Origin: Clostridium sp. AT4
GTDB lineage: Bacteria; Bacillota; Clostridia; Lachnospirales; Lachnospiraceae
NCBI RefSeq assembly: GCF_001517625.2
Contig: NZ_LN999828.1
Coordinates: 326,303-390,302, forward strand
Direction of reading: 5' to 3'
Length of the DNA: 64,000 nt
The position numbers were made by a program, and so were the translations under genes. The notes beneath the pieces are model-generated. The model was not told the origin of the DNA, searched no databases, and was given only the letters and a program-made list of their open reading frames with translations. This document shows positions 1 through 64,000 of the stretch, in pieces (positions within the stretch are counted from its first letter, which is position 1; every line of letters begins with the position of its first letter).

Positions 1-236
1 GCAGCTATCGTGCACCGGAAAGCCAGGAAGTTGTCAGAGTGGATTTTCATGATACTGACCCGCTCCCATATGAACAGCCATTAAATGTGATTCCAGTAAC
101 TACGGAAAGAAATAACCTTTCCGTAACAGAACCAATGAAGCTGTCTGTAGGAAGTTTTCATCTAACAATACCAAATGGAACAGATCCTCAGCTTCTGGCT
201 CAAACACTTCGCATTATGAAGGAGTTGGAATGTTAG
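1..236 (+). CDS. tnpA: IS66 accessory protein TnpA, C-terminal part
   Basis: The reading frame is open from the left edge of the window to the stop at 236, so only the C-terminal end of this protein is present. IS66 TnpA is a small accessory protein needed for transposition together with TnpB and TnpC. The visible tail ends in a short motif rich in Pro, Gly and Leu, as is usual for these proteins just before tnpB. The stop overlaps the tnpB start (230) by seven bases, which is the typical coupled arrangement. The identification rests mainly on this position. Confidence 0.65.
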   Translation, partial: SYRAPESQEVVRVDFHDTDPLPYEQPLNVIPVTTERNNLSVTEPMKLSVGSFHLTIPNGTDPQLLAQTLRIMKELEC

Positions 237-574
237 GGGATATCACAGCCGCCGATGAAATCTATATCGTAACAGGCAGAACGGATATGCGGAAATCCAT
301 TGACGGGCTGTGTGCTATTGTAGAGGATCAACTCCATATGGAGCCAAGGCGAAGCGCCCTTTATCTTTTCTGTGGAAAACGTTGTGACAGGATCAAAGCT
401 TTGCTCTGGGAATCGGACGGATTTGTGTTGCTGTATAAACGTATGGAAGTCCAGGGCAGATTCCGCTGGCCCAGAAATCAGTTGGAAGTAAAGCAACTGA
501 CCTGGCAGCAATTCGACTGGCTCATGTCCGGTCTTGAAATCGAACAACCAAAAGCATTCAAACCTACGGAATGA
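230..574 (+). CDS. tnpB: IS66 family insertion sequence accessory protein TnpB
   Basis: This 114-residue protein has the IS66 Orf2 (TnpB) signature: an N-terminal TGRTDMRKSIDGL segment at about residues 15-27, LYLFCGKRCDRIKALLWE in the middle, then a YKRMEVQGRFRWP block. TnpB is a small accessory protein of IS66 transposition whose biochemical role is unclear. It overlaps the end of tnpA and is followed by a 150 bp gap before tnpC. Its length is normal for the family and it appears intact. Confidence 0.93.
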   Translation: MLGDITAADEIYIVTGRTDMRKSIDGLCAIVEDQLHMEPRRSALYLFCGKRCDRIKALLWESDGFVLLYKRMEVQGRFRWPRNQLEVKQLTWQQFDWLMSGLEIEQPKAFKPTE

Positions 575-725
575 TCGTGTAAAATCTCTATGCCAACCAA
601 CAAAAATGGAGAGCTTTCCACACCCTGTATCATATCTGCAATCCCTTGTAAATACTGGGTGTCCTGCTTCTTTTTCATTGCTTTTTATGGTATAATAAGA
701 GCAGTAAAAAAGGAGCAGAAAACAT

Positions 726-1508
726 ATGGCTGGTAATTCAAAAGATTCAAAAATCCTTGCGTACAAGGACATGATCAACCAACTGAATAAAACGATTTCC
801 GCACAGACAGAACTGATCCAGTCTTTACAAAAAACATTGGAAGCAGGCCGTCTGGAAAAAGAAAATCTTCGTCAGCAGATTGAATATCTCACGAAGAAGC
901 TCTTTGGTACTTCCAGTGAAAAACGGAAAGATATCGATGGTCAGCTGAATCTTTTTGATGAAGCCGAGCAGGAAGCAGATCCGACATGGAAACAGGAACT
1001 TCCTGATGACATCACTGTTCCGGAACATAAGCGAAAAGCACGACGGACACATGCGGATCTCTTTAAAAATATCCCTTCCTGCGACGAGATCATTTCTCTT
1101 CCAGAGGAGGAGCGAAACTGTCCAACCTGCGGAACGCAGATGGAATGTATTGGGAAAGAATTCGTCCGCCATGAATTCCGGTTTACCCCTGTCAAAGGGA
1201 AAGTAGTAAATATCTATCGTGAAACCTATAAATGCCCGGAGTGTGCCATATCAGAGGAACACCCGGATGAGCAGACATTTGTCAAAGCGCCTGTTCAGGA
1301 CCCATTGATCCCGGAAAGTTATGCATCGGAATCTGTTGTAGGATGGGCAATGCACCAGAAGTACCAGAATGGTCTGCCATTAAACCGGCAAAAATCGGAA
1401 TGGACGCAGCTGGGTGTCCCATTAAGCCGGGCTACGCTTGCTAACTGGATCATTTACTGTGCCGAGAATTACCTCTGTCATGTTTATGATTATTTTCACC
1501 GTCAGTTA
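726..1508 (+). pseudogene. tnpC: IS66 transposase TnpC, N-terminal part, interrupted
   Basis: This is the first 261 codons of an IS66 DDE transposase. It has an N-terminal coiled coil (about residues 10-60), then the LTKKLFGTSSEKR motif typical of the IS66 helix-turn-helix region, and a zinc-binding domain with C-P-T-C and C-P-E-C pairs. The frame runs into foreign sequence at 1,509. The catalytic half resumes at 9,133. Joining codon 1,506-1,508 (TTA, Leu) to 9,133 gives a continuous 538-residue protein, the usual IS66 TnpC length, so the break is a clean insertion rather than decay. A TATAAT stands shortly upstream of the gene, near 690. Confidence 0.92.
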
Positions 1509-1511
1509 GGT

Positions 1512-1531
1512 CAGTTTACAAGGAACTACAC
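1512..1531 (+). repeat. Left terminal inverted repeat of the mobilizable element
   Basis: The 20-mer CAGTTTACAAGGAACTACAC matches the reverse complement of 9,106-9,125 at 19 of 20 positions. It lies 3 bases inside the inferred left junction. It is probably part of the recombinase attachment site. Confidence 0.85.
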
Positions 1532-1637
1532 GCAGACCGTGAAACGGGCTGCTGACAACAAACGGCGCTATGCTCCCGGCTGGGTGCATAGCACCTGTTT
1601 GTTGCGGGGGTTTCCAAAGGGGGCAGCGCCCCATTTG

Positions 1638-1677
1638 GCACACGACTTTGCGGAGCAAAGTGTAGTGTGTTATACGC
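1638..1677 (+). other. oriT: oriT of the MobV/pMV158 type
   Basis: The segment contains the hairpin ACTTTG-CGGAG-CAAAGT (1,645-1,661) followed by TAGTGTGTTATAC (1,663-1,675). The outer CACAC (1,639-1,643) can pair with GTGTG (1,665-1,669). This is the layout of the pMV158-family origin of transfer, where the MobV relaxase nicks within TAGTGTG/TTA, here predicted between 1,669 and 1,670. The MobV gene lies 4.65 kb to the right in the same element, and no other oriT-like copy was noticed near it. Confidence 0.8.
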
Positions 1678-2123
1678 TCTGTCGGCGTTGCCCTGAAAAT
1701 ACCGTTGCCGCCGGGGAGGGCAAGGGCATTTGACGCGGCAGGAAAGCAGGGCTTTGTTTGGGGCTGGTAAGCCGGAAACAAAGGGCTGATTTCAGCAGCA
1801 GACAGGGCGTATTATGAAAGCCCCCGTCCCTCGTCCTCCGCCCCCGGCCTATGGGACAAAAAGTCCCAAAGCTCTGGACACCGTGACCAGATGTGTGGCC
1901 ACACTCCGGGAAAAGTAGCAGGACGGCAGGAAACCGTCAAGGCTGAAATGAATGGGCTGACGCCCGGCCTTGACCGTTCCCCGCCGCCCCGCTGGATGGG
2001 TGGACAAGGTGGCCAATCCCTAAAAGTGTTTGGCCGCACTCGTTCATTTTGGGGCCTTTCTTCTCCCAAAATTGAAATGGGCGGGAAAGCCCTAAAATGG
2101 CTTTCCCGCCTTGATTACCCATT

Positions 2124-2204
2124 AGCAAAGACGGGCGAGACTGTCAACGGCGGCGCTGAAAGCGCCGTTCATCTTGACCGTTGACTGGCTCGCCTGGCTT
2201 TGCT
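2124..2204. repeat. Nested inverted repeats (cruciform-like) in the non-coding left arm of the element
   Basis: Three nested pairings are visible: AGCAAAG (2,124-2,130) with CTTTGCT (2,198-2,204), GTCAACGG (2,143-2,150) with CCGTTGAC (2,178-2,185), and CGGCGCT (2,151-2,157) with AGCGCCG (2,161-2,167). The surrounding region 1,680-2,250 has no convincing gene although it is GC-rich. A replication origin or a structured RNA are possible roles. Neither is proven by the sequence. Confidence 0.6.
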
Positions 2205-2254
2205 ACTGCCCGTAAGAGATGGAAAAACAAGATGGAAAACAAGGTTAAAAATGG

Positions 2255-2284
2255 TTGACAAGTCTATCGGATGTGTGTTATACT
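2255..2284 (+). promoter_or_regulatory. Sigma-A type promoter of the Mef-like efflux gene
   Basis: TTGACA (2,255-2,260) and TATACT (2,279-2,284) are separated by 18 bases. The start of the efflux gene lies 275 bases downstream, leaving a long leader that contains a possible leader peptide and an intrinsic terminator. Confidence 0.75.
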
Positions 2285-2370
2285 GTGCGACAGTTTGAGA
2301 TTGGAAGGAGGCTTACGTGTGTTAATTTGTGTACGCTAATAAGCAATAAAAAGTAGAAGTACCTTTCCAC

Positions 2371-2415
2371 ATGATGGTGGGCTTTTTTTGCGTGCGTATG
2401 CAAAGGAACACGTAG
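2371..2415 (+). CDS. Possible 14-residue leader peptide of the efflux gene
   Basis: A short frame MMVGFFCVRMQRNT lies between the promoter and the intrinsic terminator in the leader of the Mef-like gene. Macrolide-inducible genes such as erm and mef/msr use stalling on short leader peptides to prevent termination, so the position is suggestive. Its ribosome binding site is weak. A stronger GGAGG at about 2,307 precedes only a two-codon GTG-TGT-stop frame. It may not be translated. Confidence 0.3.
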   Translation: MMVGFFCVRMQRNT

Positions 2416-2473
2416 GTTTGACACGAGCAGTCTTTGAACTGTATCGTGGTGTTTTTTCGTGCTTTGTTGTTAT

Positions 2474-2515
2474 GCAGGCGTCTGCCCTCTCTGTGGGACA
2501 ACGCCTGCTTTTTAT
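2474..2515 (+). terminator. Intrinsic terminator in the leader of the efflux gene (attenuator)
   Basis: GCAGGCGT (2,474-2,481) pairs perfectly with ACGCCTGC (2,501-2,508) and is followed by TTTTTATT. It lies between the promoter and the start codon at 2,560, so transcription must read through it to express the gene. This suggests attenuation control. Confidence 0.75.
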
Positions 2516-2559
2516 TGCAGAAACAAAGGAACAATGCAATAAAAAAGGAGGTTCGCATT

Positions 2560-3780
2560 ATGACCCAAAACAACAATTCATGGAGAAAAACTTATTTTAC
2601 ACTTCTTGCCGGACAAGCAATATCCTTTATTAGCAGCGGTATTTTGCAAATGGCCATTATCTTTTATTTGGTTGCGAAAACTAATTCTGCAATCATATTG
2701 ACGGCGGCAACACTGATTGGATTTTTGCCGCAAGCCTGTTTAGGCCCGTTTGCAGGTGCTTTTGTTGACCGGCACAGCCGTAAAAGCGTAATGATTGGTG
2801 CGGATTTGATAATTGCCGCCGCTGGCGGTATTCTGGCGCTGGTGGCGTTTTACATGGAATTGCCCGTATGGTCTATTATGGTTGTCCTGTTAATCCGAAG
2901 TGCGGGAACTGCTTTTCATTCTCCAGCATTCAGCGCAGCAACACCTATGATTGTGCCAAAAGAGGAACTTACAAAATGCGCTGGTTACACGCAGACCATG
3001 CAAGCAGTAAGTGCGATTATCAGTCCAGCTGCCGCAGCGTTTTTATATGCTGTTTGGCCTCTTAATGCAATTATATTGTTAGATATTGTGGGTGCAATCC
3101 TTGCCTGTGTGACTGTTGCGATTTCGTCCATACCAACGCCTGAACTATGTCCAGAAACGAAAAGACAACAGTTTTTACAGGATATGAAAGAGGGGTATGT
3201 GGTATTAAAGCAAAACAGGGGCCTCTTTGCTCTGCTCTGGATTGGTGTAATTTATATGTTCTTTTATATGCCAATCAGTACGCTTTTTCCTCTCATCTGT
3301 ATGTCATACTTCAAAGGAACACCGGCCCATGCCTCTGCCGCTGAAATTGCTTTTGCGGTTGGTATGCTGCTTGGCGGAGTCATTCTGAGCATTTGGGGCG
3401 GTTTTAAGAAACGGCGGTACACCATCGGTCTTTCCGTTCTCCTGATGGGCGTTAGCAATATGCTCTCCGGGCTTTTGCCGCCAGACGCATTTCTTGTCTT
3501 TGTTGTGTGCTGTACTGTTATGGGAATTTCCGCTCCATTTTACGGTGTGCAAAATGCGATTTTTCAAGAAACGGTCAAACCAGAATATCTGGGGAGAGTT
3601 TTTTCTCTACTGACAAGCGCCGCTTCCCTCGCCATGCCGTTTGGCCTTGTCATTTCCGGGCCTCTGGCGGAGCGGCTGGGAGTTGAGAAATGGTTTGTCA
3701 TTTGCGGAATTGGCATTATCATCGTTGCGCTTGCCGTATTTTTACTACCCGGTTTGAGAGAGATTGACAATACGCAATAA
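2560..3780 (+). CDS. Mef-like MFS macrolide/drug efflux protein
   Basis: The 406-residue membrane protein has 12 predicted hydrophobic segments and the length of Mef(A) (405). Stretches recall Mef(A) closely, such as the DLIIAAAGGILALVAFYMEL and LTKCAGYTQ segments in the N-terminal half, a YMPISTLFPLI segment in the middle, and VKPEYLGRVFSL near the end. Mef proteins expel macrolides using the proton gradient. The start ATG at 2,560 was chosen because AAGGAGG lies 8 bases upstream. A frame extension further upstream crosses the attenuator and is unlikely. No msr(D)-type ABC-F gene follows, unlike in mef/msrD operons. The substrate is inferred from family only, as the match to Mef(A) is partial. 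Confidence 0.85.
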   Translation: MTQNNNSWRKTYFTLLAGQAISFISSGILQMAIIFYLVAKTNSAIILTAATLIGFLPQACLGPFAGAFVDRHSRKSVMIGADLIIAAAGGILALVAFYMELPVWSIMVVLLIRSAGTAFHSPAFSAATPMIVPKEELTKCAGYTQTMQAVSAIISPAAAAFLYAVWPLNAIILLDIVGAILACVTVAISSIPTPELCPETKRQQFLQDMKEGYVVLKQNRGLFALLWIGVIYMFFYMPISTLFPLICMSYFKGTPAHASAAEIAFAVGMLLGGVILSIWGGFKKRRYTIGLSVLLMGVSNMLSGLLPPDAFLVFVVCCTVMGISAPFYGVQNAIFQETVKPEYLGRVFSLLTSAASLAMPFGLVISGPLAERLGVEKWFVICGIGIIIVALAVFLLPGLREIDNTQ

Positions 3781-3810
3781 TCAACTGCACCTTTTTCTAT
3801 TACTAAACAA

Positions 3811-3858
3811 AATGCCTGGATGGTGGTTCTGAAAAACCAGAACCGCCGTTCAGGCATT
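3811..3858. terminator. Bidirectional terminator between the efflux gene and the Xre regulator
   Basis: AATGCCTG (3,811-3,818) pairs with CAGGCATT (3,851-3,858), and inside this GGTTCTG pairs with CAGAACC across a short A-rich loop. T-rich sequence follows on the plus strand. It separates two convergent genes. Confidence 0.85.
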
Positions 3859-3860
3859 TT

Positions 3861-4667
3861 TTATCTTCGTCCTCTCTGCGGTTTTGGATTCTTCAGCAAG
3901 TCGGATTTTTCCGCAATCTTTTTCAGCCACTTCCGTTCTTCTACTGACAGCTTCCTAAAATTCAGCTTGAGCCGTTTGCAGATAAACGCCAAGTACGCTT
4001 GTTCCGTGTCGCTGTCCTGGCTGACGATTTCACCAGCAGTTTCCAGCATTTCTTTTAGCGGGTTATCCTCTGGGACGCTGAAAAAATCGTCCTTGTGTGT
4101 TTCCCGCAGAGCAAGGGCAATCCCGTTTATGTCCCGTTGTATCACATAGCGGCAAAACTCGTCCTCATCAATATGGGCGGTGATAAGCTGTCTTAACTGC
4201 GTATCACTCATGCCAGGATTATGCTTTTTTATAACAGTTGCGCTCATCGTGTCCACTATGGCGTTTGCACCCTGCGCCTGTTTCAGTGCCGTTCCGTTCA
4301 CATAGATTTCAAGGTCAGCCATCAGCCGGGGGAAATCCGGGTGCGCCGCCAGCTCACACAGCAGGGTATTGTCTATCCTCCCGCTTTTCAGCAGGTCAAT
4401 CATTTCATCACTCAAACGCAGGTCTGCAAGATCGGCGTTTGGGTGATTTTTCATTTCAGACAGCCCCAGCAGATAATCAGCGGTCACACCGTAAAACTTC
4501 GCCAGCCGGATAAGGGCATAGTGGCTGATGTCCTTGAAGTCTTCCGTTTCGTAACTGCCCAGCGCAGACTTGGAAAGCCCGGTCTGCTCCGCAAGCTGCC
4601 CCAGCGTCAAGCCACGCTCCACACGTAGGTCTTTTAATCGCTCTTGTATGGATAAAGACATATTCAC
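3861..4667 (-). CDS. Xre-family helix-turn-helix regulator of the mobilizable element
   Basis: A 268-residue protein with an N-terminal Cro/C1-type HTH (residues about 7-62), including the LTLGQLAEQTGLSKSALGSYE segment, and an alpha-helical C-terminal region of unknown fold. Its probable role is control of element genes or of its own transcription. The start has an AGGAGG site just upstream. A perfect 14 bp inverted repeat (4,695-4,731) lies 28 bases upstream and may be its operator. It is convergent with the efflux gene, from which it is separated by a terminator. Confidence 0.85.
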   Translation of the reverse strand: MNMSLSIQERLKDLRVERGLTLGQLAEQTGLSKSALGSYETEDFKDISHYALIRLAKFYGVTADYLLGLSEMKNHPNADLADLRLSDEMIDLLKSGRIDNTLLCELAAHPDFPRLMADLEIYVNGTALKQAQGANAIVDTMSATVIKKHNPGMSDTQLRQLITAHIDEDEFCRYVIQRDINGIALALRETHKDDFFSVPEDNPLKEMLETAGEIVSQDSDTEQAYLAFICKRLKLNFRKLSVEERKWLKKIAEKSDLLKNPKPQRGRR

Positions 4668-4694
4668 CCTCCTTGCTAGCTCAACGAAAGAGAA

Positions 4695-4731
4695 GCCGTT
4701 ATGCTATGTACTATGCTCATAGCATAACGGC
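4695..4731. repeat. Perfect 14 bp inverted repeat upstream of the Xre gene
   Basis: GCCGTTATGCTATG (4,695-4,708) and CATAGCATAACGGC (4,718-4,731) are perfect reverse complements separated by 9 bases. It lies between two minus-strand genes. It could be an operator for the Xre protein or a terminator hairpin for the gene at 4,740-5,003. The lack of a T-run on either side favours an operator. Confidence 0.8.
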
Positions 4732-4739
4732 ATAGGCAT

Positions 4740-5003
4740 TTACAGTTTTATTTTACCATTTGCTACATCTTCACGAAATTTATCAACAAGCTTCGCTGTC
4801 AGCTTGGATTTACCGTAGTGTTCAAGTACAAAAGTACGATAACTTTTACCATCTACAAGCACATCACTTTTTCTGGTCAACAACCAATTTCCGTTACCTC
4901 CTCCCTGTTCTCTAATATTCCAGTCTTTCCCATATCTTTTATAGATTTCATCTTTTTTACCTTGAACAGACATTGATTCGCTTGGAATATAAACAATTTG
5001 CAT
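4740..5003 (-). CDS. Small protein of unknown function, AT-rich
   Basis: An 87-residue basic protein that I do not recognise. It has no membrane segment or Cys motif. The middle holds a Gly/Asn-rich turn (REQGGGNGNW) followed by alternating hydrophobic residues, suggesting a small alpha/beta fold. A GGAGG site lies just upstream of the start. The gene is clearly more AT-rich than the neighbouring Cys-rich VLP, RepA and MobV genes, so it may have a different origin and be a cargo insertion within the element. It ends a few bases before the 14 bp inverted repeat upstream of the Xre gene. Confidence 0.6.
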   Translation of the reverse strand: MQIVYIPSESMSVQGKKDEIYKRYGKDWNIREQGGGNGNWLLTRKSDVLVDGKSYRTFVLEHYGKSKLTAKLVDKFREDVANGKIKL

Positions 5004-5231
5004 AATAGCTCCTCCTTTATTTTGTGCAAGAAGACCAGAAACCTGAATTTGTCTTTTATCTTTTTTTGATTATATCACAAATCCGAGAGCGTGGAAATAG
5101 GGAGTTTTTCAGGCTGATTTCCTACCTCTTGGATATACGGCACAGGCGGTCAAAAAGGTGTAGACTTGGGATAGTTCATCGATGGACAAGCACCTTGGAA
5201 ACAGAACACGCCAAAGAAAACGGAGGGACGC

Positions 5232-5645
5232 ATGAGCAAAAGACCCTATCAACACCTGCCGCCGCTGGAACACAGGCCGGACGGCTCCCCCTACCGCATA
5301 ACCCCGCCCCAGAAGAGACGAGCCAGCGGCCTGATACGCCGGGAGTGCTGCAACTGCGAGGACGGAAACTGCCTTGCGCTGGACGATGGCGACACCTGCG
5401 CCTGTCCGCAGATGATTTCGTTCTCCGTCTGCTGCAAGTGGTTCCGCTGGGCGGTCTTGCCGCTGGACAGGACGCTGGAAGCGGAGATTTACCGGGACAG
5501 GGACTTGAAACGCTGTGCGGAGTGCGGCGGTGTGTTCGTCCCGAAGTCCAACCGGGGCAAATACTGCCCGGACTGCGCCGCCAGAGTTCACAGGCGGCAG
5601 AAAACAGAAAGTGAACGGAAAAGGAGGTCTGCTGTGGACAGTTAA
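5232..5645 (+). CDS. Cysteine-rich VLP-type protein of mobile elements
   Basis: A 137-residue protein with many Cys residues in pairs: CCNCEDGNC near residue 38, CACP and CCKW in the middle, and a C-terminal zinc-ribbon-like CAECGG...CPDC pair at about residues 96-117. It fits the cysteine-rich VLP family found next to RepA and Mob genes in clostridial elements. Its function is not known; DNA binding through zinc is plausible. It starts at an ATG with GGAGG just upstream. Composition is GC-rich like the following genes, and it probably forms an operon with them. Confidence 0.8.
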   Translation: MSKRPYQHLPPLEHRPDGSPYRITPPQKRRASGLIRRECCNCEDGNCLALDDGDTCACPQMISFSVCCKWFRWAVLPLDRTLEAEIYRDRDLKRCAECGGVFVPKSNRGKYCPDCAARVHRRQKTESERKRRSAVDS

Positions 5646-5756
5646 GAGCGGGAAAAGCCTTGATTTGCAAGGCTCCGCAAGCCCTCAACCGGGGCGGCTG
5701 GTATCATTTATCATTCGCCCCGGAAAACGGGCCTCTAACCGTCCACAAAACACGCT

Positions 5757-6152
5757 ATGACAAACACGATTTATATTCACCAGCCGGAAAAGGCGTTCAG
5801 TTTCACCCGGCTCCCCAATTTCCTTTTTGAAGCACCCACATTCCAGCCCTTGAGCAACGAAGCGAAGGTGCTGTATGCCTTTGTCCTGCGCCGGGCGGAG
5901 TTGTCCCGGAAGAACGGCTGGGCGGACGAGTACGGGCGGGTCTACCTGTACTACCCCATCTGCGAGGTGGTCGCTTTGCTCCGCTGCGGGCGGCAGAAAG
6001 CGGTCAACACCCTGCGGGAGTTGCAGTATGCGGGGCTGGTGGAAATCCAGAAACAGGGCTGTGGAAAACCCAACCGCATTTACCCGAAATCCTATGAAGC
6101 GGTTCCAAACACCGACTTCAAGAAATCCGGTTATGGTACGCCGGAGGGCTGA
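5757..6152 (+). CDS. Replication initiator protein A-like (RepA N-terminal domain), possibly frameshifted
   Basis: The 131-residue product begins with the RepA_N pattern: FTRLPNFLFEAPTFQPLSNE followed by KVLYAFVLRRAELS and a winged-helix segment with LRCGRQKAVNTLREL. RepA_N proteins start replication of Firmicutes plasmids and of the circular forms of some elements. The frame stops at 6,150, but coding-like sequence with the usual RepA linker character (ENRTWRVRKS...KYGNLTVYRNTEIK) continues in the next frame to about 6,300. Either the gene has suffered a frameshift or this short form is the functional one. The relaxase follows directly. Confidence 0.75.
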   Translation: MTNTIYIHQPEKAFSFTRLPNFLFEAPTFQPLSNEAKVLYAFVLRRAELSRKNGWADEYGRVYLYYPICEVVALLRCGRQKAVNTLRELQYAGLVEIQKQGCGKPNRIYPKSYEAVPNTDFKKSGYGTPEG

Positions 6153-6325
6153 AAACCGTACTTGGCGAGTACGAAAATCAATCCTCTTGAAGTACGGAAA
6201 TCTGACGGTATATAGAAATACAGAGATTAAAACCATCTATTTACATTCATTCCATTCCAATCCTATCAGAGATATTTTCGGCGGGAAAACCCGCCGGAAA
6301 GGAATGGAATGGGGAAAGGAGTTCA

Positions 6326-7270
6326 ATGGCACAACACGCAATTTTGCGATTTGAGAAGCACAAGGGCCACCCGGCGGGGCCGCTGGAAGCCCACCATGAA
6401 CGGAAAAAGGAGCAGTACGCCAGCAACCCGGACATTGACACCAGCCGGAGCAAGTACAATTTCCACATCGTCAAGCCGGATGGCCGCTACTACCATTTCA
6501 TTCAGAGCCGCATCGAGCAGGCCAGATGCCGCACCCGCAAGGACAGCACTCGGTTTGTGGACACGCTGATTACCGCCAGCCCGGAGTTTTTCAAGGGCAA
6601 GTCCCCAAAGGAGATAGCGGCCTACTTCCAGAGGGCGGCGGACTTCCTCATTGACCGGGTGGGCCGGGAGAACATCGTTTCGGCTATGGTACACATGGAT
6701 GAAAAAACGCCCCATCTGCACTTGGTCTTTGTGCCGCTGACAAAGGACAACCGCCTGTGCGCCAAAGAAATTATCGGCAACCGGGCCAATCTGACGAAGT
6801 GGCAGGACGATTTTCACGCCTGTATGGTGGAGCAGTACCCCGACCTGGAGCGTGGGGAAAGCGCCAGCAAGACGGGCCGGAAGCATATCCCCACCCGGCT
6901 GTTCAAACAGGCGGTCAACCTCTCCAAACAGGCGAGGGCCATTGAAGCGGTTCTCTCCGGCATTACCCCGCTGAACGCCGGAAAGAAGAAAGAGGAAGCC
7001 CTCTCCATGCTGAAAAAGTGGTTTCCGCAGATGGAGAACTTCTCCGGGCAACTGAAAAAATACAAGGTCACAATCAATGACTTGTTAGCGGAAAATGAAA
7101 AGCTGGAAGTCAGGGCAAAGGCCAGCGAAAAAGGCAAGATGAATGACACGATGGAACGGGCGAAGTTAAAAAGCGAACTGGACGATATGCGGCGGCTGGT
7201 TGACCGTATCCCGCCGGAGATTTTAGCGGAACTGAAACGGCAACAGCGGCAGCATGGAAAGGAAAGGTGA
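6326..7270 (+). CDS. mobV: MobV-family relaxase (plasmid recombination/mobilization protein)
   Basis: A 314-residue relaxase. The N-terminal region (AILRFEKHKG) and the metal-binding motif HMDEKTPHLHLVFVP at about residues 121-135 are diagnostic of the Pre/Mob (MobV) family. The C-terminal third is a charged coiled coil (about residues 240-310). MobV nicks the oriT at TAGTGTG/TTA and remains attached to the DNA 5' end during transfer; a matching oriT is at 1,638-1,677. The start has AAGGAG immediately upstream. The 3' end overlaps the next small gene by 17 bases, indicating an operon. Confidence 0.95.
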   Translation: MAQHAILRFEKHKGHPAGPLEAHHERKKEQYASNPDIDTSRSKYNFHIVKPDGRYYHFIQSRIEQARCRTRKDSTRFVDTLITASPEFFKGKSPKEIAAYFQRAADFLIDRVGRENIVSAMVHMDEKTPHLHLVFVPLTKDNRLCAKEIIGNRANLTKWQDDFHACMVEQYPDLERGESASKTGRKHIPTRLFKQAVNLSKQARAIEAVLSGITPLNAGKKKEEALSMLKKWFPQMENFSGQLKKYKVTINDLLAENEKLEVRAKASEKGKMNDTMERAKLKSELDDMRRLVDRIPPEILAELKRQQRQHGKER

Positions 7271-7466
7271 TCTTATAAGTAATATCAGATACAAAAAGGA
7301 AATCGAAATCGTGACTTTTCAGGGAAAGGAAATCACACTGGAAAATCTCTCCCCGGTGTTCACGCCGGAACAGGAAGCAGCCAAACGCCGGGAACTGGAA
7401 CAGCAGCTTTATGAGGTGTTCCGCAAGTACGCCGACAAGCGGGAGAGTGAGGAAGCCGGGACATAA
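7254..7466 (+). CDS. Small conserved element protein downstream of the relaxase
   Basis: A 70-residue acidic protein whose start overlaps the end of the relaxase gene. It has a short beta-rich N-terminus and a helical Glu/Arg-rich C-terminus (residues 40-68). Similar small genes are commonly found between mob and recombinase genes in such elements, but I know no function. The start could also be a few codons downstream; the overlap suggests translational coupling with the relaxase. Confidence 0.6.
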   Translation: MERKGDLISNIRYKKEIEIVTFQGKEITLENLSPVFTPEQEAAKRRELEQQLYEVFRKYADKRESEEAGT

Positions 7467-7484
7467 GGTTTTCCAAACCCATCA

Positions 7485-7531
7485 TTGATTTGCGGGGCTG
7501 CTGGCGGTATAATAGAACTGTCAGCAGCTCC
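7485..7531 (+). promoter_or_regulatory. Recombinase promoter with inverted repeat around the -10
   Basis: TTGATT (7,485-7,490) and TATAAT (7,508-7,513) are 17 bases apart, upstream of the recombinase start at 7,561. GGGGCTGCTG (7,494-7,503) and CAGCAGCTCC (7,522-7,531) form an inverted repeat (9 of 10) around the -10. It could be an operator, or a terminator for the preceding operon, since a T-rich stretch follows. Confidence 0.65.
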
Positions 7532-7560
7532 GTTTCTTTTTTAAGAAAAGGAGCGACAAT

Positions 7561-9072
7561 ATGAACAATCGGATAGACGCAATCTATGCAAGACAATCGG
7601 TAGACAAAAAGGACAGCATTTCCATTGAAAGCCAGATTGAATTTTGCAAATACGAGTTGAAAGGCGGTAACTGCAAGGAATACACAGACAAAGGGTACAG
7701 CGGCAAGAACACAGACCGTCCGAAGTTTCAAGAACTGGTGCGGGACATCAAGCGGGGCTTGATTGCAAAGGTCGTGGTTTACAAGCTCGACCGTATCAGC
7801 CGTTCCATTCTGGACTTTGCCAACATGATGGAGCTGTTCCAGCAGTACAATGTGGAGTTTGTGTCCTCTACGGAAAAGTTTGATACCTCCACGCCGATGG
7901 GACGGGCCATGCTGAATATCTGTATCGTGTTCGCCCAGCTTGAACGGGAAACGATACAGAAGCGGGTAACGGACGCTTACTACTCCCGCAGTCAGCGGGG
8001 CTTTAAGATGGGCGGGAAAGCCCCTTACGGCTTCCATACGGAGCCTATCAAGATGGACGGTATCAACACAAAGAAGCTGGTGGTAAACCCGGAGGAAGCG
8101 GCCAATATCCGGCTGATGTTTGAGATGTACGCCCAGCCCACAACTTCCTACGGGGACATTACCCGGTACTTTGCCGAACAGGGGATTTTGTTCCATGGCA
8201 AAGAGCTGATACGCCCCACGCTGGCGCAGATGTTACGCAATCCTGTCTATGTGCAGGCAGACCTTGATGTGTACGAATTTTTCAAAAGTCAAGGTACAGT
8301 CATTGTCAATGACGTTGCCGATTTTACGGGCATGAACGGCTGCTATCTGTATCAAGGGCGAGATGTAAAGGCCAGCAAGAAAAACGACTTAAAAGACCAA
8401 ATGCTGGTACTGGCTCCCCATGAGGGTATCGTCCCCTCCGACACCTGGCTGACCTGCCGCAAGAAGCTGATGAACAACATGAAAATCCAGTCTGCCCGGA
8501 AAGCCACCCACACATGGCTGGCAGGAAAAATCAAGTGCGGGAATTGCGGGTATGCTCTTATGAGTATCTACAATCCCTCCGGCAAACAGTATCTCCGCTG
8601 CACGAAACGGCTGGACAATAAAAGCTGTCCTGGCTGTGGGAAAATCATCACTTCGGAACTGGAAGCGGTTGTTTATCAGCAGATGGTAAAGAAGCTGGCA
8701 AGCTACAAGACGCTGACAGGAAAAAAGAAAGCGGCAAAGGCAAACCCGAAAATCACCGCCCTGCAAGTGGAACTTGCCCATGTAGACAGCGAGATTGAAA
8801 AGCTGGTGGACAGTCTGACGGGGGCAAACAATGTCCTGTTCTCCTATGTGAATGTGAAGATAGCGGAACTGGACGGGCGCAAGCAGGAACTTCTGGCAAG
8901 GATAGCGGAGTTGACTGTGGAGGCCATCAGCCCGGAACAGGTCAGCCAGATTTCCGGCTACCTCGATACCTGGGAGAATGTATCTTTTGATGACAAGCGG
9001 CGTGTGGTGGATTTGATGATCACCACCATAGCCGCCACAAGCGACAGCTTGAACATCACATGGAAAATCTGA
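7561..9072 (+). CDS. Large serine recombinase (integrase/excisionase of the element)
   Basis: A 503-residue protein. The N-terminal resolvase domain starts YARQSVDKKDSISIESQ with the catalytic Ser at about residue 13, and contains KLDRISRS further on. A recombinase domain follows (about 170-290, with GKAPYGFH). A zinc ribbon (CGNCG...CTKR...CPGCG, about 325-360) and a coiled coil (about 400-450) complete the usual plan. Such enzymes integrate and excise the element at short cores. It lies next to the right end, as is typical, and its product is the best candidate for the junctions at 1,508/1,509 and 9,132/9,133. GGAG precedes the start. It is shorter than TnpX of Tn4451 (about 700). Confidence 0.95.
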   Translation: MNNRIDAIYARQSVDKKDSISIESQIEFCKYELKGGNCKEYTDKGYSGKNTDRPKFQELVRDIKRGLIAKVVVYKLDRISRSILDFANMMELFQQYNVEFVSSTEKFDTSTPMGRAMLNICIVFAQLERETIQKRVTDAYYSRSQRGFKMGGKAPYGFHTEPIKMDGINTKKLVVNPEEAANIRLMFEMYAQPTTSYGDITRYFAEQGILFHGKELIRPTLAQMLRNPVYVQADLDVYEFFKSQGTVIVNDVADFTGMNGCYLYQGRDVKASKKNDLKDQMLVLAPHEGIVPSDTWLTCRKKLMNNMKIQSARKATHTWLAGKIKCGNCGYALMSIYNPSGKQYLRCTKRLDNKSCPGCGKIITSELEAVVYQQMVKKLASYKTLTGKKKAAKANPKITALQVELAHVDSEIEKLVDSLTGANNVLFSYVNVKIAELDGRKQELLARIAELTVEAISPEQVSQISGYLDTWENVSFDDKRRVVDLMITTIAATSDSLNITWKI

Positions 9073-9105
9073 CTGGCGGCACCCCTCCCGTCAGATACCT
9101 ACCCT

Positions 9106-9125
9106 GTGTAGTCCCTTGTAAACTG
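9106..9125 (-). repeat. Right terminal inverted repeat of the mobilizable element
   Basis: Reverse complement CAGTTTACAAGGGACTACAC, differing from the left repeat (1,512-1,531) at one base. It lies 7 bases inside the inferred right junction at 9,132. Confidence 0.85.
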
Positions 9126-9132
9126 TACTTTA

Positions 9133-9966
9133 CGGATGCGTAAATATCTGATGGCAGATGAAACTCGAGTTCAGGTACTGAATGAGCCGGAGCGCAATCC
9201 TGAAACAGATTCCTGGATGTGGCTCTTCCGCAGTGGAGAAGATGGGCTTCCGCCGATCCTGCTCTATCATTACACAGAGACGAGGGCAAAGTTCCATGCA
9301 GCATCTTTCCTGAATGGGTTCCGTGGATATCTGGAGACCGACGGATACCAGGGTTATAACAATCTGCCGGATATCAAACGCTGCTCTTGCTGGGCACATG
9401 TGAGACGTTATTTCACAGATGCCATACCGAAAGGGAAGGAGTATGATTACAGCCTTCCGGCGGTGCAGGGAGTACAATTCTGCTCCAAGCTGTTTGATTG
9501 TGAGCGGTACTCAAAAGCAAAAAATCATACTGCGGAGCAGAGAAAACAGTTCCGTCTTGAAAAGGAGAAGCCGATACTGGAGGCATTCTGGAATTGGCTG
9601 GATCAACAGCGTCCAAACAAGGGAACCCGTTTGGCGAAAGCGGTGAACTATGCCCAAAATCGGAAAGACACCCTGATGACCTATCTGGAAGACGGTCATT
9701 GCAGTTTATCCAATAATCTTAGCGAGAATGCAATCAGACCATTCACTGTTGGGCGGAAAAACTGGCTGTTCAGTGCCAGTCCGAAGGGAGCTGCCTCTAG
9801 CGCTATTGTGTATACAATGGTTGAGATGGCAAAAGCGAATGACCTGAATACCTACAAATATCTGACATACCTCTTATCACAGCGACCAGACGCTAAAATG
9901 TCAGATGAACAGCTGGAACAGCTTGCCCCATGGAGCGAGACTGCGAAAGCGAACTGTCAAAACTAA
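9133..9966 (+). pseudogene. tnpC: IS66 transposase TnpC, C-terminal catalytic part
   Basis: This continues the frame broken at 1,508. It starts with R-M-R-K-Y-L-M-A-D-E-T, where the Asp of MADET is the first catalytic residue of the IS66 DDE domain. The second part includes GYLETDGYQGYNNL with another catalytic Asp, and the end carries the NNLSENAIRPFTVGRKNWLF block with the catalytic Glu. The C-terminal IS66 tail (LTYLLSQRP...APWSE) is intact. It has no start of its own apart from an ATG at 9,136 without a good ribosome binding site, so it is probably not translated until the inserted element excises. Confidence 0.92.
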
Positions 9967-9979
9967 ACATAGAGCAAAA

Positions 9980-10008
9980 CGCTTGCATCTATCATTTTGG
10001 TGCAAGCG
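9980..10008. repeat. Inverted repeat after tnpC, near the right end of IS66
   Basis: CGCTTGCA (9,980-9,987) and TGCAAGCG (10,001-10,008) are perfect reverse complements with 13 bases between them. It follows the tnpC stop by 14 bases. It may be a terminator or part of the right end of the insertion sequence. The left end is not in the window, so the terminal repeat cannot be confirmed. Confidence 0.5.
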
Positions 10009-10610
10009 TGATTCATGGGCAGCGTAGCAATATTTTGCGCTTACTTTTAAAGGATGATCTGTCCAATGAAACACTGGCTTATGGTTTGCATGCATGGAAA
10101 CAGGACGGATGCATACACGAAGGGATCGAAGGTTTTTTAAAAGAAAAAGAGCCTGTTCGCCTGACCCTGCGTACCCTTGGAGAACTCAGCAACGTTACTG
10201 CACAGCAGTGGGAGATATATGTGGTAGAAAATCCGTCCGTATTTTCCGTTTTGACAAGCCGGAATCCAGCCTGTGCGGCGGTCTGCATCAATGGACAGCC
10301 AAGACTGGCATCCTTCCTGCTGCTGGATTTTCTGAAGGAAACGCATCAATTCTTGTATGCAGGGGATTTTGATCCGGAGGGACTTCTGATTGCTCAGAGA
10401 TTAAAAGAACGGTATGAAGATTCTCTGCATTTATGGAAATATGAGGCAGAGTGGTATAAAAGATATCTGTCCGGTGTAAGGTTAAGCGGCAGCCGGATCA
10501 AAAAGCTGGATCATGTATACAGACCCGAACTGCTGGAAATAAAAAAATGGATGCAGAAAGAGCAGAAAGCCGCTTATCAGGAGGCTATGATCGAGATTTA
10601 TCTGGATTAG
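10008..10610 (+). pseudogene. Truncated DUF2399 protein, probable JetD-type nuclease subunit of a type II Wadjet system
   Basis: About 200 C-terminal residues of a longer protein are present, cut at the 5' side by the IS66 right end. The segment YVVENPSVFSVL followed by INGQPRLASFLLLDFL and FLYAGDFDPEGLLIAQRL is the Toprim-like core of DUF2399, with acidic DFDPEG residues. In type II Wadjet loci this domain forms the C-terminal half of JetD, the subunit that cleaves plasmid DNA sensed by the JetABC SMC complex. The N-terminal half and jetA, jetB and jetC would lie left of the window, if they exist. A terminator follows the stop. The exact 5' boundary is uncertain. Confidence 0.75.
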
Positions 10611-10621
10611 GAATAAACGGT

Positions 10622-10655
10622 AAGGCCGAAAATGCGGACATACATTTTCGGCCTT
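10622..10655. terminator. Bidirectional terminator between the DUF2399 remnant and mgtE
   Basis: AAGGCCGAAAATG (10,622-10,634) pairs perfectly with CATTTTCGGCCTT (10,643-10,655), with T-rich sequence on both sides. It separates two convergent genes. Confidence 0.85.
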
Positions 10656-10664
10656 ATGTTTTTC

Positions 10665-12053
10665 CTATGGAAGCTGCATAATATTGATTAAAATAATCCA
10701 GGACAATCCATAGTAGGAAATGACGGCCACCAGATCGTTTACCGTTGTGATAAGTGGGCCGGATGCTACTGCCGGATCCACTCCTATTTTCTGGAAGAAA
10801 ATAGGAATGATTGTACCGGATAAAGAAGAGATAAGCATGGCAAGTACCATAGCTGTGCCAAGGCATCCGGAAACCGCAAAGGCAAAGGGGACGGTATTTC
10901 CCTTTAGAACCAGATAACCTCCGATTATGAGAAATGACAGGGCACCAAGGATTAAACCGTTGGTCAATCCTACCCGTGATTCCTTTATGATCAGCGCCAG
11001 TTTCTGCTTTCCTGAAAGCTGCTTATCCATAAGTACACGGATCGCAACAGCAAGAGACTGGGTTCCTACATTACCTGCCATGTCCAGAATCAAGGACTGA
11101 AAACACATAATAACAGGAAGCTGTGCGACGATGGATTCAAAGAGGCCTACGGTTGCCGATACGCCAAGGCCCATTCCAAGCAGGATAAAAAGCCAGGGAA
11201 GGCGTTTTTTTACGCTGAGAAAAATGGGTTCCTCCAGATCCTCTTCAGCAGAAAGACCGGCAAACTTTGCGTAATCCTCATTTAATTCGTCTCCAACGAC
11301 TTCTACCAGATCGCTGGCAGTGATAACACCGATCAGTTTGTTGTCATTATCCAGTACCGGGATAGAATCTTCAGAGTAATCTCTAAGCTGAGGGATACAG
11401 TCTTCGATGGATGCACGCGCATAAATGTATGGATAGGAACAGGTCATGATACCTTTCAGATCCGTTCCTTCTCTGGCTATGATCAGATCCTTTAAATCAA
11501 TAGCTCCATAAAATATATTATATTGATCGACAACATAGATGGTGCTGATATTGTCATTTTCCGCTGCCTGACGAACCAGCTCAGACATGGCTTCTTTGAC
11601 AGAGGCGTGATCGGAAACAACGATGTAATTAGTAGACATAACGCTTCCGATTTCATCCTCATCAAAGGAACTCAGTAATTTTACGTCGGAGCGTACCTCA
11701 GGATCCAGTAAGTCGATGAGCGTTTCCCGTTCCCCTTTTTCCAGGTGCCGGAGTACATCCACTACATCAGAGGTTTCCATACGGGAAAATACATCGACTT
11801 TTTTTCGGATGCTTAATTCCTGGACGTATTCTGCAATATGGTCGGAATATTCTAATATATCCGCCAGTGCTTCTGAATCCAGGATCTGATATAATTTTGT
11901 GCGTTCTGTTTTATTTAAAAGATCCAGAGCCAATGCGATATCATTTTCATGGTAGGAAGATAATTGTTCCTGCATTCTCTTTGGAGTCAGATTGCTGCGG
12001 ATCAGCTCTGCGATTTCCAGGCTGTATCCTGCTGCTGTTGTGTTTGCTGCCAT
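10665..12053 (-). CDS. mgtE: Magnesium transporter MgtE
   Basis: A 462-residue protein with the MgtE plan: an N-terminal helical domain (about 20-130) with HLEKGERETLIDLLDPEV, two CBS domains (about 140-260; SVMSTNYIVV and IPVLDNDNKLIGVITASDL), a plug helix, then five membrane segments from about 290. The segment DMAGNVGTQSLAVAIRVL in the membrane part is the family signature. It imports Mg2+ down its gradient, closing when cytoplasmic Mg2+ binds the CBS and N domains. ATG at 12,053 was chosen because AAGGAGG lies 8 bases upstream; longer frames run through the leader. The leader shows structure but no clear M-box. Confidence 0.95.
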   Translation of the reverse strand: MAANTTAAGYSLEIAELIRSNLTPKRMQEQLSSYHENDIALALDLLNKTERTKLYQILDSEALADILEYSDHIAEYVQELSIRKKVDVFSRMETSDVVDVLRHLEKGERETLIDLLDPEVRSDVKLLSSFDEDEIGSVMSTNYIVVSDHASVKEAMSELVRQAAENDNISTIYVVDQYNIFYGAIDLKDLIIAREGTDLKGIMTCSYPYIYARASIEDCIPQLRDYSEDSIPVLDNDNKLIGVITASDLVEVVGDELNEDYAKFAGLSAEEDLEEPIFLSVKKRLPWLFILLGMGLGVSATVGLFESIVAQLPVIMCFQSLILDMAGNVGTQSLAVAIRVLMDKQLSGKQKLALIIKESRVGLTNGLILGALSFLIIGGYLVLKGNTVPFAFAVSGCLGTAMVLAMLISSLSGTIIPIFFQKIGVDPAVASGPLITTVNDLVAVISYYGLSWIILINIMQLP

Positions 12054-12189
12054 TTCATTGTCCTCCTTTACAAGCTGATTTGGGCAAAGGCGGGTACAGA
12101 AATTCTGTTCGCAGCAAAAAGGGCATAAAAAAACCACTGCCGGCTGCAAACAAAACAGACTGCAATCGCTTTTGCTTATGTAGTGCTGT

Positions 12190-12320
12190 GTTGGAACAGA
12201 CAATGGTATTCACTCATATATACAGACGAAATCAGGCCATGGACAGTCGGAAGCTGTCTGTGTATGTAAATGGTTGGAATACCTTATCCGTACTTCGACT
12301 ATCACTACCGTCCATGATCT
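12190..12320 (-). ncRNA. Structured 5' leader of mgtE, candidate regulatory RNA
   Basis: In the 290-base region upstream of mgtE, three long-range complementarities are seen: ACAGACA (12,196-12,202) with TGTCTGT (12,255-12,261), GGTATTC (12,205-12,211) with GAATACC (12,277-12,283), and CATGGAC (12,238-12,244) with GTCCATG (12,310-12,316). They interleave, so they must be alternatives or pseudoknots. A minus-strand TATAAT lies at 12,342-12,347. The known M-box consensus was not recognised. Confidence 0.4.
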
Positions 12321-12374
12321 CACCTCACTTTTAATTGTTTTATTATATGACTAAAATGACCTGTACATTATAAC

Positions 12375-13226
12375 CTATTTTTCCGGGAAGCACAACCTTT
12401 TTTCTGTTAAATCAGAAACGCTGCATGGAATCGTGATCATGGTGATGTAATCTGCCTGATTTTTAAGTGCCATTTCATTTAGCCCCTCTTCATAGGCATA
12501 GCCGGTAAGAAGCAGATGATGCTCTTTGGCATAGGAAAGGATTGACCGGTATACCTGAGGAAGCTTATCCCATGTCCCAATACAGAAGGAGCGCAGATAG
12601 GTTCCCGCCGGCAGTATTTCGTCGTATGCCTCGGAGGTATGAGGGCAGTAAGCAAAAAAGGAACTGTAGCTGTTAAAATGCTTTCTTCGGATAGAATCCA
12701 TAGAAATACGGCTTCCGAAGCTGTCATAAAGATGAAATGTCTCTTTCAGCCTGAGAGAAAAATCAGCAGCAACTGAAAAATCCGCCTCATCATATTTTCC
12801 CGTAATGGCAGAAGAAATAAGAATTTTTTGCTGAGGAAGCGAGCACAGCTGAATGGAGCCGTGTTTTGCGTTCATAGCAATTTTAAGACGTTCCGCTTTT
12901 TGTTCTAAAAATGACTGTTCAGATAAAAGCTGCTGAATGGATTCTTCAATCCATAATTTCCTTTTCTCCATTATCCGGGAAAAGGAATCGTCCGATGGAC
13001 TGGAAGCATATTCCCGGATTTCTTCAATGGACAGGCCGATTTTTCGCAGTGTCAGGATCATTTCCAGCTGTGCGAACTGAAAGCAGGTGTAATAGTGATA
13101 GCCATTTTCTTCAATGACCTCAGGACAGAATAAGCCGATATCGTTGTAGTAATGAAGAGTTCGTTTGTTGACTCCGGCACGTTTGGCAAATTCTCCGGAG
13201 GAGTATAGATAGTGTTTTTGCTCCAT
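12375..13226 (-). CDS. MerR-family transcriptional regulator with effector-binding domain
   Basis: A 283-residue protein. The N-terminal MerR helix-turn-helix is clear (LYSSGEFAKRAGVNKRTLHY, then a YYNDIGL wing), followed by a dimerization coiled coil (about 75-125) and a C-terminal GyrI/BmrR-like ligand domain (about 130-280). Such regulators twist promoters with 19 bp spacers to activate them when a ligand is bound. Its divergent neighbour is preceded by exactly such a promoter (13,236-13,266), so it probably controls itself and the GNAT gene. ATG at 13,226 was chosen because AAGGAG is immediately upstream. The ligand is unknown. Confidence 0.88.
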   Translation of the reverse strand: MEQKHYLYSSGEFAKRAGVNKRTLHYYNDIGLFCPEVIEENGYHYYTCFQFAQLEMILTLRKIGLSIEEIREYASSPSDDSFSRIMEKRKLWIEESIQQLLSEQSFLEQKAERLKIAMNAKHGSIQLCSLPQQKILISSAITGKYDEADFSVAADFSLRLKETFHLYDSFGSRISMDSIRRKHFNSYSSFFAYCPHTSEAYDEILPAGTYLRSFCIGTWDKLPQVYRSILSYAKEHHLLLTGYAYEEGLNEMALKNQADYITMITIPCSVSDLTEKRLCFPEK

Positions 13227-13235
13227 AAAAACTCC

Positions 13236-13266
13236 TTGACTGTACACTTACTGTACATTATATGAT
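13236..13266 (+). promoter_or_regulatory. MerR-type promoter with 19 bp spacer
   Basis: TTGACT (13,236-13,241) and TATGAT (13,261-13,266) are separated by 19 bases, and the spacer contains two TGTACA half sites. Overlong spacers with a central palindrome are the hallmark of MerR-activated promoters. A conventional 17 bp reading (TTGACT to TATATG) is also possible. It lies between the divergent MerR and GNAT genes. Confidence 0.7.
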
Positions 13267-13307
13267 AGGGCATATAAGAATAATGTCAATAGGAAGAAGG
13301 AGATTGT

Positions 13308-13847
13308 ATGGAATTTACATCAGTTAAAAAGCAGCAGTGGTCGGAAATAAAAGAAATTTATATGGAAGCATTTCCAAAATGCGAAAGAAAGCCCTTTTTT
13401 TTACTGCGCCAGTCAATTAAGAGAAAAAAAGCCGTGCTGGCGGTGGCAGCAGAGGGAAATCAGCTTCTGGGATTTACAGTTTTTGTTGTATATAAAGATA
13501 TGGTTATGATAGATTATCTGGCAGTGTCATCGAAAATACGGAGCAGAGGAACGGGAAGCCGGATTCTGGAACATATATGCGGGCAGTTTCCGGATAAAAA
13601 AATCGTGCTGTTAATTGAACGTGTGGACGATATGGCAGAGAATTGTCAGCAGCGGACTGCCCGCCGGAGGTTTTATCTGAAAAATGGTTTCACTTCTTCC
13701 GGCATTTTTATAACGGGTGCAGGCGGAGACATGGAAGTTTTAAATTACGGAGGAACTGTTTCGCAGGAGGAATATATGGATTTACAAAGATATGCGCTTG
13801 GGAAGCTGTTTTTCCGTTTGTCGCGGATTCAGCTGGCAGAGGTGTGA
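13308..13847 (+). CDS. GNAT-family N-acetyltransferase
   Basis: A 179-residue protein with a GNAT fold. The central strand and acetyl-CoA loop read IDYLAVSSKIRSRGTGSRIL (about residues 68-87), matching the R-x-x-G-x-G/A motif, and FYLKNGF further on is the usual end of motif B. It would transfer an acetyl group to an unknown amine. It stands downstream of a MerR-type promoter and divergent to a MerR regulator, which suggests induction by a small molecule and perhaps detoxification. GAAGGAG lies just upstream of the start. Confidence 0.85.
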   Translation: MEFTSVKKQQWSEIKEIYMEAFPKCERKPFFLLRQSIKRKKAVLAVAAEGNQLLGFTVFVVYKDMVMIDYLAVSSKIRSRGTGSRILEHICGQFPDKKIVLLIERVDDMAENCQQRTARRRFYLKNGFTSSGIFITGAGGDMEVLNYGGTVSQEEYMDLQRYALGKLFFRLSRIQLAEV

Positions 13848-13916
13848 GTATTTATTTATGATGCAGGAAGGGTGCTTTTAACAAATAAAATATATCAAAA
13901 ATCTGCAATTCAGTGT

Positions 13917-14058
13917 TATAATAGGGGTACTGAACTCATTTGACAGGCCGTACGGTAAAATAAGCGGCAAAGGGCTGCAGACCGGTGATGTCATGTCGGC
14001 CTGATTCCCCGGCAGGGGGATGACGTTGGACCATTATAAGAACAGAAAGGCCATATAA
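13917..14058 (+). ncRNA. Structured intergenic RNA element of unknown class
   Basis: After a TATAAT at 13,917-13,922 comes a GC-rich, clearly structured segment: CCGTACGG (13,948-13,955), an extended hairpin with GTCAT (13,990-13,994) pairing ATGAC (14,020-14,024) around TCCCC-GGCAG-GGGGA-like arms, and GGCC at 13,946-13,949 able to pair with GGCC at 14,049-14,052 to close the whole. The following gene lacks a good ribosome binding site of its own. I do not recognise a known riboswitch class. It could be a small RNA or a 5' leader. Confidence 0.45.
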
Positions 14059-14067
14059 AACTCGAAA

Positions 14068-15102
14068 ATGGAACCATATTACTACACAAAACTACCCAAA
14101 CACCATCAGTCCGTCTACCATGCCATTTTCCAGGGGCTTATGAATCTGGAGGATTCCTTTTTAGTCCCCAGAATTGACGGCAGGGAGCTGACAGACCTGT
14201 TTTTCCGTCTGCGTCTGGATCATCCGGAGATATTCTGGGCCAGTGGATTTCATTATAAATATTATCAGGATTCGCCCAATCTGATTTTTGAACCGGAGTA
14301 TCTGTTTGAAAAGGGAAAGATAAAGGAGCATAAAAAGGCACTGGCGTCCCGGGTGGAGAAGCTGATCCGGCCGGCGGCAAAGCTTTCCGAGTGGGAAAAG
14401 GAGAAGTATATTCACGATTTTATCTGTGAAAATGTCCGCTACGATAAGCTGAAAAAGGCCTATTCCCATGAGATCATCGGTCCTTTGGGCCAGGGTGTGG
14501 GAGTATGTGAGGGGATTGCAAAGGCAGTGAAGGTGCTCTGCGATGGCCTTGGGATCTGGTGCATGATTGCAATCTGCGGAAATAATCCGGAAAAAGGCAT
14601 CAAGTACCGTCATACCTGGAATATTGTGCAGATCGGAGGCGTGTATTATCATCTGGACACTACCTTTGACAATACGCTGGGAAAGCATAACTGCGCAGAA
14701 GGCGGGATCCGGTATGACTATTTTAATCTGGATGACAAGGCAGTATTTCGAGATCATGAGCCGTTAATCGCTCCGGCGCCGTCCTGTACAGACGGGGATC
14801 ATTTTTATTATAAAGAAAAGAAGCTGTCATTTACAAAGGCAGAGGATGTCTATAAGAGAGCCTGTCAGGCAGCGAAAAAGGGAAAGCCCCTTACTTTTCA
14901 TTGGAGAGGCGGTTATCTTACCAGGGCTGTGCTGGAGGAACTTTTAGATTTAATGAAAAAAGCAGGAGAAGAACGGGAAAGGACAGCGCGGATTGCGCTT
15001 AACTGGCCTCAGGCGGTGATTCGCCTGACCTATGCGGACGGCAGGGCGGAGAGCAGTGTTTCCGTAGACGAGGCTAATGAGGGAGAGCAGGAAGGTACAT
15101 AA
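14068..15102 (+). CDS. Transglutaminase-like domain protein
   Basis: A 344-residue soluble protein. The central part has a transglutaminase/protease-like triad: Cys in GVGVCEGIAKAVKVLC (about residue 149), His in YRHTWNIVQIGG (about 190), and Asp in YYHLDTTFDN (about 205). No signal peptide is seen, so it should be cytoplasmic. The C-terminal 80 residues are charged. Its substrate is unknown; related domains act as peptidases or cross-link proteins. The ATG at 14,068 has no clear ribosome binding site, and a structured RNA lies right upstream. It is followed after six bases by recQ, so the two are likely co-transcribed. Confidence 0.8.
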   Translation: MEPYYYTKLPKHHQSVYHAIFQGLMNLEDSFLVPRIDGRELTDLFFRLRLDHPEIFWASGFHYKYYQDSPNLIFEPEYLFEKGKIKEHKKALASRVEKLIRPAAKLSEWEKEKYIHDFICENVRYDKLKKAYSHEIIGPLGQGVGVCEGIAKAVKVLCDGLGIWCMIAICGNNPEKGIKYRHTWNIVQIGGVYYHLDTTFDNTLGKHNCAEGGIRYDYFNLDDKAVFRDHEPLIAPAPSCTDGDHFYYKEKKLSFTKAEDVYKRACQAAKKGKPLTFHWRGGYLTRAVLEELLDLMKKAGEERERTARIALNWPQAVIRLTYADGRAESSVSVDEANEGEQEGT

Positions 15103-15107
15103 CATAA

Positions 15108-16964
15108 ATGACACAACAGGAAATTTTAAAGCATTATTTTGGCTACGACAGCTTCAGGGAAGGGCAGGAGCGTTTAATTGAAGCAATCTTAGAAGGCAGG
15201 GACGTATTGGGAATCATGCCTACGGGGGCCGGAAAGTCTCTTTGCTACCAGATTCCTGCCCTTATGATGGACGGGATTACCCTGGTGATCTCGCCTCTTA
15301 TTTCTCTGATGAAGGATCAGGTGAGCAACTTAAATCAGGCGGGAATCCTGGCAGCTTACTTAAACAGTTCCTTAACCTACGGCCAGTACAGAAAAGCGCT
15401 GGAGTTTGCCAGAGCAGGGCGGTATCCTATTATCTATGTGGCTCCGGAGCGGCTGATGACAGAGGAATTTTTACAGTTTGCACTGGATCCTCAGGTAAAG
15501 ATTGCCATGGTGGCTGTGGATGAAGCCCACTGCGTATCCCAGTGGGGACAGGATTTCAGGCCAAGCTATTTAAAAATCGTGGATTTTATCCGGCAGCTTC
15601 CGGTGCGCCCGGTGGTCAGCGCTTTTACAGCTACGGCTACGGCGGAGGTACGGGATGACATCATGGATATTCTGATGCTTCGCCAGCCGGAGATCCTTAC
15701 CACAGGCTTTGACCGCGGGAACCTGTATTTTGGCGTGCTGTCCCCTAAGGACAAGTATGCGGCTCTGGTGAATTATCTGGAGCGCCATAAGGGGGAAAGC
15801 GGTATTATTTACTGTATTACCCGCAAGGTAGTGGAGGAAGTCTGCGCCAACCTGATCCGGGAGGGCTTTCATGTGACACGGTATCACGCAGGGCTTGGCG
15901 ATGAAGAGCGCAGGCACAATCAGGAGGAGTTTATTTACGATCATTCCCCTATTATGGTGGCGACGAATGCCTTTGGAATGGGCATTGATAAGTCCAATGT
16001 GCGCTTTGTGGTTCACTATAATATGCCGAAAAATATGGAATCCTATTATCAGGAGGCGGGACGCGCGGGCCGTGACGGAGAACCGGCGGAGTGTATCCTT
16101 CTCTATGGAGGTCAGGATGTGATTACCAATCAGTTTTTTATTGACCATAATCAGGAAAATGATGCCTTAGATCCCATGACGCGGCAGATCGTGATGGAGA
16201 GAGACCGGGAGCGCCTGCGGAAAATGACATTTTACTGCTTTACAAATGATTGTCTCAGGGATTATATCCTGCGGTATTTTGGAGAATACGGCAGCAATTA
16301 CTGTGGAAACTGTTCCAACTGCCTGACTCAGTTTGAAACTGTAGATGTGACGGAGATTGCAGAGACGCTCATCCGCTGTGTGCAGACCAGCGGACAGCGC
16401 TATGGGACCAATGTGATTATAGATACGGTTCACGGAGCCAACACGGCAAAGATCCGCAATTACCGCATGGATGGAAATATCTGCTACGGAAAGCTGGCAA
16501 AAGTTCCCGTATACAGGCTGCGTCAAGTGATGAACCATCTGCAGCTGTCCGGTTTTCTCACCGTTACCAATGATGAATATGCCATTGTGCATCTTACAGA
16601 AAGCTCTGGAAGGATTCTTGCAGGAGAAGAGACGGTTATGATGAAGATGGCAAAGGAGCAGGAGCACACAAAGACCGATACGAGAAGCAGAAAGAAGAAG
16701 GCCAAAGGTGTTTCGGCAGGTATGGCAGAGGCAGATATGCCCTTATTTGAGCGGCTCAGGGAGCTCCGCGCCCAGACGGCAAGGGAGGAAAAGGTACCGC
16801 CCTATATTGTATTTTCCGATAAGACTCTGGCTCATATGTGCGTTTTAAAGCCTGAGGACAGGGAGGAAATGCTGTCTGTTTCCGGCGTGGGCGAATTTAA
16901 GTATGAAAAGTATGGAGAGCGTTTTCTGGCCTGCATCAGAGAATGGAAGGAGAAAGAAGCATAA
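15108..16964 (+). CDS. recQ: ATP-dependent DNA helicase RecQ
   Basis: A 618-residue helicase. Motif I reads MPTGAGKS (about 37-44), motif II is VDEAHCVSQWGQDFRPSY (about 135-152), and motif VI contains YYQEAGRAGRDG. The four zinc-binding Cys lie in about 375-400 (C-F-T-N-D-C to YCGNCSNC), then the RQC winged helix and an HRDC domain at the C-terminus (about 545-610). RecQ unwinds recombination and replication intermediates 3' to 5'. A six-base gap to the previous gene and an almost direct junction with rsmH indicate a transcription unit recQ-rsmH-rarA. Confidence 0.97.
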   Translation: MTQQEILKHYFGYDSFREGQERLIEAILEGRDVLGIMPTGAGKSLCYQIPALMMDGITLVISPLISLMKDQVSNLNQAGILAAYLNSSLTYGQYRKALEFARAGRYPIIYVAPERLMTEEFLQFALDPQVKIAMVAVDEAHCVSQWGQDFRPSYLKIVDFIRQLPVRPVVSAFTATATAEVRDDIMDILMLRQPEILTTGFDRGNLYFGVLSPKDKYAALVNYLERHKGESGIIYCITRKVVEEVCANLIREGFHVTRYHAGLGDEERRHNQEEFIYDHSPIMVATNAFGMGIDKSNVRFVVHYNMPKNMESYYQEAGRAGRDGEPAECILLYGGQDVITNQFFIDHNQENDALDPMTRQIVMERDRERLRKMTFYCFTNDCLRDYILRYFGEYGSNYCGNCSNCLTQFETVDVTEIAETLIRCVQTSGQRYGTNVIIDTVHGANTAKIRNYRMDGNICYGKLAKVPVYRLRQVMNHLQLSGFLTVTNDEYAIVHLTESSGRILAGEETVMMKMAKEQEHTKTDTRSRKKKAKGVSAGMAEADMPLFERLRELRAQTAREEKVPPYIVFSDKTLAHMCVLKPEDREEMLSVSGVGEFKYEKYGERFLACIREWKEKEA

Positions 16965-16965
16965 A

Positions 16966-18123
16966 ATGGATCAGGATAAGAGAAAAGAGATCATAAACAG
17001 TTCAGAGACACAGGAGGATTTGGGTGTACGGGAGGATGGCGTACAGGTGACAGGTGTACAGGAGTCCGGTATACAGAGTGAATCCGCCGTTCCTCACAAA
17101 CGCCGTGTCCGCTACAAGGGTACCCACCCGAGGAAATTTGAGGAAAAGTATAAGGAACATCAGCCGGAAAAGTACCGGGATACCATTGAAAAGGTCATCA
17201 GTAAGGGCAGCACTCCTGCAGGTATGCACATTTCCATTATGGTAAATGAAATCCTGGATTTCCTTCAGATCCAGCCGGGACAGACCGGGCTGGACGCTAC
17301 TTTGGGCTACGGAGGCCACACAGGCCATATGCTGGAGCAGTTAAAGGGACAGGGCCATATGTGGGCTCTGGATGTAGATACCATCGAGATGGAAAAAACC
17401 AGAAAGCGGCTGGCAGAAAGGGGATTCGGGCCGGATATTTTAACCATAAAGCATTTAAACTTTGCAAATATTGACCAGGTGGCAGAGGAAGCAGGAGGCT
17501 TTGATTTTATACTGGCAGATCTGGGAGTTTCTTCCATGCAGATTGACAACCCGGAGCGGGGCTTTTCCTATAAAACAGACGGTCCTCTGGATCTGCGCCT
17601 GGATTCTTCCAGAGGGATGACGGCAGCGGAACGGTTAAAGGAGCTGGACGAGGAGGAACTTGTGGGGATGCTTGTGGAAAACTCGGATGAACCTTATGCG
17701 AAAGAAATTGCCAGAAAGGTGATGCGTGAGCTGCGAAATGGAAATGCCGTTGACACAACTACCCGCCTTCGGGAACTGATTGAGGAAGCGCTGGTATTTC
17801 TACCGGTGGCTGATCGGAAGGAGGCAGTGAAAAAGTCCTGCCAGAGATGCTTTCAGGCACTGCGTATTGACATTAACAGTGAATTTGAGGTGCTGTATTC
17901 CTTTTTGGATAAACTGCCGGGAGCCTTAAAGCCCGGAGGAAGGGCCGCGATTTTAACCTTCCATTCCGGAGAAGACAGACTGGTAAAAAGGGCATTTAAA
18001 GACGGAAAGAAAGCAGGGGTTTACAGTGAGATTTCCTCTGATGTGATCCGCCCATCGGCAGAGGAGTGCATAAAGAACGGACGGGCCCGCTCTACCAAGC
18101 TCCGCTGGGCGATCCGGGGATAA
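16966..18123 (+). CDS. rsmH: RsmH-type 16S rRNA C1402 N4-methyltransferase, paralogue with N-terminal extension
   Basis: A 385-residue protein. Residues from about 85 match RsmH: motif I LDATLGYGGHTGHML (about 108-122), ILADLGVSSMQID, PERGFSY, and the C-terminal FHSGEDRLVKRAFK. RsmH methylates N4 of C1402 in the ribosomal P site. The first 80 residues are a charged, probably disordered extension not found in the standard enzyme of about 310 residues. The gene is outside the dcw cell-division cluster where rsmH usually sits. Some Clostridia have a second copy (RsmH2) and this probably is one. ATG at 16,966 follows the recQ stop. Confidence 0.88.
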   Translation: MDQDKRKEIINSSETQEDLGVREDGVQVTGVQESGIQSESAVPHKRRVRYKGTHPRKFEEKYKEHQPEKYRDTIEKVISKGSTPAGMHISIMVNEILDFLQIQPGQTGLDATLGYGGHTGHMLEQLKGQGHMWALDVDTIEMEKTRKRLAERGFGPDILTIKHLNFANIDQVAEEAGGFDFILADLGVSSMQIDNPERGFSYKTDGPLDLRLDSSRGMTAAERLKELDEEELVGMLVENSDEPYAKEIARKVMRELRNGNAVDTTTRLRELIEEALVFLPVADRKEAVKKSCQRCFQALRIDINSEFEVLYSFLDKLPGALKPGGRAAILTFHSGEDRLVKRAFKDGKKAGVYSEISSDVIRPSAEECIKNGRARSTKLRWAIRG

Positions 18124-18185
18124 GGTTTTATACGGATCAATCGACAGTGGGAGGTTTTTGCAGAAGGAGAAGGGAGGCATGCAAA

Positions 18186-19520
18186 ATGGATATGGAACAG
18201 CTGTCGCTGTTTGATACGGAACATGTTTACGATCCTCTGGCAAGCCGGATGCGTCCGGAAAATCTGGATGAGTTTGCAGGCCAGACGAATCTTTTGGGAA
18301 AGGGGAAGCTTTTGCGCCAGCTCATTGAGCAGGACCGCATCCCGTCTATGATTTTCTGGGGGCCTCCGGGGGTGGGAAAAACCACGCTGGCAGGGATTAT
18401 TGCAAAGAGAACCCATGCAGAATTTGTGAATTTCAGCGCTGTCACCAGTGGAATCAAGGAAATCCGCGAGGTGATGGCCCAGGCAGAGGGCAGACGGCGC
18501 ATGGGCGGAAAAACCGTGCTTTTCGTAGACGAGATCCACCGCTTCAACAAGGCACAGCAGGATGCCTTTCTTCCTTTTGTGGAGAAGGGAAGTATTATCC
18601 TGATCGGGGCAACCACGGAAAATCCTTCCTTTGAGATCAACAGCGCTCTTTTGTCACGGTGCCGTGTATTTGTCCTTCACAGCCTTTCAAATGAAGAACT
18701 GGTGCAGTTGATCCGAAGGGCTCTCACGTCCCCAAAGGGGCTTGGATACCTGGAGGTGGATATAAGCAGTGAGATGATCGAGAAAATTGCTGCCTTTGCA
18801 AACGGGGATGCAAGAACTGCCTTAAATGTTCTGGAGATGGCAGTGGCAAATGGGGAAATTACCGGGGAAAAGACCATTGTGACCATGGATACTCTGATGC
18901 AGTGTATCGGGAAAAAGAGCCTGCTTTATGATAAAAAGGGAGAAGAGCATTATAATCTGATCTCGGCTCTTCACAAATCCATGCGCAATTCTGACCCGGA
19001 TGCTGCGGTATACTGGCTGGCCCGGATGCTGGAGGCAGGAGAGGATCCCCTTTACGTGGCAAGAAGGCTGGTTCGGTTTGCCAGCGAGGATATCGGGATG
19101 GCAGACAGCAGCGCCCTTCCTCTGGCAGTGGCTGCTTATCAGGCCTGCCATTTTCTGGGAATGCCGGAGTGCAATGTCCATTTAAGTCATGCGGTCATCT
19201 ACCTGTCCACCGCGCCCAAGAGCAATTCTTCCTATATGGCCTATGAGGCAGCCAAAGAGGATGCAAAGGAGATGCTGGCAGAGCCGGTTCCTCTTGTGAT
19301 CCGCAATGCGCCTACAGACCTGATGAAGGAGCTGCATTACGGAGACGGCTATGTGTATGCCCATGATACAAAGGAAAAAATCGTGCGGATGCAGTGCCTG
19401 CCAGACAGCGTAAAGAACCGTGTCTATTACAGGCCGGGAATTCAGGGGGATGAAAAGGTCATAAAGGACAGAATGGAACGGATCAAACAGTGGAGAAATA
19501 AAGGAGTGTCGGAGCATTAA
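18186..19520 (+). CDS. rarA: Replication-associated recombination protein A (RarA/MgsA) AAA+ ATPase
   Basis: A 444-residue AAA+ protein with Walker A WGPPGVGKTT (about 57-66), Walker B VLFVDEIHRFNKAQQDAFLP (about 113-132), and sensor 1 GATTENPSF. The C-terminal MgsA domain carries RLVRFASEDIGMADSSAL and YLSTAPKSNSSYMAY, diagnostic for RarA. It acts at stalled replication forks, usually with SSB and RecA. ATG at 18,186 has GGGAGG about 10 bases upstream; a longer frame would overlap rsmH. The final codons overlap the convergent marR gene by four bases within a shared terminator hairpin. Confidence 0.95.
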   Translation: MDMEQLSLFDTEHVYDPLASRMRPENLDEFAGQTNLLGKGKLLRQLIEQDRIPSMIFWGPPGVGKTTLAGIIAKRTHAEFVNFSAVTSGIKEIREVMAQAEGRRRMGGKTVLFVDEIHRFNKAQQDAFLPFVEKGSIILIGATTENPSFEINSALLSRCRVFVLHSLSNEELVQLIRRALTSPKGLGYLEVDISSEMIEKIAAFANGDARTALNVLEMAVANGEITGEKTIVTMDTLMQCIGKKSLLYDKKGEEHYNLISALHKSMRNSDPDAAVYWLARMLEAGEDPLYVARRLVRFASEDIGMADSSALPLAVAAYQACHFLGMPECNVHLSHAVIYLSTAPKSNSSYMAYEAAKEDAKEMLAEPVPLVIRNAPTDLMKELHYGDGYVYAHDTKEKIVRMQCLPDSVKNRVYYRPGIQGDEKVIKDRMERIKQWRNKGVSEH

Positions 19521-19545
19521 AGCCCCGGACACTCCTTTAAATTTT
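19501..19545. terminator. Bidirectional terminator covering both stop codons of convergent rarA and marR
   Basis: AAGGAGTGTC (19,501-19,510) pairs perfectly with GACACTCCTT (19,528-19,537), with further partial pairing inside, and ATTTTT follows. The two stop codons (19,518-19,520 plus; 19,517-19,519 minus) lie in the loop region. Confidence 0.75.
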
Positions 19546-19957
19546 TCAGGATACGTTCCAGATTTTTTTTAAGAAGCTCTTGTTCTTCCGGATCCATTCC
19601 CTCACAGATTACATCATTAAGACGGTCAAAGCCCTGATGAACCTGGGCCGCCTCTTCACGTCCTGCCTTGGTGAGGCAGATGAGAAAGGATCTTCGGCAG
19701 TCCGGATCACGTTCCCGTACCAAATATCCGGATTTTTCCAGCTTATCCAGACTCCGGGACATGGTGGTTGTATCCATACGGCAGCGCCCCGCCAGCTCTG
19801 TCTGGGTCAGATGGTCTTCCTCCAGAAGGCAGTTTAAAATCCTGGCATGTCCCTGGCCCAAAGTAAGTCCCAGATTCTGTAAAAATGGCTGTACCAGCCG
19901 TTTTCGGGCCTTTTCAATCTGTATCATCAGATCTCTTATATCTGTATTTCCATTCAT
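19517..19957 (-). CDS. MarR-family transcriptional regulator
   Basis: A 146-residue winged-helix protein. The recognition region reads LTQTELAGRCRMDTTTMSRS (about 68-87), then LDKLEKSGYLVRERDPDCRR forming the wing, typical of MarR. It is the last gene of an operon with two ABC exporter genes (18 bases after the second), so it probably represses that operon and is released by a substrate. A perfect palindrome upstream of the first ABC gene (23,624-23,647) is the likely binding site. Confidence 0.92.
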   Translation of the reverse strand: MNGNTDIRDLMIQIEKARKRLVQPFLQNLGLTLGQGHARILNCLLEEDHLTQTELAGRCRMDTTTMSRSLDKLEKSGYLVRERDPDCRRSFLICLTKAGREEAAQVHQGFDRLNDVICEGMDPEEQELLKKNLERILKNLKECPGL

Positions 19958-19975
19958 AATAGAGGGTCCTTTCTG

Positions 19976-21868
19976 TCAATCCAATTCAAATTGTCCGGTA
20001 TAAAGCTGATAGTACCGTCCCTTCTGTTCCAGCAGCTCGTCGTGATCTCCCCGTTCCATGATTTCCCCGTGCTCTAATACTATGATCGCCTCGCTGCGGC
20101 GCACCGTTGAGAGACGATGGGCGATTACAAATACAGTTCTGCCCTCCATCAGGGCGTCCATACCCTGCTCGATGAGCTTTTCTGTACGGGTGTCAATGGA
20201 GCTGGTAGCTTCATCCAGAATCAGAACCGGAGGCCGTGAGATGGCGGCCTTGGCAATGGCTAAGAGCTGTCTCTGCCCCTGAGACAGATTGGCACCGTCG
20301 CTGTGGAGCACCGTGTCATAGCCCTGGGGCAGACGGCGGATAAAGGAGTGGGCGTTCGCCACCTGGGCAGCGGCCCGTACATCCTCGTCGCTGGCATCCA
20401 GACGTCCGTAGCGGATGTTGTCGGCGATAGTGCCTGTAAATAAATGGGTATCCTGGATGACCATGGACATGGAACGGCGCAGATCATCCTTTCGGATTTC
20501 CCTTATATCAATGCCGTCATAGGTGATAGAACCGCCATTTATCTCATAAAAACGGTTTACCAGGTTAATAATGGTAGTTTTTCCTGCTCCTGTAGATCCC
20601 ACAAAGGCGATTTTCTGTCCGGGCTTGGCATACAGGCTGATGCCGTTTAAGATGGTCTTTTCAGGCACATATCCAAAGACAACATCATGGAAACGGACAT
20701 CTCCTTTCAGGGGAATAAAGGCAAAGCCATCGGAAACAGGAGCATCCAGTCTGGTTCGTTTTACCATTTCCTCAGGAACCTTCCAGGCAAAGCGGCCGGT
20801 AAATTCGCTGCATTCCTTAAGCTGTCCCATCGGATTTTCCCGAACCTGGCATAAGCGTACGTTTCCCTCGTCGATTTCCGGTATTTCATCCATCATGTCA
20901 AAAATTCGTTCTGCACCCGAAAGGGCAGACAAAAGAAAGTTAATCTGCTGGGTAAACTGGTTCATGGGCATGGCGCTTTGGCGCACATAGACCAGATAGG
21001 AGGCCAGTGTTCCCAGATCCGTCAGGCCGGCCAGTGCAAAGAGGCCTCCCACACAGGCAGAAACGGCGTAATTAAAATAGGAAAGGGAAACGATGGTGGG
21101 GATCGTCATGCCGGAATAGGCTAAAGCTTTTGTTCCGGCATCCCGGAGGGCTTCATTTCTGCAGCAGAATTCTTCAAAATCCTGAGGCTCATGGTTAAAG
21201 ACCTTTTCCACCTTCTGGCCTGCCACCATTTCCTCTACAAAGCCGTTGATGCTTCCAAGACACTGCTGCTGCCGGATAAAATATTTCCGGTTGCGGCGGC
21301 TGTTGTACCGGATGAACAGGGTCATGCAGGCAAGGAAGAAAATGACGATCAAAGAAAGACGCCAGCTTAAAATAAGGAGCATGGTAATGGTACCGGTAAT
21401 GGTAATAAAGCTCTGGATCATCATGGCAAAGCTGCCGTTTAAGGCCTCTGTCAGAGTGTCCACGTCATTGGTAAAGCGGCTCATGAGCTCGCCGTGGGTA
21501 TGGGCGTCAAAGTAGGACAGGGGAAGCTTTTGGGTATGCTCAAACAGATCCGAACGGATTTCGCTTACTACCTGCTGGGACATATGGACCATGAGCTGGT
21601 TATAGGCCAGACAGGCTGAGGCGCCGAGTGCATACATAAGCCCCATGAGGGCGATCATGCGGATGAGTCCCGGAATATCTCCGGGGAGAATGTAGTTGTT
21701 GATCACAGGCTTTAGAAGGTAGGTACCCATGATATTTGCCATGGCGCTTGCAGCTACTAAAAGGGCAATGGCAAACATATACCATTTGTGGCGTCCCAGA
21801 TATCCAAACATCTGCCTGATTGCCCGTCTGGTGTTTTTGGGACGGCTGAAATTTGCTATTCTTGCCAT
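19976..21868 (-). CDS. ABC exporter subunit with consensus catalytic Glu (heterodimer partner 2)
   Basis: A 630-residue half transporter: six membrane helices (about 30-320), an inserted linker of about 50 residues, and a nucleotide-binding domain with Walker A GSTGAGKTT, Walker B LILDEATSS with the catalytic Glu, and H-loop VIAHRLST. Its signature is LSQGQ rather than LSGGQ. That combination is known for the TM288-type half of heterodimeric exporters such as TM287/288, BmrCD and LmrCD. Its start overlaps the stop of the partner gene. Probable role: multidrug or lipid export in the cell membrane. Confidence 0.93.
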   Translation of the reverse strand: MARIANFSRPKNTRRAIRQMFGYLGRHKWYMFAIALLVAASAMANIMGTYLLKPVINNYILPGDIPGLIRMIALMGLMYALGASACLAYNQLMVHMSQQVVSEIRSDLFEHTQKLPLSYFDAHTHGELMSRFTNDVDTLTEALNGSFAMMIQSFITITGTITMLLILSWRLSLIVIFFLACMTLFIRYNSRRNRKYFIRQQQCLGSINGFVEEMVAGQKVEKVFNHEPQDFEEFCCRNEALRDAGTKALAYSGMTIPTIVSLSYFNYAVSACVGGLFALAGLTDLGTLASYLVYVRQSAMPMNQFTQQINFLLSALSGAERIFDMMDEIPEIDEGNVRLCQVRENPMGQLKECSEFTGRFAWKVPEEMVKRTRLDAPVSDGFAFIPLKGDVRFHDVVFGYVPEKTILNGISLYAKPGQKIAFVGSTGAGKTTIINLVNRFYEINGGSITYDGIDIREIRKDDLRRSMSMVIQDTHLFTGTIADNIRYGRLDASDEDVRAAAQVANAHSFIRRLPQGYDTVLHSDGANLSQGQRQLLAIAKAAISRPPVLILDEATSSIDTRTEKLIEQGMDALMEGRTVFVIAHRLSTVRRSEAIIVLEHGEIMERGDHDELLEQKGRYYQLYTGQFELD

Positions 21869-23592
21869 TACAGATTCGCTCCTTCCTGCTGTGAATAATA
21901 GATTTCCTGATAAATGGAGTTGTGTTTCAAAAGCTCCTCATGGGTTCCGCACCCGGCCAGCCGGCCGTCCTCCAGGATAAAAATCTGGTCTGCGTGGAGT
22001 ACCGAGGAGATGCGCTGGGCAATGATGATCTTGGTGGTGTCCGGAAGGCTTTTTGCCAGCCCTTCCCGGATCTTTGCCTCAGTGGCAGTATCCACAGCGC
22101 TGGTGGAATCGTCCAGGATCAGAACTTTGGGGGCTTTTAAAATAGCTCTGGCAATGCACAGGCGCTGTTTCTGTCCGCCGGACACATTGACGCCTCCCTG
22201 GCCCAGCTCGGTTTCGTAGCCCTTTGCCAGCCGTCCGATAAATTCATCCGCACAGGCGATCCGGCAGGCGGCATCAATTTCTTCATCTGTGGCTGTTTCC
22301 TTTCCCCATCGCAGGTTATCCTTTACGGTGCCGGAAAAAAGCGTGTTTTTCTGCAGCACCACAGAAATGGAGTCACGCAGCTCTCTGAGAGGATATTCCC
22401 ATACGGGATGGCCGTCTACCAGCACCGTTCCTTTTGTAGCCTCATAAAGCCTTGGGATCAGCTGTACCAGTGTGCTTTTGGCAGCGCCGGTCTGTCCGAT
22501 GATCCCCACGGTCTGCCCTGCTTTAATATGCAGGGAAATGTCAGAAAGCACATCCTCAGAGCTTTCCTTATTGTATTTAAATGACACATGGTTAAATTCA
22601 ATTTCTCCCCGTTCTACCCGGATGTCTGTTGCCCGGTCTTCTTTGATATCAATGTCTTCATGCATCACTTCCATGATCCGGTACCAGGACGCCATGGCTC
22701 TCGTAACCATTAAAAACACATTGGAAAACATCATCAGGGAATTTAAAACCTGAAGCACGTAGCTTAAAAAACCGGTCAGTTCGCCAACGCCGATGCCTCC
22801 GATGGTAAGGATATTTCCACCGAACCATAGGATGGAAAGAATGGTGCCGTACATTACAAACTGCATGGCAGGCATATTTAAGGCTGCCAGCCGGAAGGCC
22901 TGTTCAGAGGCGGTCCGGAGCTCGGTGTTTACCTGCTCGAATTTGGCGGTTTCGTAATCTCCGCGTACATAGGATTTTACTACCCGGATGGCAGTCAGAT
23001 TTTCCTGGATGATCCGGTTGACCTGATCCATGGCACCCTGCATCCGGGAGTAGAGCGGCCGTACATGGCTGATGATGAAAAACAGCATAATGCCCAAAAT
23101 AGGGGCAGCCACTAAAAAGACCATAGCCAGCCTGGGATTGATCAGAAAGGAAGCGGTCATGGCTGTGAGCATCATGATAGGGGAGCGCAGTCCCGGCCTC
23201 AGTCCTGTAGCGACCGAGTTCTGGATGGCAGTCACATCGCCCGTAAGGCGGGTCACCAGAGAAGAGGTGGTAAAATGGTCGGTGTTTGCAAAGGAAAATT
23301 CCTGCAGACGGGCAAACTCCGCCCGGCGCAGTTCGGCTCCCAGCCCATGGCCGAACCGGGCGGAAAAAATGGCAGAACCCTGGCCCAGGATCAGGGCGAT
23401 CAGAGCAAAAAGGATCATCTGTGCGCCTTTTGCCAGAATATAACGCCGGTCTCCGTTCGCCACGCCTACATCCACGATCGAAGCCATTACAAGAGGGATC
23501 ACCAGCTCAAAAATGGTTTCTGTGACAATGCAGAACGCAGCCAGAATCCCATCCCGGCGGTAAGGGCGCAGATAAGACATAAATTCTTTCAT
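21868..23592 (-). CDS. ABC exporter subunit with degenerate ATP site (heterodimer partner 1)
   Basis: A 574-residue half transporter with membrane domain (about 1-310) and nucleotide-binding domain. The signature is canonical (NVSGGQKQR), but Walker B ends LILDDSTSA with Asp where the catalytic Glu should be, as in TM287-type subunits. Walker A reads GQTGAAKST, with Ala replacing the usually invariant Gly before Lys. The ATP site in this subunit is therefore probably non-hydrolytic. AGGAGG lies upstream of the start. It is the first gene of the ABC-ABC-marR operon. Confidence 0.93.
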   Translation of the reverse strand: MKEFMSYLRPYRRDGILAAFCIVTETIFELVIPLVMASIVDVGVANGDRRYILAKGAQMILFALIALILGQGSAIFSARFGHGLGAELRRAEFARLQEFSFANTDHFTTSSLVTRLTGDVTAIQNSVATGLRPGLRSPIMMLTAMTASFLINPRLAMVFLVAAPILGIMLFFIISHVRPLYSRMQGAMDQVNRIIQENLTAIRVVKSYVRGDYETAKFEQVNTELRTASEQAFRLAALNMPAMQFVMYGTILSILWFGGNILTIGGIGVGELTGFLSYVLQVLNSLMMFSNVFLMVTRAMASWYRIMEVMHEDIDIKEDRATDIRVERGEIEFNHVSFKYNKESSEDVLSDISLHIKAGQTVGIIGQTGAAKSTLVQLIPRLYEATKGTVLVDGHPVWEYPLRELRDSISVVLQKNTLFSGTVKDNLRWGKETATDEEIDAACRIACADEFIGRLAKGYETELGQGGVNVSGGQKQRLCIARAILKAPKVLILDDSTSAVDTATEAKIREGLAKSLPDTTKIIIAQRISSVLHADQIFILEDGRLAGCGTHEELLKHNSIYQEIYYSQQEGANL

Positions 23593-23623
23593 AAATCGTA
23601 AGCCTCCTGTTTATGGGTAATAG

Positions 23624-23647
23624 CAATAGTTGCATATACAACTATTG
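23624..23647. promoter_or_regulatory. Palindromic operator, probably for the MarR regulator
   Basis: CAATAGTTG (23,624-23,632) and CAACTATTG (23,639-23,647) are perfect reverse complements separated by CATATA. It lies 31 bases upstream of the first ABC exporter gene. MarR proteins bind palindromes of about this size, and marR is the last gene of the operon. Confidence 0.75.
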
Positions 23648-23817
23648 TAAGGCTGAGGATGGGAAAGGTCAAGATTATTTGGGAAAGTAAGGAAATATAT
23701 GAAAGCATAAATGAAATCTAATGTGAAAAAGACCGGGGATATGGTATACTTTTATAAAAGACAGGCGTACAAAGGGCGATAGTGACAGCATAAATTACAG
23801 AAGTGGAGAGTTCCAAT

Positions 23818-26700
23818 ATGAAAGACAAGATCATTCATCTGATTGCATCAGAAGACAGCAGAAATCCCATGACAGATGAGGAAATAGCGGAGACTTTGGG
23901 AATTTTTAGAGAAACAGTTACAAATATAAGAAAAGAGGCAGGACTGGGAGATTCAAGGGAACGAAGAAAAGCGGCAGTGTTTCAGGATATGAAGGAGCTT
24001 CTCAATATGGATCCGGATCTTACAGAGCGGGGATTAACACGATGTTTGGCTGAACGGGGGTATGTAATTGGAAAATACGCAGTGGGAAAATTAAAGGAAG
24101 AGCTTTTAAAGGAGTGGCAGCCTGAACCGGAATATGGGAAAACAGGAGAAGAAATTCAGGATGGGAGCCGCTTTTTTTCAAAGGTGATCGGTTATGCGGG
24201 AAGTATGAAAAGCCAGATCAAGCAGGTACAGGCAGCAATCTTGTATCCGCCTAAAGGTCTTCATTGTCTTCTTTACGGTCCTTCCGGCGTAGGAAAGAGC
24301 TATCTGGCAGAAATCATGCATGAATATGCAGTGACAACGGACAATTTTGCTTCGGATGCCCCATATTTTGCATTTAACTGTGCAGATTATGCAGACAATC
24401 CCCAGCTTCTTTTGTCACAGCTGTTCGGTTATTCCAAAGGTGCCTTTACAGGTGCATCTGAGAATAAAAAAGGAATCGTGGAACAGTGTGACGGGGGAAT
24501 CCTCTTTTTGGATGAGGTTCACCGGCTTCCACCAGAAGGACAGGAAATTTTGTTTTATTTGATGGATAAGGGGAAATTCCGCCGCCTGGGAGAGACAGAG
24601 GCACAGCGGGAAAGTCATCTGATGATTATTGCAGCAACAACGGAAGATCCAAGAAGCTCCCTGCTTCTTACATTCAGGAGACGTATTCCCATGATGATTG
24701 AAATTCCATCCCTGAAAGAACGGCCATTAAAGGAAAAGCTGCAGTTTATCCGTCTGTTTTTCTGGATAGAATCGAGACGTTTGAATGCGCCTGTGCTGGT
24801 TCGGGCAGAAGTGATCCGCTATATGGCAGATGAGGAATACCAGGGAAATGTGGGGCAGTTAAAGGCAGATATACAAGTCTGCTGTGCAAGAGCTTTTCTG
24901 GACGGCAGAACAAAAAGAAGATCAAAGATGATTGTGGGAATGGAGGCTCTTTCTGGAAACAAAACGGAGCCTATATCTTCTGGAGAACATTCCCGTCTGG
25001 CGGAGCTGGTACCGGAAGATGAGATATTTACACCGGATATGCCGGCAGTTACGACAGCTGAAACGGATAATGGCTGGGATATTTACCGTGATCTGGAGGA
25101 ACGCTACAGTGCTTTGACAAAAGAGGGATTAAAAGAAAATGAAATTGAAGAAAAGCTTTTGAGAGAAATTGAGAGCAGTTTTCAGCTCCATATCCGCCAG
25201 GTGGAGGAAGCGAGCTTAAGCCTGGAAGAACTTTCTCACATTACAGGAAGCGACGTAATGGAGATGGCAAAAGAAGTGTATGAACTGGCCAGTCAAAGGC
25301 TTCCGTATCTGAAGCGGGAGATGATTATTCCGCTGGCAATCCATCTGAAAATGGCCTGTGAACGGTTAAAACAGCAGGAGCGGATCGTAGAGAAGGGAAT
25401 TAAGAATCTGGGAGAACTTTACAGGGATGAATATGAGGCTGCAAAAGAAATCCTGAATTATATCTGCAAAAAATACTATGTTTGTTTTTACAAAGAAGAA
25501 GCCGGATTTTTAGCAATGTATTTTCACCGCTTTCAGGAAAAGCACAGGAAGGAAGGCTGTGTGGGTGTTGCGGTAGTTTCCCATGGACCTGTAGCCAGCG
25601 CCATGGCAGAGGTAGCCAACTCTATTATGGGAGTCAGTCATGCGGTAGGAGTGGATATGGGGATCAAAGATACGCCGGTTCAGATGGCGGAACGAACAAT
25701 GGAAGCCGTGCGCCGGATCGACCAGGGAAAAGGCGTTTTGATTCTGGCGGATATGGGTTCCCTTTTAGATATGGAAGAAAAGGTGAAAAAGGAAACAGGA
25801 ATTACTGTAAAAATTGTAGGAAGAACGGATACAATGATGGTTATTGAAGCAATCCGAAGAACCTACTGGACAGATGAAAGCTTGGAAACAATTGCAAAGG
25901 TACTTGACTGGAAGCAGTTCTCACCTGCAAAGCGTCAGACGCGTAAACCCAGAGAAAAAGCAGTTCTCTGTTTGTGTATTACGGGCGAGGGAGCTGCCAG
26001 AATGTTAAAGAGCTATCTGGAAGAGCGTTTAAAAAGCACTCTGGGGAACGTGAGGATCATTACAAAAGGATATATTGAAAATACGGATATTACAGAGCTG
26101 ATCCGCGCATCCGAAGAAGAATATGAAATTTTAGCCATTGCGGGAACCATTGACCCAAAGCAGACGCAGTACCCGTTTTTATCGGTTTCAGAAATTTATG
26201 CAAAAGAGGGAATCAGGACACTGCGTCAGATTTTGAAACGCCATTTCTTCAAAGAGCAGAATTGCCTTCAGGATGTGATTTTTAGAGATCTCATTTTTAT
26301 ACAGGAAGATTTTGCTTACAAGGAGCAGATTTTAGATCAGTGTGTGGAAGCAATGACTGAAAAGGGATTGGTTCAGTCGGAGTTTCTTTTAAGCGTTTAT
26401 AAAAGAGAGGGCATGATGCCTACATTTTTGAAGGGAGGGATCGCAATTCCCCACGGTGCGGGAAATCTGGTTACAAAACCAGTCATATGCATTACAAAAT
26501 TGGACAAACCCATTGTCTGGGATGGATTTAATACGGTAGATCTTGTATGTGTTCTGGCTTTAAATGAAAAATCGACAAAATATTTTGAGCAGTTTTATCA
26601 GGTTATTTCTGATGAAATCATGGTTTCCAGAATACGCTCATGCCATACCCCAGATGAGATATATGGAATTTTGTGTAATTATACAAAAACAGTCAAATAA
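23818..26700 (+). CDS. LevR-type sigma-54-dependent activator with PTS regulatory domains
   Basis: A 960-residue regulator. Order: an N-terminal HTH region (about 1-85), a sigma-54 AAA+ domain (about 120-350) with Walker A GPSGVGKS, GAFTGA (about 207-212, the sigma-54 contact) and LFLDEVHR, a PRD (about 450-560), an EIIA-Man-like domain with SHGPVAS (about 588), an EIIB-like segment (about 715-800), and a C-terminal EIIA-Fru-like domain with IPHG (about 877). Such proteins activate PTS operons according to phosphorylation of these domains. ATG at 23,818 is preferred over the GTG at 23,803 because GGAGAG sits seven bases before it. A -24/-12 promoter follows at 26,703. Confidence 0.93.
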   Translation: MKDKIIHLIASEDSRNPMTDEEIAETLGIFRETVTNIRKEAGLGDSRERRKAAVFQDMKELLNMDPDLTERGLTRCLAERGYVIGKYAVGKLKEELLKEWQPEPEYGKTGEEIQDGSRFFSKVIGYAGSMKSQIKQVQAAILYPPKGLHCLLYGPSGVGKSYLAEIMHEYAVTTDNFASDAPYFAFNCADYADNPQLLLSQLFGYSKGAFTGASENKKGIVEQCDGGILFLDEVHRLPPEGQEILFYLMDKGKFRRLGETEAQRESHLMIIAATTEDPRSSLLLTFRRRIPMMIEIPSLKERPLKEKLQFIRLFFWIESRRLNAPVLVRAEVIRYMADEEYQGNVGQLKADIQVCCARAFLDGRTKRRSKMIVGMEALSGNKTEPISSGEHSRLAELVPEDEIFTPDMPAVTTAETDNGWDIYRDLEERYSALTKEGLKENEIEEKLLREIESSFQLHIRQVEEASLSLEELSHITGSDVMEMAKEVYELASQRLPYLKREMIIPLAIHLKMACERLKQQERIVEKGIKNLGELYRDEYEAAKEILNYICKKYYVCFYKEEAGFLAMYFHRFQEKHRKEGCVGVAVVSHGPVASAMAEVANSIMGVSHAVGVDMGIKDTPVQMAERTMEAVRRIDQGKGVLILADMGSLLDMEEKVKKETGITVKIVGRTDTMMVIEAIRRTYWTDESLETIAKVLDWKQFSPAKRQTRKPREKAVLCLCITGEGAARMLKSYLEERLKSTLGNVRIITKGYIENTDITELIRASEEEYEILAIAGTIDPKQTQYPFLSVSEIYAKEGIRTLRQILKRHFFKEQNCLQDVIFRDLIFIQEDFAYKEQILDQCVEAMTEKGLVQSEFLLSVYKREGMMPTFLKGGIAIPHGAGNLVTKPVICITKLDKPIVWDGFNTVDLVCVLALNEKSTKYFEQFYQVISDEIMVSRIRSCHTPDEIYGILCNYTKTVK

Positions 26701-26702
26701 GT

Positions 26703-26718
26703 TGGCATCATTCTTGCT
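26703..26718 (+). promoter_or_regulatory. Sigma-54 (-24/-12) promoter of the sugar-acid PTS operon
   Basis: TGGCATCATTCTTGCT matches the sigma-54 consensus TGGCAC-N5-TTGCW at all but one position, with GG and GC at the correct distance. It lies 40 bases upstream of the aldolase start and directly after the gene for a sigma-54 activator. Confidence 0.88.
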
Positions 26719-26757
26719 CATATATAAGGTATAACGAGCAGGAAAGGAGCTGATTAA

Positions 26758-27399
26758 ATGAAAGTAAATGATTTTCCCAAAGTAACTGTTATCTTAAGAG
26801 GCTATACCTACGATCAAATACATACCGTTGTAAAAAATCTGATAGGGACAGAGCTTAAGGCGGTTGAAATTACCATGAACACGCCTGGAGCTTTGGAAAC
26901 GATTCGGAAAATCCGTGAGGAATTTGGAGATTCCATTCTGGTAGGAGCTGGAACGGTTCTTACATACACGGAAGCGCAGCAGGCAATTGATGCAGGTGCA
27001 GCCTTTTTACTTTCTCCAACTGTATTTGATAAGGAAATACTGGATTTGTGCAGAGAAAGAGGTGTTATATCAGTTCCGGGAGCATTCTCACCATCGGAAA
27101 TATGGAAAAGCATTCAGGATGGAGCAGATATCGTAAAGGTATTCCCGGCAGGACGACTGGGAAGCAGGTTCTTTTCAGATATCCAGGCGCCTCTTGGCAG
27201 ACTGCCTCTGATGGCAGTAGGAGGAGTAAATGTGGAAAATCTGGAAGAATTTTTTAATGCAGGAGCATCATTTGCGGGAATCGCTTCCGGTATTTTTAAC
27301 CGTCAGGATATCATTGAGCAGAGAGAAGAACACTTAAGAACATCAATCAGGGAAGCAGAAAAGAAAATCAGGCAGTTAAGGGAAGCACAGGAGGAATGA
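26758..27399 (+). CDS. KDPG/KDPGal-type aldolase
   Basis: A 213-residue class I aldolase of the Eda family. The Glu of VEITMNTP (about residue 37) and the Schiff-base Lys in ADIVKVFPA (about 126) are present, as are AGTVLT and the phosphate-binding GGVN segment. It would split 2-dehydro-3-deoxy-6-phosphogluconate, or the galactonate epimer, into pyruvate and glyceraldehyde 3-phosphate. AAAGGAG precedes the start. It is the first gene after the sigma-54 promoter and is followed after one base by an EIIA gene, so it is part of a PTS-linked pathway rather than the classic Entner-Doudoroff locus. Confidence 0.92.
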   Translation: MKVNDFPKVTVILRGYTYDQIHTVVKNLIGTELKAVEITMNTPGALETIRKIREEFGDSILVGAGTVLTYTEAQQAIDAGAAFLLSPTVFDKEILDLCRERGVISVPGAFSPSEIWKSIQDGADIVKVFPAGRLGSRFFSDIQAPLGRLPLMAVGGVNVENLEEFFNAGASFAGIASGIFNRQDIIEQREEHLRTSIREAEKKIRQLREAQEE

Positions 27400-27400
27400 A

Positions 27401-27877
27401 ATGAGTGCAATTATATTTGATGAATCGTTTATTTTAAGATTCGACACCCATTTAACGAATACAGAGGTATTATCGGCTATGGCCGATAATCTCTGCAAAA
27501 GGGGAATTGTAAAAGAAACATATAAAAAGGCAATTTTAGACCGGGAACAGGAGTTTCCAACAGGGCTTAATACAGGGGGAATTAACGTGGCAATTCCTCA
27601 TGCAGATATCAGCCATGTAAATAAAGCGGCAATCTGCGTCGGTATTTTAAAGGAGCCCGCAGCCTTTCATGCAATGGATGAGCCGGATTATGATGTTCCG
27701 GTAAAGCTGGTTATTATGCTGGCTCTTACAGAAGCTCACGGACATATTGAAATGCTTCAGAAGATCGTTGGCCTGATTCAGGATCAGGCAGCAGTAAAAG
27801 AGATTACAGAAACAGATGATTCAGAAAAAGCAGGAGAGTTGATCAGCAGATTTTTATTAGAGGAAAAGGAGAATTAA
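27401..27877 (+). CDS. PTS EIIA component, galactitol/fructose type
   Basis: A 158-residue EIIA. The phosphorylatable His lies in NVAIPHAD (about residue 67), and the C-terminal part carries MLALTEAHGHIEMLQKI, usual for EIIA of the Gat family. It takes the phosphate from HPr and passes it to EIIB. Start ATG follows GGAGGAATGAA, with one base between the aldolase stop and this gene. It is clearly a single-domain protein and forms, with the next two genes, a complete permease of the Gat family. Confidence 0.93.
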   Translation: MSAIIFDESFILRFDTHLTNTEVLSAMADNLCKRGIVKETYKKAILDREQEFPTGLNTGGINVAIPHADISHVNKAAICVGILKEPAAFHAMDEPDYDVPVKLVIMLALTEAHGHIEMLQKIVGLIQDQAAVKEITETDDSEKAGELISRFLLEEKEN

Positions 27878-27880
27878 GAG

Positions 27881-28159
27881 ATGAAGAGAATATTAGTGGC
27901 ATGTGGAAATGGGATCGCAACATCAACCGTAGTAGCAACAAAGATCCGTGAGAAATGTGAGGAAAACGGCATTGCTGTTACAGTCACACAGTGTAAGCTT
28001 TTAGAGGTAAATGCCAAGGCAGATAATTTTGACCTTTTAGTAACAACAGGAAAGTTCACAGGAGGAAATGTAAATATTCCCGTTGTAGGCGCTATTTCTT
28101 TATTAACGGGAATCGGAGAAGAGGAAACTCTGGATCAAATTCTTGACTATGTTCGATAA
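27881..28159 (+). CDS. PTS EIIB component, galactitol type
   Basis: A 92-residue EIIB with the phosphocysteine loop VACGNGIATST near the N-terminus (Cys8) and the Rossmann-like pattern of EIIB-Gat. It accepts phosphate from EIIA and transfers it to the sugar carried by EIIC. AAGAG is upstream of its ATG and the gap to the EIIA gene is three bases. Confidence 0.95.
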   Translation: MKRILVACGNGIATSTVVATKIREKCEENGIAVTVTQCKLLEVNAKADNFDLLVTTGKFTGGNVNIPVVGAISLLTGIGEEETLDQILDYVR

Positions 28160-28205
28160 AAAACATACTGGGGAGTATTACAGATAGAAAAAGAGGAATG
28201 CAGTT

Positions 28206-29567
28206 ATGCAGATTATTTACAATATATTTAATGTGATTCTGGATGCAGGGGCGGTTGTAATGCTGCCGATTATCATCACAATCGTAGGACTGATTTTTCA
28301 GGTAAAATTATCAAAAGCGTTCCGTTCTGGTTTGACAATCGGAATTGGTTTTGCAGGCATCAATCTGGTTATCAATATGCTAAAAAGCAATCTGGGTCCT
28401 GCTGCTCAGGCAATGGTAGAAAATTTCGGCATTAAGCTGGATATCCTGGATGTGGGATGGGGAGCGATCGCGGCAGTTACATGGTCTTCTCCGATTATTG
28501 CAATTTTAATTTTCTGTATTCTGGCTACCAATATCATTATGCTGGCATTAAAGGCTACAGATACGTTGGATGTAGATATCTGGAACTACCACCACATGGC
28601 GATTGTGGGAATCATGGTTTATTTTGTGACAAAAAATGTGGCTTTGGGAATTGCTGCTACCGTTGTAATGGCTATCGTCACATTTAAAATGTCCGACTGG
28701 ACTGCACCTTTAGTAGAAGAATATTTCGGGATTCCCGGAGTGTCCCTTCCAACTATGTCTGCATTGTCATCCATCGTAATTGCAGCACCGTTAAACTGGA
28801 TTTTAGACCGGATTCCCGGAATCAATAAAATTGATTTTGAGATTAAGGACGCCCAGAAATACCTTGGCTTTTTCGGTGAGCCAACCATGATGGGCCTGAT
28901 TTTAGGCTGTATCATCGGTGTACTTGCAAAATATAATCTTGCCTCCATCCTTTCTCTGGGCGTAAATATGGCGGCTGTTATGGTTCTCATTCCAAAGATG
29001 ACTTCTCTGTTTATGGAAGGACTTATGCCGATTTCAGCGGCAGCCAAAAACTTTACGCAGAAGAAATTTAAGGGAAGAAAGTTCCTCATTGGTCTGGATG
29101 CTGCTGTTGTAGTAGGAAATCCGGATGTAATTACAACTTCCTTAATCGTGATTCCGATGACTATTTTAATGGCAGCCGTTCTTCCGGGCAACCGTGTTCT
29201 TCCTTTTGCGGATCTGGCTGTGGTGACATTCCGTGTAGCCCTTGTTGTAGCTGTCACAAGAGGAAATCTTTTCAAAAATATCATTATGGGCCTTGTCTGT
29301 ACGGGAGCTATCCTGCTTGCAGGAACAGCAACTGCACCGGTTTTAACTGAGCTGGCTCTCAGCGTGGGACTTGATCTTGGAGAAGGACTGATTACGTCCT
29401 TTGCTGCAACCAGCCTGACTGTAAGCTTTCTTGTCTACAAAGCATTTATCAGCAATTTGTATATCAGTGTTCCTCTTCTTGTGCTTGTTGTGGGAGGTAC
29501 CTGGATGGTTATGAGCCGTATCAATAAAAAGAAAGCAGAGATGGCAGCACAGGGAGAACAGGCCTGA
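28206..29567 (+). CDS. PTS EIIC component, galactitol family permease
   Basis: A 453-residue integral membrane protein with about ten hydrophobic segments. The N-terminal part (LSKAFRSGLTIGIGFAGINL) and NYHHMAIVG are typical of the EIIC-Gat family (PTS galactitol and related polyol/sugar-acid carriers). It forms the transport channel for the substrate, which is phosphorylated during import. The Gat family in Clostridia is used for polyols and probably for aldonic acids. The neighbouring dehydratase and KDPG aldolase make a sugar acid more likely than galactitol here. Confidence 0.93.
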   Translation: MQIIYNIFNVILDAGAVVMLPIIITIVGLIFQVKLSKAFRSGLTIGIGFAGINLVINMLKSNLGPAAQAMVENFGIKLDILDVGWGAIAAVTWSSPIIAILIFCILATNIIMLALKATDTLDVDIWNYHHMAIVGIMVYFVTKNVALGIAATVVMAIVTFKMSDWTAPLVEEYFGIPGVSLPTMSALSSIVIAAPLNWILDRIPGINKIDFEIKDAQKYLGFFGEPTMMGLILGCIIGVLAKYNLASILSLGVNMAAVMVLIPKMTSLFMEGLMPISAAAKNFTQKKFKGRKFLIGLDAAVVVGNPDVITTSLIVIPMTILMAAVLPGNRVLPFADLAVVTFRVALVVAVTRGNLFKNIIMGLVCTGAILLAGTATAPVLTELALSVGLDLGEGLITSFAATSLTVSFLVYKAFISNLYISVPLLVLVVGGTWMVMSRINKKKAEMAAQGEQA

Positions 29568-29599
29568 ATATCACAATAAAAACAGGGAGGAAATAAGTA

Positions 29600-31237
29600 A
29601 TGCAGAGAGCCATTGACCGATTAGAGCCATTTCAGCGGGCCATATCAAAAGCACATTTAGCAGCAGCCGGTGTTTCTGTTGATGCGCTGGAAAAAAAACC
29701 GCTGATTGCCATTGCAAACAGCTGGAATGAGATCTGTCCGGGACATGAACCATTAAAGAAGCTGGCAGAAGAGGTAAAAAAAGGGATTTTAGAGGCTGGG
29801 GGAGAGCCTGTAGAATTTAATACAATTGCGATGTGCGACGGGATTGCGCAGGGACATTCAGGGATGCGTTACTGTCTGCCCCACAGAGAGATTGTTACAG
29901 ATTCCATTGAAGCAATGGTAGTAGGAGAAGGAGTGTTTGACGGTGTTGTTTACATGGCGTCCTGTGACAAAATCATACCAGCCATGCTGAATGCAGCGGC
30001 ACGTATTGATCTTCCGTCCGTGATCGTTACCGCAGGCCCCTGTTTTGCTCAAATAAAACCCAATGAGTCAAAGGAATTAAGACAGCGCTTCTTAAGGGGA
30101 GAGATTACGGAACGCCAGCTCATCGAGGGAACGCTGAAATATTATACAGGGCCGGGAGTCTGCCCATTCCTGGGAACTGCCAATACAATGGGGGCTCTGT
30201 GTGAATCTCTGGGAATGATGCTTCCCGGAAGCAGCCTGATTCCATCCAGTACCAGCATGAGAAGATTTTCAGCCAGAGAATCAGGAAGTACGGTTATGAA
30301 GCTGGTAGAACAGCAGATACGTCCTTCACAGATTATAACAAAAGAAGCTCTGGAAAACACCGTGACGCTTTTAAGCGCAATCGGCGGATCCTTAAATGCC
30401 ATGATTCATCTTCCGGCTCTGGCAGCAGAACTGGGGCTGGAGCTGGATTGGGATGATATAGCAAAGATCACTTCCAAAACACCGGTGCTTTGCGGAATCG
30501 TCCCAAATGGGAATCTGACAGCTGTAGATCTTCACTATGCAGGAGGAATACCAGCTGTTATGAAGGAACTGCGGGACAAACTTCACGGGGAGTGCCTGAA
30601 TGTGTGCGGCCTGTCCTTAGGAGAGATTCTGGAGCAGACCAAGGACGGAGACAGAACCGTGATCCATACGGCCGGAGAACCCTTGGAAAAGGCAAATGGA
30701 ATCCAGGTTTTATATGGAAATCTGGCGCCTCAGGGAGCTTTGGTAAAAACATCGGCTGTGCCTGAAAATGTAAGGGTATTTGAAGGCACTGCGAAGGTCT
30801 TTGATGGAGAGGATGCCTGTTATGCTGCATTCAGAGATCATGCTATCCATGAGGGAGATGCGGTGATCGTGCGTTATGAGGGCCCCAAGGGAGGCCCTGG
30901 AATGAAGGAACTGCATCGAATTACGGAGATTATAAAGGGAATCCCCCGGACAGCTGTGATCACGGACGGACGTTTTTCCGGAGCGAGCGGAGGCTTAAGC
31001 ATCGGCTATCTCTGTCCGGAGGCAGAGGAAGGAGGTCCAATCGCTCTTGTAAAGAATGGTGACAGGATTCAGGTGGATTTATATAAGGGAATGATTCATT
31101 TGGATGTTTCTGACGAAGAGCTGATTTCGCGCCGCAATGCATGGGAGCATGGCGAAAAGAAAAAAGAAAAGGGCCTTCTTGGAAGATATGCAGCAATGGT
31201 GGGAAATGCAAGGCAGGGAGCCACATTTCATATTTAA
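29600..31237 (+). CDS. IlvD/Edd-family dehydratase, probable phosphorylated aldonate dehydratase
   Basis: A 545-residue member of the IlvD/Edd family. Iron-sulfur Cys are visible in AMCDGIAQGHSGMRY (about 78), MASCDKIIPAML (about 121) and GVCPFLGTANTMGA (about 188); the C-terminal TDGRFSGASGG is also conserved. IlvD makes branched-chain amino acid precursors, while Edd and sugar-acid relatives convert aldonates to 2-keto-3-deoxy acids. The context (aldolase, PTS, sigma-54 activator) argues for a sugar-phosphate dehydratase feeding the aldolase. The closest substrates would be 6-phosphogluconate or an epimer. It is the last gene, with a strong terminator after it. Confidence 0.88.
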   Translation: MQRAIDRLEPFQRAISKAHLAAAGVSVDALEKKPLIAIANSWNEICPGHEPLKKLAEEVKKGILEAGGEPVEFNTIAMCDGIAQGHSGMRYCLPHREIVTDSIEAMVVGEGVFDGVVYMASCDKIIPAMLNAAARIDLPSVIVTAGPCFAQIKPNESKELRQRFLRGEITERQLIEGTLKYYTGPGVCPFLGTANTMGALCESLGMMLPGSSLIPSSTSMRRFSARESGSTVMKLVEQQIRPSQIITKEALENTVTLLSAIGGSLNAMIHLPALAAELGLELDWDDIAKITSKTPVLCGIVPNGNLTAVDLHYAGGIPAVMKELRDKLHGECLNVCGLSLGEILEQTKDGDRTVIHTAGEPLEKANGIQVLYGNLAPQGALVKTSAVPENVRVFEGTAKVFDGEDACYAAFRDHAIHEGDAVIVRYEGPKGGPGMKELHRITEIIKGIPRTAVITDGRFSGASGGLSIGYLCPEAEEGGPIALVKNGDRIQVDLYKGMIHLDVSDEELISRRNAWEHGEKKKEKGLLGRYAAMVGNARQGATFHI

Positions 31238-31272
31238 AAACTAGCTGTTTCGAGCAGAGACTTATAAAAAAT

Positions 31273-31324
31273 GCCGCAGCCTGTAAGCGATTCCGATGGG
31301 AATCCTACAGGCTGCGGCTCTTTT
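31273..31324 (+). terminator. Terminator of the sugar-acid operon
   Basis: GCCGCAGCCTGTA (31,273-31,285) pairs perfectly with TACAGGCTGCGGC (31,306-31,318), with GATTCC/GGAATC pairing inside, followed by TCTTTT. Confidence 0.92.
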
Positions 31325-31531
31325 GTATCTCACCTTTCCCCTCTGCCATCCCCGTGGCCCCGCAGGGCCTGTATGTGTGATGGAGTGTAATGCAATCAGG
31401 GAATTTCATACTTTGTTTTGTGATTTCTCTGCCGGGTAACGCAGCAGGGGAATGGTTTTTCTTCTGTTTCATCCGTTCATAAGGTTAATGCACAGGCAGC
31501 CTGTTTTATTGCAAAAAAAATTTGCCTCTTA

Positions 31532-31560
31532 TTGCCAGTCCTATGTTTCTGTGCTAATAT
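31532..31560 (+). promoter_or_regulatory. Promoter of the TSUP permease gene
   Basis: TTGCCA (31,532-31,537) and TAATAT (31,555-31,560) with a 17 bp spacer, about 40 bases before the start of the permease. The rest of the 360-base gap after the dehydratase gene holds only the terminator. Confidence 0.65.
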
Positions 31561-31600
31561 ATAGGTTGCTTTATTGCAGGAAAAGAGGAATAAAAACGTG

Positions 31601-32353
31601 ATGCAGTATTTAATTGTCTGCCCCCTGGTATTTTTAGCAGGTCTGGTAGACTCCATTGCAGGGGGAGGCGGACTGATCTCCCTGCCCGGCTATATGATCG
31701 CAGGGGTGCCGGCCCACATGGCTCTGGGAACGAATAAGATGAGCTCTACCATTGGTACTCTGGTTTCCACAGCCCGTCTTTTAAAGCACGGATATCTGAA
31801 AGGAAAGATTGCTGTTGCCGCTGTTTCGGCTGTGTTTGCCATGACAGGCTCTGTGCTGGGAGCGCAGATTGCCCTCCGGGTACCGGATTCGGTGATCCGG
31901 AGCATGATGATCGTGATCCTTCCCATTGTAGCCTACTATGTGCTTCGCAATAAAAATATGGGAGACAGTGAACGGACGGGAACCATTTCCAAAAGGCGCG
32001 TCTGTGTGATCTCACTGGCAGCCTCCTTTGTGATCGGAACCTATGACGGCTTTTACGGCCCAGGTACGGGAACCTTTCTGATCCTGGTGCTTACGGGAGC
32101 AGCCCGGATGGATATGCGCACAGCCGCAGCCCAGACCAAGGTGATCAATCTGTCGTCCAATATCTCCGCACTTGTCACATTTATCCTTACGGGAAATGTG
32201 TATTATACATTGGGAGCAGCCGCTTCTGTCTGTTCGGTAGCAGGCCATTATCTGGGAGCAGGACTGGTGGTCCATGACGGCCAGAAGATTGTCCGCCCCA
32301 TGGTACTTGTTGTGTTAGGAATTTTGTTCCTTAAGATCATTGCCGGAGCATAA
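31601..32353 (+). CDS. TSUP (TauE/SafE) family membrane permease
   Basis: A 250-residue membrane protein with about eight hydrophobic segments. The N-terminal GLVDSIAGGGGLISLPGY and the second half FYGPGTGTFLILVL are the duplicated GGG/GPGTG signature of the TauE/SafE permeases, which transport sulfite, sulfonates or related anions. Start ATG at 31,601 was chosen because AAGAGG is upstream; a GTG at 31,598 and a TTG at 31,574 are alternatives. The substrate cannot be told from sequence. It stands upstream of prmA and may not be functionally related to it. Confidence 0.88.
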   Translation: MQYLIVCPLVFLAGLVDSIAGGGGLISLPGYMIAGVPAHMALGTNKMSSTIGTLVSTARLLKHGYLKGKIAVAAVSAVFAMTGSVLGAQIALRVPDSVIRSMMIVILPIVAYYVLRNKNMGDSERTGTISKRRVCVISLAASFVIGTYDGFYGPGTGTFLILVLTGAARMDMRTAAAQTKVINLSSNISALVTFILTGNVYYTLGAAASVCSVAGHYLGAGLVVHDGQKIVRPMVLVVLGILFLKIIAGA

Positions 32354-32409
32354 AGAGGAAGGCCGGAAAACTGTAACTGAAAACCTTATTTGAATCAGGA
32401 GAAATGCTT

Positions 32410-33366
32410 ATGAAATGGAAGAAATTTACACTTACAACTACCACAGAGGCCGTAGATCTGGTCAGCAGTATGTTTGATGACATCGGGATCGAAGGAATTG
32501 AGATCGAGGATAATATTCCGCTTACAGAAAAAGAGACAAAGGGAATGTTCATCGATATCCTTCCGGAGCTTCCGCCGGACGAGGGCATTGCCAAAGTAAG
32601 CTTCTATCTGGATGATGATGCGGATGTGGCGGAAATGCTGAAAAAGGTCAATGAGGGACTGGACGAGCTGGCTTTATTTACCGATCTGGGAGCACGCACC
32701 ATTGAGGCTTCTGAAACAGAGGACAAGGACTGGATCAATAACTGGAAGCAGTATTTTAAGCCCTTTACCGTAGACCATATCCTGATCAAACCCACCTGGG
32801 AGCCTATCCCTGAGGAGCATAAAGACAAGCTTCTGGTTCAGATCGATCCCGGCACAGCCTTCGGCACGGGGATGCACGAAACCACCCAGCTTTGTATCCG
32901 CCAGCTGGAAAAGCACGTTCACGGACAGGCTGAGATTCTGGACGTGGGAACAGGCAGCGGCATTTTAGGCATTACAGCCTTAAAGCTGGGAGCAAAGGAG
33001 GTCTGGGGAACAGATCTGGATGAAAATGCCATTACGGCAGTGGGAGAGAATCTGGAGGCTAACTCCATTTCCAGCGACAGCTTCCATGTGCTTCAGGGAA
33101 ATATCATTGACGATCAGGCGGTAAAGGACTGGGCCGGATATGAGAAATACGATATCGTGGTTGCAAATATCCTTGCAGATGTAATTATTCTCCTTGTAGA
33201 TGAGATTCCGGCTCATCTGAAAAAAGGCGGATATTTTATCACCTCAGGAATTATCAATATGAAGGAAGAGGCAGTAAAGGCGGCCTTTGAGGCAAATCAG
33301 GAGCTGGAAGTAACCGAGATCACATATCAGGGCGAGTGGGTGTCTGTCACAGCCAGAAAGAAGTAA
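32410..33366 (+). CDS. prmA: Ribosomal protein L11 methyltransferase PrmA
   Basis: A 318-residue protein. It has the N-terminal substrate-binding domain (about 1-80), then the central QYFKPFTVDHILIKPTW and the methyltransferase DPGTAFGTGMHETT (about 145-160), LDVGTGSGILGI (about 177) and VANILADVI. PrmA methylates lysines and the N-terminus of L11. Start ATG at 32,410 has AGGAG eight bases upstream; an earlier ATG at 32,404 is too close to it. rsmE follows after three bases, as in many Firmicutes. Confidence 0.96.
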   Translation: MKWKKFTLTTTTEAVDLVSSMFDDIGIEGIEIEDNIPLTEKETKGMFIDILPELPPDEGIAKVSFYLDDDADVAEMLKKVNEGLDELALFTDLGARTIEASETEDKDWINNWKQYFKPFTVDHILIKPTWEPIPEEHKDKLLVQIDPGTAFGTGMHETTQLCIRQLEKHVHGQAEILDVGTGSGILGITALKLGAKEVWGTDLDENAITAVGENLEANSISSDSFHVLQGNIIDDQAVKDWAGYEKYDIVVANILADVIILLVDEIPAHLKKGGYFITSGIINMKEEAVKAAFEANQELEVTEITYQGEWVSVTARKK

Positions 33367-33369
33367 GAG

Positions 33370-34119
33370 ATGCATCATTTTTTTGCCGATCCGACCCAGG
33401 TGGCAGAGGATACCATCTTCATTACCGGGCCGGATGTAAACCATATGAAACATGTGCTCCGCATGAAGCCGGGGGAAGAAGTTTTGATCAGCGACGGCAC
33501 AGGCCGCGACTATACCTGTGAGGTAGAGGCCTTTGAGCCGGACCGGGCTGTGGTGAGAATCCATTCTGTCTGTGACAGCCGGATGGAGCTTCCTGCCGAG
33601 ATTTGGCTCTTTCAGGGCCTTCCAAAAGCAGATAAGATGGAACTTATCATCCAGAAGGCAGTGGAGCTGGGAGCTTCTGCCGTGGTTCCTGTTGCCACGA
33701 AAAATGCGGTGGTGCGGCTGGATGAAAAGAAGGCGCAGGCCAAGAAAAAGCGCTGGCAGGCCATTGCGGAAAGTGCAGCCAAGCAGTCAAAGCGCAGCCG
33801 GATCCCCCAGGTGGAGCTGGTGATGACCTTAAAAGAGGCATTTTCCTTTGTTCATGACAGGGAATTTGGCCTGTGCCTGATCCCATATGAGCAGGAAAAG
33901 GGGATGGACGCCATGAAGCAGGCTTTGGAGAAGATAGCTCCCGGCCAGAAAATTGCAGTATTTATCGGTCCGGAGGGGGGATTTGACGAAGGGGAGATCC
34001 GTCAGGCTCTTGAAATGGGCGTCTGTCCGGTGAGCCTTGGAAGCAGGATTTTGAGGACAGAGACAGCAGGGCTTGCCATTCTTTCGGTGCTTATGATGAA
34101 GCTGGAAGGGGCATTTTGA
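33370..34119 (+). CDS. rsmE: 16S rRNA U1498 N3-methyltransferase RsmE
   Basis: A 249-residue SPOUT-family enzyme. It begins MHHFFADPTQV and has an N-terminal PUA-like domain with DVNHMKHVLRMKPGEE, then the trefoil-knot C-terminal domain with IGPEGGFDEGE (about 198-208) and LGSRILRTETAGLA (about 222-235). It methylates N3 of U1498 in 16S rRNA. It is translationally close to prmA (three bases) and followed after 15 bases by a cysteine desulfurase gene. Confidence 0.97.
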   Translation: MHHFFADPTQVAEDTIFITGPDVNHMKHVLRMKPGEEVLISDGTGRDYTCEVEAFEPDRAVVRIHSVCDSRMELPAEIWLFQGLPKADKMELIIQKAVELGASAVVPVATKNAVVRLDEKKAQAKKKRWQAIAESAAKQSKRSRIPQVELVMTLKEAFSFVHDREFGLCLIPYEQEKGMDAMKQALEKIAPGQKIAVFIGPEGGFDEGEIRQALEMGVCPVSLGSRILRTETAGLAILSVLMMKLEGAF

Positions 34120-34134
34120 GAAAGGATCAGCAGT

Positions 34135-35289
34135 ATGGAAGTATATTTTGACAATTCAGCCACCACCAGGGTTTTAGATGAAGTAAAGGACCTGACGGTG
34201 AAGCTTATGACAGAGGATTACGGAAATCCATCTGCCCGCCACAGAAAGGGAATGGAGGCAGAGCAGTATGTAAAAAATGCCGCTTCCCAGATCGCAAAGA
34301 CCCTGAAGGTAAAGGAAAAGGAAATCCTTTTTACCTCCGGCGGTACGGAGTCCAACAATATGGCTCTGATCGGCACAGCCCTTGCCAACCAGAGGGCGGG
34401 AAAACACATCATCAGTACACGGATCGAGCATGCTTCCGTGTATCAGCCCCTGGCATTTTTAGAATCTCTTGGCTTTGAGGTGACTTATCTTTCCGTGGAC
34501 AGTGAGGGACACATTTCCTTAGAGGAACTGGAGCAGTCCATCCGTCCCGATACGATTCTTGTATCTGTGATGTATGTAAACAATGAAATCGGGGCTATTG
34601 AGCCCGTAGAAGAGATCGCATCTCTGGTACACGGAAAGGGAAAAAACATTATTTTCCATGTGGACGCTATCCAGGCTTATGGTAAAATAGTAATCCGGCC
34701 CAAGAAGCAGGGAATTGACCTTTTAAGCGTCAGCGGCCACAAGATCCACGGGCCAAAGGGCGTAGGTTTTCTCTATATAGATGAAAAGGTAAAGATTAAG
34801 CCCCTTCTTTACGGCGGCGGCCAGCAGAGGGATCTGCGCTCCGGCACGGAAAATGTTCCGGGTATTGCGGGTCTGGGGCTTGCCGCTCAGGAGATGTACC
34901 GGGATCATGAGGCTAAAATTGGGAAAATCACCGGTTTAAAGGATTATTTCATTGACCGTGCGTTGGAGCTTGAGGATGTAACCGTAAACAGCCAGAAGGG
35001 CGGTTTAAGCGCTCCCCAGATCGTCAGCCTAAGCTTTAAGGGCGTCCGCAGTGAGGTGCTTCTCCACGCCCTGGAGGATAAGGAAATCTATGTATCCTCA
35101 GGCTCTGCCTGCTCCTCCAATCACCCCGCTATCAGCGGCACCTTAAAGGCTGTGGGAGTAAAAAAGGAGCTTTTGGATTCTACCCTCCGGTTCAGCTTCG
35201 GCCTTTTTAACACAAAGGAAGAGATCGACTATTGCATGGATGTATTAAAGGAGCTGCTTCCGGTTTTGAGACGCTATTACAGAGCGTAG
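34135..35289 (+). CDS. Cysteine desulfurase, partner of ThiI (IscS/NifS-like)
   Basis: A 384-residue PLP enzyme. It has the N-terminal MEVYFDNSATT, the PLP-binding Lys in SVSGHKIHGPKG (about residue 202), and the catalytic Cys in YVSSGSACSSNHPAISG (about 325). It removes sulfur from L-cysteine. It is directly upstream of thiI (35 bases), as NifZ and ThiI in Bacillus subtilis, so its main role is likely sulfur donation for s4U in tRNA. The short active-site loop is like IscS/NifS class I enzymes. Confidence 0.96.
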   Translation: MEVYFDNSATTRVLDEVKDLTVKLMTEDYGNPSARHRKGMEAEQYVKNAASQIAKTLKVKEKEILFTSGGTESNNMALIGTALANQRAGKHIISTRIEHASVYQPLAFLESLGFEVTYLSVDSEGHISLEELEQSIRPDTILVSVMYVNNEIGAIEPVEEIASLVHGKGKNIIFHVDAIQAYGKIVIRPKKQGIDLLSVSGHKIHGPKGVGFLYIDEKVKIKPLLYGGGQQRDLRSGTENVPGIAGLGLAAQEMYRDHEAKIGKITGLKDYFIDRALELEDVTVNSQKGGLSAPQIVSLSFKGVRSEVLLHALEDKEIYVSSGSACSSNHPAISGTLKAVGVKKELLDSTLRFSFGLFNTKEEIDYCMDVLKELLPVLRRYYRA

Positions 35290-35324
35290 CTGTCAGTTTG
35301 TTCGTTGTTTAGAAAGAGGTATAT

Positions 35325-36506
35325 ATGCAGTATCAGTCATTTTTAATTAAATATGCGGAGATCGGCACCAAGGGCAAGAACCGCTTTATGTTTGAAGACG
35401 CCCTGATCAAGCAGATCCGTTTCGCCCTCCGGGAGGTAGACGGAAGCTTTGAGGTGACAAAGGAATCAGGACGCATCTATGTAACCGCTGAGGGCGATTA
35501 TGACTATGATGACACCATTGAGGCCTTAAAGCGGGTATTCGGTATCGCAGATATCTGCCCCATGGTGCAGATTGACGACAGGGATTATGAGAACCTGAAA
35601 AAACATGTGGTAGAGTATATGGATAAGGTCTACCCTGATAAGAACCTTACCTTTAAGGTGGTGGCAAGAAGAGGCGACAAGCGTTATCCTGTGTCCTCCG
35701 ACCAGATTAACCGTGATATGGGAGAGGCCATTCTTGAGGCGTTTCCTCAGATGCGCGTGGACGTGCACAACCCGGATGTGCTCCTGAGAGTGGAGATCCG
35801 CCAGAAGGTAAATATCTTTTCCCTGATGATCCCGGGGCCGGGTGGTATGCCTGTCGGCACCAACGGAAAGGCCATGCTTCTTCTTTCTGGCGGCATCGAC
35901 AGCCCGGTGGCAGGCTATATGATCGCAAAGAGAGGCGTAAAGATCGATGCGGTTTATTTCCATGCACCGCCTTACACCAGCGACCGTGCAAAGCAGAAGG
36001 TAGTAGATCTGGCCAAGCTGGTAGCCCGCTATTCAGGCCCCATGGATCTTCATGTGGTGAATTTTACGGATATTCAGCTGTATATTTATGAGAAATGCCC
36101 CCATGAGGAGCTTACCATCATCATGCGCCGCTATATGATGCGGATTGCTCAGGCTATTGCGGAAAAGAACGGAGCCATCGGCCTGATCACGGGAGAGAGC
36201 ATCGGGCAGGTAGCTTCTCAGACCCTACAGTCACTGGCAGCTACCAATGAGGTCTGCACTATGCCCGTATACCGTCCGGTGATCGGCTTTGACAAGCAGG
36301 AGATCGTGGACGTGTCAGAAAAGATCGGAACATATGAAACATCCATCCAGCCCTTTGAGGACTGCTGCACCATCTTTGTGGCAAAGCATCCGGTGACAAA
36401 GCCAAATATCAACGTGATCCGCAATTCCGAGCGCCATCTGGAGGAGAAGATAGACGAGCTTGTAAAAACAGCGCTGGAGACAACAGAGGTAATCCGCTGT
36501 CAGTAA
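35325..36506 (+). CDS. thiI: tRNA 4-thiouridine synthetase ThiI
   Basis: A 393-residue protein with an N-terminal ferredoxin-like/THUMP region (about 60-165) and a PP-loop ATPase with LLLSGGIDSPVAGY (about 185-198). The Cys pair in FEDCCTIFVAKHP (about 344) corresponds to the catalytic Cys344 of the E. coli enzyme. The rhodanese domain of the E. coli protein is absent, as in other Firmicutes, so the partner desulfurase must deliver sulfur directly. It makes s4U at position 8 of tRNA. Confidence 0.96.
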   Translation: MQYQSFLIKYAEIGTKGKNRFMFEDALIKQIRFALREVDGSFEVTKESGRIYVTAEGDYDYDDTIEALKRVFGIADICPMVQIDDRDYENLKKHVVEYMDKVYPDKNLTFKVVARRGDKRYPVSSDQINRDMGEAILEAFPQMRVDVHNPDVLLRVEIRQKVNIFSLMIPGPGGMPVGTNGKAMLLLSGGIDSPVAGYMIAKRGVKIDAVYFHAPPYTSDRAKQKVVDLAKLVARYSGPMDLHVVNFTDIQLYIYEKCPHEELTIIMRRYMMRIAQAIAEKNGAIGLITGESIGQVASQTLQSLAATNEVCTMPVYRPVIGFDKQEIVDVSEKIGTYETSIQPFEDCCTIFVAKHPVTKPNINVIRNSERHLEEKIDELVKTALETTEVIRCQ

Positions 36507-36520
36507 AAAAGGACGAAAAA

Positions 36521-36546
36521 ACGCCGCCTGCCAAAGCAGACGGCGT
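36521..36546. terminator. Bidirectional terminator between thiI and the HPr-like gene
   Basis: ACGCCG-CCTGC (36,521-36,531) pairs with GCAG-ACGGCGT (36,536-36,546). On the minus strand it is followed by a T-run (the A-run before 36,521), so it terminates the HPr-like gene best. Confidence 0.8.
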
Positions 36547-36569
36547 ATCCTGTTAAAAGCGCTGTTTCA

Positions 36570-36803
36570 TCAGTCGATGATGTAGGGAGCCAGTGTAGAT
36601 AAGATGTCCTCAACACTATTTTCAGCGTGGATATTTAAGTCGATGGGCTTGGAAAGATCCAGGCTGAAGATGCCCATGATGGACTTTGCATCGATCACAT
36701 ATCTTCCGGATACAAGATCAAAGTCAACATCAAATTTTGCCAGGTCATTTACAAAGGATTTGACCTTGTCAATGGAATTTAAGGAAATACGAACAGTTTT
36801 CAT
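36570..36803 (-). CDS. HPr-fold protein lacking the catalytic His15
   Basis: A 77-residue protein with the size and pattern of HPr, including KSIMGIFSLDLSKPIDL, which matches the Ser46 region (D/KSIMGVMSL) of HPr. The N-terminal region where HPr has GIHARPA reads LNSIDKVKSFVND, with no His. It cannot carry phosphate from EI in the usual way. The Ser of KSIMG may still be phosphorylated by HPr kinase, as in Crh, which would make it a regulatory protein. AGGAGGG lies upstream. Function is inferred, not known. Confidence 0.8.
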   Translation of the reverse strand: MKTVRISLNSIDKVKSFVNDLAKFDVDFDLVSGRYVIDAKSIMGIFSLDLSKPIDLNIHAENSVEDILSTLAPYIID

Positions 36804-36941
36804 ATTGAAGAACCCTCCTTGCGGTATGTATAATCTGATTTTATACTAAAGGAGAGACTCATAAAAGTCAATAGTGAGTTTGTATGAAAAAAACCGGAAC
36901 AAACTGTAAAAAGTTTAAACGGCAGGAAAGGAGATTAAGTT

Positions 36942-38315
36942 ATGCCGAAAGCGGCGTTTCACAATTTGGGCTGCAAGGTAAATGCCTATGAGACAGAGGC
37001 CATGCAGCAGCAGCTGGCACAGAGGGGCTATGAAATTGTCCCCTTTGATGAGAAGGCAGATGTATATATTATCAATACCTGCTCTGTCACCAATATCGCG
37101 GACCGGAAATCACGCCAGATGCTCCACCGGGCAAAAAAGCTCAATCCTCAGGCACTTGTGGTGGCAGCGGGATGTTATGTCCAGGTGGCCTCAGAGGAGC
37201 TTAAAAAGGATGCCAGTGTGGATCTGATCATTGGAAACAACAGAAAAGCAGAGCTGGCAGATATTCTGGATGCCCGTCTGGCAGAAAAAAATGAGGAAAA
37301 CAGGGTGTATGTGCTGGATATTGCCCATACCCACGAGTATGAGCGCCTTCATCTGGATCGTCTGGGAGGCCATACCAGGGCTTTTATCAAGGTACAGGAC
37401 GGCTGCAACCAGTTCTGCAGCTACTGCATCATCCCCTACGCCAGAGGAAGAGTCCGCAGCCGCAGCCATGAGGATGTGGCAGAGGAGGTAAAAGGACTGG
37501 TAGCAGGAGGGTATAAGGAAGTGGTCCTCACGGGAATCCACTTAAGTTCCTACGGCATTGAGCGCATGGAGGAAAATCCGGTGAGCCATGGCGACTGGAA
37601 CCACAGGGAGCTGCTGGCGCTGATAAAGGAAGTTCACGCCATCGAGGGGCTGGAGCGCATCCGTCTGGGATCTTTGGAGCCAAGGATCATTACCAGAGAA
37701 TTTGCAGAGGAGCTGGCAAAGCTTCCCAAGTTCTGCCCTCATTTCCATCTGTCTCTCCAGAGCGGCTGTGATGAGACCTTAAAACGCATGAACCGCCATT
37801 ATACCACAGAGGATTATGAGGCCAGATGCCGTCTGTTAAGAGAGGTCTTTGACCATCCGGCCATTACAACCGATGTAATCGTGGGCTTTCCGGGGGAAAC
37901 GGAGGAAGAATTTGCTCTCACAAAAGAGTATCTGGAACGGATCCATTTCTATGAGATGCATATTTTCAAATATTCCAGAAGAGAGGGTACAAAGGCAGCT
38001 GTGATGAAGGATCAGATCCCTGAATCTGTGAAGGCAGAGCGCAGCGACGTGCTCCTTTCTCTGGAAACGAAGATGTCTGAGGAATACAGAAAGCATTACG
38101 GGGATTCTGTACTTTCCGTACTGTTTGAGGAGATTACAGTCATAGACGGAAAGGAATATCTGACCGGCTATACGCCTCAGTATGTGAGGGCTGCCCTGCC
38201 TGTAACGGACAGGGAAATCTGCAGCCGCATGGCAGGAAATATCTTTGAAGTACAGGCGGAAGGCTTTGTAACAGATGAGGTTCTGCGGGTAAAATTGCAG
38301 GAAATAACTGTATAA
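36942..38315 (+). CDS. mtaB: tRNA (t6A37) methylthiotransferase MtaB
   Basis: A 457-residue radical-SAM enzyme. The N-terminal UPF0004 domain carries three iron-sulfur Cys in [26 protein letters not shown] and AAGCYVQ; the radical-SAM cluster is [19 protein letters not shown] (about 153-171), and a TRAM domain ends the protein. MtaB adds a methylthio group to t6A37 to give ms2t6A in tRNA-Lys. GGAAAGGAG precedes the start. It stands alone between the HPr-like and ireB genes. Confidence 0.96.
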
Positions 38316-38351
38316 ATTAAACAAAAAACAGGGCAAATCAAAAATACTCTA

Positions 38352-38380
38352 TTGCCGAATGGGGAAATATAGGGTAGAAT
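38352..38380 (+). promoter_or_regulatory. Promoter of ireB
   Basis: TTGCCG (38,352-38,357) and TAGAAT (38,375-38,380) with a 17 bp spacer, 30 bases before the start codon of ireB. Confidence 0.65.
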
Positions 38381-38409
38381 ATAGAAGAATACTTAAAGGA
38401 CGTGATAAT

Positions 38410-38670
38410 ATGGGCAATATAAGAGAAACACAATATTTTCAGGCTGTTCAGGACAAAAAGATGGAAGTGAGCGATGTGCTGGAGCAGGTGTATATTGCCT
38501 TGACGGAAAAGGGCTATAACCCTGTAAATCAAATCGTGGGTTATATTATGTCCGGAGATCCCACTTATATCACCAGTCATAAGGGCGCCAGAAGCCTGAT
38601 CATGAAGGTGGAAAGAGATGAGATCCTGGAAGAGCTGATGGCTGTTTACATTGATGCCCGTCTGAAATAA
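38410..38670 (+). CDS. ireB: IreB family regulatory phosphoprotein (UPF0297)
   Basis: An 86-residue protein matching IreB/Yrz[21 protein letters not shown], then [20 protein letters not shown] and [16 protein letters not shown]. In Enterococcus, IreB is phosphorylated by the Ser/Thr kinase IreK and affects cephalosporin resistance. ATG at 38,410 was chosen, with AAGGA upstream; the usual protein length confirms it. ruvX and yrzB follow in the conserved order, after a 308-base structured gap. Confidence 0.95.
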
Positions 38671-38732
38671 CAGTGCCGGTCAGACTGTGGCTGCAGGCGG
38701 ATACAGGCAGCACTTTGCTGCTTCGGATAAAA

Positions 38733-38955
38733 TACCGTCAGGAGACTGGGAACGGTCTCTTTGTTTGATGACGGTACAGTATAATACAGGAATATGAAAC
38801 GGTCATTTTCCTGCTGCAACGTCCATTGAGGTCTTCTAAAATGGGGAGCCTGATGGACGTTGTATTGTATATGGAAATAAAGCAGAGGAGGACGCTTTTT
38901 AAGTCCGCTCCTGCTTAAAAATGGCGGCTGCCAAAGCCGGAATCCGGCAGCTGCC
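38733..38955 (+). repeat. Four consecutive stem-loops with an internal -10, upstream of ruvX
   Basis: Inverted repeats lie one after another: TACCGTCA (38,733-38,740) with TGACGGTA (38,769-38,776), containing GAGAC/GTCTC; CAACGTCCAT (38,817-38,826) with ATGGACGTTG (38,853-38,862); AGCAGAGGAGGAC (38,881-38,893) with GTCCGCTCCTGCT (38,903-38,915); and GGCGGCTGCC (38,923-38,932) with GGCAGCTGCC (38,946-38,955). A TATAAT at 38,780-38,785 follows the first, so the other three would lie in the leader of ruvX. No gene was seen in the gap. Confidence 0.65.
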
Positions 38956-38978
38956 GTATAGATGTGGAGGAATTGAAT

Positions 38979-39449
38979 ATGAGAATCATGGGTCTTGATT
39001 ACGGCTCTAAGACTGTGGGAGTAGCAGTCTGCGATCCTTTAGGTATCACAGCCCAGACCGTGGAAACGATCACCCGCAAGGATGAGAATAAGCTGCGCCA
39101 GACCCTGGCCAGAATTGAAGCTCTGGCTTTAGAGTACGGGGTAGAACGGATCGTTCTTGGTTATCCTAAGAATATGAACAATACGCTGGGAGACCGGGCT
39201 AAAAAATCCGAGGAATTAAAAGAAGCCTTAGAGCGCAGGACAGGCCTTCCTGTGGTGCTTTGGGATGAACGTCTTACCACAGTGGCTGCAGAGCGCGTGC
39301 TGATGGAAAGCGGCGTGCGCAGAGAGCACAGAAAGGAATCTGTGGATCAGATCGCAGCTGCCATGATCTTACAGGGATATTTAGACCGCATGGCGATGGA
39401 ACAGAAAAAGGAAGAAACAGCCGGTGATATGCCGGAGAGCGGAGAATAA
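38979..39449 (+). CDS. ruvX: Holliday junction resolvase-like protein RuvX (YqgF)
   Basis: A 156-residue RNase H-fold protein with [18 protein letters not shown] at the N-terminus (first Asp), [10 protein letters not shown] in the middle, and [13 protein letters not shown] then [17 protein letters not shown] with the last Asp. It is an essential nuclease linked to pre-16S rRNA processing. ATG at 38,979 follows GGAGG at correct distance. The preceding 309 bases hold tandem stem-loops. yrzB follows after one base. Confidence 0.96.
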
Positions 39450-39450
39450 G

Positions 39451-39729
39451 ATGGAAGAAAGAACAGACTGCATTACCATGGTGACAGAGGATGGAGACGA
39501 GGTGGTGTTTTCCGTACTGGAGGAGACCAGGATCCATGGGAAGGATTACCTTCTTGTCACAGACGCCCCTGAGGATGAGGATGGAGAATGTTATATTTTA
39601 AAGGATGTATCCGGAGAACAGGAGCCGGATGCGGTTTATGAGTTTGTGGAAGACGACAGAGAACTTGACAGTGTAATGGGGATTTTTGAAGCCCTTTTGT
39701 CTGATGCAGATGTGGAAATTGAAAAGTAA
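39451..39729 (+). CDS. DUF1292 protein, YrzB family (UPF0473)
   Basis: A 92-residue very acidic protein with ITMVTEDGDEVVFSVLEE and DYLLVTDAPEDEDGE, matching DUF1292/YrzB. Its function is unknown, but it is conserved next to ruvX and ireB in Firmicutes. ATG at 39,451 is directly behind the ruvX stop, and the short GGAG there is its ribosome binding site. RNase J follows after 30 bases. Confidence 0.92.
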   Translation: MEERTDCITMVTEDGDEVVFSVLEETRIHGKDYLLVTDAPEDEDGECYILKDVSGEQEPDAVYEFVEDDRELDSVMGIFEALLSDADVEIEK

Positions 39730-39759
39730 AAATAAGGAAGAAAGATTGGAGGAATCAGT

Positions 39760-41805
39760 TTGAGTTTAGAAGAAAAAGAAAATGGAATCGAGCAGGAAAA
39801 TAATACGCCTGAACCAGCAGGGCATACAGGAGAAGCCGGTTCAGAAAACAGTGCGCCGGTAAAAAGACGCCCTCAGAACCGCCGGCCGGTTCAGAGAAGA
39901 ACGGCGAGACCGAAAAATACATCTGAAGAAGGAAGGAAGGCTGAGGGAGCGGAAAGTACGGTACAGACAGAAGGCGCACCGGAGGCCGCAGAAAAGAAGG
40001 AACAGAACAGACGGGCTCCCAGACGCCGCACTCCGGCTCCCAGACAGGGACAGGGTACCGGCAGAAGACAGGTTCCGGCTCCTTTAAGAAATACAGATGA
40101 GACAGCGGCAGCTCTTCCTGCAAAGCGCAGCACACGGGGAACAAAAAAGGACGGAAAAGGCAAGTTAAAGGTGATCCCCTTAGGCGGCTTAGAGCAGATC
40201 GGCATGAATATTACAGCCTTTGAATATGAGGATTCTATTATCGTAGTAGACTGCGGACTTGCCTTCCCGGGGGATGATATGCTGGGAATCGATCTGGTAA
40301 TCCCGGATGTGACCTATTTAAAACAGAATATTGACCGTGTAAAGGGCTTTGTGATCACCCATGGACATGAGGACCATATCGGTGCTCTTCCTTATATTTT
40401 ACAGCAGGTAAACGTGCCGGTTTACGGAACCAAGCTGACCATTGCGCTCATTGAACACAAGTTAAAAGAGCACAATCTGTTAAAGACCACCAGGCGCCGT
40501 GTGATGAAGCATGGCCAGTCTGTGAATCTGGGCTGCTTCCGGGTGGAATTTATAAAGACAAACCACAGTATTCAGGATGCGTCTGCTCTGGCGATTTTCT
40601 CACCGGTCGGCATTGTGCTCCACACCGGCGACTTTAAGATTGATTATACGCCTGTATTTGGCGATCCCATTGACCTGCAGCGCTTTGCAGAGCTGGGAAA
40701 GAAGGGCGTCCTTGCCATGATGGCAGACAGTACCAATGCCACCCGTCCCGGCTTTACCATGTCCGAGCGCAGCGTGGGAAAGACCTTTGATGCGATTTTC
40801 GCAGAGCATACGAATCACCGCATTATCGTGGCTACCTTTGCTTCCAATGTAGACCGTGTGCAGCAGGTAGTAAATACGGCTTATAAATATGGCAGAAAGG
40901 TAGTAGTGGAAGGCCGCAGCATGGTAACGATCATTGATATTGCCAGTGAGCTGGGATATATCAATATTCCCGACGGAACGCTCATTGACATTGACCAGCT
41001 GAAAAACTATCCGCCTGAGTCCACCGTGCTGATCACCACAGGAAGCCAGGGCGAGTCCATGGCCGCTCTGTCCCGCATGGCAGCCAGCATCCATAAGAAG
41101 GTGTCCATTATGCCGGGAGATGTGGTTGTATTAAGTTCCAGCCCTATTCCGGGAAATGAAAAAGCAGTGGCAAATGTGATCAATGAGCTTTCCACCAAGG
41201 GAGCCAAGGTGATCTGTCAGGATACTCATGTATCCGGCCATGCATGCCAGGAGGATTTAAAGCTGATCTACTCTCTGGTACATCCCAAGTTTGCCATTCC
41301 CGTACACGGCGAGTTCCGTCACAGGGTTGCGCAGAAGGAACTGGCAGAGTATATGGGCGTTGCCAAGGATAACGCGATCCTGGTTAATTCAGGCGATGTA
41401 GTGGCTCTGGATGAGGACAGCTGTCAGGTGATCGACCATGTGACAGCAGGCGGTATTCTGGTAGACGGTCTGGGTGTAGGCGATGTGGGAAATATTGTCC
41501 TGCGTGACCGTCAGAATCTGGCTCAGAATGGTATTATCGTGGTAGTGCTTACGCTGGAGAAACATTCCAACCAGCTGCTTTCGGGGCCGGATATCGTATC
41601 CAGAGGCTTTGTCTATGTACGGGAGTCTGAGGATCTTTTAGAGGAGGCCCACAATATCGTGGCGAGCGCAGTAGAGGACTGCTTAGACCGCCATGTAAGC
41701 GACTGGGGCAAGATCAAGAATATCATCAAGGACAGCTTAAGCGAGTTTTTATGGAAGCGCATGAAGCGCAATCCCATGATTCTTCCGATTATTATGGAAG
41801 TATAG
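39760..41805 (+). CDS. rnj: Ribonuclease J with long basic N-terminal extension
   Basis: A 681-residue protein. From about residue 132 it is RNase J: LKVIPLGGLEQIGMNITAFE, metal site THGHEDHIGALPY (about 199-211), LHTGDFKIDYTP, beta-CASP VDRVQQVV and SGHACQEDL, and the C-terminal domain. It is a 5'-3' exonuclease and endonuclease for mRNA decay and rRNA maturation. The first 130 residues are extra, rich in Arg, Pro, Glu and Gln, likely disordered and RNA-binding; the usual length is about 555. The start is TTG at 39,760, with GGAGG seven bases upstream. Confidence 0.95.
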   Translation: MSLEEKENGIEQENNTPEPAGHTGEAGSENSAPVKRRPQNRRPVQRRTARPKNTSEEGRKAEGAESTVQTEGAPEAAEKKEQNRRAPRRRTPAPRQGQGTGRRQVPAPLRNTDETAAALPAKRSTRGTKKDGKGKLKVIPLGGLEQIGMNITAFEYEDSIIVVDCGLAFPGDDMLGIDLVIPDVTYLKQNIDRVKGFVITHGHEDHIGALPYILQQVNVPVYGTKLTIALIEHKLKEHNLLKTTRRRVMKHGQSVNLGCFRVEFIKTNHSIQDASALAIFSPVGIVLHTGDFKIDYTPVFGDPIDLQRFAELGKKGVLAMMADSTNATRPGFTMSERSVGKTFDAIFAEHTNHRIIVATFASNVDRVQQVVNTAYKYGRKVVVEGRSMVTIIDIASELGYINIPDGTLIDIDQLKNYPPESTVLITTGSQGESMAALSRMAASIHKKVSIMPGDVVVLSSSPIPGNEKAVANVINELSTKGAKVICQDTHVSGHACQEDLKLIYSLVHPKFAIPVHGEFRHRVAQKELAEYMGVAKDNAILVNSGDVVALDEDSCQVIDHVTAGGILVDGLGVGDVGNIVLRDRQNLAQNGIIVVVLTLEKHSNQLLSGPDIVSRGFVYVRESEDLLEEAHNIVASAVEDCLDRHVSDWGKIKNIIKDSLSEFLWKRMKRNPMILPIIMEV

Positions 41806-41837
41806 CCTTTGATATACAGCAGGAGGAGTGACAGGCC

Positions 41838-42392
41838 ATGAGCAGACGGACAAGGGAGATCAATCGAATAACCACAGCCATTATCACCATTTCCATTAGG
41901 CTTATGGTGCTGGCTCTTCTTATCCTGCTTTTATACGAGGCCGTAGTCCGGGGATTTGCCTTTGGCCATGAGATTTTTTATGCAGAAGCGGCAGAGGTGG
42001 CTCCGGGGAGAGAAATCACGGTCGAGATAAAAGAGGGAGAGACAGCAAAAGAGGCCGCGGGAGAACTAAAGAAAAAGGGACTGATCACGAATGATTTCGC
42101 ATTCTGGTTTCAGAGTATTTTCTATGATTACCAGGACATTTATCCCGGGATCTATACGCTTAACACCTCCATGACTTCCAAGGAGATTTTAAGAGAGCTG
42201 AATGTAAAACCTGAGGAGGAAAGCGAAGCGTCCCCCGAAGCCCGCACGGTGAGCGGGGAGGCGGATCTCTCAAAAGATGCAGATTCCTCAGAGAACAGGA
42301 AGACCAGAGCGGTTCAGGCAGAGCTGGACGGAGAGGATATCTATATGGAGGAAGAGGAATCCGGCGGCTGGATCGAAGAGGTAGAGGAATAA
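41838..42392 (+). CDS. MltG/YceG-like membrane protein lacking the catalytic domain
   Basis: A 184-residue protein with one N-terminal membrane segment (about 18-40) and a LysM-like domain typical of MltG: EIKEGETAKEAAGELKKKGL then PGIYTLNTSMTSKEILREL. The rest is a Glu/Ser-rich tail (about 125-184). The lytic transglycosylase domain of MltG with its catalytic Glu is missing, so it cannot cut glycan strands. Short forms of this kind are common in Lachnospiraceae. It stands where yrrL (mltG) stands in Bacillus subtilis, upstream of trmR and trhP. Confidence 0.8.
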   Translation: MSRRTREINRITTAIITISIRLMVLALLILLLYEAVVRGFAFGHEIFYAEAAEVAPGREITVEIKEGETAKEAAGELKKKGLITNDFAFWFQSIFYDYQDIYPGIYTLNTSMTSKEILRELNVKPEEESEASPEARTVSGEADLSKDADSSENRKTRAVQAELDGEDIYMEEEESGGWIEEVEE

Positions 42393-42395
42393 GAC

Positions 42396-43049
42396 ATGGT
42401 TGTAAATGACAGAATCACAGACTATATCCAGTCCCTGGAAACCAGTCAGGGACCGGTTTTGGATGAAATAGAAAAAGAGGCTCTGGATCAGTTTGTGCCT
42501 ATCATCAGAAAGGAGACGGCAGCTTTTTTAAGAACCATGACGGCAGCCCTTAAGCCGTCGGCCATACTGGAGATCGGCACGGCCGTCGGGTATTCTGCTT
42601 TGCAGATGTGCCGGGTGATGCCGGAGCACTGCCGCATTACTACCATTGAAAAGTATGAGAAACGCCTTCCCATCGCCAGAGAGAATTTTCATCGGGCAGG
42701 AGAAAGCGGACGGATCACACTTTTAGAGGGCGATGCAGACGTGCATCTGAAGGAGCTGGCAAAAAAAGGCTGTCAGTTTGATCTTGTGTTTATGGATGCA
42801 GCCAAGGGGCAGTATCTAAACTGGCTTCCCATGGTGCTTGATCTTATGCCCAAAGGCGCGGTGCTCATTTCCGACAATGTGCTTCAGGACGGCGATATCA
42901 TCCAGTCACGGTTTGCCGTGGAGCGCAGAAACCGCACCATCCACAGCCGCATGAGAGAGTACCTGTATGAGTTAAAGCACACAGAGGAACTGGAAACCTC
43001 CGTGATTCCCATTGGAGACGGAGTGACAGTCAGTACAAAGGTTAGATAG
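42396..43049 (+). CDS. trmR: tRNA 5-hydroxyuridine methyltransferase TrmR (YrrM family O-methyltransferase)
   Basis: A 217-residue class I methyltransferase: motif I LEIGTAVGYSALQM (about 57-70), acidic ITTIEKYEKRLP, and DLVFMDAAKGQYLNWLP with the metal-binding Asp, typical of cation-dependent O-methyltransferases. In Bacillus subtilis YrrM (TrmR) makes 5-methoxyuridine at position 34 from ho5U. The next gene (U32 peptidase, TrhP-like) is needed for ho5U itself, so the pair forms a coherent pathway. The gene starts three bases behind the MltG-like stop. Confidence 0.9.
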   Translation: MVVNDRITDYIQSLETSQGPVLDEIEKEALDQFVPIIRKETAAFLRTMTAALKPSAILEIGTAVGYSALQMCRVMPEHCRITTIEKYEKRLPIARENFHRAGESGRITLLEGDADVHLKELAKKGCQFDLVFMDAAKGQYLNWLPMVLDLMPKGAVLISDNVLQDGDIIQSRFAVERRNRTIHSRMREYLYELKHTEELETSVIPIGDGVTVSTKVR

Positions 43050-43058
43050 GAGAACGAT

Positions 43059-44285
43059 ATGAGAGAAACAGAGCTGCTGATACCGGCAGGCAGTCTGGAC
43101 GTATTAAAGACTGCTGTGGTTTACGGAGCAGATGCCGTATACATCGGCGGAGAGGTCTTTGGCCTCAGAGCTAAAGCGCACAATTTTTCCAAAGAAGAAA
43201 TGAAAGAGGGAATTGCCTTTGCCCATGAGCGCGGGGTCAAAGTCTATGTGACTGCCAATATTCTGGCGCACAATGACGATCTGCCGGGGGTAGAGGCTTA
43301 TTTTGAAGAATTAAAAGAAGTGGGGCCGGATGCCCTGATCATTTCAGATCCCGGCATCTTTGCCATTGCAAAGAGAGTTCTTCCCCAGATGGAGCTCCAT
43401 GTGAGCACTCAGGCGAATAATACCAATTACGGCACCTATTTATTCTGGCATCAGCTGGGAGCGAAACGGGTAGTTTCTGCAAGAGAGCTGTCCTTAGAGG
43501 AGATTAAGGAGATCCGGGCCCATATTCCGGAGGATATGGAGATCGAGAGCTTTATCCACGGAGCTATGTGCATTTCTTATTCCGGAAGATGCCTTTTGAG
43601 CAATTTCTTTACCGGACGGGACGCCAACCAGGGGGCCTGCACCCATCCATGCCGTTGGAAATATTCGATCGTAGAGGAGACCAGACCGGGAGAATATATG
43701 CCTGTTTATGAAAATGAGCGCGGCACCTATATCTTTAATTCCAGAGATCTGTGCATGATCGAGCATATTCCGGAGCTGATCGATGCGGGAGTTGACAGCT
43801 TTAAGATCGAAGGCCGTATGAAGACAGCTCTTTATGTGGCAACGGTGGCAAGAACCTATCGAAAAGCCATTGATGATTATAAAAAGGATCCTGCCCTCTA
43901 TGAGCAGAATATGGAGTGGTATAAGGAAGAAATTGGAAAATGTACCTACAGAGAGTTTACCACAGGCTTTTATTTTGGAAAGCCGGGAGCAGATGCGCAG
44001 ATTTACGACAGCAATACCTATGTAAAAAATTACACCTATCTGGGAACGGTAGAGGAGTCCGAAGGCTGCCGGTTCAGAATCGAGCAGAAGAATAAGTTCT
44101 CTGTGGGAGAAACCATTGAGATCATGAAGCCCGATGGACGAAACGTACAGGCCCTTGTAAAGAGTATCTGCGATGAAGAGGGCAATGCTCAGGAGAGCGC
44201 TCCCCATCCCAAGCAGATCTTGTGGGTGGAGCTGGATGCGCCGGCAGATGTGTATGATATACTGAGAAAGAAAGCGGAGCAGTAA
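43059..44285 (+). CDS. trhP: U32 family peptidase-like protein, probable tRNA hydroxylation protein TrhP
   Basis: A 408-residue protein. The U32 signature ESFIHGAMCISYSGRCLLSN is at about residues 163-182, and the N-terminal ELLIPAGSLDVLKTAVVYGA and the GADAVYIGGE segment are typical. In Bacillus subtilis the homologues (YrrN, YrrO) are required for 5-hydroxyuridine at tRNA position 34, with prephenate as likely source. It directly follows trmR, supporting that role. Annotated elsewhere as a peptidase or collagenase, but protease activity is doubtful. Confidence 0.9.
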   Translation: MRETELLIPAGSLDVLKTAVVYGADAVYIGGEVFGLRAKAHNFSKEEMKEGIAFAHERGVKVYVTANILAHNDDLPGVEAYFEELKEVGPDALIISDPGIFAIAKRVLPQMELHVSTQANNTNYGTYLFWHQLGAKRVVSARELSLEEIKEIRAHIPEDMEIESFIHGAMCISYSGRCLLSNFFTGRDANQGACTHPCRWKYSIVEETRPGEYMPVYENERGTYIFNSRDLCMIEHIPELIDAGVDSFKIEGRMKTALYVATVARTYRKAIDDYKKDPALYEQNMEWYKEEIGKCTYREFTTGFYFGKPGADAQIYDSNTYVKNYTYLGTVEESEGCRFRIEQKNKFSVGETIEIMKPDGRNVQALVKSICDEEGNAQESAPHPKQILWVELDAPADVYDILRKKAEQ

Positions 44286-44304
44286 AAGACAGGAGGCGGT
44301 AAGT

Positions 44305-45129
44305 TTGGTGGATGGTATCCTGCTGATCCTGGCAGCATTGTGTGCGGTTTACTTTGTGATCATTGTGATCTATGGGGGAATCGGCACTTCTTTTGCCTTT
44401 ATATGGCTGTTTTTTGCGGCTCTTTGCGTATTTCTTGTTTATGGAAAATGGTATTACAGCCGTCATATGTTTGACATTCCCAAGTGGGTGCCTGTGAGTA
44501 TCGTTACCACCTGTGTGATGGGAGTGACCGTCATGGCAATGATATGTACTCTGGTGTTTTTGGGCGTCGCTTCCGAGGAAGAACCCGGACTTGATTATGT
44601 GATCGTTCTGGGAGCTAAGGTAAAGGAACATACGGTGAGCAATTCACTGAAAAAACGGCTGGATAAGGCCATTGACTATGCCCAGAAAAATCCGGAAACC
44701 TATCTGGTGCTTTCAGGGGGAAAGGGAGCGGATGAACCCATAAGCGAGGCTCAGGCCATGTACAAATATCTGGTCTATAACGGTGTCCGTCCAGAGCAGC
44801 TGCTCCTTGAGGATCGGTCTGCCAGTACGGTGGAAAATATTGCCTACAGCAGACTTGTGATCGAAGGCCATCGGGAACGGCTGCGTCTGGAACGGGAGCA
44901 GCAGGAGAAAAAACGCAGGGAACCTTACCTTATGGTAGATGACAAGCCTGTGGAAATCGGTGTTCTCACCAGCAATTTCCATGTATTCAGAGCCAGGATG
45001 ATTGCCCGCAAATGGGGCTTTGAGCATGTTTATGGCATCAGCGCCCAGTCGGATCCTGTGCTTTTTATCCATCTGTGCGTTAGGGAATGTGCGTCGATTA
45101 TAAAAGACCGGCTTATGGGAAATATGTAG
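44305..45129 (+). CDS. YdcF/SanA-like DUF218 membrane protein
   Basis: A 274-residue protein. Three membrane segments occupy about 1-95. The cytoplasm- or surface-facing domain from about 95 has DYVIVLGAKVKEHTVSNSL, LVLSGGKGADEPISEA, LEDRSASTVENIAYSR and TSNFHVFRARMIA, the four blocks of DUF218 (YdcF, ElyC, SanA). Members are linked to envelope biogenesis, but their reaction is unknown. Start is TTG at 44,305 with GGAGG 8 bases upstream; a GTG at 44,308 is an alternative. It lies behind trhP. Confidence 0.9.
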   Translation: MVDGILLILAALCAVYFVIIVIYGGIGTSFAFIWLFFAALCVFLVYGKWYYSRHMFDIPKWVPVSIVTTCVMGVTVMAMICTLVFLGVASEEEPGLDYVIVLGAKVKEHTVSNSLKKRLDKAIDYAQKNPETYLVLSGGKGADEPISEAQAMYKYLVYNGVRPEQLLLEDRSASTVENIAYSRLVIEGHRERLRLEREQQEKKRREPYLMVDDKPVEIGVLTSNFHVFRARMIARKWGFEHVYGISAQSDPVLFIHLCVRECASIIKDRLMGNM

Positions 45130-45159
45130 GATAGAATGACTGCTTAAAGGAGGACTGAA

Positions 45160-48108
45160 ATGATTGACAAAAAAATGTTAGACCGCGTAAAAGAGCTTTC
45201 ACAGTACCGTCTTGTAGATGAAAGACCTGTTGAGGAGATGAACTCATATGGAATGGTGCTGGAGCATAAAAAGAGCGGAGCCAGGATTTTTTTAATGAGC
45301 TGTGAGGATGACAATAAAGTATTTTCCATTGGATTCCGCACCCCGCCCCAGGACAGCACAGGACTTCCCCATATTCTGGAACACAGTGTTTTGGAGGGGT
45401 CTGAGAAGTTTCCCGTAAAAGATCCCTTTGTAGAGCTGGTAAAGGGTTCTTTAAACACATTTTTAAATGCAATGACCTATCCGGATAAGACGGTTTATCC
45501 GGTCGCCAGCTGCAATGACAGGGATTTTCAGAACCTGATGGATGTGTATTTAGACGGCGTGCTCCATCCTTCCATTTACCGTGAACCGAAGATTTTTTTA
45601 CAGGAGGGCTGGCACTATGAGATGGAGGAGACGGACAGCCCCTTAATCATCAATGGTGTGGTTTACAATGAAATGAAGGGCGCTTTTTCCTCACCGGAAA
45701 GCGTGCTGGACCGGTATACAAAGGCGGTTCTCTTTCCGGATACCCCATACCGCCATGAATCCGGCGGCGATCCCGCCTGTATTCCGGATCTGACCTATGA
45801 GCAGTTTATTGCCTTCCATAAAAATTACTATCATCCGGCCAACAGCTTTATCTACCTTTATGGAGATATGGATATGGCTGAAAAATTAGAGTGGCTGGAC
45901 AGAGCGTATTTATCCCAATATGACAGGACAGATTTTACCCTGGATTCCCGGATTCCCATGCAGGAGCCCTTTAAGGAGCCCATTGAGAGGGAAACTACCT
46001 ACTCTGTAACAGCGGAAGAAGGGACAAAGGGGCGAACCTATCTGTCTTTAAATACCGTAGTGGGAACGGATCTGGATCCGGAGCTTTATGTGGCTTTCCA
46101 GATTTTGGAATATGCGCTGATCGATGCTCCGGGAGCACCCTTAAAGCAGGCGCTTATTGACGCCCATATTGGTCAGGATATTCTGGGAGGCTACGACAAC
46201 GGGATCCTTCAGCCCTGCTTTTCCGTAATCGCCAAAAATGCAGAGCGGGAGCAGAAGGGGGAATTTCTTGCTGTGGTTAAGGGAACCCTGCGCCGTCTGG
46301 CAGATCAGGGCATTGACAGAAAGAGCCTTCTTGCAGGCTTAAACTACTACGAATTCCGCTACAGGGAAGCAGATTACGGCTCTGCGCCCAAGGGACTTAT
46401 GTACGGTCTCTGGTCTATGGACAGCTGGCTTTATGACGGAGATCCTATGCTCCATCTCCAGTATCAGAAGACCTTTGACTTTTTAAAGAAGGCAGTATCC
46501 GAAGGATATTTTGAGAATCTGATCCGCGGATATCTTCTGGACAATCCCCATGAGGCTTTTGTGATCGTAAGCCCCTGTACAGATCAGACCGCCAGAGAGG
46601 ATGAGGCTCTGGCAGAGCGGCTTAAGGCTTACAGGAATTCCCTTTCAGAAGAAGAGAGGAGCGAGATTGTCCGAAAGACAAAGGAATTAAAGGCATATCA
46701 GGAGGAGCCGTCCTCTCAGGAGGATCTGGAAAAGATTCCCATGCTCCAGAGATCCGATATTGAGAAAAAGGCAGAAGGCTTTTCTTATGAGGTAAAGGAG
46801 GAGAGCGGGATTCCTGTCATCCACAGCCCGTTATTTACCTCTGGGATCGGCTACCTGAAGGTGCTCTTTGACTTTTCTGTCCTGCCGGATGAGGATATTC
46901 CCTACGGAGCTCTTTTAAAGTCCGTGCTGGGCTATGTGGATACGGAGCATTACAGCTACAGCGATCTTACCAGCGAGATTTATTTAAACAGCGGCGGCCT
47001 GGATTTTTCCGTAGGCGGCAGCCAGAAAATGGGAGAGCCTGGAAACTTTACCGGTACCTTTACAGCCAGCGTAAAGGTGCTCTATGAAAAGCTGGATTTT
47101 GCTTTTGAGATGCTGGAAGAGATCCTCCTGCGCTCTAAGCTTACAGACGAAAAACGTCTGGGAGAGATTTTAGATGAGACTATGTCCAGAGCCAGAATGC
47201 GTCTGGAGAACAGTTCTCACAGCTCCGCTGCCATGAGAGCTGCTTCCTATTATTCGCCCCTGTCTTCTTTCTATGACCGCACCGGCGGTATTGGCTTTTA
47301 TCAGTTTTTGGAGAAAATTACAGAGCGCTGCAGCAAGGAAGAGGGATATCGTCTCAAACTGGGGAAAAAGCTTATGGAAGTTGCAAAAACGCTCTTTACT
47401 GCTTCCAATATGACCGTAAGCTACACGGCGGATGAAGAGGGCTATGGCAGGCTTCCGGCTGCTCTGGCTGCCTTTAAGGCGGTTCTTCCGGAAGGGAATG
47501 GGATCCGTTACCCCTATGAATTTAAGCCAGAGCTTAAAAATGAAGGCTTTCGGACTGCATCGCAGGTCAACTATGTGGCCTGCTGCGGCACCTTCGGAGA
47601 GAGTGCTTATACAGGCGCATTAAAGGTATTAAAGGTGATTTTAAATTACGAATATCTCTGGGTAAACCTGCGTGTAAAAGGCGGAGCCTACGGCTGTATG
47701 AGCAGCTTTGGGCGAAATGGGGAAACAATGTTAGTATCTTACCGGGATCCCAAGCTGGGCGAGACAAACCGGGTTTATGAGGGAATCCCGGAGTATTTGA
47801 GAACCTTTTCCATTGACGACAGAGATATGACAAAATACGTTATCGGCGCCTTCAGTGAGCTGGATGCTCCCTTAAATCCTGCGGCAAAAGGAGCCAGAAA
47901 CCTGGGAGCATGGCTTTCCGGCGTTACGGACGAGATGATCCAGAGAGAGCGGGATCAGGTTCTGAATGTGACCCAGGAGGATATCCGGGCACTGGCCGGA
48001 CTGTTAGAGTCTGTGTTAAACACAGGCGCTCTCTGTGCCATTGGAAATGACCAGCAGATTGTGAATGAACAGGAACTCTTTAACGAAATAAAGCATCTTT
48101 ACCACTAA
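45160..48108 (+). CDS. Insulinase family M16C peptidase (presequence protease-like)
   Basis: A 982-residue metallopeptidase. The inverted zinc motif HILEHSVLEGSEKFPVKDP (HxxEH, about residues 69-73) and a distal Glu in VYNEMKGAFSSPESVL identify the M16C family, with four alpha-beta units in one chain as in PreP and FalA-like proteins. It would degrade peptides in a closed chamber. No signal peptide is seen, so it should be cytoplasmic. AAAGGAGG precedes the start. It is followed by era after 16 bases. Confidence 0.93.
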   Translation: MIDKKMLDRVKELSQYRLVDERPVEEMNSYGMVLEHKKSGARIFLMSCEDDNKVFSIGFRTPPQDSTGLPHILEHSVLEGSEKFPVKDPFVELVKGSLNTFLNAMTYPDKTVYPVASCNDRDFQNLMDVYLDGVLHPSIYREPKIFLQEGWHYEMEETDSPLIINGVVYNEMKGAFSSPESVLDRYTKAVLFPDTPYRHESGGDPACIPDLTYEQFIAFHKNYYHPANSFIYLYGDMDMAEKLEWLDRAYLSQYDRTDFTLDSRIPMQEPFKEPIERETTYSVTAEEGTKGRTYLSLNTVVGTDLDPELYVAFQILEYALIDAPGAPLKQALIDAHIGQDILGGYDNGILQPCFSVIAKNAEREQKGEFLAVVKGTLRRLADQGIDRKSLLAGLNYYEFRYREADYGSAPKGLMYGLWSMDSWLYDGDPMLHLQYQKTFDFLKKAVSEGYFENLIRGYLLDNPHEAFVIVSPCTDQTAREDEALAERLKAYRNSLSEEERSEIVRKTKELKAYQEEPSSQEDLEKIPMLQRSDIEKKAEGFSYEVKEESGIPVIHSPLFTSGIGYLKVLFDFSVLPDEDIPYGALLKSVLGYVDTEHYSYSDLTSEIYLNSGGLDFSVGGSQKMGEPGNFTGTFTASVKVLYEKLDFAFEMLEEILLRSKLTDEKRLGEILDETMSRARMRLENSSHSSAAMRAASYYSPLSSFYDRTGGIGFYQFLEKITERCSKEEGYRLKLGKKLMEVAKTLFTASNMTVSYTADEEGYGRLPAALAAFKAVLPEGNGIRYPYEFKPELKNEGFRTASQVNYVACCGTFGESAYTGALKVLKVILNYEYLWVNLRVKGGAYGCMSSFGRNGETMLVSYRDPKLGETNRVYEGIPEYLRTFSIDDRDMTKYVIGAFSELDAPLNPAAKGARNLGAWLSGVTDEMIQRERDQVLNVTQEDIRALAGLLESVLNTGALCAIGNDQQIVNEQELFNEIKHLYH

Positions 48109-48124
48109 ATGAGCAGGAGCAGAA

Positions 48125-49039
48125 ATGATGGAAGAAAATGTACAGAAGAAATCAGGCTTTGTCACACTGATCGGCCGTCCCAACGTAGGAAAATCTACGC
48201 TGATGAATCATCTGATCGGCCAGAAGATCGCCATTACCTCTGATAAGCCCCAGACCACCAGAAACAGGATCCAGACGGTGTATACAGATGAAAGAGGCCA
48301 GATCATTTTCCTGGATACTCCGGGAATCCACAAGGCGAAAAACAAGCTGGGCGAATATATGGTAGATGTGGCAGAGCACACCTTAAAGGAAGTGGATGTG
48401 ATCCTCTGGCTGGTGGAACCCACCACCTTTATCGGGGCCGGGGAACGCCACATTGCAGAGCAGCTTTCCAATGTGAAAACACCGGTGATTCTGGTGATCA
48501 ACAAAATTGATACCTTAAAAAAGCAGGAAGAAATTTTAACATTTATAGATGCCTACAAGGATGTGTGCAAGTTTGCAGAAATTGTGCCTCTTTCCGCACT
48601 GAAGGAAAAAAATACCGATCTTTTGCTGGAGCTTCTTTTTAAATATCTGCCCTGCGGCCCCATGTTTTATGATGAGGACACAGTTACGGATCAGCCCATG
48701 CGCCAGATTGCGGCAGAGCTTATCAGAGAAAAAGCGCTTCGCCTTCTGGATGATGAGATTCCCCACGGGATAGCAGTTACTATCGAAAAGATGCGCGAAA
48801 GGAAAAACGGCATCATGGACATTGAAGCCAGCATTGTCTGCGAACGCGAGTCCCACAAGGGAATCATTATCGGAAAGGGCGGCTCTATGTTAAAGCGCAT
48901 CGGCACCAATGCCCGCAGGGAAATTGAAAATATGCTGGAGATGCAGGTCAATCTGCAGCTGTGGGTAAAGGTACGCAAGGAATGGAGAGACAGTGAGCTG
49001 TATATGAAAAATTACGGCTATGACAAAAAAGACGTATAA
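48125..49039 (+). CDS. era: GTPase Era
   Basis: A 304-residue GTPase. G1 is GRPNVGKST (about 16-24), then KPQTTRNRIQTV (G2), DTPGIH (G3), NKID (G4), and a C-terminal KH domain with IIIGKGGSMLKRIG (about 238-251). Era binds the 3' end of 16S rRNA in 30S assembly. The start is the first of two adjacent ATG codons; AGGAG lies upstream. recO follows after 14 bases, a common arrangement. Confidence 0.97.
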   Translation: MMEENVQKKSGFVTLIGRPNVGKSTLMNHLIGQKIAITSDKPQTTRNRIQTVYTDERGQIIFLDTPGIHKAKNKLGEYMVDVAEHTLKEVDVILWLVEPTTFIGAGERHIAEQLSNVKTPVILVINKIDTLKKQEEILTFIDAYKDVCKFAEIVPLSALKEKNTDLLLELLFKYLPCGPMFYDEDTVTDQPMRQIAAELIREKALRLLDDEIPHGIAVTIEKMRERKNGIMDIEASIVCERESHKGIIIGKGGSMLKRIGTNARREIENMLEMQVNLQLWVKVRKEWRDSELYMKNYGYDKKDV

Positions 49040-49053
49040 GGGGAGCGAGCAGG

Positions 49054-49704
49054 GTGAGAGAAGCAGTTAGCCTCACGGGCATGGTGCTTTTGGCTGCATC
49101 CTTTGGGGAAGCAGACCGGAGAGTGGTGCTTTTGACCAGAGAACGGGGGAAGATCACAGCCTTTGCTCACGGAGCAAGAAGGCCGGGAAGCGCCCTGATG
49201 GCAGTTACCAGACCCTTTGTGTTCGGCACTTTTAACGTCTTTGAGGGCCGCAGCGCCTATACCCTTCAGAGCGCCCAGCCGGTATGCTATTTTGACGAGC
49301 TTTCTGCAGATATGGAGGGGGCCTGTTACGGAGCTTATTTTCTGGAAATGGCCTCCTATCTGGCTCAGGAAAACATGGACGGAACCGAACTTTTAACACT
49401 GGTTTACCAGACATTAAAGGCCCTTTTAAATCCGTCCCTTCCAAACCGCCTGATCCGGCGGATCTTTGAGCTGAAAGTCATGGTTATAAACGGAGAATAC
49501 ACAGAAAATCCCCAGGGAAAGGTATCCGAGTCCTGTACCTACGCCTGGCAATATGTCATTTATTCCCCTGTAGGAAGCCTCTATACCTTCGTACTAAAAC
49601 CCGAAGTCCAGGCCGAATTCGAGCACCAGGTAGAAAACGCCAGAACCACCTTCATCCGCCACAACTTCCGTTCTCTGGAAATTCTGGAACTGATGACCAG
49701 GTAG
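49054..49704 (+). CDS. recO: DNA repair protein RecO
   Basis: A 216-residue protein with the N-terminal OB fold (about 1-75), including LTGMVLLAASFGEADRRVVL and GKITAFAHGARRPGS, and a helical C-terminal domain. RecO loads RecA onto SSB-coated DNA with RecR. The start is GTG at 49,054, with GGGGAG 8 bases upstream. It is shorter than the usual 240-260 residues; only one Cys is left in the C-terminal part, where many RecO proteins have a zinc finger. The Lachnospiraceae form often lacks it. Confidence 0.92.
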   Translation: MREAVSLTGMVLLAASFGEADRRVVLLTRERGKITAFAHGARRPGSALMAVTRPFVFGTFNVFEGRSAYTLQSAQPVCYFDELSADMEGACYGAYFLEMASYLAQENMDGTELLTLVYQTLKALLNPSLPNRLIRRIFELKVMVINGEYTENPQGKVSESCTYAWQYVIYSPVGSLYTFVLKPEVQAEFEHQVENARTTFIRHNFRSLEILELMTR

Positions 49705-49785
49705 AACAGATGGAAATGTTTTGGTTTTACCTATAGAAACAACCTATGGCCATTGGCGACCACAACAAATACTTGCCGATAAGGC

Positions 49786-49814
49786 TTGAAATTATACGCA
49801 TCAGAAGATATAAT
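49786..49814 (+). promoter_or_regulatory. Promoter of the lipoprotein gene
   Basis: TTGAAA (49,786-49,791) and TATAAT (49,809-49,814) with a 17 bp spacer, 55 bases before the start of the lipoprotein. Confidence 0.75.
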
Positions 49815-49868
49815 AAGCGGTATATTGCTCCCGCGGATGCAGGAGAAGCCTGGAAGAAAGGAAGAAAT

Positions 49869-50513
49869 ATGAAGAAAAGCATAAGAGGAATCCTGCTTCT
49901 TGCAGCCTGCACCGTCTTTTTTGCCGGCTGTGCCAGATCCAAAGGGAGCTGGGAAGCCTTTACGGAAAATACCCTTTATGTAGCCGGCGATGGAAGCGTT
50001 TCCTGGGCTTCTGTCGAAAGCTTCGGGGAAGGCGATTACAAAGAAGAGGAGTTAAAAGCCTTTGCCGGAGAGAGAATCAGCCAGTTTAACCAGTCTCAGG
50101 GCGAAGAGCCAGCCTTTGAAAATGAGAAGGGGGCAGAAAAGCTTCCGGTTGCTCTTGATACAGTGAGTATGAAGGATGGAAGGGCAGTTCTGGTGACGGA
50201 ATACGATACCCCTTCCCGGCTGGTGGAGTTTTCACAGGACATAGGAGATGAGGGGATGCCCTTTGATTCGATTGATATAGGCAGTCCTGCGTCCCTGGCT
50301 TTGAAAGAACAGACTTCTTATCTGGATACAGAGGGAAAAGCGGCAGATCAGCAGGAAATTTTAAAGGAAACAGGTCTTGCGGTTCGTGTTTCGGGCCAGG
50401 GGGTCATTTCCGCGGAAAAAAAGATCCGCTATATAAGTGAGGGCTGTACCCTTCGGGATGTTCATACAGTGGAAACCGCGTCTGAGGGAGTAAGCTGCAT
50501 TATATTGGAGTGA
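49869..50513 (+). CDS. Lipoprotein of unknown function
   Basis: A 214-residue protein with a signal peptide (MKKSIRGILLLAACTVF) and a lipobox FAGC, so Cys at about residue 20 should be lipid-modified and the protein held outside the membrane. The mature part has no motif that I recognise; it has alternating beta-like segments. A GGAAG site is upstream. The gene has its own promoter and stands between recO and glyQS. It is a typical surface lipoprotein of Lachnospiraceae. Confidence 0.8.
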   Translation: MKKSIRGILLLAACTVFFAGCARSKGSWEAFTENTLYVAGDGSVSWASVESFGEGDYKEEELKAFAGERISQFNQSQGEEPAFENEKGAEKLPVALDTVSMKDGRAVLVTEYDTPSRLVEFSQDIGDEGMPFDSIDIGSPASLALKEQTSYLDTEGKAADQQEILKETGLAVRVSGQGVISAEKKIRYISEGCTLRDVHTVETASEGVSCIILE

Positions 50514-50567
50514 TGCCCTGAAAGGGGCTTGCTGACAGTAAGTATATAAAAAGAGAGGACATGGATC

Positions 50568-51956
50568 ATGGAAAAGACAATGGAAAAAATCGTAGCTCTT
50601 GCCAAGAACAGAGGTTTTGTATACCCTGGTTCTGAGATCTACGGCGGTCTTGCAAATACCTGGGATTACGGCAATCTGGGTGTTGAGCTTAAAAACAATG
50701 TAAAGAAAGCCTGGTGGCAGAAGTTTGTTCAGGAAAGCCCATACAACGTAGGAGTGGACTGTGCGATTCTGATGAATTCCCAGACATGGGTAGCCAGCGG
50801 CCATCTGGGCGGATTTTCTGATCCATTGATGGACTGTAAACAGTGTAAGGAGCGTTTCCGCGCAGACAAGCTGATTGAGGATTATAATGATGAGCACGGT
50901 ATCGAGATCGAAGGCTCTGTAGACGGCTGGTCTCAGGAAGAGATGAAGCAGTATATTGAGGATAAGCACATCTGCTGTCCAAGCTGCGGCGCTCACGATT
51001 TTACAGATATCCGTCAGTTCAACCTGATGTTTAAGACCTTCCAGGGCGTAACTGAGGATGCTAAGAATACCGTATACTTAAGACCCGAGACTGCACAGGG
51101 TATTTTCGTAAACTTTAAGAATGTTCAGAGAACCTCCAGAAAGAAAGTTCCCTTCGGTATCGGACAGGTTGGAAAGTCCTTCAGAAATGAGATCACTCCC
51201 GGAAACTTTACCTTCCGTACCAGAGAGTTTGAGCAGATGGAGCTTGAATTTTTCTGCAAGCCGGGCACCGATCTGGAGTGGTTTGCATACTGGAAGCAGT
51301 TCTGTATTGACTGGCTTCAGACCCTTGGCATCAAGCCGGAGGAGATGCGTGCAAGAGATCACTCACCGGAGGAACTGTGCTTCTACAGCAAGGCTACCAC
51401 AGACCTTGAGTTCTTATTCCCCTTTGGCTGGGGTGAGCTGTGGGGTATTGCAGACAGAACCGATTATGACCTGACCCAGCATCAGAATGTATCCGGACAG
51501 GATATGGCATACTTTGATGACGAGAGCAAGGAAAAATACATTCCTTATGTAATCGAGCCTTCACTGGGTGCAGACCGTGTTACACTGGCATTCTTATGTG
51601 CTGCTTATGATGAGGAAGAGATCGGAGAGGGCGATGTGAGAACTGTTCTTCATTTCCATCCGGCGCTGGCTCCTGTAAAGATTGGTGTTCTGCCTCTTTC
51701 CAAGAAGCTTAACGAGGGCGCTGAGAAGGTATTTGCAGAGCTTTCAAAATACTATAACTGTGAGTTTGATGACAGAGGAAATATTGGAAAGCGCTACAGA
51801 AGACAGGATGAGATCGGTACTCCGTTCTGTGTAACATATGATTTTGATTCTGAGAACGATCAGGCAGTTACTGTCCGCGACCGCGACACCATGGAGCAGG
51901 TACGCGTACCGATTGCTGAGTTGAAGGCTTACTTTGAGGATAAGTTCCGTTTCTAG
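50568..51956 (+). CDS. glyQS: Glycyl-tRNA synthetase (dimeric, class II)
   Basis: A 462-residue class II synthetase of the alpha-2 type. It starts with [19 protein letters not shown], includes the Zn-binding CKQCKERF and [10 protein letters not shown] (about 85 and 142), [15 protein letters not shown] (motif 1/2 region), [20 protein letters not shown], and the motif 3 EPSLGADR. The C-terminal anticodon domain starts around 360. Gly activation is its role. GAGAGGA precedes the start. A terminator follows. Confidence 0.97.
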
Positions 51957-51980
51957 GGAATATGTAAAATGAAAGAAAAC

Positions 51981-52025
51981 AGCATCTGGGAAACCGTTAA
52001 AAGCGGTATTTCCGGGTGCTTTTTT
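51981..52025 (+). terminator. Terminator after glyQS
   Basis: AGCATCTGGGAAACCG (51,981-51,996) pairs imperfectly (with G-U pairs) with CGGTATTTCCGGGTGCT (52,004-52,020), followed by TTTTT. Confidence 0.75.
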
Positions 52026-52164
52026 CATATGCCTTTTCCAAGCGGCGCGTAGAAAAGTTTAGAATGATTTTATAAACGCCCCGCCATAAGTATGGTATAC
52101 TTAAACTATATGTAAATTGCCTGTCTGCGTGCTGCGCCGAGGGCAGTGGAAGGAGGATGAAAAG

Positions 52165-53661
52165 GTGAAGATAAGGACACGGCTTGCGGTAGCATTTATT
52201 ATCATAACCGTTTTTCCGATGCTTATGATCTACCTTTCTGTGATCGCCCTCAGCGATTATCAGGAAAAGTCCTTTAAAGAAGCATATGGTCTTACAGAGC
52301 AGATTGAACTGTTAAACGGCAATTCCCTTCAGGTATTTAACCGTTTGACCAGACAGTCGCAGAAAGATATCCGAAAGGTGTTGGATGAAAACCCGGATAA
52401 TTACAAGGATCCGGCATATCTGGATAAAGTGAATGCAAAATTAAATGAACAGTATGCCTATCTGATTGTCCGCCGTGAGGATACGATCATTTATTACGGG
52501 GCGAACGGAGAACCGCAGGATGCGTCTCTCTGCGCTCAGCTTCCGGATTTTGATGTGATGAAGGGACGCATGGAAGGTGGGATCTATCTGGACGGCGAGA
52601 GTCAGCATCTGATCAAGCAGATGGATTTTCAGTTTTCGGACGGTGCCGAGGGAAGTGTGTTTATTGTTTCCAATGTAGACGATCTGCTTCCTGAAGTAAA
52701 GTCCATGTTTCGGGAAATGTTGTTTTTGGGCGTGGCGATTCTGGTGGTAGCGGGGTTTGCCCTTACGGTCTGGGTATACCATTCGATTTTAAGTCCATTA
52801 AACAAGCTTCAGGAGGCTACCAAGCAGATCCGGGACGGCAATCTGGAGTTTACCCTGGATGTAGATGCAGATGATGAGATAGGCCAGCTTTGCCAGGATT
52901 TTGAAGAAATGCGGATCCGTTTAAAGGAAAATGCAGAGGAAAAGCTTCAGTATGATAAGGAAAGCAAGGAGCTGATCAGTAATATTTCCCATGATCTTAA
53001 GACTCCCATTACAGCCATTAAGGGGTATGTAGAAGGGATTCTGGACGGGGTTGCTTCCTCACCTGAGAAGCTGGACAGATATATCCGCACGATTTATAAT
53101 AAAGCCAATGATATGGACCGACTGATCGATGAGCTGACCTTTTACTCCAAGATTGACACAAATAAGATTCCTTATACCTTTGCAAAGATCAATGTATCCC
53201 AGTATTTTAAGGACTGTCTGGAAGAGGTGGGTCTGGATATGGAAGCAAGGGGCATTGAGCTGGGATATTTCAATTATGCGGATGAGGATGTGATGGTCAT
53301 TGCAGATGCAGAGCAGATGAAGCGTGTGATCAATAACATTATCAGCAATTCCGTCAAATATCTGGACAAGAAAAAAGGGATCATCAATATTAGGATCAAG
53401 GATGTGGGAGACTTTATCCAGATTGAGATTGAGGACAATGGAAAAGGCATTGCGGCAAAGGATCTTCCCAACATATTTGACCGTTTTTACCGTACAGATT
53501 CCTCACGAAACTCTTCTCAGGGCGGCAGCGGGATCGGACTGTCCATTGTACGCAAGATCATTGAGGATCACGGAGGACGCATCTGGGCCACCAGCAAGGA
53601 AGGCATCGGAACGGAGATCCATTTTGTATTAAGAAAATATCAGGAGGTTATGCAGGAATGA
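52165..53661 (+). CDS. Sensor histidine kinase with HAMP domain
   Basis: A 498-residue membrane kinase: membrane segments at about 10-32 and 190-212 enclose an extracellular sensor domain of about 160 residues; a HAMP domain (about 213-265) leads to the phosphoacceptor SNISHDLKTPITAIKGYVEG (H at about 275), and the ATP domain has NNIISNSVKYLDKK, IEIEDNGKGI and GGSGIGLSIVRKI. GTG at 52,165 was chosen because GGAGG is 8-10 bases upstream. It overlaps the response regulator gene by four bases (ATGA). A TATACT with TGG extension at 52,093-52,101 may be its promoter. Signal unknown. Confidence 0.94.
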   Translation: MKIRTRLAVAFIIITVFPMLMIYLSVIALSDYQEKSFKEAYGLTEQIELLNGNSLQVFNRLTRQSQKDIRKVLDENPDNYKDPAYLDKVNAKLNEQYAYLIVRREDTIIYYGANGEPQDASLCAQLPDFDVMKGRMEGGIYLDGESQHLIKQMDFQFSDGAEGSVFIVSNVDDLLPEVKSMFREMLFLGVAILVVAGFALTVWVYHSILSPLNKLQEATKQIRDGNLEFTLDVDADDEIGQLCQDFEEMRIRLKENAEEKLQYDKESKELISNISHDLKTPITAIKGYVEGILDGVASSPEKLDRYIRTIYNKANDMDRLIDELTFYSKIDTNKIPYTFAKINVSQYFKDCLEEVGLDMEARGIELGYFNYADEDVMVIADAEQMKRVINNIISNSVKYLDKKKGIINIRIKDVGDFIQIEIEDNGKGIAAKDLPNIFDRFYRTDSSRNSSQGGSGIGLSIVRKIIEDHGGRIWATSKEGIGTEIHFVLRKYQEVMQE

Positions 53662-54347
53662 GCAAAATACTGATTGTAGAGGATGAAGAAAGCATCGCAG
53701 AGCTGGAAAAGGATTATCTGGAGCTGTCCGGCTTTGAGGTTGAGATCGAAAATAACGGAACCGATGGTCTGGACCGTGCTTTAAAGGAAGACTACGATCT
53801 CCTGATCCTGGATCTGATGCTTCCGGGAACGGACGGATTTGAGATCTGCCGCAGGGTAAGGGAGATTAAAAATACCCCTATTATTATGGTTTCTGCCAAA
53901 AAGGAGGACATTGACAAAATCCGCGGTCTGGGCCTTGGAGCAGATGATTATATTACAAAGCCGTTCAGTCCCAGCGAGATGGTTGCCAGAGTGAAAGCCC
54001 ACATGGCCCGCTATGAGCGTCTGATCGGAAGCGGCCAGCCCGCCAATGAGATTATTGAAATCCGCGGTTTAAAGATCGACAAAACAGCCCGCAGAGTATG
54101 GGTGGCAGGAGAGGAAAAGACCTTTACAACCAAGGAATTTGATCTGTTAACCTTTTTAGCCCAGAATCCCAACCATGTATTTACAAAGGAGGAACTGTTC
54201 AGCAAAATCTGGGATATGGAATCCATCGGCGATATTGCCACCGTTACAGTGCATATTAAGAAGATCCGGGAAAAAATTGAATTTAATACAGCCAAGCCTC
54301 AGTACATTGAGACCATCTGGGGAGTTGGGTATCGGTTTAAGGTATAG
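53658..54347 (+). CDS. OmpR/PhoB-family response regulator
   Basis: A 229-residue response regulator. The receiver has VEDEESIAE (acidic pocket), the phosphoacceptor Asp in LLILDLMLPGTDG (about residue 52), MVSAKKEDIDK and the Lys in DYITKPFSPSE. The C-terminal winged helix has FTTKEFDLLTFLAQNP and VTVHIKKIREKIE. It is coupled to the kinase by a four-base overlap. A strong terminator directly follows. Targets unknown. Confidence 0.96.
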   Translation: MSKILIVEDEESIAELEKDYLELSGFEVEIENNGTDGLDRALKEDYDLLILDLMLPGTDGFEICRRVREIKNTPIIMVSAKKEDIDKIRGLGLGADDYITKPFSPSEMVARVKAHMARYERLIGSGQPANEIIEIRGLKIDKTARRVWVAGEEKTFTTKEFDLLTFLAQNPNHVFTKEELFSKIWDMESIGDIATVTVHIKKIREKIEFNTAKPQYIETIWGVGYRFKV

Positions 54348-54350
54348 GGA

Positions 54351-54378
54351 AAATCCTCCGCTTGTGCGGGGGATTTTT
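54351..54378 (+). terminator. Terminator of the two-component operon
   Basis: AAATCCTCCGC (54,351-54,361) pairs with GCGGGGGATTT (54,366-54,376) across TTGT, followed by TTT. Confidence 0.9.
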
Positions 54379-54430
54379 CATATGCAGAAAGGAATGGCAC
54401 ATTTTTTTGTTAATAGTTACTATAAAATAT

Positions 54431-54450
54431 TTGTTCGCATATACGAACAA
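54431..54450. promoter_or_regulatory. Palindromic operator candidate upstream of ppdK
   Basis: TTGTTCG (54,431-54,437) and CGAACAA (54,444-54,450) are perfect reverse complements around CATATA. A half-like copy (ATATACGAAA) follows at about 54,459. It lies about 97 bases upstream of the ppdK -35. Confidence 0.55.
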
Positions 54451-54546
54451 TAAATGAATATACGAAAATGACAGAAAATGAAAACGCTTACAGTAAATTT
54501 TGCTGTAAAATAACCAAATTTTTTCAAAATTTTGTCGGTAAAGGAC

Positions 54547-54574
54547 TTTACTCCCCCAATCTTTGTGATATAAT
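54547..54574 (+). promoter_or_regulatory. Promoter of ppdK
   Basis: TTTACT (54,547-54,552) and TATAAT (54,569-54,574) with a 16 bp spacer. The transcript would have a leader of about 125 bases without obvious structure. Confidence 0.7.
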
Positions 54575-54704
54575 AAACGAGGTGGACGGATAAGGAGAAC
54601 CATTGATTCCGTCTGATAGGCGGGCACAGGAAATTTCCCGGTATGTCCGGTTAAAGAGCGGCAGAGTCCTGAGGGAATCTGCCAGAATGAGGAGGAAGAA
54701 ACTT

Positions 54705-57338
54705 ATGGCTACAAAGTGGGTTTATTTATTCAGCGAAGGCAATGCGACCATGAGAAACCTGTTAGGTGGTAAGGGCGCTAACCTTGCGGAGATGACAAAT
54801 CTGGGATTACCTGTACCACAGGGATTTACGATTACAACAGAGGCCTGCACCCAGTATTATGAAGATGGCAGAAAGATCAATGACGAGATCATGGGCCAGA
54901 TCATGGAGCATATTGGAAAGATGGAGGAGATCACCGGCAAGAAGTTCGGCGATAAGGAGAATCCTCTGTTGGTTTCCGTTCGTTCCGGTGCAAGAGCTTC
55001 CATGCCGGGTATGATGGATACCATCTTAAACCTGGGTCTGAATGAGGAAGTAGTAGAGGTTCTGGCTGCAAAGTCCGGTAATCCGCGCTGGGCATGGGAC
55101 TGCTACAGAAGATTCATCCAGATGTTTTCCGACGTTGTTATGGAAGTTGGAAAGAAGTATTTTGAAGAGTTGATCGATAAGATGAAGGCTGAGAAGGGAG
55201 TAACCCAGGACGTGGAGCTGACCGCTGAGGATCTTCACGAGCTGGCAAATCAGTTCAAGGCTGAATATAAAGAAAAGATCGGAAAGGATTTCCCAACCGA
55301 TCCTAAGGAGCAGCTGATGGAGGCCATCAAGGCTGTATTCCGTTCCTGGGATAACCCAAGAGCAAACGTATACCGCCGCGATAATGATATCCCTTATTCC
55401 TGGGGTACTGCTGTAAACGTACAGATGATGGCATTCGGAAACATGGGCGAGACTTCTGGTACAGGCGTTGCATTTACCCGTGACCCAGCTACCGGCGAGA
55501 AGCACCTGATGGGCGAGTTCTTAATGAATGCTCAGGGTGAGGACGTAGTTGCAGGTGTCCGTACCCCTCAGAAGATTGACCAGTTAAAGGAAGTTATGCC
55601 GGAGGTTTATGAGCAGTTCGTAGGCATCTGCCATACTCTGGAGGATCATTACAGAGATATGCAGGATATGGAGTTCACCATTGAGGATAAGAAGCTTTAT
55701 ATGCTGCAGACCAGAAACGGAAAGAGAACAGCTAAGGCTGCTTTAAAGATTGCCTGTGATCTGGTAGATGAGGGCATGATCGATGAGAAGAAGGCAGTTC
55801 AGATGATCGATCCCCGTAATCTGGATACCCTGCTTCACCCACAGTTTGATGCAGAGGCATTAAAGAAGGCTGAGCCGGTTGCAAAGGCTCTGGCTGCATC
55901 CCCAGGCGCTGCCTGCGGCAAGATTGTATTTACTGCTGAGGATGCAAAAGAGTGGAAGGAAAGAGGCGAAAAGGTCGTATTAGTACGTCTTGAGACATCT
56001 CCTGAAGATATCGAAGGAATGAAGGCTTCTCAGGGTATCCTGACAGTCCGCGGCGGTATGACCAGCCACGCAGCTGTAGTTGCCCGCGGTATGGGTACCT
56101 GCTGTGTATCCGGCTGTTCCGAGATTATCATGGACGAGGCAAACAAGAAGTTCGTTCTGGCCGGAAAAGAGTACCATGAGGGCGACTGGCTGTCTATCGA
56201 CGGTTCTACCGGTAAGATCTATGACGGCATTATTCCTACGGTAGATGCTACCATCGCAGGCGAGTTCGGCCGCATCATGGCATGGGCTGACAAATATAGA
56301 AGACTGAGAGTCCGCACCAATGCAGATACTCCAAGAGACGCTGCAAAGGCAAGAGAACTGGGCGCAGAGGGTATCGGCCTTTGCCGTACGGAGCATATGT
56401 TCTTCGAGGGCAACCGTATCGACGCATTCCGCGAGATGATCTGCTCCGAGACAGTAGAAGAGAGAGAAGCAGCCTTAGAGAAGATCCTTCCTGAGCAGCA
56501 GGGAGACTTTGAGAAGCTTTACGAGGCTTTAGAGGGCAATCCTGTTACCATCCGTTTCCTGGATCCGCCTCTGCATGAGTTTGTTCCTACCGAGGAAGAG
56601 GATATCAAGAAGCTGGCAGAAGCACAGGGCAAGAGCGTTGAGACCATCAAGGCAATCTGTGATTCTCTCCATGAGTTCAACCCGATGATGGGACATCGCG
56701 GCTGTCGTCTGGCTGTTACCTATCCTGAAATCGCAAAGATGCAGACAAAGGCTGTCATCCGTGCAGCAATCAACGTAAAGAAGGCTCACGCTGACTGGAA
56801 CGTTTGCCCGGAGATCATGATCCCTCTGATCTGCGATATCAAAGAGTTAAAGTTTGTTAAGAAGGTAGTTGTTGAGACAGCTGATGCTGAGATCGCAGCA
56901 TCCGACATTGACTTAAAGTATGAAGTAGGTACCATGATCGAGATCCCAAGAGCAGCTCTGACAGCTGACGAGATCGCAAAGGAAGCTGAGTTCTTCTGCT
57001 TTGGTACCAATGACCTGACACAGATGACCTACGGCTTCTCCCGTGATGATGCAGGCAAGTTCTTAAATGCTTACTATGATACAAAGATCTTTGAGAACGA
57101 CCCATTCGCAAGACTGGATCAGACCGGCGTAGGAAAACTGATGGAAATGGCGATCAAGTTAGGCAAGAGCACCCGTCCTGATATGCATGTAGGTATCTGC
57201 GGCGAGCATGGCGGCGATCCTACTTCTGTAGAATTCTGCCACAAGATTGGTCTGGATTATGTATCCTGCTCACCATTCCGCGTTCCAATCGCAAGACTGG
57301 CAGCAGCTCAGGCAGCGATTGCCAATGCAGGAAAATAG
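54705..57338 (+). CDS. ppdK: Pyruvate, phosphate dikinase
   Basis: An 877-residue enzyme, the normal length. The N-terminal ATP-binding domain has LLGGKGANLAEMTNLGLPVP, the phosphohistidine domain has GGMTSHAAVVARGMGTCC (catalytic His at about 455), and the C-terminal PEP/pyruvate domain has GLCRTEHMF and GICGEHGGDP. It interconverts pyruvate, ATP and phosphate with PEP, AMP and diphosphate, and is a major glycolytic enzyme in these anaerobes. ATG at 54,705 was chosen because AGGAGG is 10 bases upstream; frames further upstream lack support. Confidence 0.97.
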   Translation: MATKWVYLFSEGNATMRNLLGGKGANLAEMTNLGLPVPQGFTITTEACTQYYEDGRKINDEIMGQIMEHIGKMEEITGKKFGDKENPLLVSVRSGARASMPGMMDTILNLGLNEEVVEVLAAKSGNPRWAWDCYRRFIQMFSDVVMEVGKKYFEELIDKMKAEKGVTQDVELTAEDLHELANQFKAEYKEKIGKDFPTDPKEQLMEAIKAVFRSWDNPRANVYRRDNDIPYSWGTAVNVQMMAFGNMGETSGTGVAFTRDPATGEKHLMGEFLMNAQGEDVVAGVRTPQKIDQLKEVMPEVYEQFVGICHTLEDHYRDMQDMEFTIEDKKLYMLQTRNGKRTAKAALKIACDLVDEGMIDEKKAVQMIDPRNLDTLLHPQFDAEALKKAEPVAKALAASPGAACGKIVFTAEDAKEWKERGEKVVLVRLETSPEDIEGMKASQGILTVRGGMTSHAAVVARGMGTCCVSGCSEIIMDEANKKFVLAGKEYHEGDWLSIDGSTGKIYDGIIPTVDATIAGEFGRIMAWADKYRRLRVRTNADTPRDAAKARELGAEGIGLCRTEHMFFEGNRIDAFREMICSETVEEREAALEKILPEQQGDFEKLYEALEGNPVTIRFLDPPLHEFVPTEEEDIKKLAEAQGKSVETIKAICDSLHEFNPMMGHRGCRLAVTYPEIAKMQTKAVIRAAINVKKAHADWNVCPEIMIPLICDIKELKFVKKVVVETADAEIAASDIDLKYEVGTMIEIPRAALTADEIAKEAEFFCFGTNDLTQMTYGFSRDDAGKFLNAYYDTKIFENDPFARLDQTGVGKLMEMAIKLGKSTRPDMHVGICGEHGGDPTSVEFCHKIGLDYVSCSPFRVPIARLAAAQAAIANAGK

Positions 57339-57469
57339 AGAACCACAAGTAATTCTACTTCACAACGCTGGTTGTTACAAGGAAAGATGTGCAGGAATAT
57401 ATGAAGCATTGTTTTGGCTTCCCTTTCCTTATATCTCAAAAAGGGCTAAATCCTAAAAGCTATGGCTTT

Positions 57470-57488
57470 AAAGGACTTAGTCCTTTTT
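57470..57488 (+). terminator. Terminator after ppdK
   Basis: AAAGGAC (57,470-57,476) pairs with GTCCTTT (57,480-57,486) across a TTA loop, followed by T residues. No gene is seen in 57,339-57,647 besides this and the feoA promoter. Confidence 0.65.
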
Positions 57489-57536
57489 ATATGCAAAAAA
57501 TTAAATGCTTGACGATAAAAAAACTCAATAATGGAC

Positions 57537-57567
57537 TTGACAAAATATAAAAATTAGGATAAGCTAA
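57537..57567 (+). promoter_or_regulatory. feoA promoter with overlapping TTAG-N6-CTAA box
   Basis: TTGACA (57,537-57,542) and a weak -10 TAAGCT (57,560-57,565) are 17 bases apart. TTAGGATAAGCTAA (57,554-57,567) overlaps the -10. A second copy of the same TTAG-N6-CTAA pattern stands before feoB. It resembles half of a DtxR/IdeR iron box more than a classical Fur box and probably marks an iron repressor site. Confidence 0.6.
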
Positions 57568-57647
57568 CTTGTGTGAATGAAGAATAACTTATCTGATACA
57601 TAAAATAAATATATAGATATAAAAGGAATGGAGTGTGCCAAAGGTTT

Positions 57648-57860
57648 ATGAATTTATCAGAGGCTAAAGAAGGAAAAGAATATATTGTCAAAGATATATT
57701 GACAGATGATGAAGAATTAAATGAGTTTTTGTTTTCTCTGGGATGTTACAGCGGAGAGCCGATTACTGTGATCACGCATCGAAAAGGCGGCTGCGTGGTA
57801 TCTATCAAAGATGGCAGATATAATATTGATACTGATTTAGCGCAGGCTATTTCAATATAA
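57648..57860 (+). CDS. feoA: FeoA-family ferrous iron transport protein
   Basis: A 70-residue SH3-like protein, MNLSEAKEGKEYIVKDILTD, with LFSLGCYSGEPITVITHRKG and VSIKDGRYNIDTDLAQAI, the pattern of FeoA. FeoA is cytoplasmic and supports FeoB. ATG at 57,648 was chosen to fit the family; a GTG at 57,633 with a better-placed GGA is an alternative, adding five residues. feoB follows after a small terminator-like hairpin. Confidence 0.88.
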   Translation: MNLSEAKEGKEYIVKDILTDDEELNEFLFSLGCYSGEPITVITHRKGGCVVSIKDGRYNIDTDLAQAISI

Positions 57861-57865
57861 AAATG

Positions 57866-57888
57866 GTGATTTTGATCACTGTTTTTTT
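57866..57888 (+). terminator. Small terminator-like hairpin between feoA and feoB
   Basis: GTGAT (57,866-57,870) pairs with ATCAC (57,875-57,879) and a run of seven T follows. It could reduce read-through from feoA to feoB. Confidence 0.55.
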
Positions 57889-57899
57889 AAAATGATGGG

Positions 57900-57913
57900 T
57901 TAGCTCACGCTAA
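57900..57913. promoter_or_regulatory. Second TTAG-N6-CTAA box, upstream of feoB
   Basis: TTAGCTCACGCTAA has the same palindromic frame as the box at 57,554-57,567 and lies 26 bases before the feoB start. An extended palindrome TTAGC-TCAC-GCTAA is visible. Confidence 0.55.
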
Positions 57914-57938
57914 TCTGAGTATGAAGGAGGAAACATCA

Positions 57939-59936
57939 ATGAGAATTGCGTTGACAGGAAATCCCAATAGCGGAAAAACAACCATGTACAATGCGCTCAC
58001 AGGAAGAAATGAACGTGTGGGAAACTGGGCTGGAGTTACAGTAGAGAAAAAAGAGAGTCCGATCAAGAAAGGATATTACGGCGGTTCGGAGGAACTGATT
58101 GCGGTAGATTTACCGGGAGCCTATTCTATGTCTCCGTTTACATCGGAGGAGAGTATTACCAGCAGTTATGTAAAAAACGAAAATCCGGATGCGATTATTA
58201 ATATTGTGGATGCAACTAATTTGAGCAGAAGTTTGTTTTTTACAACGCAGCTTCTGGAACTGGGAATCCCGGTGGTAGTTGCTCTTAATAAAAGCGATAT
58301 TACGGAGAAGAAAAAAACAGAAATTGATGTAAAGAAATTAGCGGATAAATTAGGCTGTCCAGTTATTCAGACTGTATCTATAACCTCAGGACATGAAGGA
58401 TTAAAAGAGGTTGTAAATCATGCAGCAGCATTAAAAGGACGTGTGCAGAAAGCGCCATATGTGCAGGCGGATATTGATCTGCAAGACAAAGCGCAGGTTG
58501 AGGCAGCCGACAGGAAGCGCTTTGAATTTGTAAATGGGATTGTAAAAGCAGTAGAAAAAAGAAAAGTTTTAACAAAGGATAAAAATAAGCAGGACAGCAT
58601 CGATGCGGTGCTTACCAATAAATTTGTTGGAATCCCAATCTTTGCAGTGGTTATGTTTGGCGTGTTTTACATATCCCAGTCTACGGTTGGAACATGGATT
58701 GCGGACTGGTTAGTTGGCTGTATTGAAGCTTTTCAGGGCTGGGTTGCAGGTTTGGTGGAAGGAGCAAATCCATTCCTTCAGGCGCTTTTGGTGGATGGCA
58801 TCATTGGAGGCGTAGGCGCAGTAGTCGGTTTCCTGCCTCTGGTAATGGTGATGTATTTCCTGATTGCTCTTTTGGAAGACTGTGGATATATGGCTCGCGC
58901 TACTGTGGTTTTAGATCCGATTTTTAAGAGAGTTGGTTTATCAGGAAAGTCTGTAATCCCTATGGTGATCGGAACAGGATGCGCTATTCCGGGTATCATG
59001 GCATGCCGTACCATCCGGAACGAAAGAGAAAGAAGAGCAACCGCCATGCTGACGCCGTTTATGCCGTGCGGAGCAAAGCTCCCGGTGATCGCGTTATTTG
59101 CAGGGGCGTTCTTCGCAGACGCTTCATGGGTAGGGCCGACCATGTATCTGGCTGGAGCTGTGTTGATTTTCCTGGGCGCATTATTGGTAAAAAAGATTAC
59201 CGGATATAAATTCCGTAAATCGTTCTTTATCATTGAACTTCCGGAATACAAAATTCCGAGTTTAAAACGGGCAACCCTTTCTATGCTTTCCCGCGGTAAG
59301 GCATACATTGTGAAAGCAGGAACGATCATTTTGGTATGTAACACTGCAGTGCAGATTATGCAGAGTTTTAACTGGCAGTTCCAGGTAGTGGAAGAGGGAA
59401 TGGAACATACGTCTATCCTTGCCTCGATTGCTTCTCCTTTTGCAGTACTTCTGATCCCGCTTGGATTTGGCGTATGGCAGCTTGCAGCGGCAGCAATCAC
59501 AGGTTTTATTGCAAAAGAGAACGTGGTCGGCACCCTGGCAGTTGTTTATGGACTTACGAATTTTATTGATACGGATGAGCTGGCGTTAGTTGGCGGAGCA
59601 AATGAAGTGGCAATGGTTATGGGACTTACGAAAGTCGCGGCACTTGCTTATCTGATGTTTAATCTTTTCACGCCGCCTTGTTTTGCAGCCCTTGGTGCGA
59701 TGAATTCTGAAATGCAGGATAAAAGATGGCTGTGGGGAGGAATTGCATTGCAGTTAGCTACCGGTTATACAGTTGCATTTTTCGTATATCAGGTAGGTAC
59801 GCTGATAACAACAGGAACCCTTGGAAACGGTTTTGTTCCGGGACTGATCGCAGTGGCTGCATTTGCCGGGGCATTGCTTGTGCTGATCCAGAGAAATGAG
59901 AAAGCTTTCAGCGCCGAGTATCGTCTCCACGCATAA
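57939..59936 (+). CDS. feoB: Ferrous iron transporter FeoB
   Basis: A 665-residue membrane GTPase. The N-terminal G domain has GNPNSGKTT (about 7-15), VEKKES, DLPGAYSMSP and NKSD; a GDI helical region follows (about 165-230), then about eleven membrane segments from 235 on with the duplicated Gate motifs, for instance VGFLPLVMVMYFLIALLEDC and PVIALFAGAFFAD. It imports Fe2+. ATG at 57,939 was chosen because GGAGG is eight bases upstream. It is the main gene of an iron island reaching to 63,641. Confidence 0.96.
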   Translation: MRIALTGNPNSGKTTMYNALTGRNERVGNWAGVTVEKKESPIKKGYYGGSEELIAVDLPGAYSMSPFTSEESITSSYVKNENPDAIINIVDATNLSRSLFFTTQLLELGIPVVVALNKSDITEKKKTEIDVKKLADKLGCPVIQTVSITSGHEGLKEVVNHAAALKGRVQKAPYVQADIDLQDKAQVEAADRKRFEFVNGIVKAVEKRKVLTKDKNKQDSIDAVLTNKFVGIPIFAVVMFGVFYISQSTVGTWIADWLVGCIEAFQGWVAGLVEGANPFLQALLVDGIIGGVGAVVGFLPLVMVMYFLIALLEDCGYMARATVVLDPIFKRVGLSGKSVIPMVIGTGCAIPGIMACRTIRNERERRATAMLTPFMPCGAKLPVIALFAGAFFADASWVGPTMYLAGAVLIFLGALLVKKITGYKFRKSFFIIELPEYKIPSLKRATLSMLSRGKAYIVKAGTIILVCNTAVQIMQSFNWQFQVVEEGMEHTSILASIASPFAVLLIPLGFGVWQLAAAAITGFIAKENVVGTLAVVYGLTNFIDTDELALVGGANEVAMVMGLTKVAALAYLMFNLFTPPCFAALGAMNSEMQDKRWLWGGIALQLATGYTVAFFVYQVGTLITTGTLGNGFVPGLIAVAAFAGALLVLIQRNEKAFSAEYRLHA

Positions 59937-59956
59937 AAAAGAAAGGATAGCGACGT

Positions 59957-60133
59957 ATGGCAGATTTGTTGGTAACAGGTATCCTGCTGTTGATTATAGG
60001 CGCTGCGGCTGTTTATATATGGAAAGCAAAGAAGAGAGGCGTTAAATGTATAGGCTGCCCATCTGCAGGAAAATGTTCGGGAAAAGAAGGACATACAGTG
60101 TGCAGCTGCGGATGCCATAGTGCAGAAAAATAG
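59957..60133 (+). CDS. FeoB-associated Cys-rich membrane protein
   Basis: A 58-residue protein: one membrane helix (LLVTGILLLIIGAAAVYIW), a Lys/Arg stretch, then Cys at KCIGCPSAGKC and VCSCGCH. This fits the FeoB-associated Cys-rich family, found right after feoB, probably involved in metal handover at the membrane. AAAGGA precedes the start. Distance to feoB is 20 bases. A terminator follows. Confidence 0.88.
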   Translation: MADLLVTGILLLIIGAAAVYIWKAKKRGVKCIGCPSAGKCSGKEGHTVCSCGCHSAEK

Positions 60134-60148
60134 GAAATTTCAGGGAAA

Positions 60149-60179
60149 GCCCGCACTTTGGAAAAGGTGTGGGCCTTTT
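60149..60179 (+). terminator. Terminator after the feo genes
   Basis: GCCCGCAC (60,149-60,156) pairs with GTGTGGGC (60,167-60,174) with one mismatch, followed by CTTTTA. Confidence 0.7.
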
Positions 60180-60209
60180 ATATAAAACACAGGAAATGGA
60201 GTGAGGTCT

Positions 60210-60695
60210 GTGAAAAGCTGCCAGAAAAATGAAAATCCGGATTTTTCCAGGACACAAATGGAAAAAGAAACAATTTTCCGTAAGTTAAGAGCGTGTGGAG
60301 GCCGTATTACGGCACAAAGGAAAATTCTTCTGGATATTATTTTGGAAGAAGAATGTGTCTGCTGTAAAGAAATTTATTATAAAGCGATAAAAAAAGACCC
60401 TGCGATCGGAATAGCGACAGTCTATAGAATGGTCAGGTCGCTGGAAGATATAGGGGCGATTCGAAGAAACAAAATGTATGAGATCCAGTATGGAAAGGAG
60501 AGGATTGAAGAAAATGCATTGGCGGACAAAATACTTGCCAGACACTCTTTTTTTCTAAAAATCCTGGTAGAGGCGGGAGTTGATCAACAGCAGGCAGAAA
60601 AAGAGGCCAGTATGCTGGAGTATATCTTGTCGGATGAAAGTTTTGATAAACTGAAAGTATATATGGAGAAAGGAACGTGGGAAAATGGTAAATGA
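60210..60695 (+). CDS. Fur-like winged helix joined to a DtxR/MntR-like dimerization domain
   Basis: A metal regulator of about 160 residues with mixed origin. The first half (about 20-95) is Fur-like: RITAQRKILLDIILEE and GIATVYRMVRSLEDIGAI, the classic Fur recognition helix. The second half lacks the Fur HxH and CxxC sites. Instead ARHSFFLKILVEAGVDQQ and EKEASMLEYILSDESFDKL follow DtxR/MntR (RH...FL...GV...A...EH.LS). The DtxR His after the Glu is Tyr here, and the Cys ligand is Ser, so metal binding must differ. GTG at 60,210 with GGAGTGAGG upstream is likely; 60,201 (ATG) is also possible. It is followed by overlapping genes of the same island. Confidence 0.8.
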   Translation: MKSCQKNENPDFSRTQMEKETIFRKLRACGGRITAQRKILLDIILEEECVCCKEIYYKAIKKDPAIGIATVYRMVRSLEDIGAIRRNKMYEIQYGKERIEENALADKILARHSFFLKILVEAGVDQQQAEKEASMLEYILSDESFDKLKVYMEKGTWENGK

Positions 60696-60819
60696 GATTA
60701 TAATTGCTGTACTTTTGATTCTGGTATTTACAGGAATCCGTTCCGGCACAAAGCACTTTAAGGGGCAGGGAGGATGCTGTGGCGGTTCTTCGCAAATCAG
60801 GACAAAAAGAAAAAATTGA
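60685..60819 (+). CDS. Small membrane anchor with Cys pair, upstream frame of an HMA protein
   Basis: A 44-residue peptide overlapping the end of the Fur/DtxR gene. It has a membrane helix (VNEIIIAVLLILVFTGI) and then HFKGQGGCCGGSS. In relatives I recall, this segment is fused to an HMA domain in one protein of about 110-120 residues. Here the HMA domain follows in the -1 frame. At the junction lies A-AAA-AAT (60,810-60,816) in the zero frame, directly before the stop TGA. A -1 slip there would give a 117-residue fusion. Confidence 0.7.
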   Translation: MVNEIIIAVLLILVFTGIRSGTKHFKGQGGCCGGSSQIRTKRKN

Positions 60820-61037
60820 AAAATATCATAGGTCAGAAGAGGGTACAGATCGAAGGCATGACCTGTGAACAGTGCAAAAATCGGGTTGAAAACGCATTGA
60901 ACCGTTTGGAAGGGGTATCTGCAAAAGTGAATCTGAAGAAAAAAACGGCAGTTGTATCTATGGAAAAAGAGGTAGAAGATATGCAGCTCCAGAAAGCGGT
61001 TGAGCAGGCGGGGTATAAGGTAATACAAATACGGTGA
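60774..61037 (+). CDS. Heavy-metal-associated (HMA) domain protein, CopZ-like
   Basis: The HMA domain reads VQIEGMTCEQCKNRVENALN, then LEGVSAKVNLKKKTAVVS and AVEQAGYKV; the two Cys bind a soft metal ion. The frame opens at an ATG at 60,774, but this has no space for a ribosome binding site. A TTG at 60,816 overlapping the stop of the preceding small gene (ATTGA) would give a 73-residue protein of usual chaperone size. A -1 frameshift from the membrane-anchor gene is the third option. It probably delivers metal to the P1B ATPase downstream. Confidence 0.85.
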   Translation: MLWRFFANQDKKKKLKNIIGQKRVQIEGMTCEQCKNRVENALNRLEGVSAKVNLKKKTAVVSMEKEVEDMQLQKAVEQAGYKVIQIR

Positions 61038-61091
61038 TATGATTGCGGCACGCCATTTGTTGAGAAAATATTTCATTAAAAGAAAAATACT

Positions 61092-61120
61092 TTGACTGTA
61101 TATATATGAGAGAATATAAT
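61092..61120 (+). promoter_or_regulatory. Promoter of the ATPase operon
   Basis: TTGACT (61,092-61,097) and TATAAT (61,115-61,120) with a 17 bp spacer, 26 bases before the 26-residue peptide. Confidence 0.85.
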
Positions 61121-61145
61121 AACAAACCAGAGAAGAGGTGACAGA

Positions 61146-61226
61146 ATGAAACAGCATAGGTTATGGGCATGGGCAATGATTGTTTGTCTCGTCATGTTAT
61201 TCTATACCGGAAAAAAACACAAATAA
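61146..61226 (+). CDS. 26-residue membrane peptide
   Basis: A very short frame MKQHRLWAWAMIVCLVMLFY followed by TGKKHK, preceded by a good site (AGAGGTG) and a consensus promoter. It is one hydrophobic helix with basic ends, like peptides that associate with transporters. It lies before the DUF6110-like and ATPase genes. I do not know a function; its good signals suggest it is real. Confidence 0.6.
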   Translation: MKQHRLWAWAMIVCLVMLFYTGKKHK

Positions 61227-61256
61227 AATCGCACAAGACAGAAATGGAGGATATTT

Positions 61257-61553
61257 ATGGATAGTTTAAAATTAAAGAACCTTGCATTGTTTGCAGGCGG
61301 AGTATTATTTGGAACGGCAGGTGTGAAAATCCTTTCCAGTAAGGATGTGAAAAAAGTATATGTGGAAGGAACAGCAGCAGTTCTTCGAGCAAGAGATTGT
61401 GTGATGAAGACCGCTGAGACCGTTCAGGAAAATGCAGAAGATATCCTGGCAGAAGCAAAGCAGATCAATGAGAGGCGCGCCGCGGAAGAAGCTGCCTCTG
61501 TACAGGAAGATACAGTAGAGGATCATGCTGATCCTGAAACAGAGGAAGCGTAA
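61257..61553 (+). CDS. DUF6110-like protein, P-type ATPase-associated
   Basis: A 98-residue protein with an N-terminal membrane-like segment (NLALFAGGVLFGTAGVKIL), then KDVKKVYVEGTAAVLRARDC and an acidic helical tail. It matches what I recall of the DUF6110 family, which sits before P1B ATPases in gut Clostridia. Role unknown; perhaps a small subunit. GGAGG lies upstream of its ATG. Its stop joins the TTG start of the ATPase (TAATTG). Confidence 0.7.
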   Translation: MDSLKLKNLALFAGGVLFGTAGVKILSSKDVKKVYVEGTAAVLRARDCVMKTAETVQENAEDILAEAKQINERRAAEEAASVQEDTVEDHADPETEEA

Positions 61554-63641
61554 TTGAAATTCACTATAAAGCATGAGATTCCGGGAAGAATCCGTATTCA
61601 TATGGAACAGAAACAAATGTCTTATAAAGAGGCCGATACATTACTGTATTATTTGGATACGCTGGAATATGTCACGCAGGCAAAGGTTTATAGAAGGACG
61701 GCCGATGCCTGCGTTTGCTTTTCAGGAAAACGAGAGCTGTTGATTCAGGCTTTAAGAAAATTCCGATATACGTCTGTAAAAGTTCCGGATGAAGTGTTAA
61801 CAAATTCTGGAAGACAGTTGAATGATATTTATCAGGAGAAACTGATTGGTAAAGTTCTTTTTCATTATGCCGGTAAAATTTTTCTGCCATATCCGGTCAG
61901 AAAAGCAGTAGTTTTATGGAAGGCTGTACATTATTTAAAAGAAGGCTGGAAGAGTCTTGCAAGGCGGAAGCTGGAAGTCGCAGTGTTGGATGCATCAGCT
62001 ATTGGCATTTCTGTTTTGCGAGGTGATTTTAATACGGCTGCTTCCGTTATGTTCCTGTTGGGAGTTGGAGAGACCTTGGAGGAGTGGACACATAAGAAAT
62101 CGGTAGGAGATCTGGCACGCAGTATGTCTTTGAATGTGTCGAAGGTTTGGCTGAAAAGTGAAGAACAGGAAGTACTTGTTGATTCCAGAAAAATCAAAGA
62201 AGGGGATAATATCGTAGTTCACATGGGGAATGTTATTCCTTTTGACGGGGTGGTATGCGAAGGCGAAGGAATGGTAAATCAGTCTTCTCTGACCGGTGAA
62301 CCGCTCCCGGTTTTGAAAAAGGCAGGAGGATATGTATATGCCGGAAGCGTTCTGGAAGAAGGGGAACTTACTTTTACTGTAAAAAAAGCCGGGGGTTCTT
62401 CTCGGTATGAGAAGATTGTTGAGATGATCGAGGAGTCTGAAAAGCTGAAATCTTCGTTGGAAGGAAAAGCAGAACGACTTGCAGATCGATTAGTTCCGGT
62501 GACCTTCGCAGGAACAGCTCTTACATGGCTCTTTACGCGAAATATCACGAAGGCTTTAGCTGTGCTTATGGTAGATTTTTCCTGTGCGTTAAAACTCACA
62601 ATGCCGATTGCGGTATTGTCTGCAATTCGTCAGGCAGGCTCTTATGATATTACGGTAAAGGGCGGAAAATTTTTAGAAGCGGTTGCAGAAGCGGAAACGA
62701 TCGTACTGGACAAAACAGGCACGCTTACAAAAGCTATGCCTACCGTGAAAATGATTGTTCCATTTTGTGAAGCAGGTGAAAATGAACTGCTTCGTATAGC
62801 GGCCTGTCTGGAAGAGCATTTTCCGCACTCTATGGCGAAGGCAGTAGTATCTGCGGCAAAAAAAGCAGGACTTGAACATGAGGAAATGCACTCGAAAGTG
62901 GAGTATATTGTAGCTCATGGTATTTCTTCCAGTATAGAGGGAAAACGTGTCTTTATAGGCAGTGCACATTTTATTTTCGATGATGAAAAATGTACTGTTC
63001 CGAAGGAATATCAGAAACAGTTTGAAAGCCTCCCGGAAGAATACTCTCATTTATATCTGGCGATAGACGGAGTTCTTGCAGCAGTGATCTGTATTGAAGA
63101 TCCGTTGCGGGAGGAAAGCGCGAGCGTAGTGAGAGCATTGAAAGAGGCAGGATTTCAGAAGGTTGTTATGATGACGGGAGACAATGAGCGTACAGCAGCG
63201 TTCATTGCCCGAAAGGCAGGTGTTGATGAGTACTACTCAGAGGTATTGCCGGAAGACAAAGCCATGTTTATTGAGAAGGAAAAATCCAAAGGAAAGAAGG
63301 TACTCATGGTAGGCGACGGGATCAACGATTCTCCGGCACTTTCAGCGGCGGACGCAGGGATTGCAGTCAGCGATGGGTCAGAACTTGCCAGAGAAATTGC
63401 AGACATTACGATTCCGGCTGATAATTTATATCAGATTGTGCGATTGAAGTATCTCAGTCAGGCATTGATGAGAAGAATAAACAGGAACTATAAAGAAATA
63501 GTGGGTATTAACACATTACTCATTCTTTTAGGAGTGGGAGGAATGATACAGCCTACGACTACTGCAATGTTCCATAATATGTCTACGATAGCAATCAGTT
63601 TGCAAAGTATGCAAAATCTTTCGGAAATAGAAGAAGTTTAA
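61554..63641 (+). CDS. P1B-type metal-transporting ATPase with non-CPx motif
   Basis: A 695-residue ATPase. N-terminal GRIRIHM... region (about 10-75) has an HMA-like fold without CxxC. Then SLTGEPLPVL (actuator), LDKTGTLTKAMP (phosphorylation Asp, about residue 385), EEHFPHSMAKAV, MMTGDNERTA and VGDGINDSPALSAADAG. The membrane motif normally CPC/SPC/CPH reads VDFSCALKLTMP, with no Pro. Such variants are seen in a large set of gut Clostridia. Metal unknown; the Feo context suggests Fe2+ or Mn2+ export, but a soft metal is possible given the HMA gene. Start TTG at 61,554. Confidence 0.92.
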   Translation: MKFTIKHEIPGRIRIHMEQKQMSYKEADTLLYYLDTLEYVTQAKVYRRTADACVCFSGKRELLIQALRKFRYTSVKVPDEVLTNSGRQLNDIYQEKLIGKVLFHYAGKIFLPYPVRKAVVLWKAVHYLKEGWKSLARRKLEVAVLDASAIGISVLRGDFNTAASVMFLLGVGETLEEWTHKKSVGDLARSMSLNVSKVWLKSEEQEVLVDSRKIKEGDNIVVHMGNVIPFDGVVCEGEGMVNQSSLTGEPLPVLKKAGGYVYAGSVLEEGELTFTVKKAGGSSRYEKIVEMIEESEKLKSSLEGKAERLADRLVPVTFAGTALTWLFTRNITKALAVLMVDFSCALKLTMPIAVLSAIRQAGSYDITVKGGKFLEAVAEAETIVLDKTGTLTKAMPTVKMIVPFCEAGENELLRIAACLEEHFPHSMAKAVVSAAKKAGLEHEEMHSKVEYIVAHGISSSIEGKRVFIGSAHFIFDDEKCTVPKEYQKQFESLPEEYSHLYLAIDGVLAAVICIEDPLREESASVVRALKEAGFQKVVMMTGDNERTAAFIARKAGVDEYYSEVLPEDKAMFIEKEKSKGKKVLMVGDGINDSPALSAADAGIAVSDGSELAREIADITIPADNLYQIVRLKYLSQALMRRINRNYKEIVGINTLLILLGVGGMIQPTTTAMFHNMSTIAISLQSMQNLSEIEEV

Positions 63642-63771
63642 ACAAATGTGATCCGCTGTCATACCGGCAGTAAAAATGGTTTAACAGAGATTCTGGGAAG
63701 CTGTTGCGGATAAAATAGTTTAGGAGGATTTGGAAAACTCTCCGCTGACTGCTGAAATGATGTGATATGAG

Positions 63772-63814
63772 AGAGGGATAACTGGTTTAAGGCCGGTTAT
63801 CCCTCTTGCTTTTT
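63772..63814 (+). terminator. Terminator after the ATPase gene
   Basis: AGAGGGATAAC (63,772-63,782) pairs perfectly with GTTATCCCTCT (63,796-63,806), followed by TGCTTTTT. The T-rich tail overlaps the -35 of the next promoter. Confidence 0.9.
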
Positions 63815-63833
63815 AGGACAGAAGGATTATAAT
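63806..63833 (+). promoter_or_regulatory. Promoter of the TPP-controlled transcript
   Basis: TTGCTT (63,806-63,811) and TATAAT (63,828-63,833) with a 16 bp spacer, about 17 bases before the TPP aptamer. Confidence 0.7.
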
Positions 63834-63850
63834 AAAAAGTAATATAAAAA

Positions 63851-63937
63851 GGGGAGCTCGCGCAAGCGGGCTGAGAGTAAGCTGACAGCGCTTAGACCCG
63901 TGAACCTGATTTGGATAATGCCAACGTAGGGAAGCTT
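63851..63937 (+). promoter_or_regulatory. TPP riboswitch (THI element)
   Basis: The conserved boxes are all visible: GGGGAGCT at the start, GGGCTGAGAGTAAG, CTTAGACCCGTGAACCTGAT, and GGATAATGCCAACGTAGGGA, closed by GGAAGCTTTT. TPP binding usually stops expression of thiamine genes. From about 63,952 a second pairing CCTGC...GCAGG around GTCGC-TGAT-GCGAC may be the expression platform. The controlled gene lies right of the window. Confidence 0.95.
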
Positions 63938-64000
63938 TTAAAGAGAGAGTGCACCTGCCGGGGTGGGATTATGTCGCTGATGCGACCCGCCGCAGGCGGA

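Follow-up and report, generated by a model that had tools for sequence, protein, structure and literature searches.

Fur and DtxR stand in textbooks for two separate designs of metal-dependent repressor. Fur shows His/Glu/Asp metal sites and structural Cys pairs, and DtxR shows a primary metal site formed by Met10 (or Asp), Cys102, Glu105 and His106, with His79 belonging to a second site. In a passage on the DtxR family, Met10, Cys102 and Glu105 are included in the primary site (PMC10317159). A published DtxR consensus contains TTAG-N6-CTAA, according to an excerpt of PMC7762939, and a near form is given in a passage of PMC6701010. For Fur, the section on the operator structure of the M. gryphiswaldense protein gives Lys15, Thr17, Gln19, Arg20, Thr54, Tyr56 and Arg57 as DNA contacts, and H33A appears there as a mutant of one of its metal sites (PMC4506495). 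DUF6110 proteins occur mainly in Firmicutes, where their genes typically accompany those of P1B6 ATPases, and no regulator is named in the part of PMC9374683 that describes these units. The locus presented here, in a stretch of 64,000 nucleotides of Clostridium sp. AT4 (the window), contains a gene whose product joins a Fur-type head to a DtxR-type dimerisation half, and no report of such a Fur-DtxR chimera was found in the open-licence PMC literature.

The chimera shares with the Fur family (PF01475; Fur, PerR, Zur and Nur) the winged-helix half and the Fur DNA-contact residues, and its candidate operator has a 7-1-7 layout of Fur type; unlike that family, it has no Fur dimerisation and metal-binding half, it carries CxCC in the head, and its position at the promoter suggests activation. 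With the DtxR/MntR/IdeR family it shares the C-terminal dimerisation domain (PF02742), but it lacks the DtxR head, an intact primary metal site and the SH3 domain. The window likewise contains a DUF6110-P1B unit, whose ATPase is classed as P1B-type only and not to subtype; in contrast to the units of the published passage, this one has a candidate regulator. The head of the chimera is about 45-67% identical, over the aligned stretch, to Feo-linked CxCC Fur-like heads, with which it shares the feo/DUF6110/P1B setting, the Cys of CKEIYY, GxATVYRM and perhaps the proposed operator. These relatives end after the head or continue into a degenerate Fur-like tail or, in L076, into an HD domain, whereas the DtxR domain was found in the chimera only.

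The gene is part of a metal island at the end of the window, on the + strand, in which FeoA, FeoB, FeoB-associated, HMA, DUF6110 and P1B ATPase families are all matched, and the feo/P1B setting reported in the preliminary description is confirmed. The island shows the following features:
57554..57567, no strand assigned, DtxR-type box TTAGGATAAGCTAA in the feoA promoter (TTAG-N6-CTAA; probably not the site of the chimera)
57648..57860, + strand, feoA (PF04023)
57900..57913, no strand assigned, DtxR-type box TTAGCTCACGCTAA upstream of feoB (TTAG-N6-CTAA; probably not the site of the chimera)
57921..59936, + strand, feoB (TIGR00437)
59957..60133, + strand, FeoB-associated Cys-rich membrane protein (PF12669)
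60149..60174, + strand, terminator-like hairpin after the feo genes and ahead of the chimera gene (weak: 4 such sites in the region, 3.4 expected)
60210..60695, + strand, chimeric regulator of 161 aa (GTG start, GGAG 8 bases upstream, stop TGA at 60695; Pfam matches)
60774..61037, + strand, HMA metal-binding protein (PF00403)
61257..61553, + strand, DUF6110 protein, first family-matched gene behind the candidate operator (PF19605, 131.6 bits)
61554..63641, + strand, heavy-metal P1B-type ATPase, downstream of DUF6110 (TIGR01525, 495 bits)

An alternative GTG at 60201 gives a regulator of 164 aa, and the frame is open from either start to 60695; residue numbers of the chimera count from 60210. 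The reading frame that follows can start at 60685, within the 3' end of the chimera gene. Between 60685 and 61037 (+), a membrane/CCGGSS part and an HMA part are in two frames, and both belong to a single protein in two other loci (L055 and L056); the frame change is near an A run, at about 60800-60816, and is either a true frameshift, a programmed frameshift or a sequencing error. Immediately ahead of DUF6110, at 61146-61226 (+), there is a 26-aa frame, MKQHRLWAWAMIVCLVMLFYTGKKHK, with a similar frame in 24 of 65 DUF6110 upstream regions (window included); given this recurrence, the P1B operon probably encodes a conserved membrane micropeptide here. The genome has two places matching PF01475, the chimera and one on another contig, whose protein is closest to PerR models yet below their cut-offs. 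It also has two places matching PF02742, the chimera and, on another contig, a separate short DtxR with its four C-domain ligands intact.

Compared with Pfam, the whole chimera matches PF01475 FUR (43.5 bits, cut-off 23.1, E 4e-11) at profile positions 3-65 of 121 and PF02742 Fe_dep_repr_C (32.1 bits, cut-off 27, E 1.1e-7); the remaining six matches are all under their own cut-offs, and the FeoC model is not among them. Scanned alone, the N-half (60210-60518) shows FUR as the sole model above its cut-off (44.7 bits, against 23.1), five matches below cut-off and no match to any DtxR model. The C-half alone (60519-60692) shows Fe_dep_repr_C as its sole match (34.3 bits, cut-off 27, E 2.4e-8), and no FUR match, that is, no Fur C-terminal dimerisation domain in this Pfam scan. 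The DtxR N-terminal helix-turn-helix (PF01325), which is detected in a stand-alone relative, is matched neither by the whole chimera nor by the separate halves. Since each half passes the cut-off of its own family only, the Fur/DtxR chimera is, by these profiles, genuine, as was proposed in the preliminary description. Its parts are as follows:
60297..60479, + strand, Fur-type DNA-binding half, a winged helix spanning residues 30-90 that contains RITxQR and GIATVYRM (PF01475 match of the half alone; family alignment)
60354..60365, + strand, CVCC motif, Cys49, Cys51 and Cys52 (alignments; head census)
60504..60524, + strand, approximate fusion joint (tblastn ranges: homology to tailed relatives runs to about residue 103-106, DtxR homology from about 104)
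60522..60668, + strand, DtxR-type dimerisation domain Fe_dep_repr_C (PF02742 match of the half alone; ligand census)

The two halves have similar GC (0.39 and 0.40; window, 0.47), which says nothing about the joint. The sequences nearest to the C-half are stand-alone, short DtxR proteins from other genomes of its bacterial family, with 50-56% identity over the matched stretch and E values of 5e-13 (L154), 1e-11 (L054) and 4e-11 (L160 and L155). The DtxR of the same genome was rejected as donor of the C-half, its identity being only about 35%. Several similar short DtxR genes are found within tens of kilobases in single genomes (L162, L163 and L164; L157; L159; in G119, G067 and G223).

As far as its alignments tell, the head belongs to a Fur-like family, marked by CxCC and linked to feo loci, that is present in Lachnospiraceae and relatives. 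At E 1e-3, some match to the chimera is present in 257 of the 299 genomes covered in its bacterial family. Among the matches listed, the strong ones (down to 3e-33) nearly all span residues about 5-105 and a few are longer, such as that of G122, which extends to 145 with a tail that is not DtxR; the weaker ones at E 1e-3 include stand-alone DtxR proteins aligned to the C-half. The best 80 of at least 573 confirmed stretches, which may omit records near the genome of the chimera, belong either to Lachnospiraceae (Roseburia, Blautia, Lachnospira, Eisenbergiella, Fusicatenibacter and others) or to less exactly named records (Clostridiales, Eubacteriales, Bacillota, bacterium). In this best 80, feoB is directly upstream of the head gene, on the same strand, in 44 of the 80 named loci. 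Strong head matches are also found in three other families of the order.

Merging of identical cores reduced 148 loci, the window left out, to 120 distinct heads: 91 are tailed, 27 are tail-less, one is an HD fusion and one runs off its contig. The fusion (L076:5983-6876) has 297 aa, joins a Fur-type head to an HD (HD-GYP-like) domain and starts just within the end of feoB; in L055, an HD protein is encoded by a separate gene directly behind the head gene. The FUR match reaches profile position 111 in two of the seven tailed proteins scanned and stops at 63-79 in the other five, and the tail of the relatives is, from its sequence, probably a worn, degenerate Fur dimerisation domain. Across the 16 further species of its genus, frames with a match are 91-148 aa long, some with a stop within the matched stretch, and none of them covers the DtxR half. 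The chimera, a single sequence from one genome, is also the sole head-bearing frame among the DtxR frames of the collected loci that match its C-half. No second Fur-DtxR chimera was found among the matches listed in searches at E 1e-3 (299 genomes), 1e-8 (17), 1e-25 (392), 1e-10 (2) and 1e-31 (397), or in the best 80 of at least 573 confirmed stretches, differing thresholds at which a diverged head could be missed; these genome sets overlap, and all but the E 1e-10 set contain the genome of the chimera. Read from these comparisons, the protein belongs to a widespread head family and has had its dimerisation half swapped; it does not join two complete regulators.

In 47 stand-alone DtxR frames, His79, Cys102 and Glu105 are each present in 47 and His106 in 46; the chimera shows His, Ser, Glu and Tyr at DtxR positions 79, 102, 105 and 106, and the changes of Cys102 to Ser and His106 to Tyr read earlier from this gene are upheld by the census. 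Glu105 is the sole ligand of the primary site that is kept, plus His79 of the second site, and the ligands of the DtxR head are also gone. Since positions 102 and 106 are changed and the DtxR head is gone, the primary site cannot form as known; DtxR-type metal sensing by the chimera appears unlikely from these residues, and the earlier suggestion of metal sensing through an altered DtxR site is not supported. A stand-alone short DtxR (L170:2184-2579) has Tyr for His106 like the chimera, but keeps Cys102. The Fur metal sites, already described as missing, are indeed not found: the C-domain that holds most of their ligands is absent, and a Cys aligns at the His of the head. This residue, Cys49, takes the place that the His of HPDVEELY, the known H33 ligand, has in a solved Fur. 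Conservation among the 120 distinct heads is 118 for Cys52 (in CKEIYY), 98 for Cys49 and 80 for Cys51; two heads (L027 and L098) have Ser at the place of Cys52 and keep the other two Cys. Tailed relatives show extra linker or tail Cys at four columns (66, 70, 73 and 59 of 87), and the linker Cys are lost in the chimera. The CxCC motif of the head is the best candidate for the sensor. The contacts of M. gryphiswaldense Fur correspond to Arg32, Thr34, Gln36, Arg37, Thr70, Tyr72 and Arg73 of the chimera; these seven are identical save for a conservative Lys-to-Arg change and are invariant across a 14-row family alignment.

A dyad scan upstream of DUF6110 gives the palindrome TTGAKA-N5-TMTCAA, distinct from TTAG-N6-CTAA and readable as TGAKAAA-N-TTTMTCA, which we take to be the Fur-type 7-1-7 layout. 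A box of at least 10/12 is present upstream of DUF6110 in 32 of 40 regions of head-bearing loci (window included) and in none of 25 head-less regions (Fisher p 2.6e-11), and one of at least 11/12 in 17 of 40 and none of 25, respectively; the head-bearing counts are optimistic because the motif was discovered in those regions and then widened (K, M) after the first scoring, the strict form before widening reaching at least 10 in 22 of 40, and related genomes in the counts are not independent. Shuffles reach 10/12 in 9% and 11/12 in 0.4%. The head-less set was gathered after motif discovery and contains 80 genomes, 25 of them with DUF6110, selected for high completeness and for a best match weaker than 4e-10 in the E 1e-3 search, which makes a much diverged head possible. 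Upstream regions that share their final 60 bases entered the counts once, and loci repeating the genome of the chimera were excluded; the palindrome, geometry and half-site counts require a region of at least 120 bases, and the strict-form count has no length limit. Identity to the DUF6110 of the window is on average 58.7% in the head-less set, versus 65.6-67.9% in the head-bearing sets, and differing DUF6110 lineages may explain part of the contrast. The box is found in 25 of 32 DUF6110 regions near a head gene and in seven of eight far from one. Perfect 12/12 boxes number 25 in 1.57 Mb of loci: 10 are upstream of DUF6110, three are upstream of the head gene, five are near feoA, feoB or DtxR genes, and seven are near no gene looked for. 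The window contains these elements:
57512..57528, no strand assigned, possible weak second operator upstream of feoA (9/12; exactly 42 bases upstream of the DtxR-type box)
61060..61076, no strand assigned, proposed operator of the head, TTGAGAAAATATTTCAT (10/12 of the consensus; distal half complete, promoter-proximal half 4/6)
61092..61120, + strand, promoter of the DUF6110-P1B unit, TTGACT-17-TATAAT (first hexamer begins 32 bases after the operator start)

The score of the box at 61060 is one reached by those 9% of shuffles, and its spacing to the promoter is exact. A scan of its genome with at most one mismatch gives 30 places against 19 in the reversed control, with no clear further targets; the copy at 61060, with two mismatches, is outside that list. 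A box of at least 10 is located within 90 bases upstream of a DtxR-type box at 6 of 20 feoA sites and 12 of 66 head-gene sites, and at none of 48 feoB sites; in 11 of the 18 boxed feoA and head-gene sites, the spacing is 42, 43, 75 or 79 bases. One of eight head-less feoA sites, in genome G094 (L196), has an 11/12 box with a spacing of 79.

Activators usually bind upstream of the core promoter. A -10 scoring at least 5/6 is found at one constant distance from the box (box start +30 to +33, then a spacer of 16-18) in 22 of 31 boxed promoters, versus 7.6% at random places, and the box centre is thereby near -58, upstream of the core promoter. Seventeen of these 22 promoters have a -35 of 4/6 or less, and the window, whose P1B promoter is near consensus (11/12), is among the five with a better one. 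By its position, this fixed distance suggests an activator site; activation may matter less in the window, because its box is imperfect and its promoter nearly consensus. The sites of tail-less heads show a complete distal half in none of eight and a complete proximal half in six of eight, and those of tailed heads in 13 and 18 of 27, respectively. Distal half-site scores differ between tail-less and tailed heads (p 0.0015), in a comparison whose threshold of 9/12 admits chance sites and whose eight tail-less cases are all from one genus. This association fits a tail that dimerises the head, and for this reason the DtxR domain is read as a replacement dimeriser. A passage of PMC10317159 describes IdeR without its SH3 domain as a stable dimer without metal, and by analogy this fits a metal-free dimeriser role for the DtxR domain of the chimera.

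It is reasonably likely that the chimera is an activator of the DUF6110-P1B exporter operon, perhaps also of feo, dimerised by a borrowed DtxR domain. In place of the usual tail, the head in Clostridium sp. AT4 carries a DtxR-type dimerisation domain, through which a dimer would be held on the candidate palindrome at 61060; bound there, it would activate the DUF6110-P1B metal exporter operon, and perhaps also feoA from 57512, and the separate DtxR would repress feo via TTAG-N6-CTAA. Most tentative among these steps, it might be the CxCC thiols of the head, rather than the DtxR domain, that sense the signal (metal, Fe-S or redox). A Fur head with a DtxR dimerisation half, in a family with variable tails, suggests that recognition and dimerisation are separable parts and that the pairing half of such regulators is exchangeable while the DNA-reading half is kept. 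The chimera yields a proposed operator and a target, the promoter of the DUF6110-P1B exporter, and the CxCC motif of its head is a possible sensor replacing the usual metal sites.

The two DtxR-type boxes, taken in the preliminary description as operators of the chimera, bear on a different explanation, in which the protein is an altered metal-dependent DtxR-like repressor of feo acting at 57554 and 57900. Its C-half is of DtxR type, and the two sites match the TTAG-N6-CTAA palindrome exactly and lie in the feo region; they are the only two in the window (57554 and 57900), a number reached by 26 of 100 shuffles, and the genome contains 12 such palindromes against 64 in the reversed control. 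Two boxes in the window are not in themselves unusual, and it is the relatives that carry the case. In the best 80 of at least 573 stretches, the box is upstream of feoA in 15 of the 16 named loci having feoA, and upstream of feoB in 37 of the 47 whose feoB start can be read; 35 of the 80 loci have it ahead of the head gene, 33 of them among the 36 without feoB directly upstream. It is also at the feo promoters of head-less genomes (17 of 30 feoB loci; six of seven of the same island type), and it was rejected as operator of the head on this account, the Fur-type palindrome tracking with the head instead. With the DtxR head that reads such boxes absent (no PF01325 match), ligands 102 and 106 and those of the head lost, and a separate DtxR with intact C-domain ligands in the genome, a DtxR-like repressor of feo is very improbable.

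An accidental fusion that no longer works as a regulator, its swapped tail and weakened box reflecting a decaying system, would account for the presence of the chimera in one genome only among the matches listed and for the imperfect boxes of the window (10/12 and 9/12), and the near-consensus P1B promoter could work unaided. It is unlikely, given an intact frame, the DNA-contact residues kept, a next reading frame that begins (60685) within the end of the gene, and a C-half only about 50% identical to the nearest relatives found; this last value means that the fusion did not happen very recently, provided that no closer donor has gone unsampled. Quite improbable is a DtxR half that pairs with the DtxR of its own genome, in mixed dimers or by blocking, and links two iron circuits: the identity between the two C-halves is only about 35%, as opposed to PF02742 being a dimerisation domain with exactly one other copy found in the genome and to a weak Fur-type site and a DtxR-type site that are separated at feoA by 42 bases. 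A FeoC-like accessory protein of FeoB without action on DNA is scarcely credible. Such a role would suit a small winged-helix protein with a Cys cluster in feo operons, with feoB directly upstream in more than half of the named loci (44 of 80, best 80 of at least 573); against it, no Pfam FeoC match is present, the Fur DNA-contact residues are kept in 14 aligned family members, and the palindrome tracks with the head. Possible, if doubtful, is a broader reading of the head as a free module in the metal circuits of Lachnospiraceae and relatives, working alone or combined with a degenerate Fur tail, with an HD signalling domain or, in the chimera, with a DtxR dimeriser; metal sensing would have moved from the tail to the CxCC of the head, the regulator would now be an activator, and in Clostridium sp. 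AT4 the DtxR half could pair with the DtxR of the genome.

Two further observations concern the surroundings of the chimera gene. The feoB of the window (feo island, 57648-59936) shows 72-85% identity to feoB of scattered other genera and only about 37-50% to feoB found beside heads in its own genus, a pattern that suggests a second feo type or island transfer. At the other end of the window, IS66-type transposase pieces, recognised by eye, at 230-1733 and 9136-9966 flank other mobile-looking genes, and 7561-9072, between them, looks like a site-specific recombinase.
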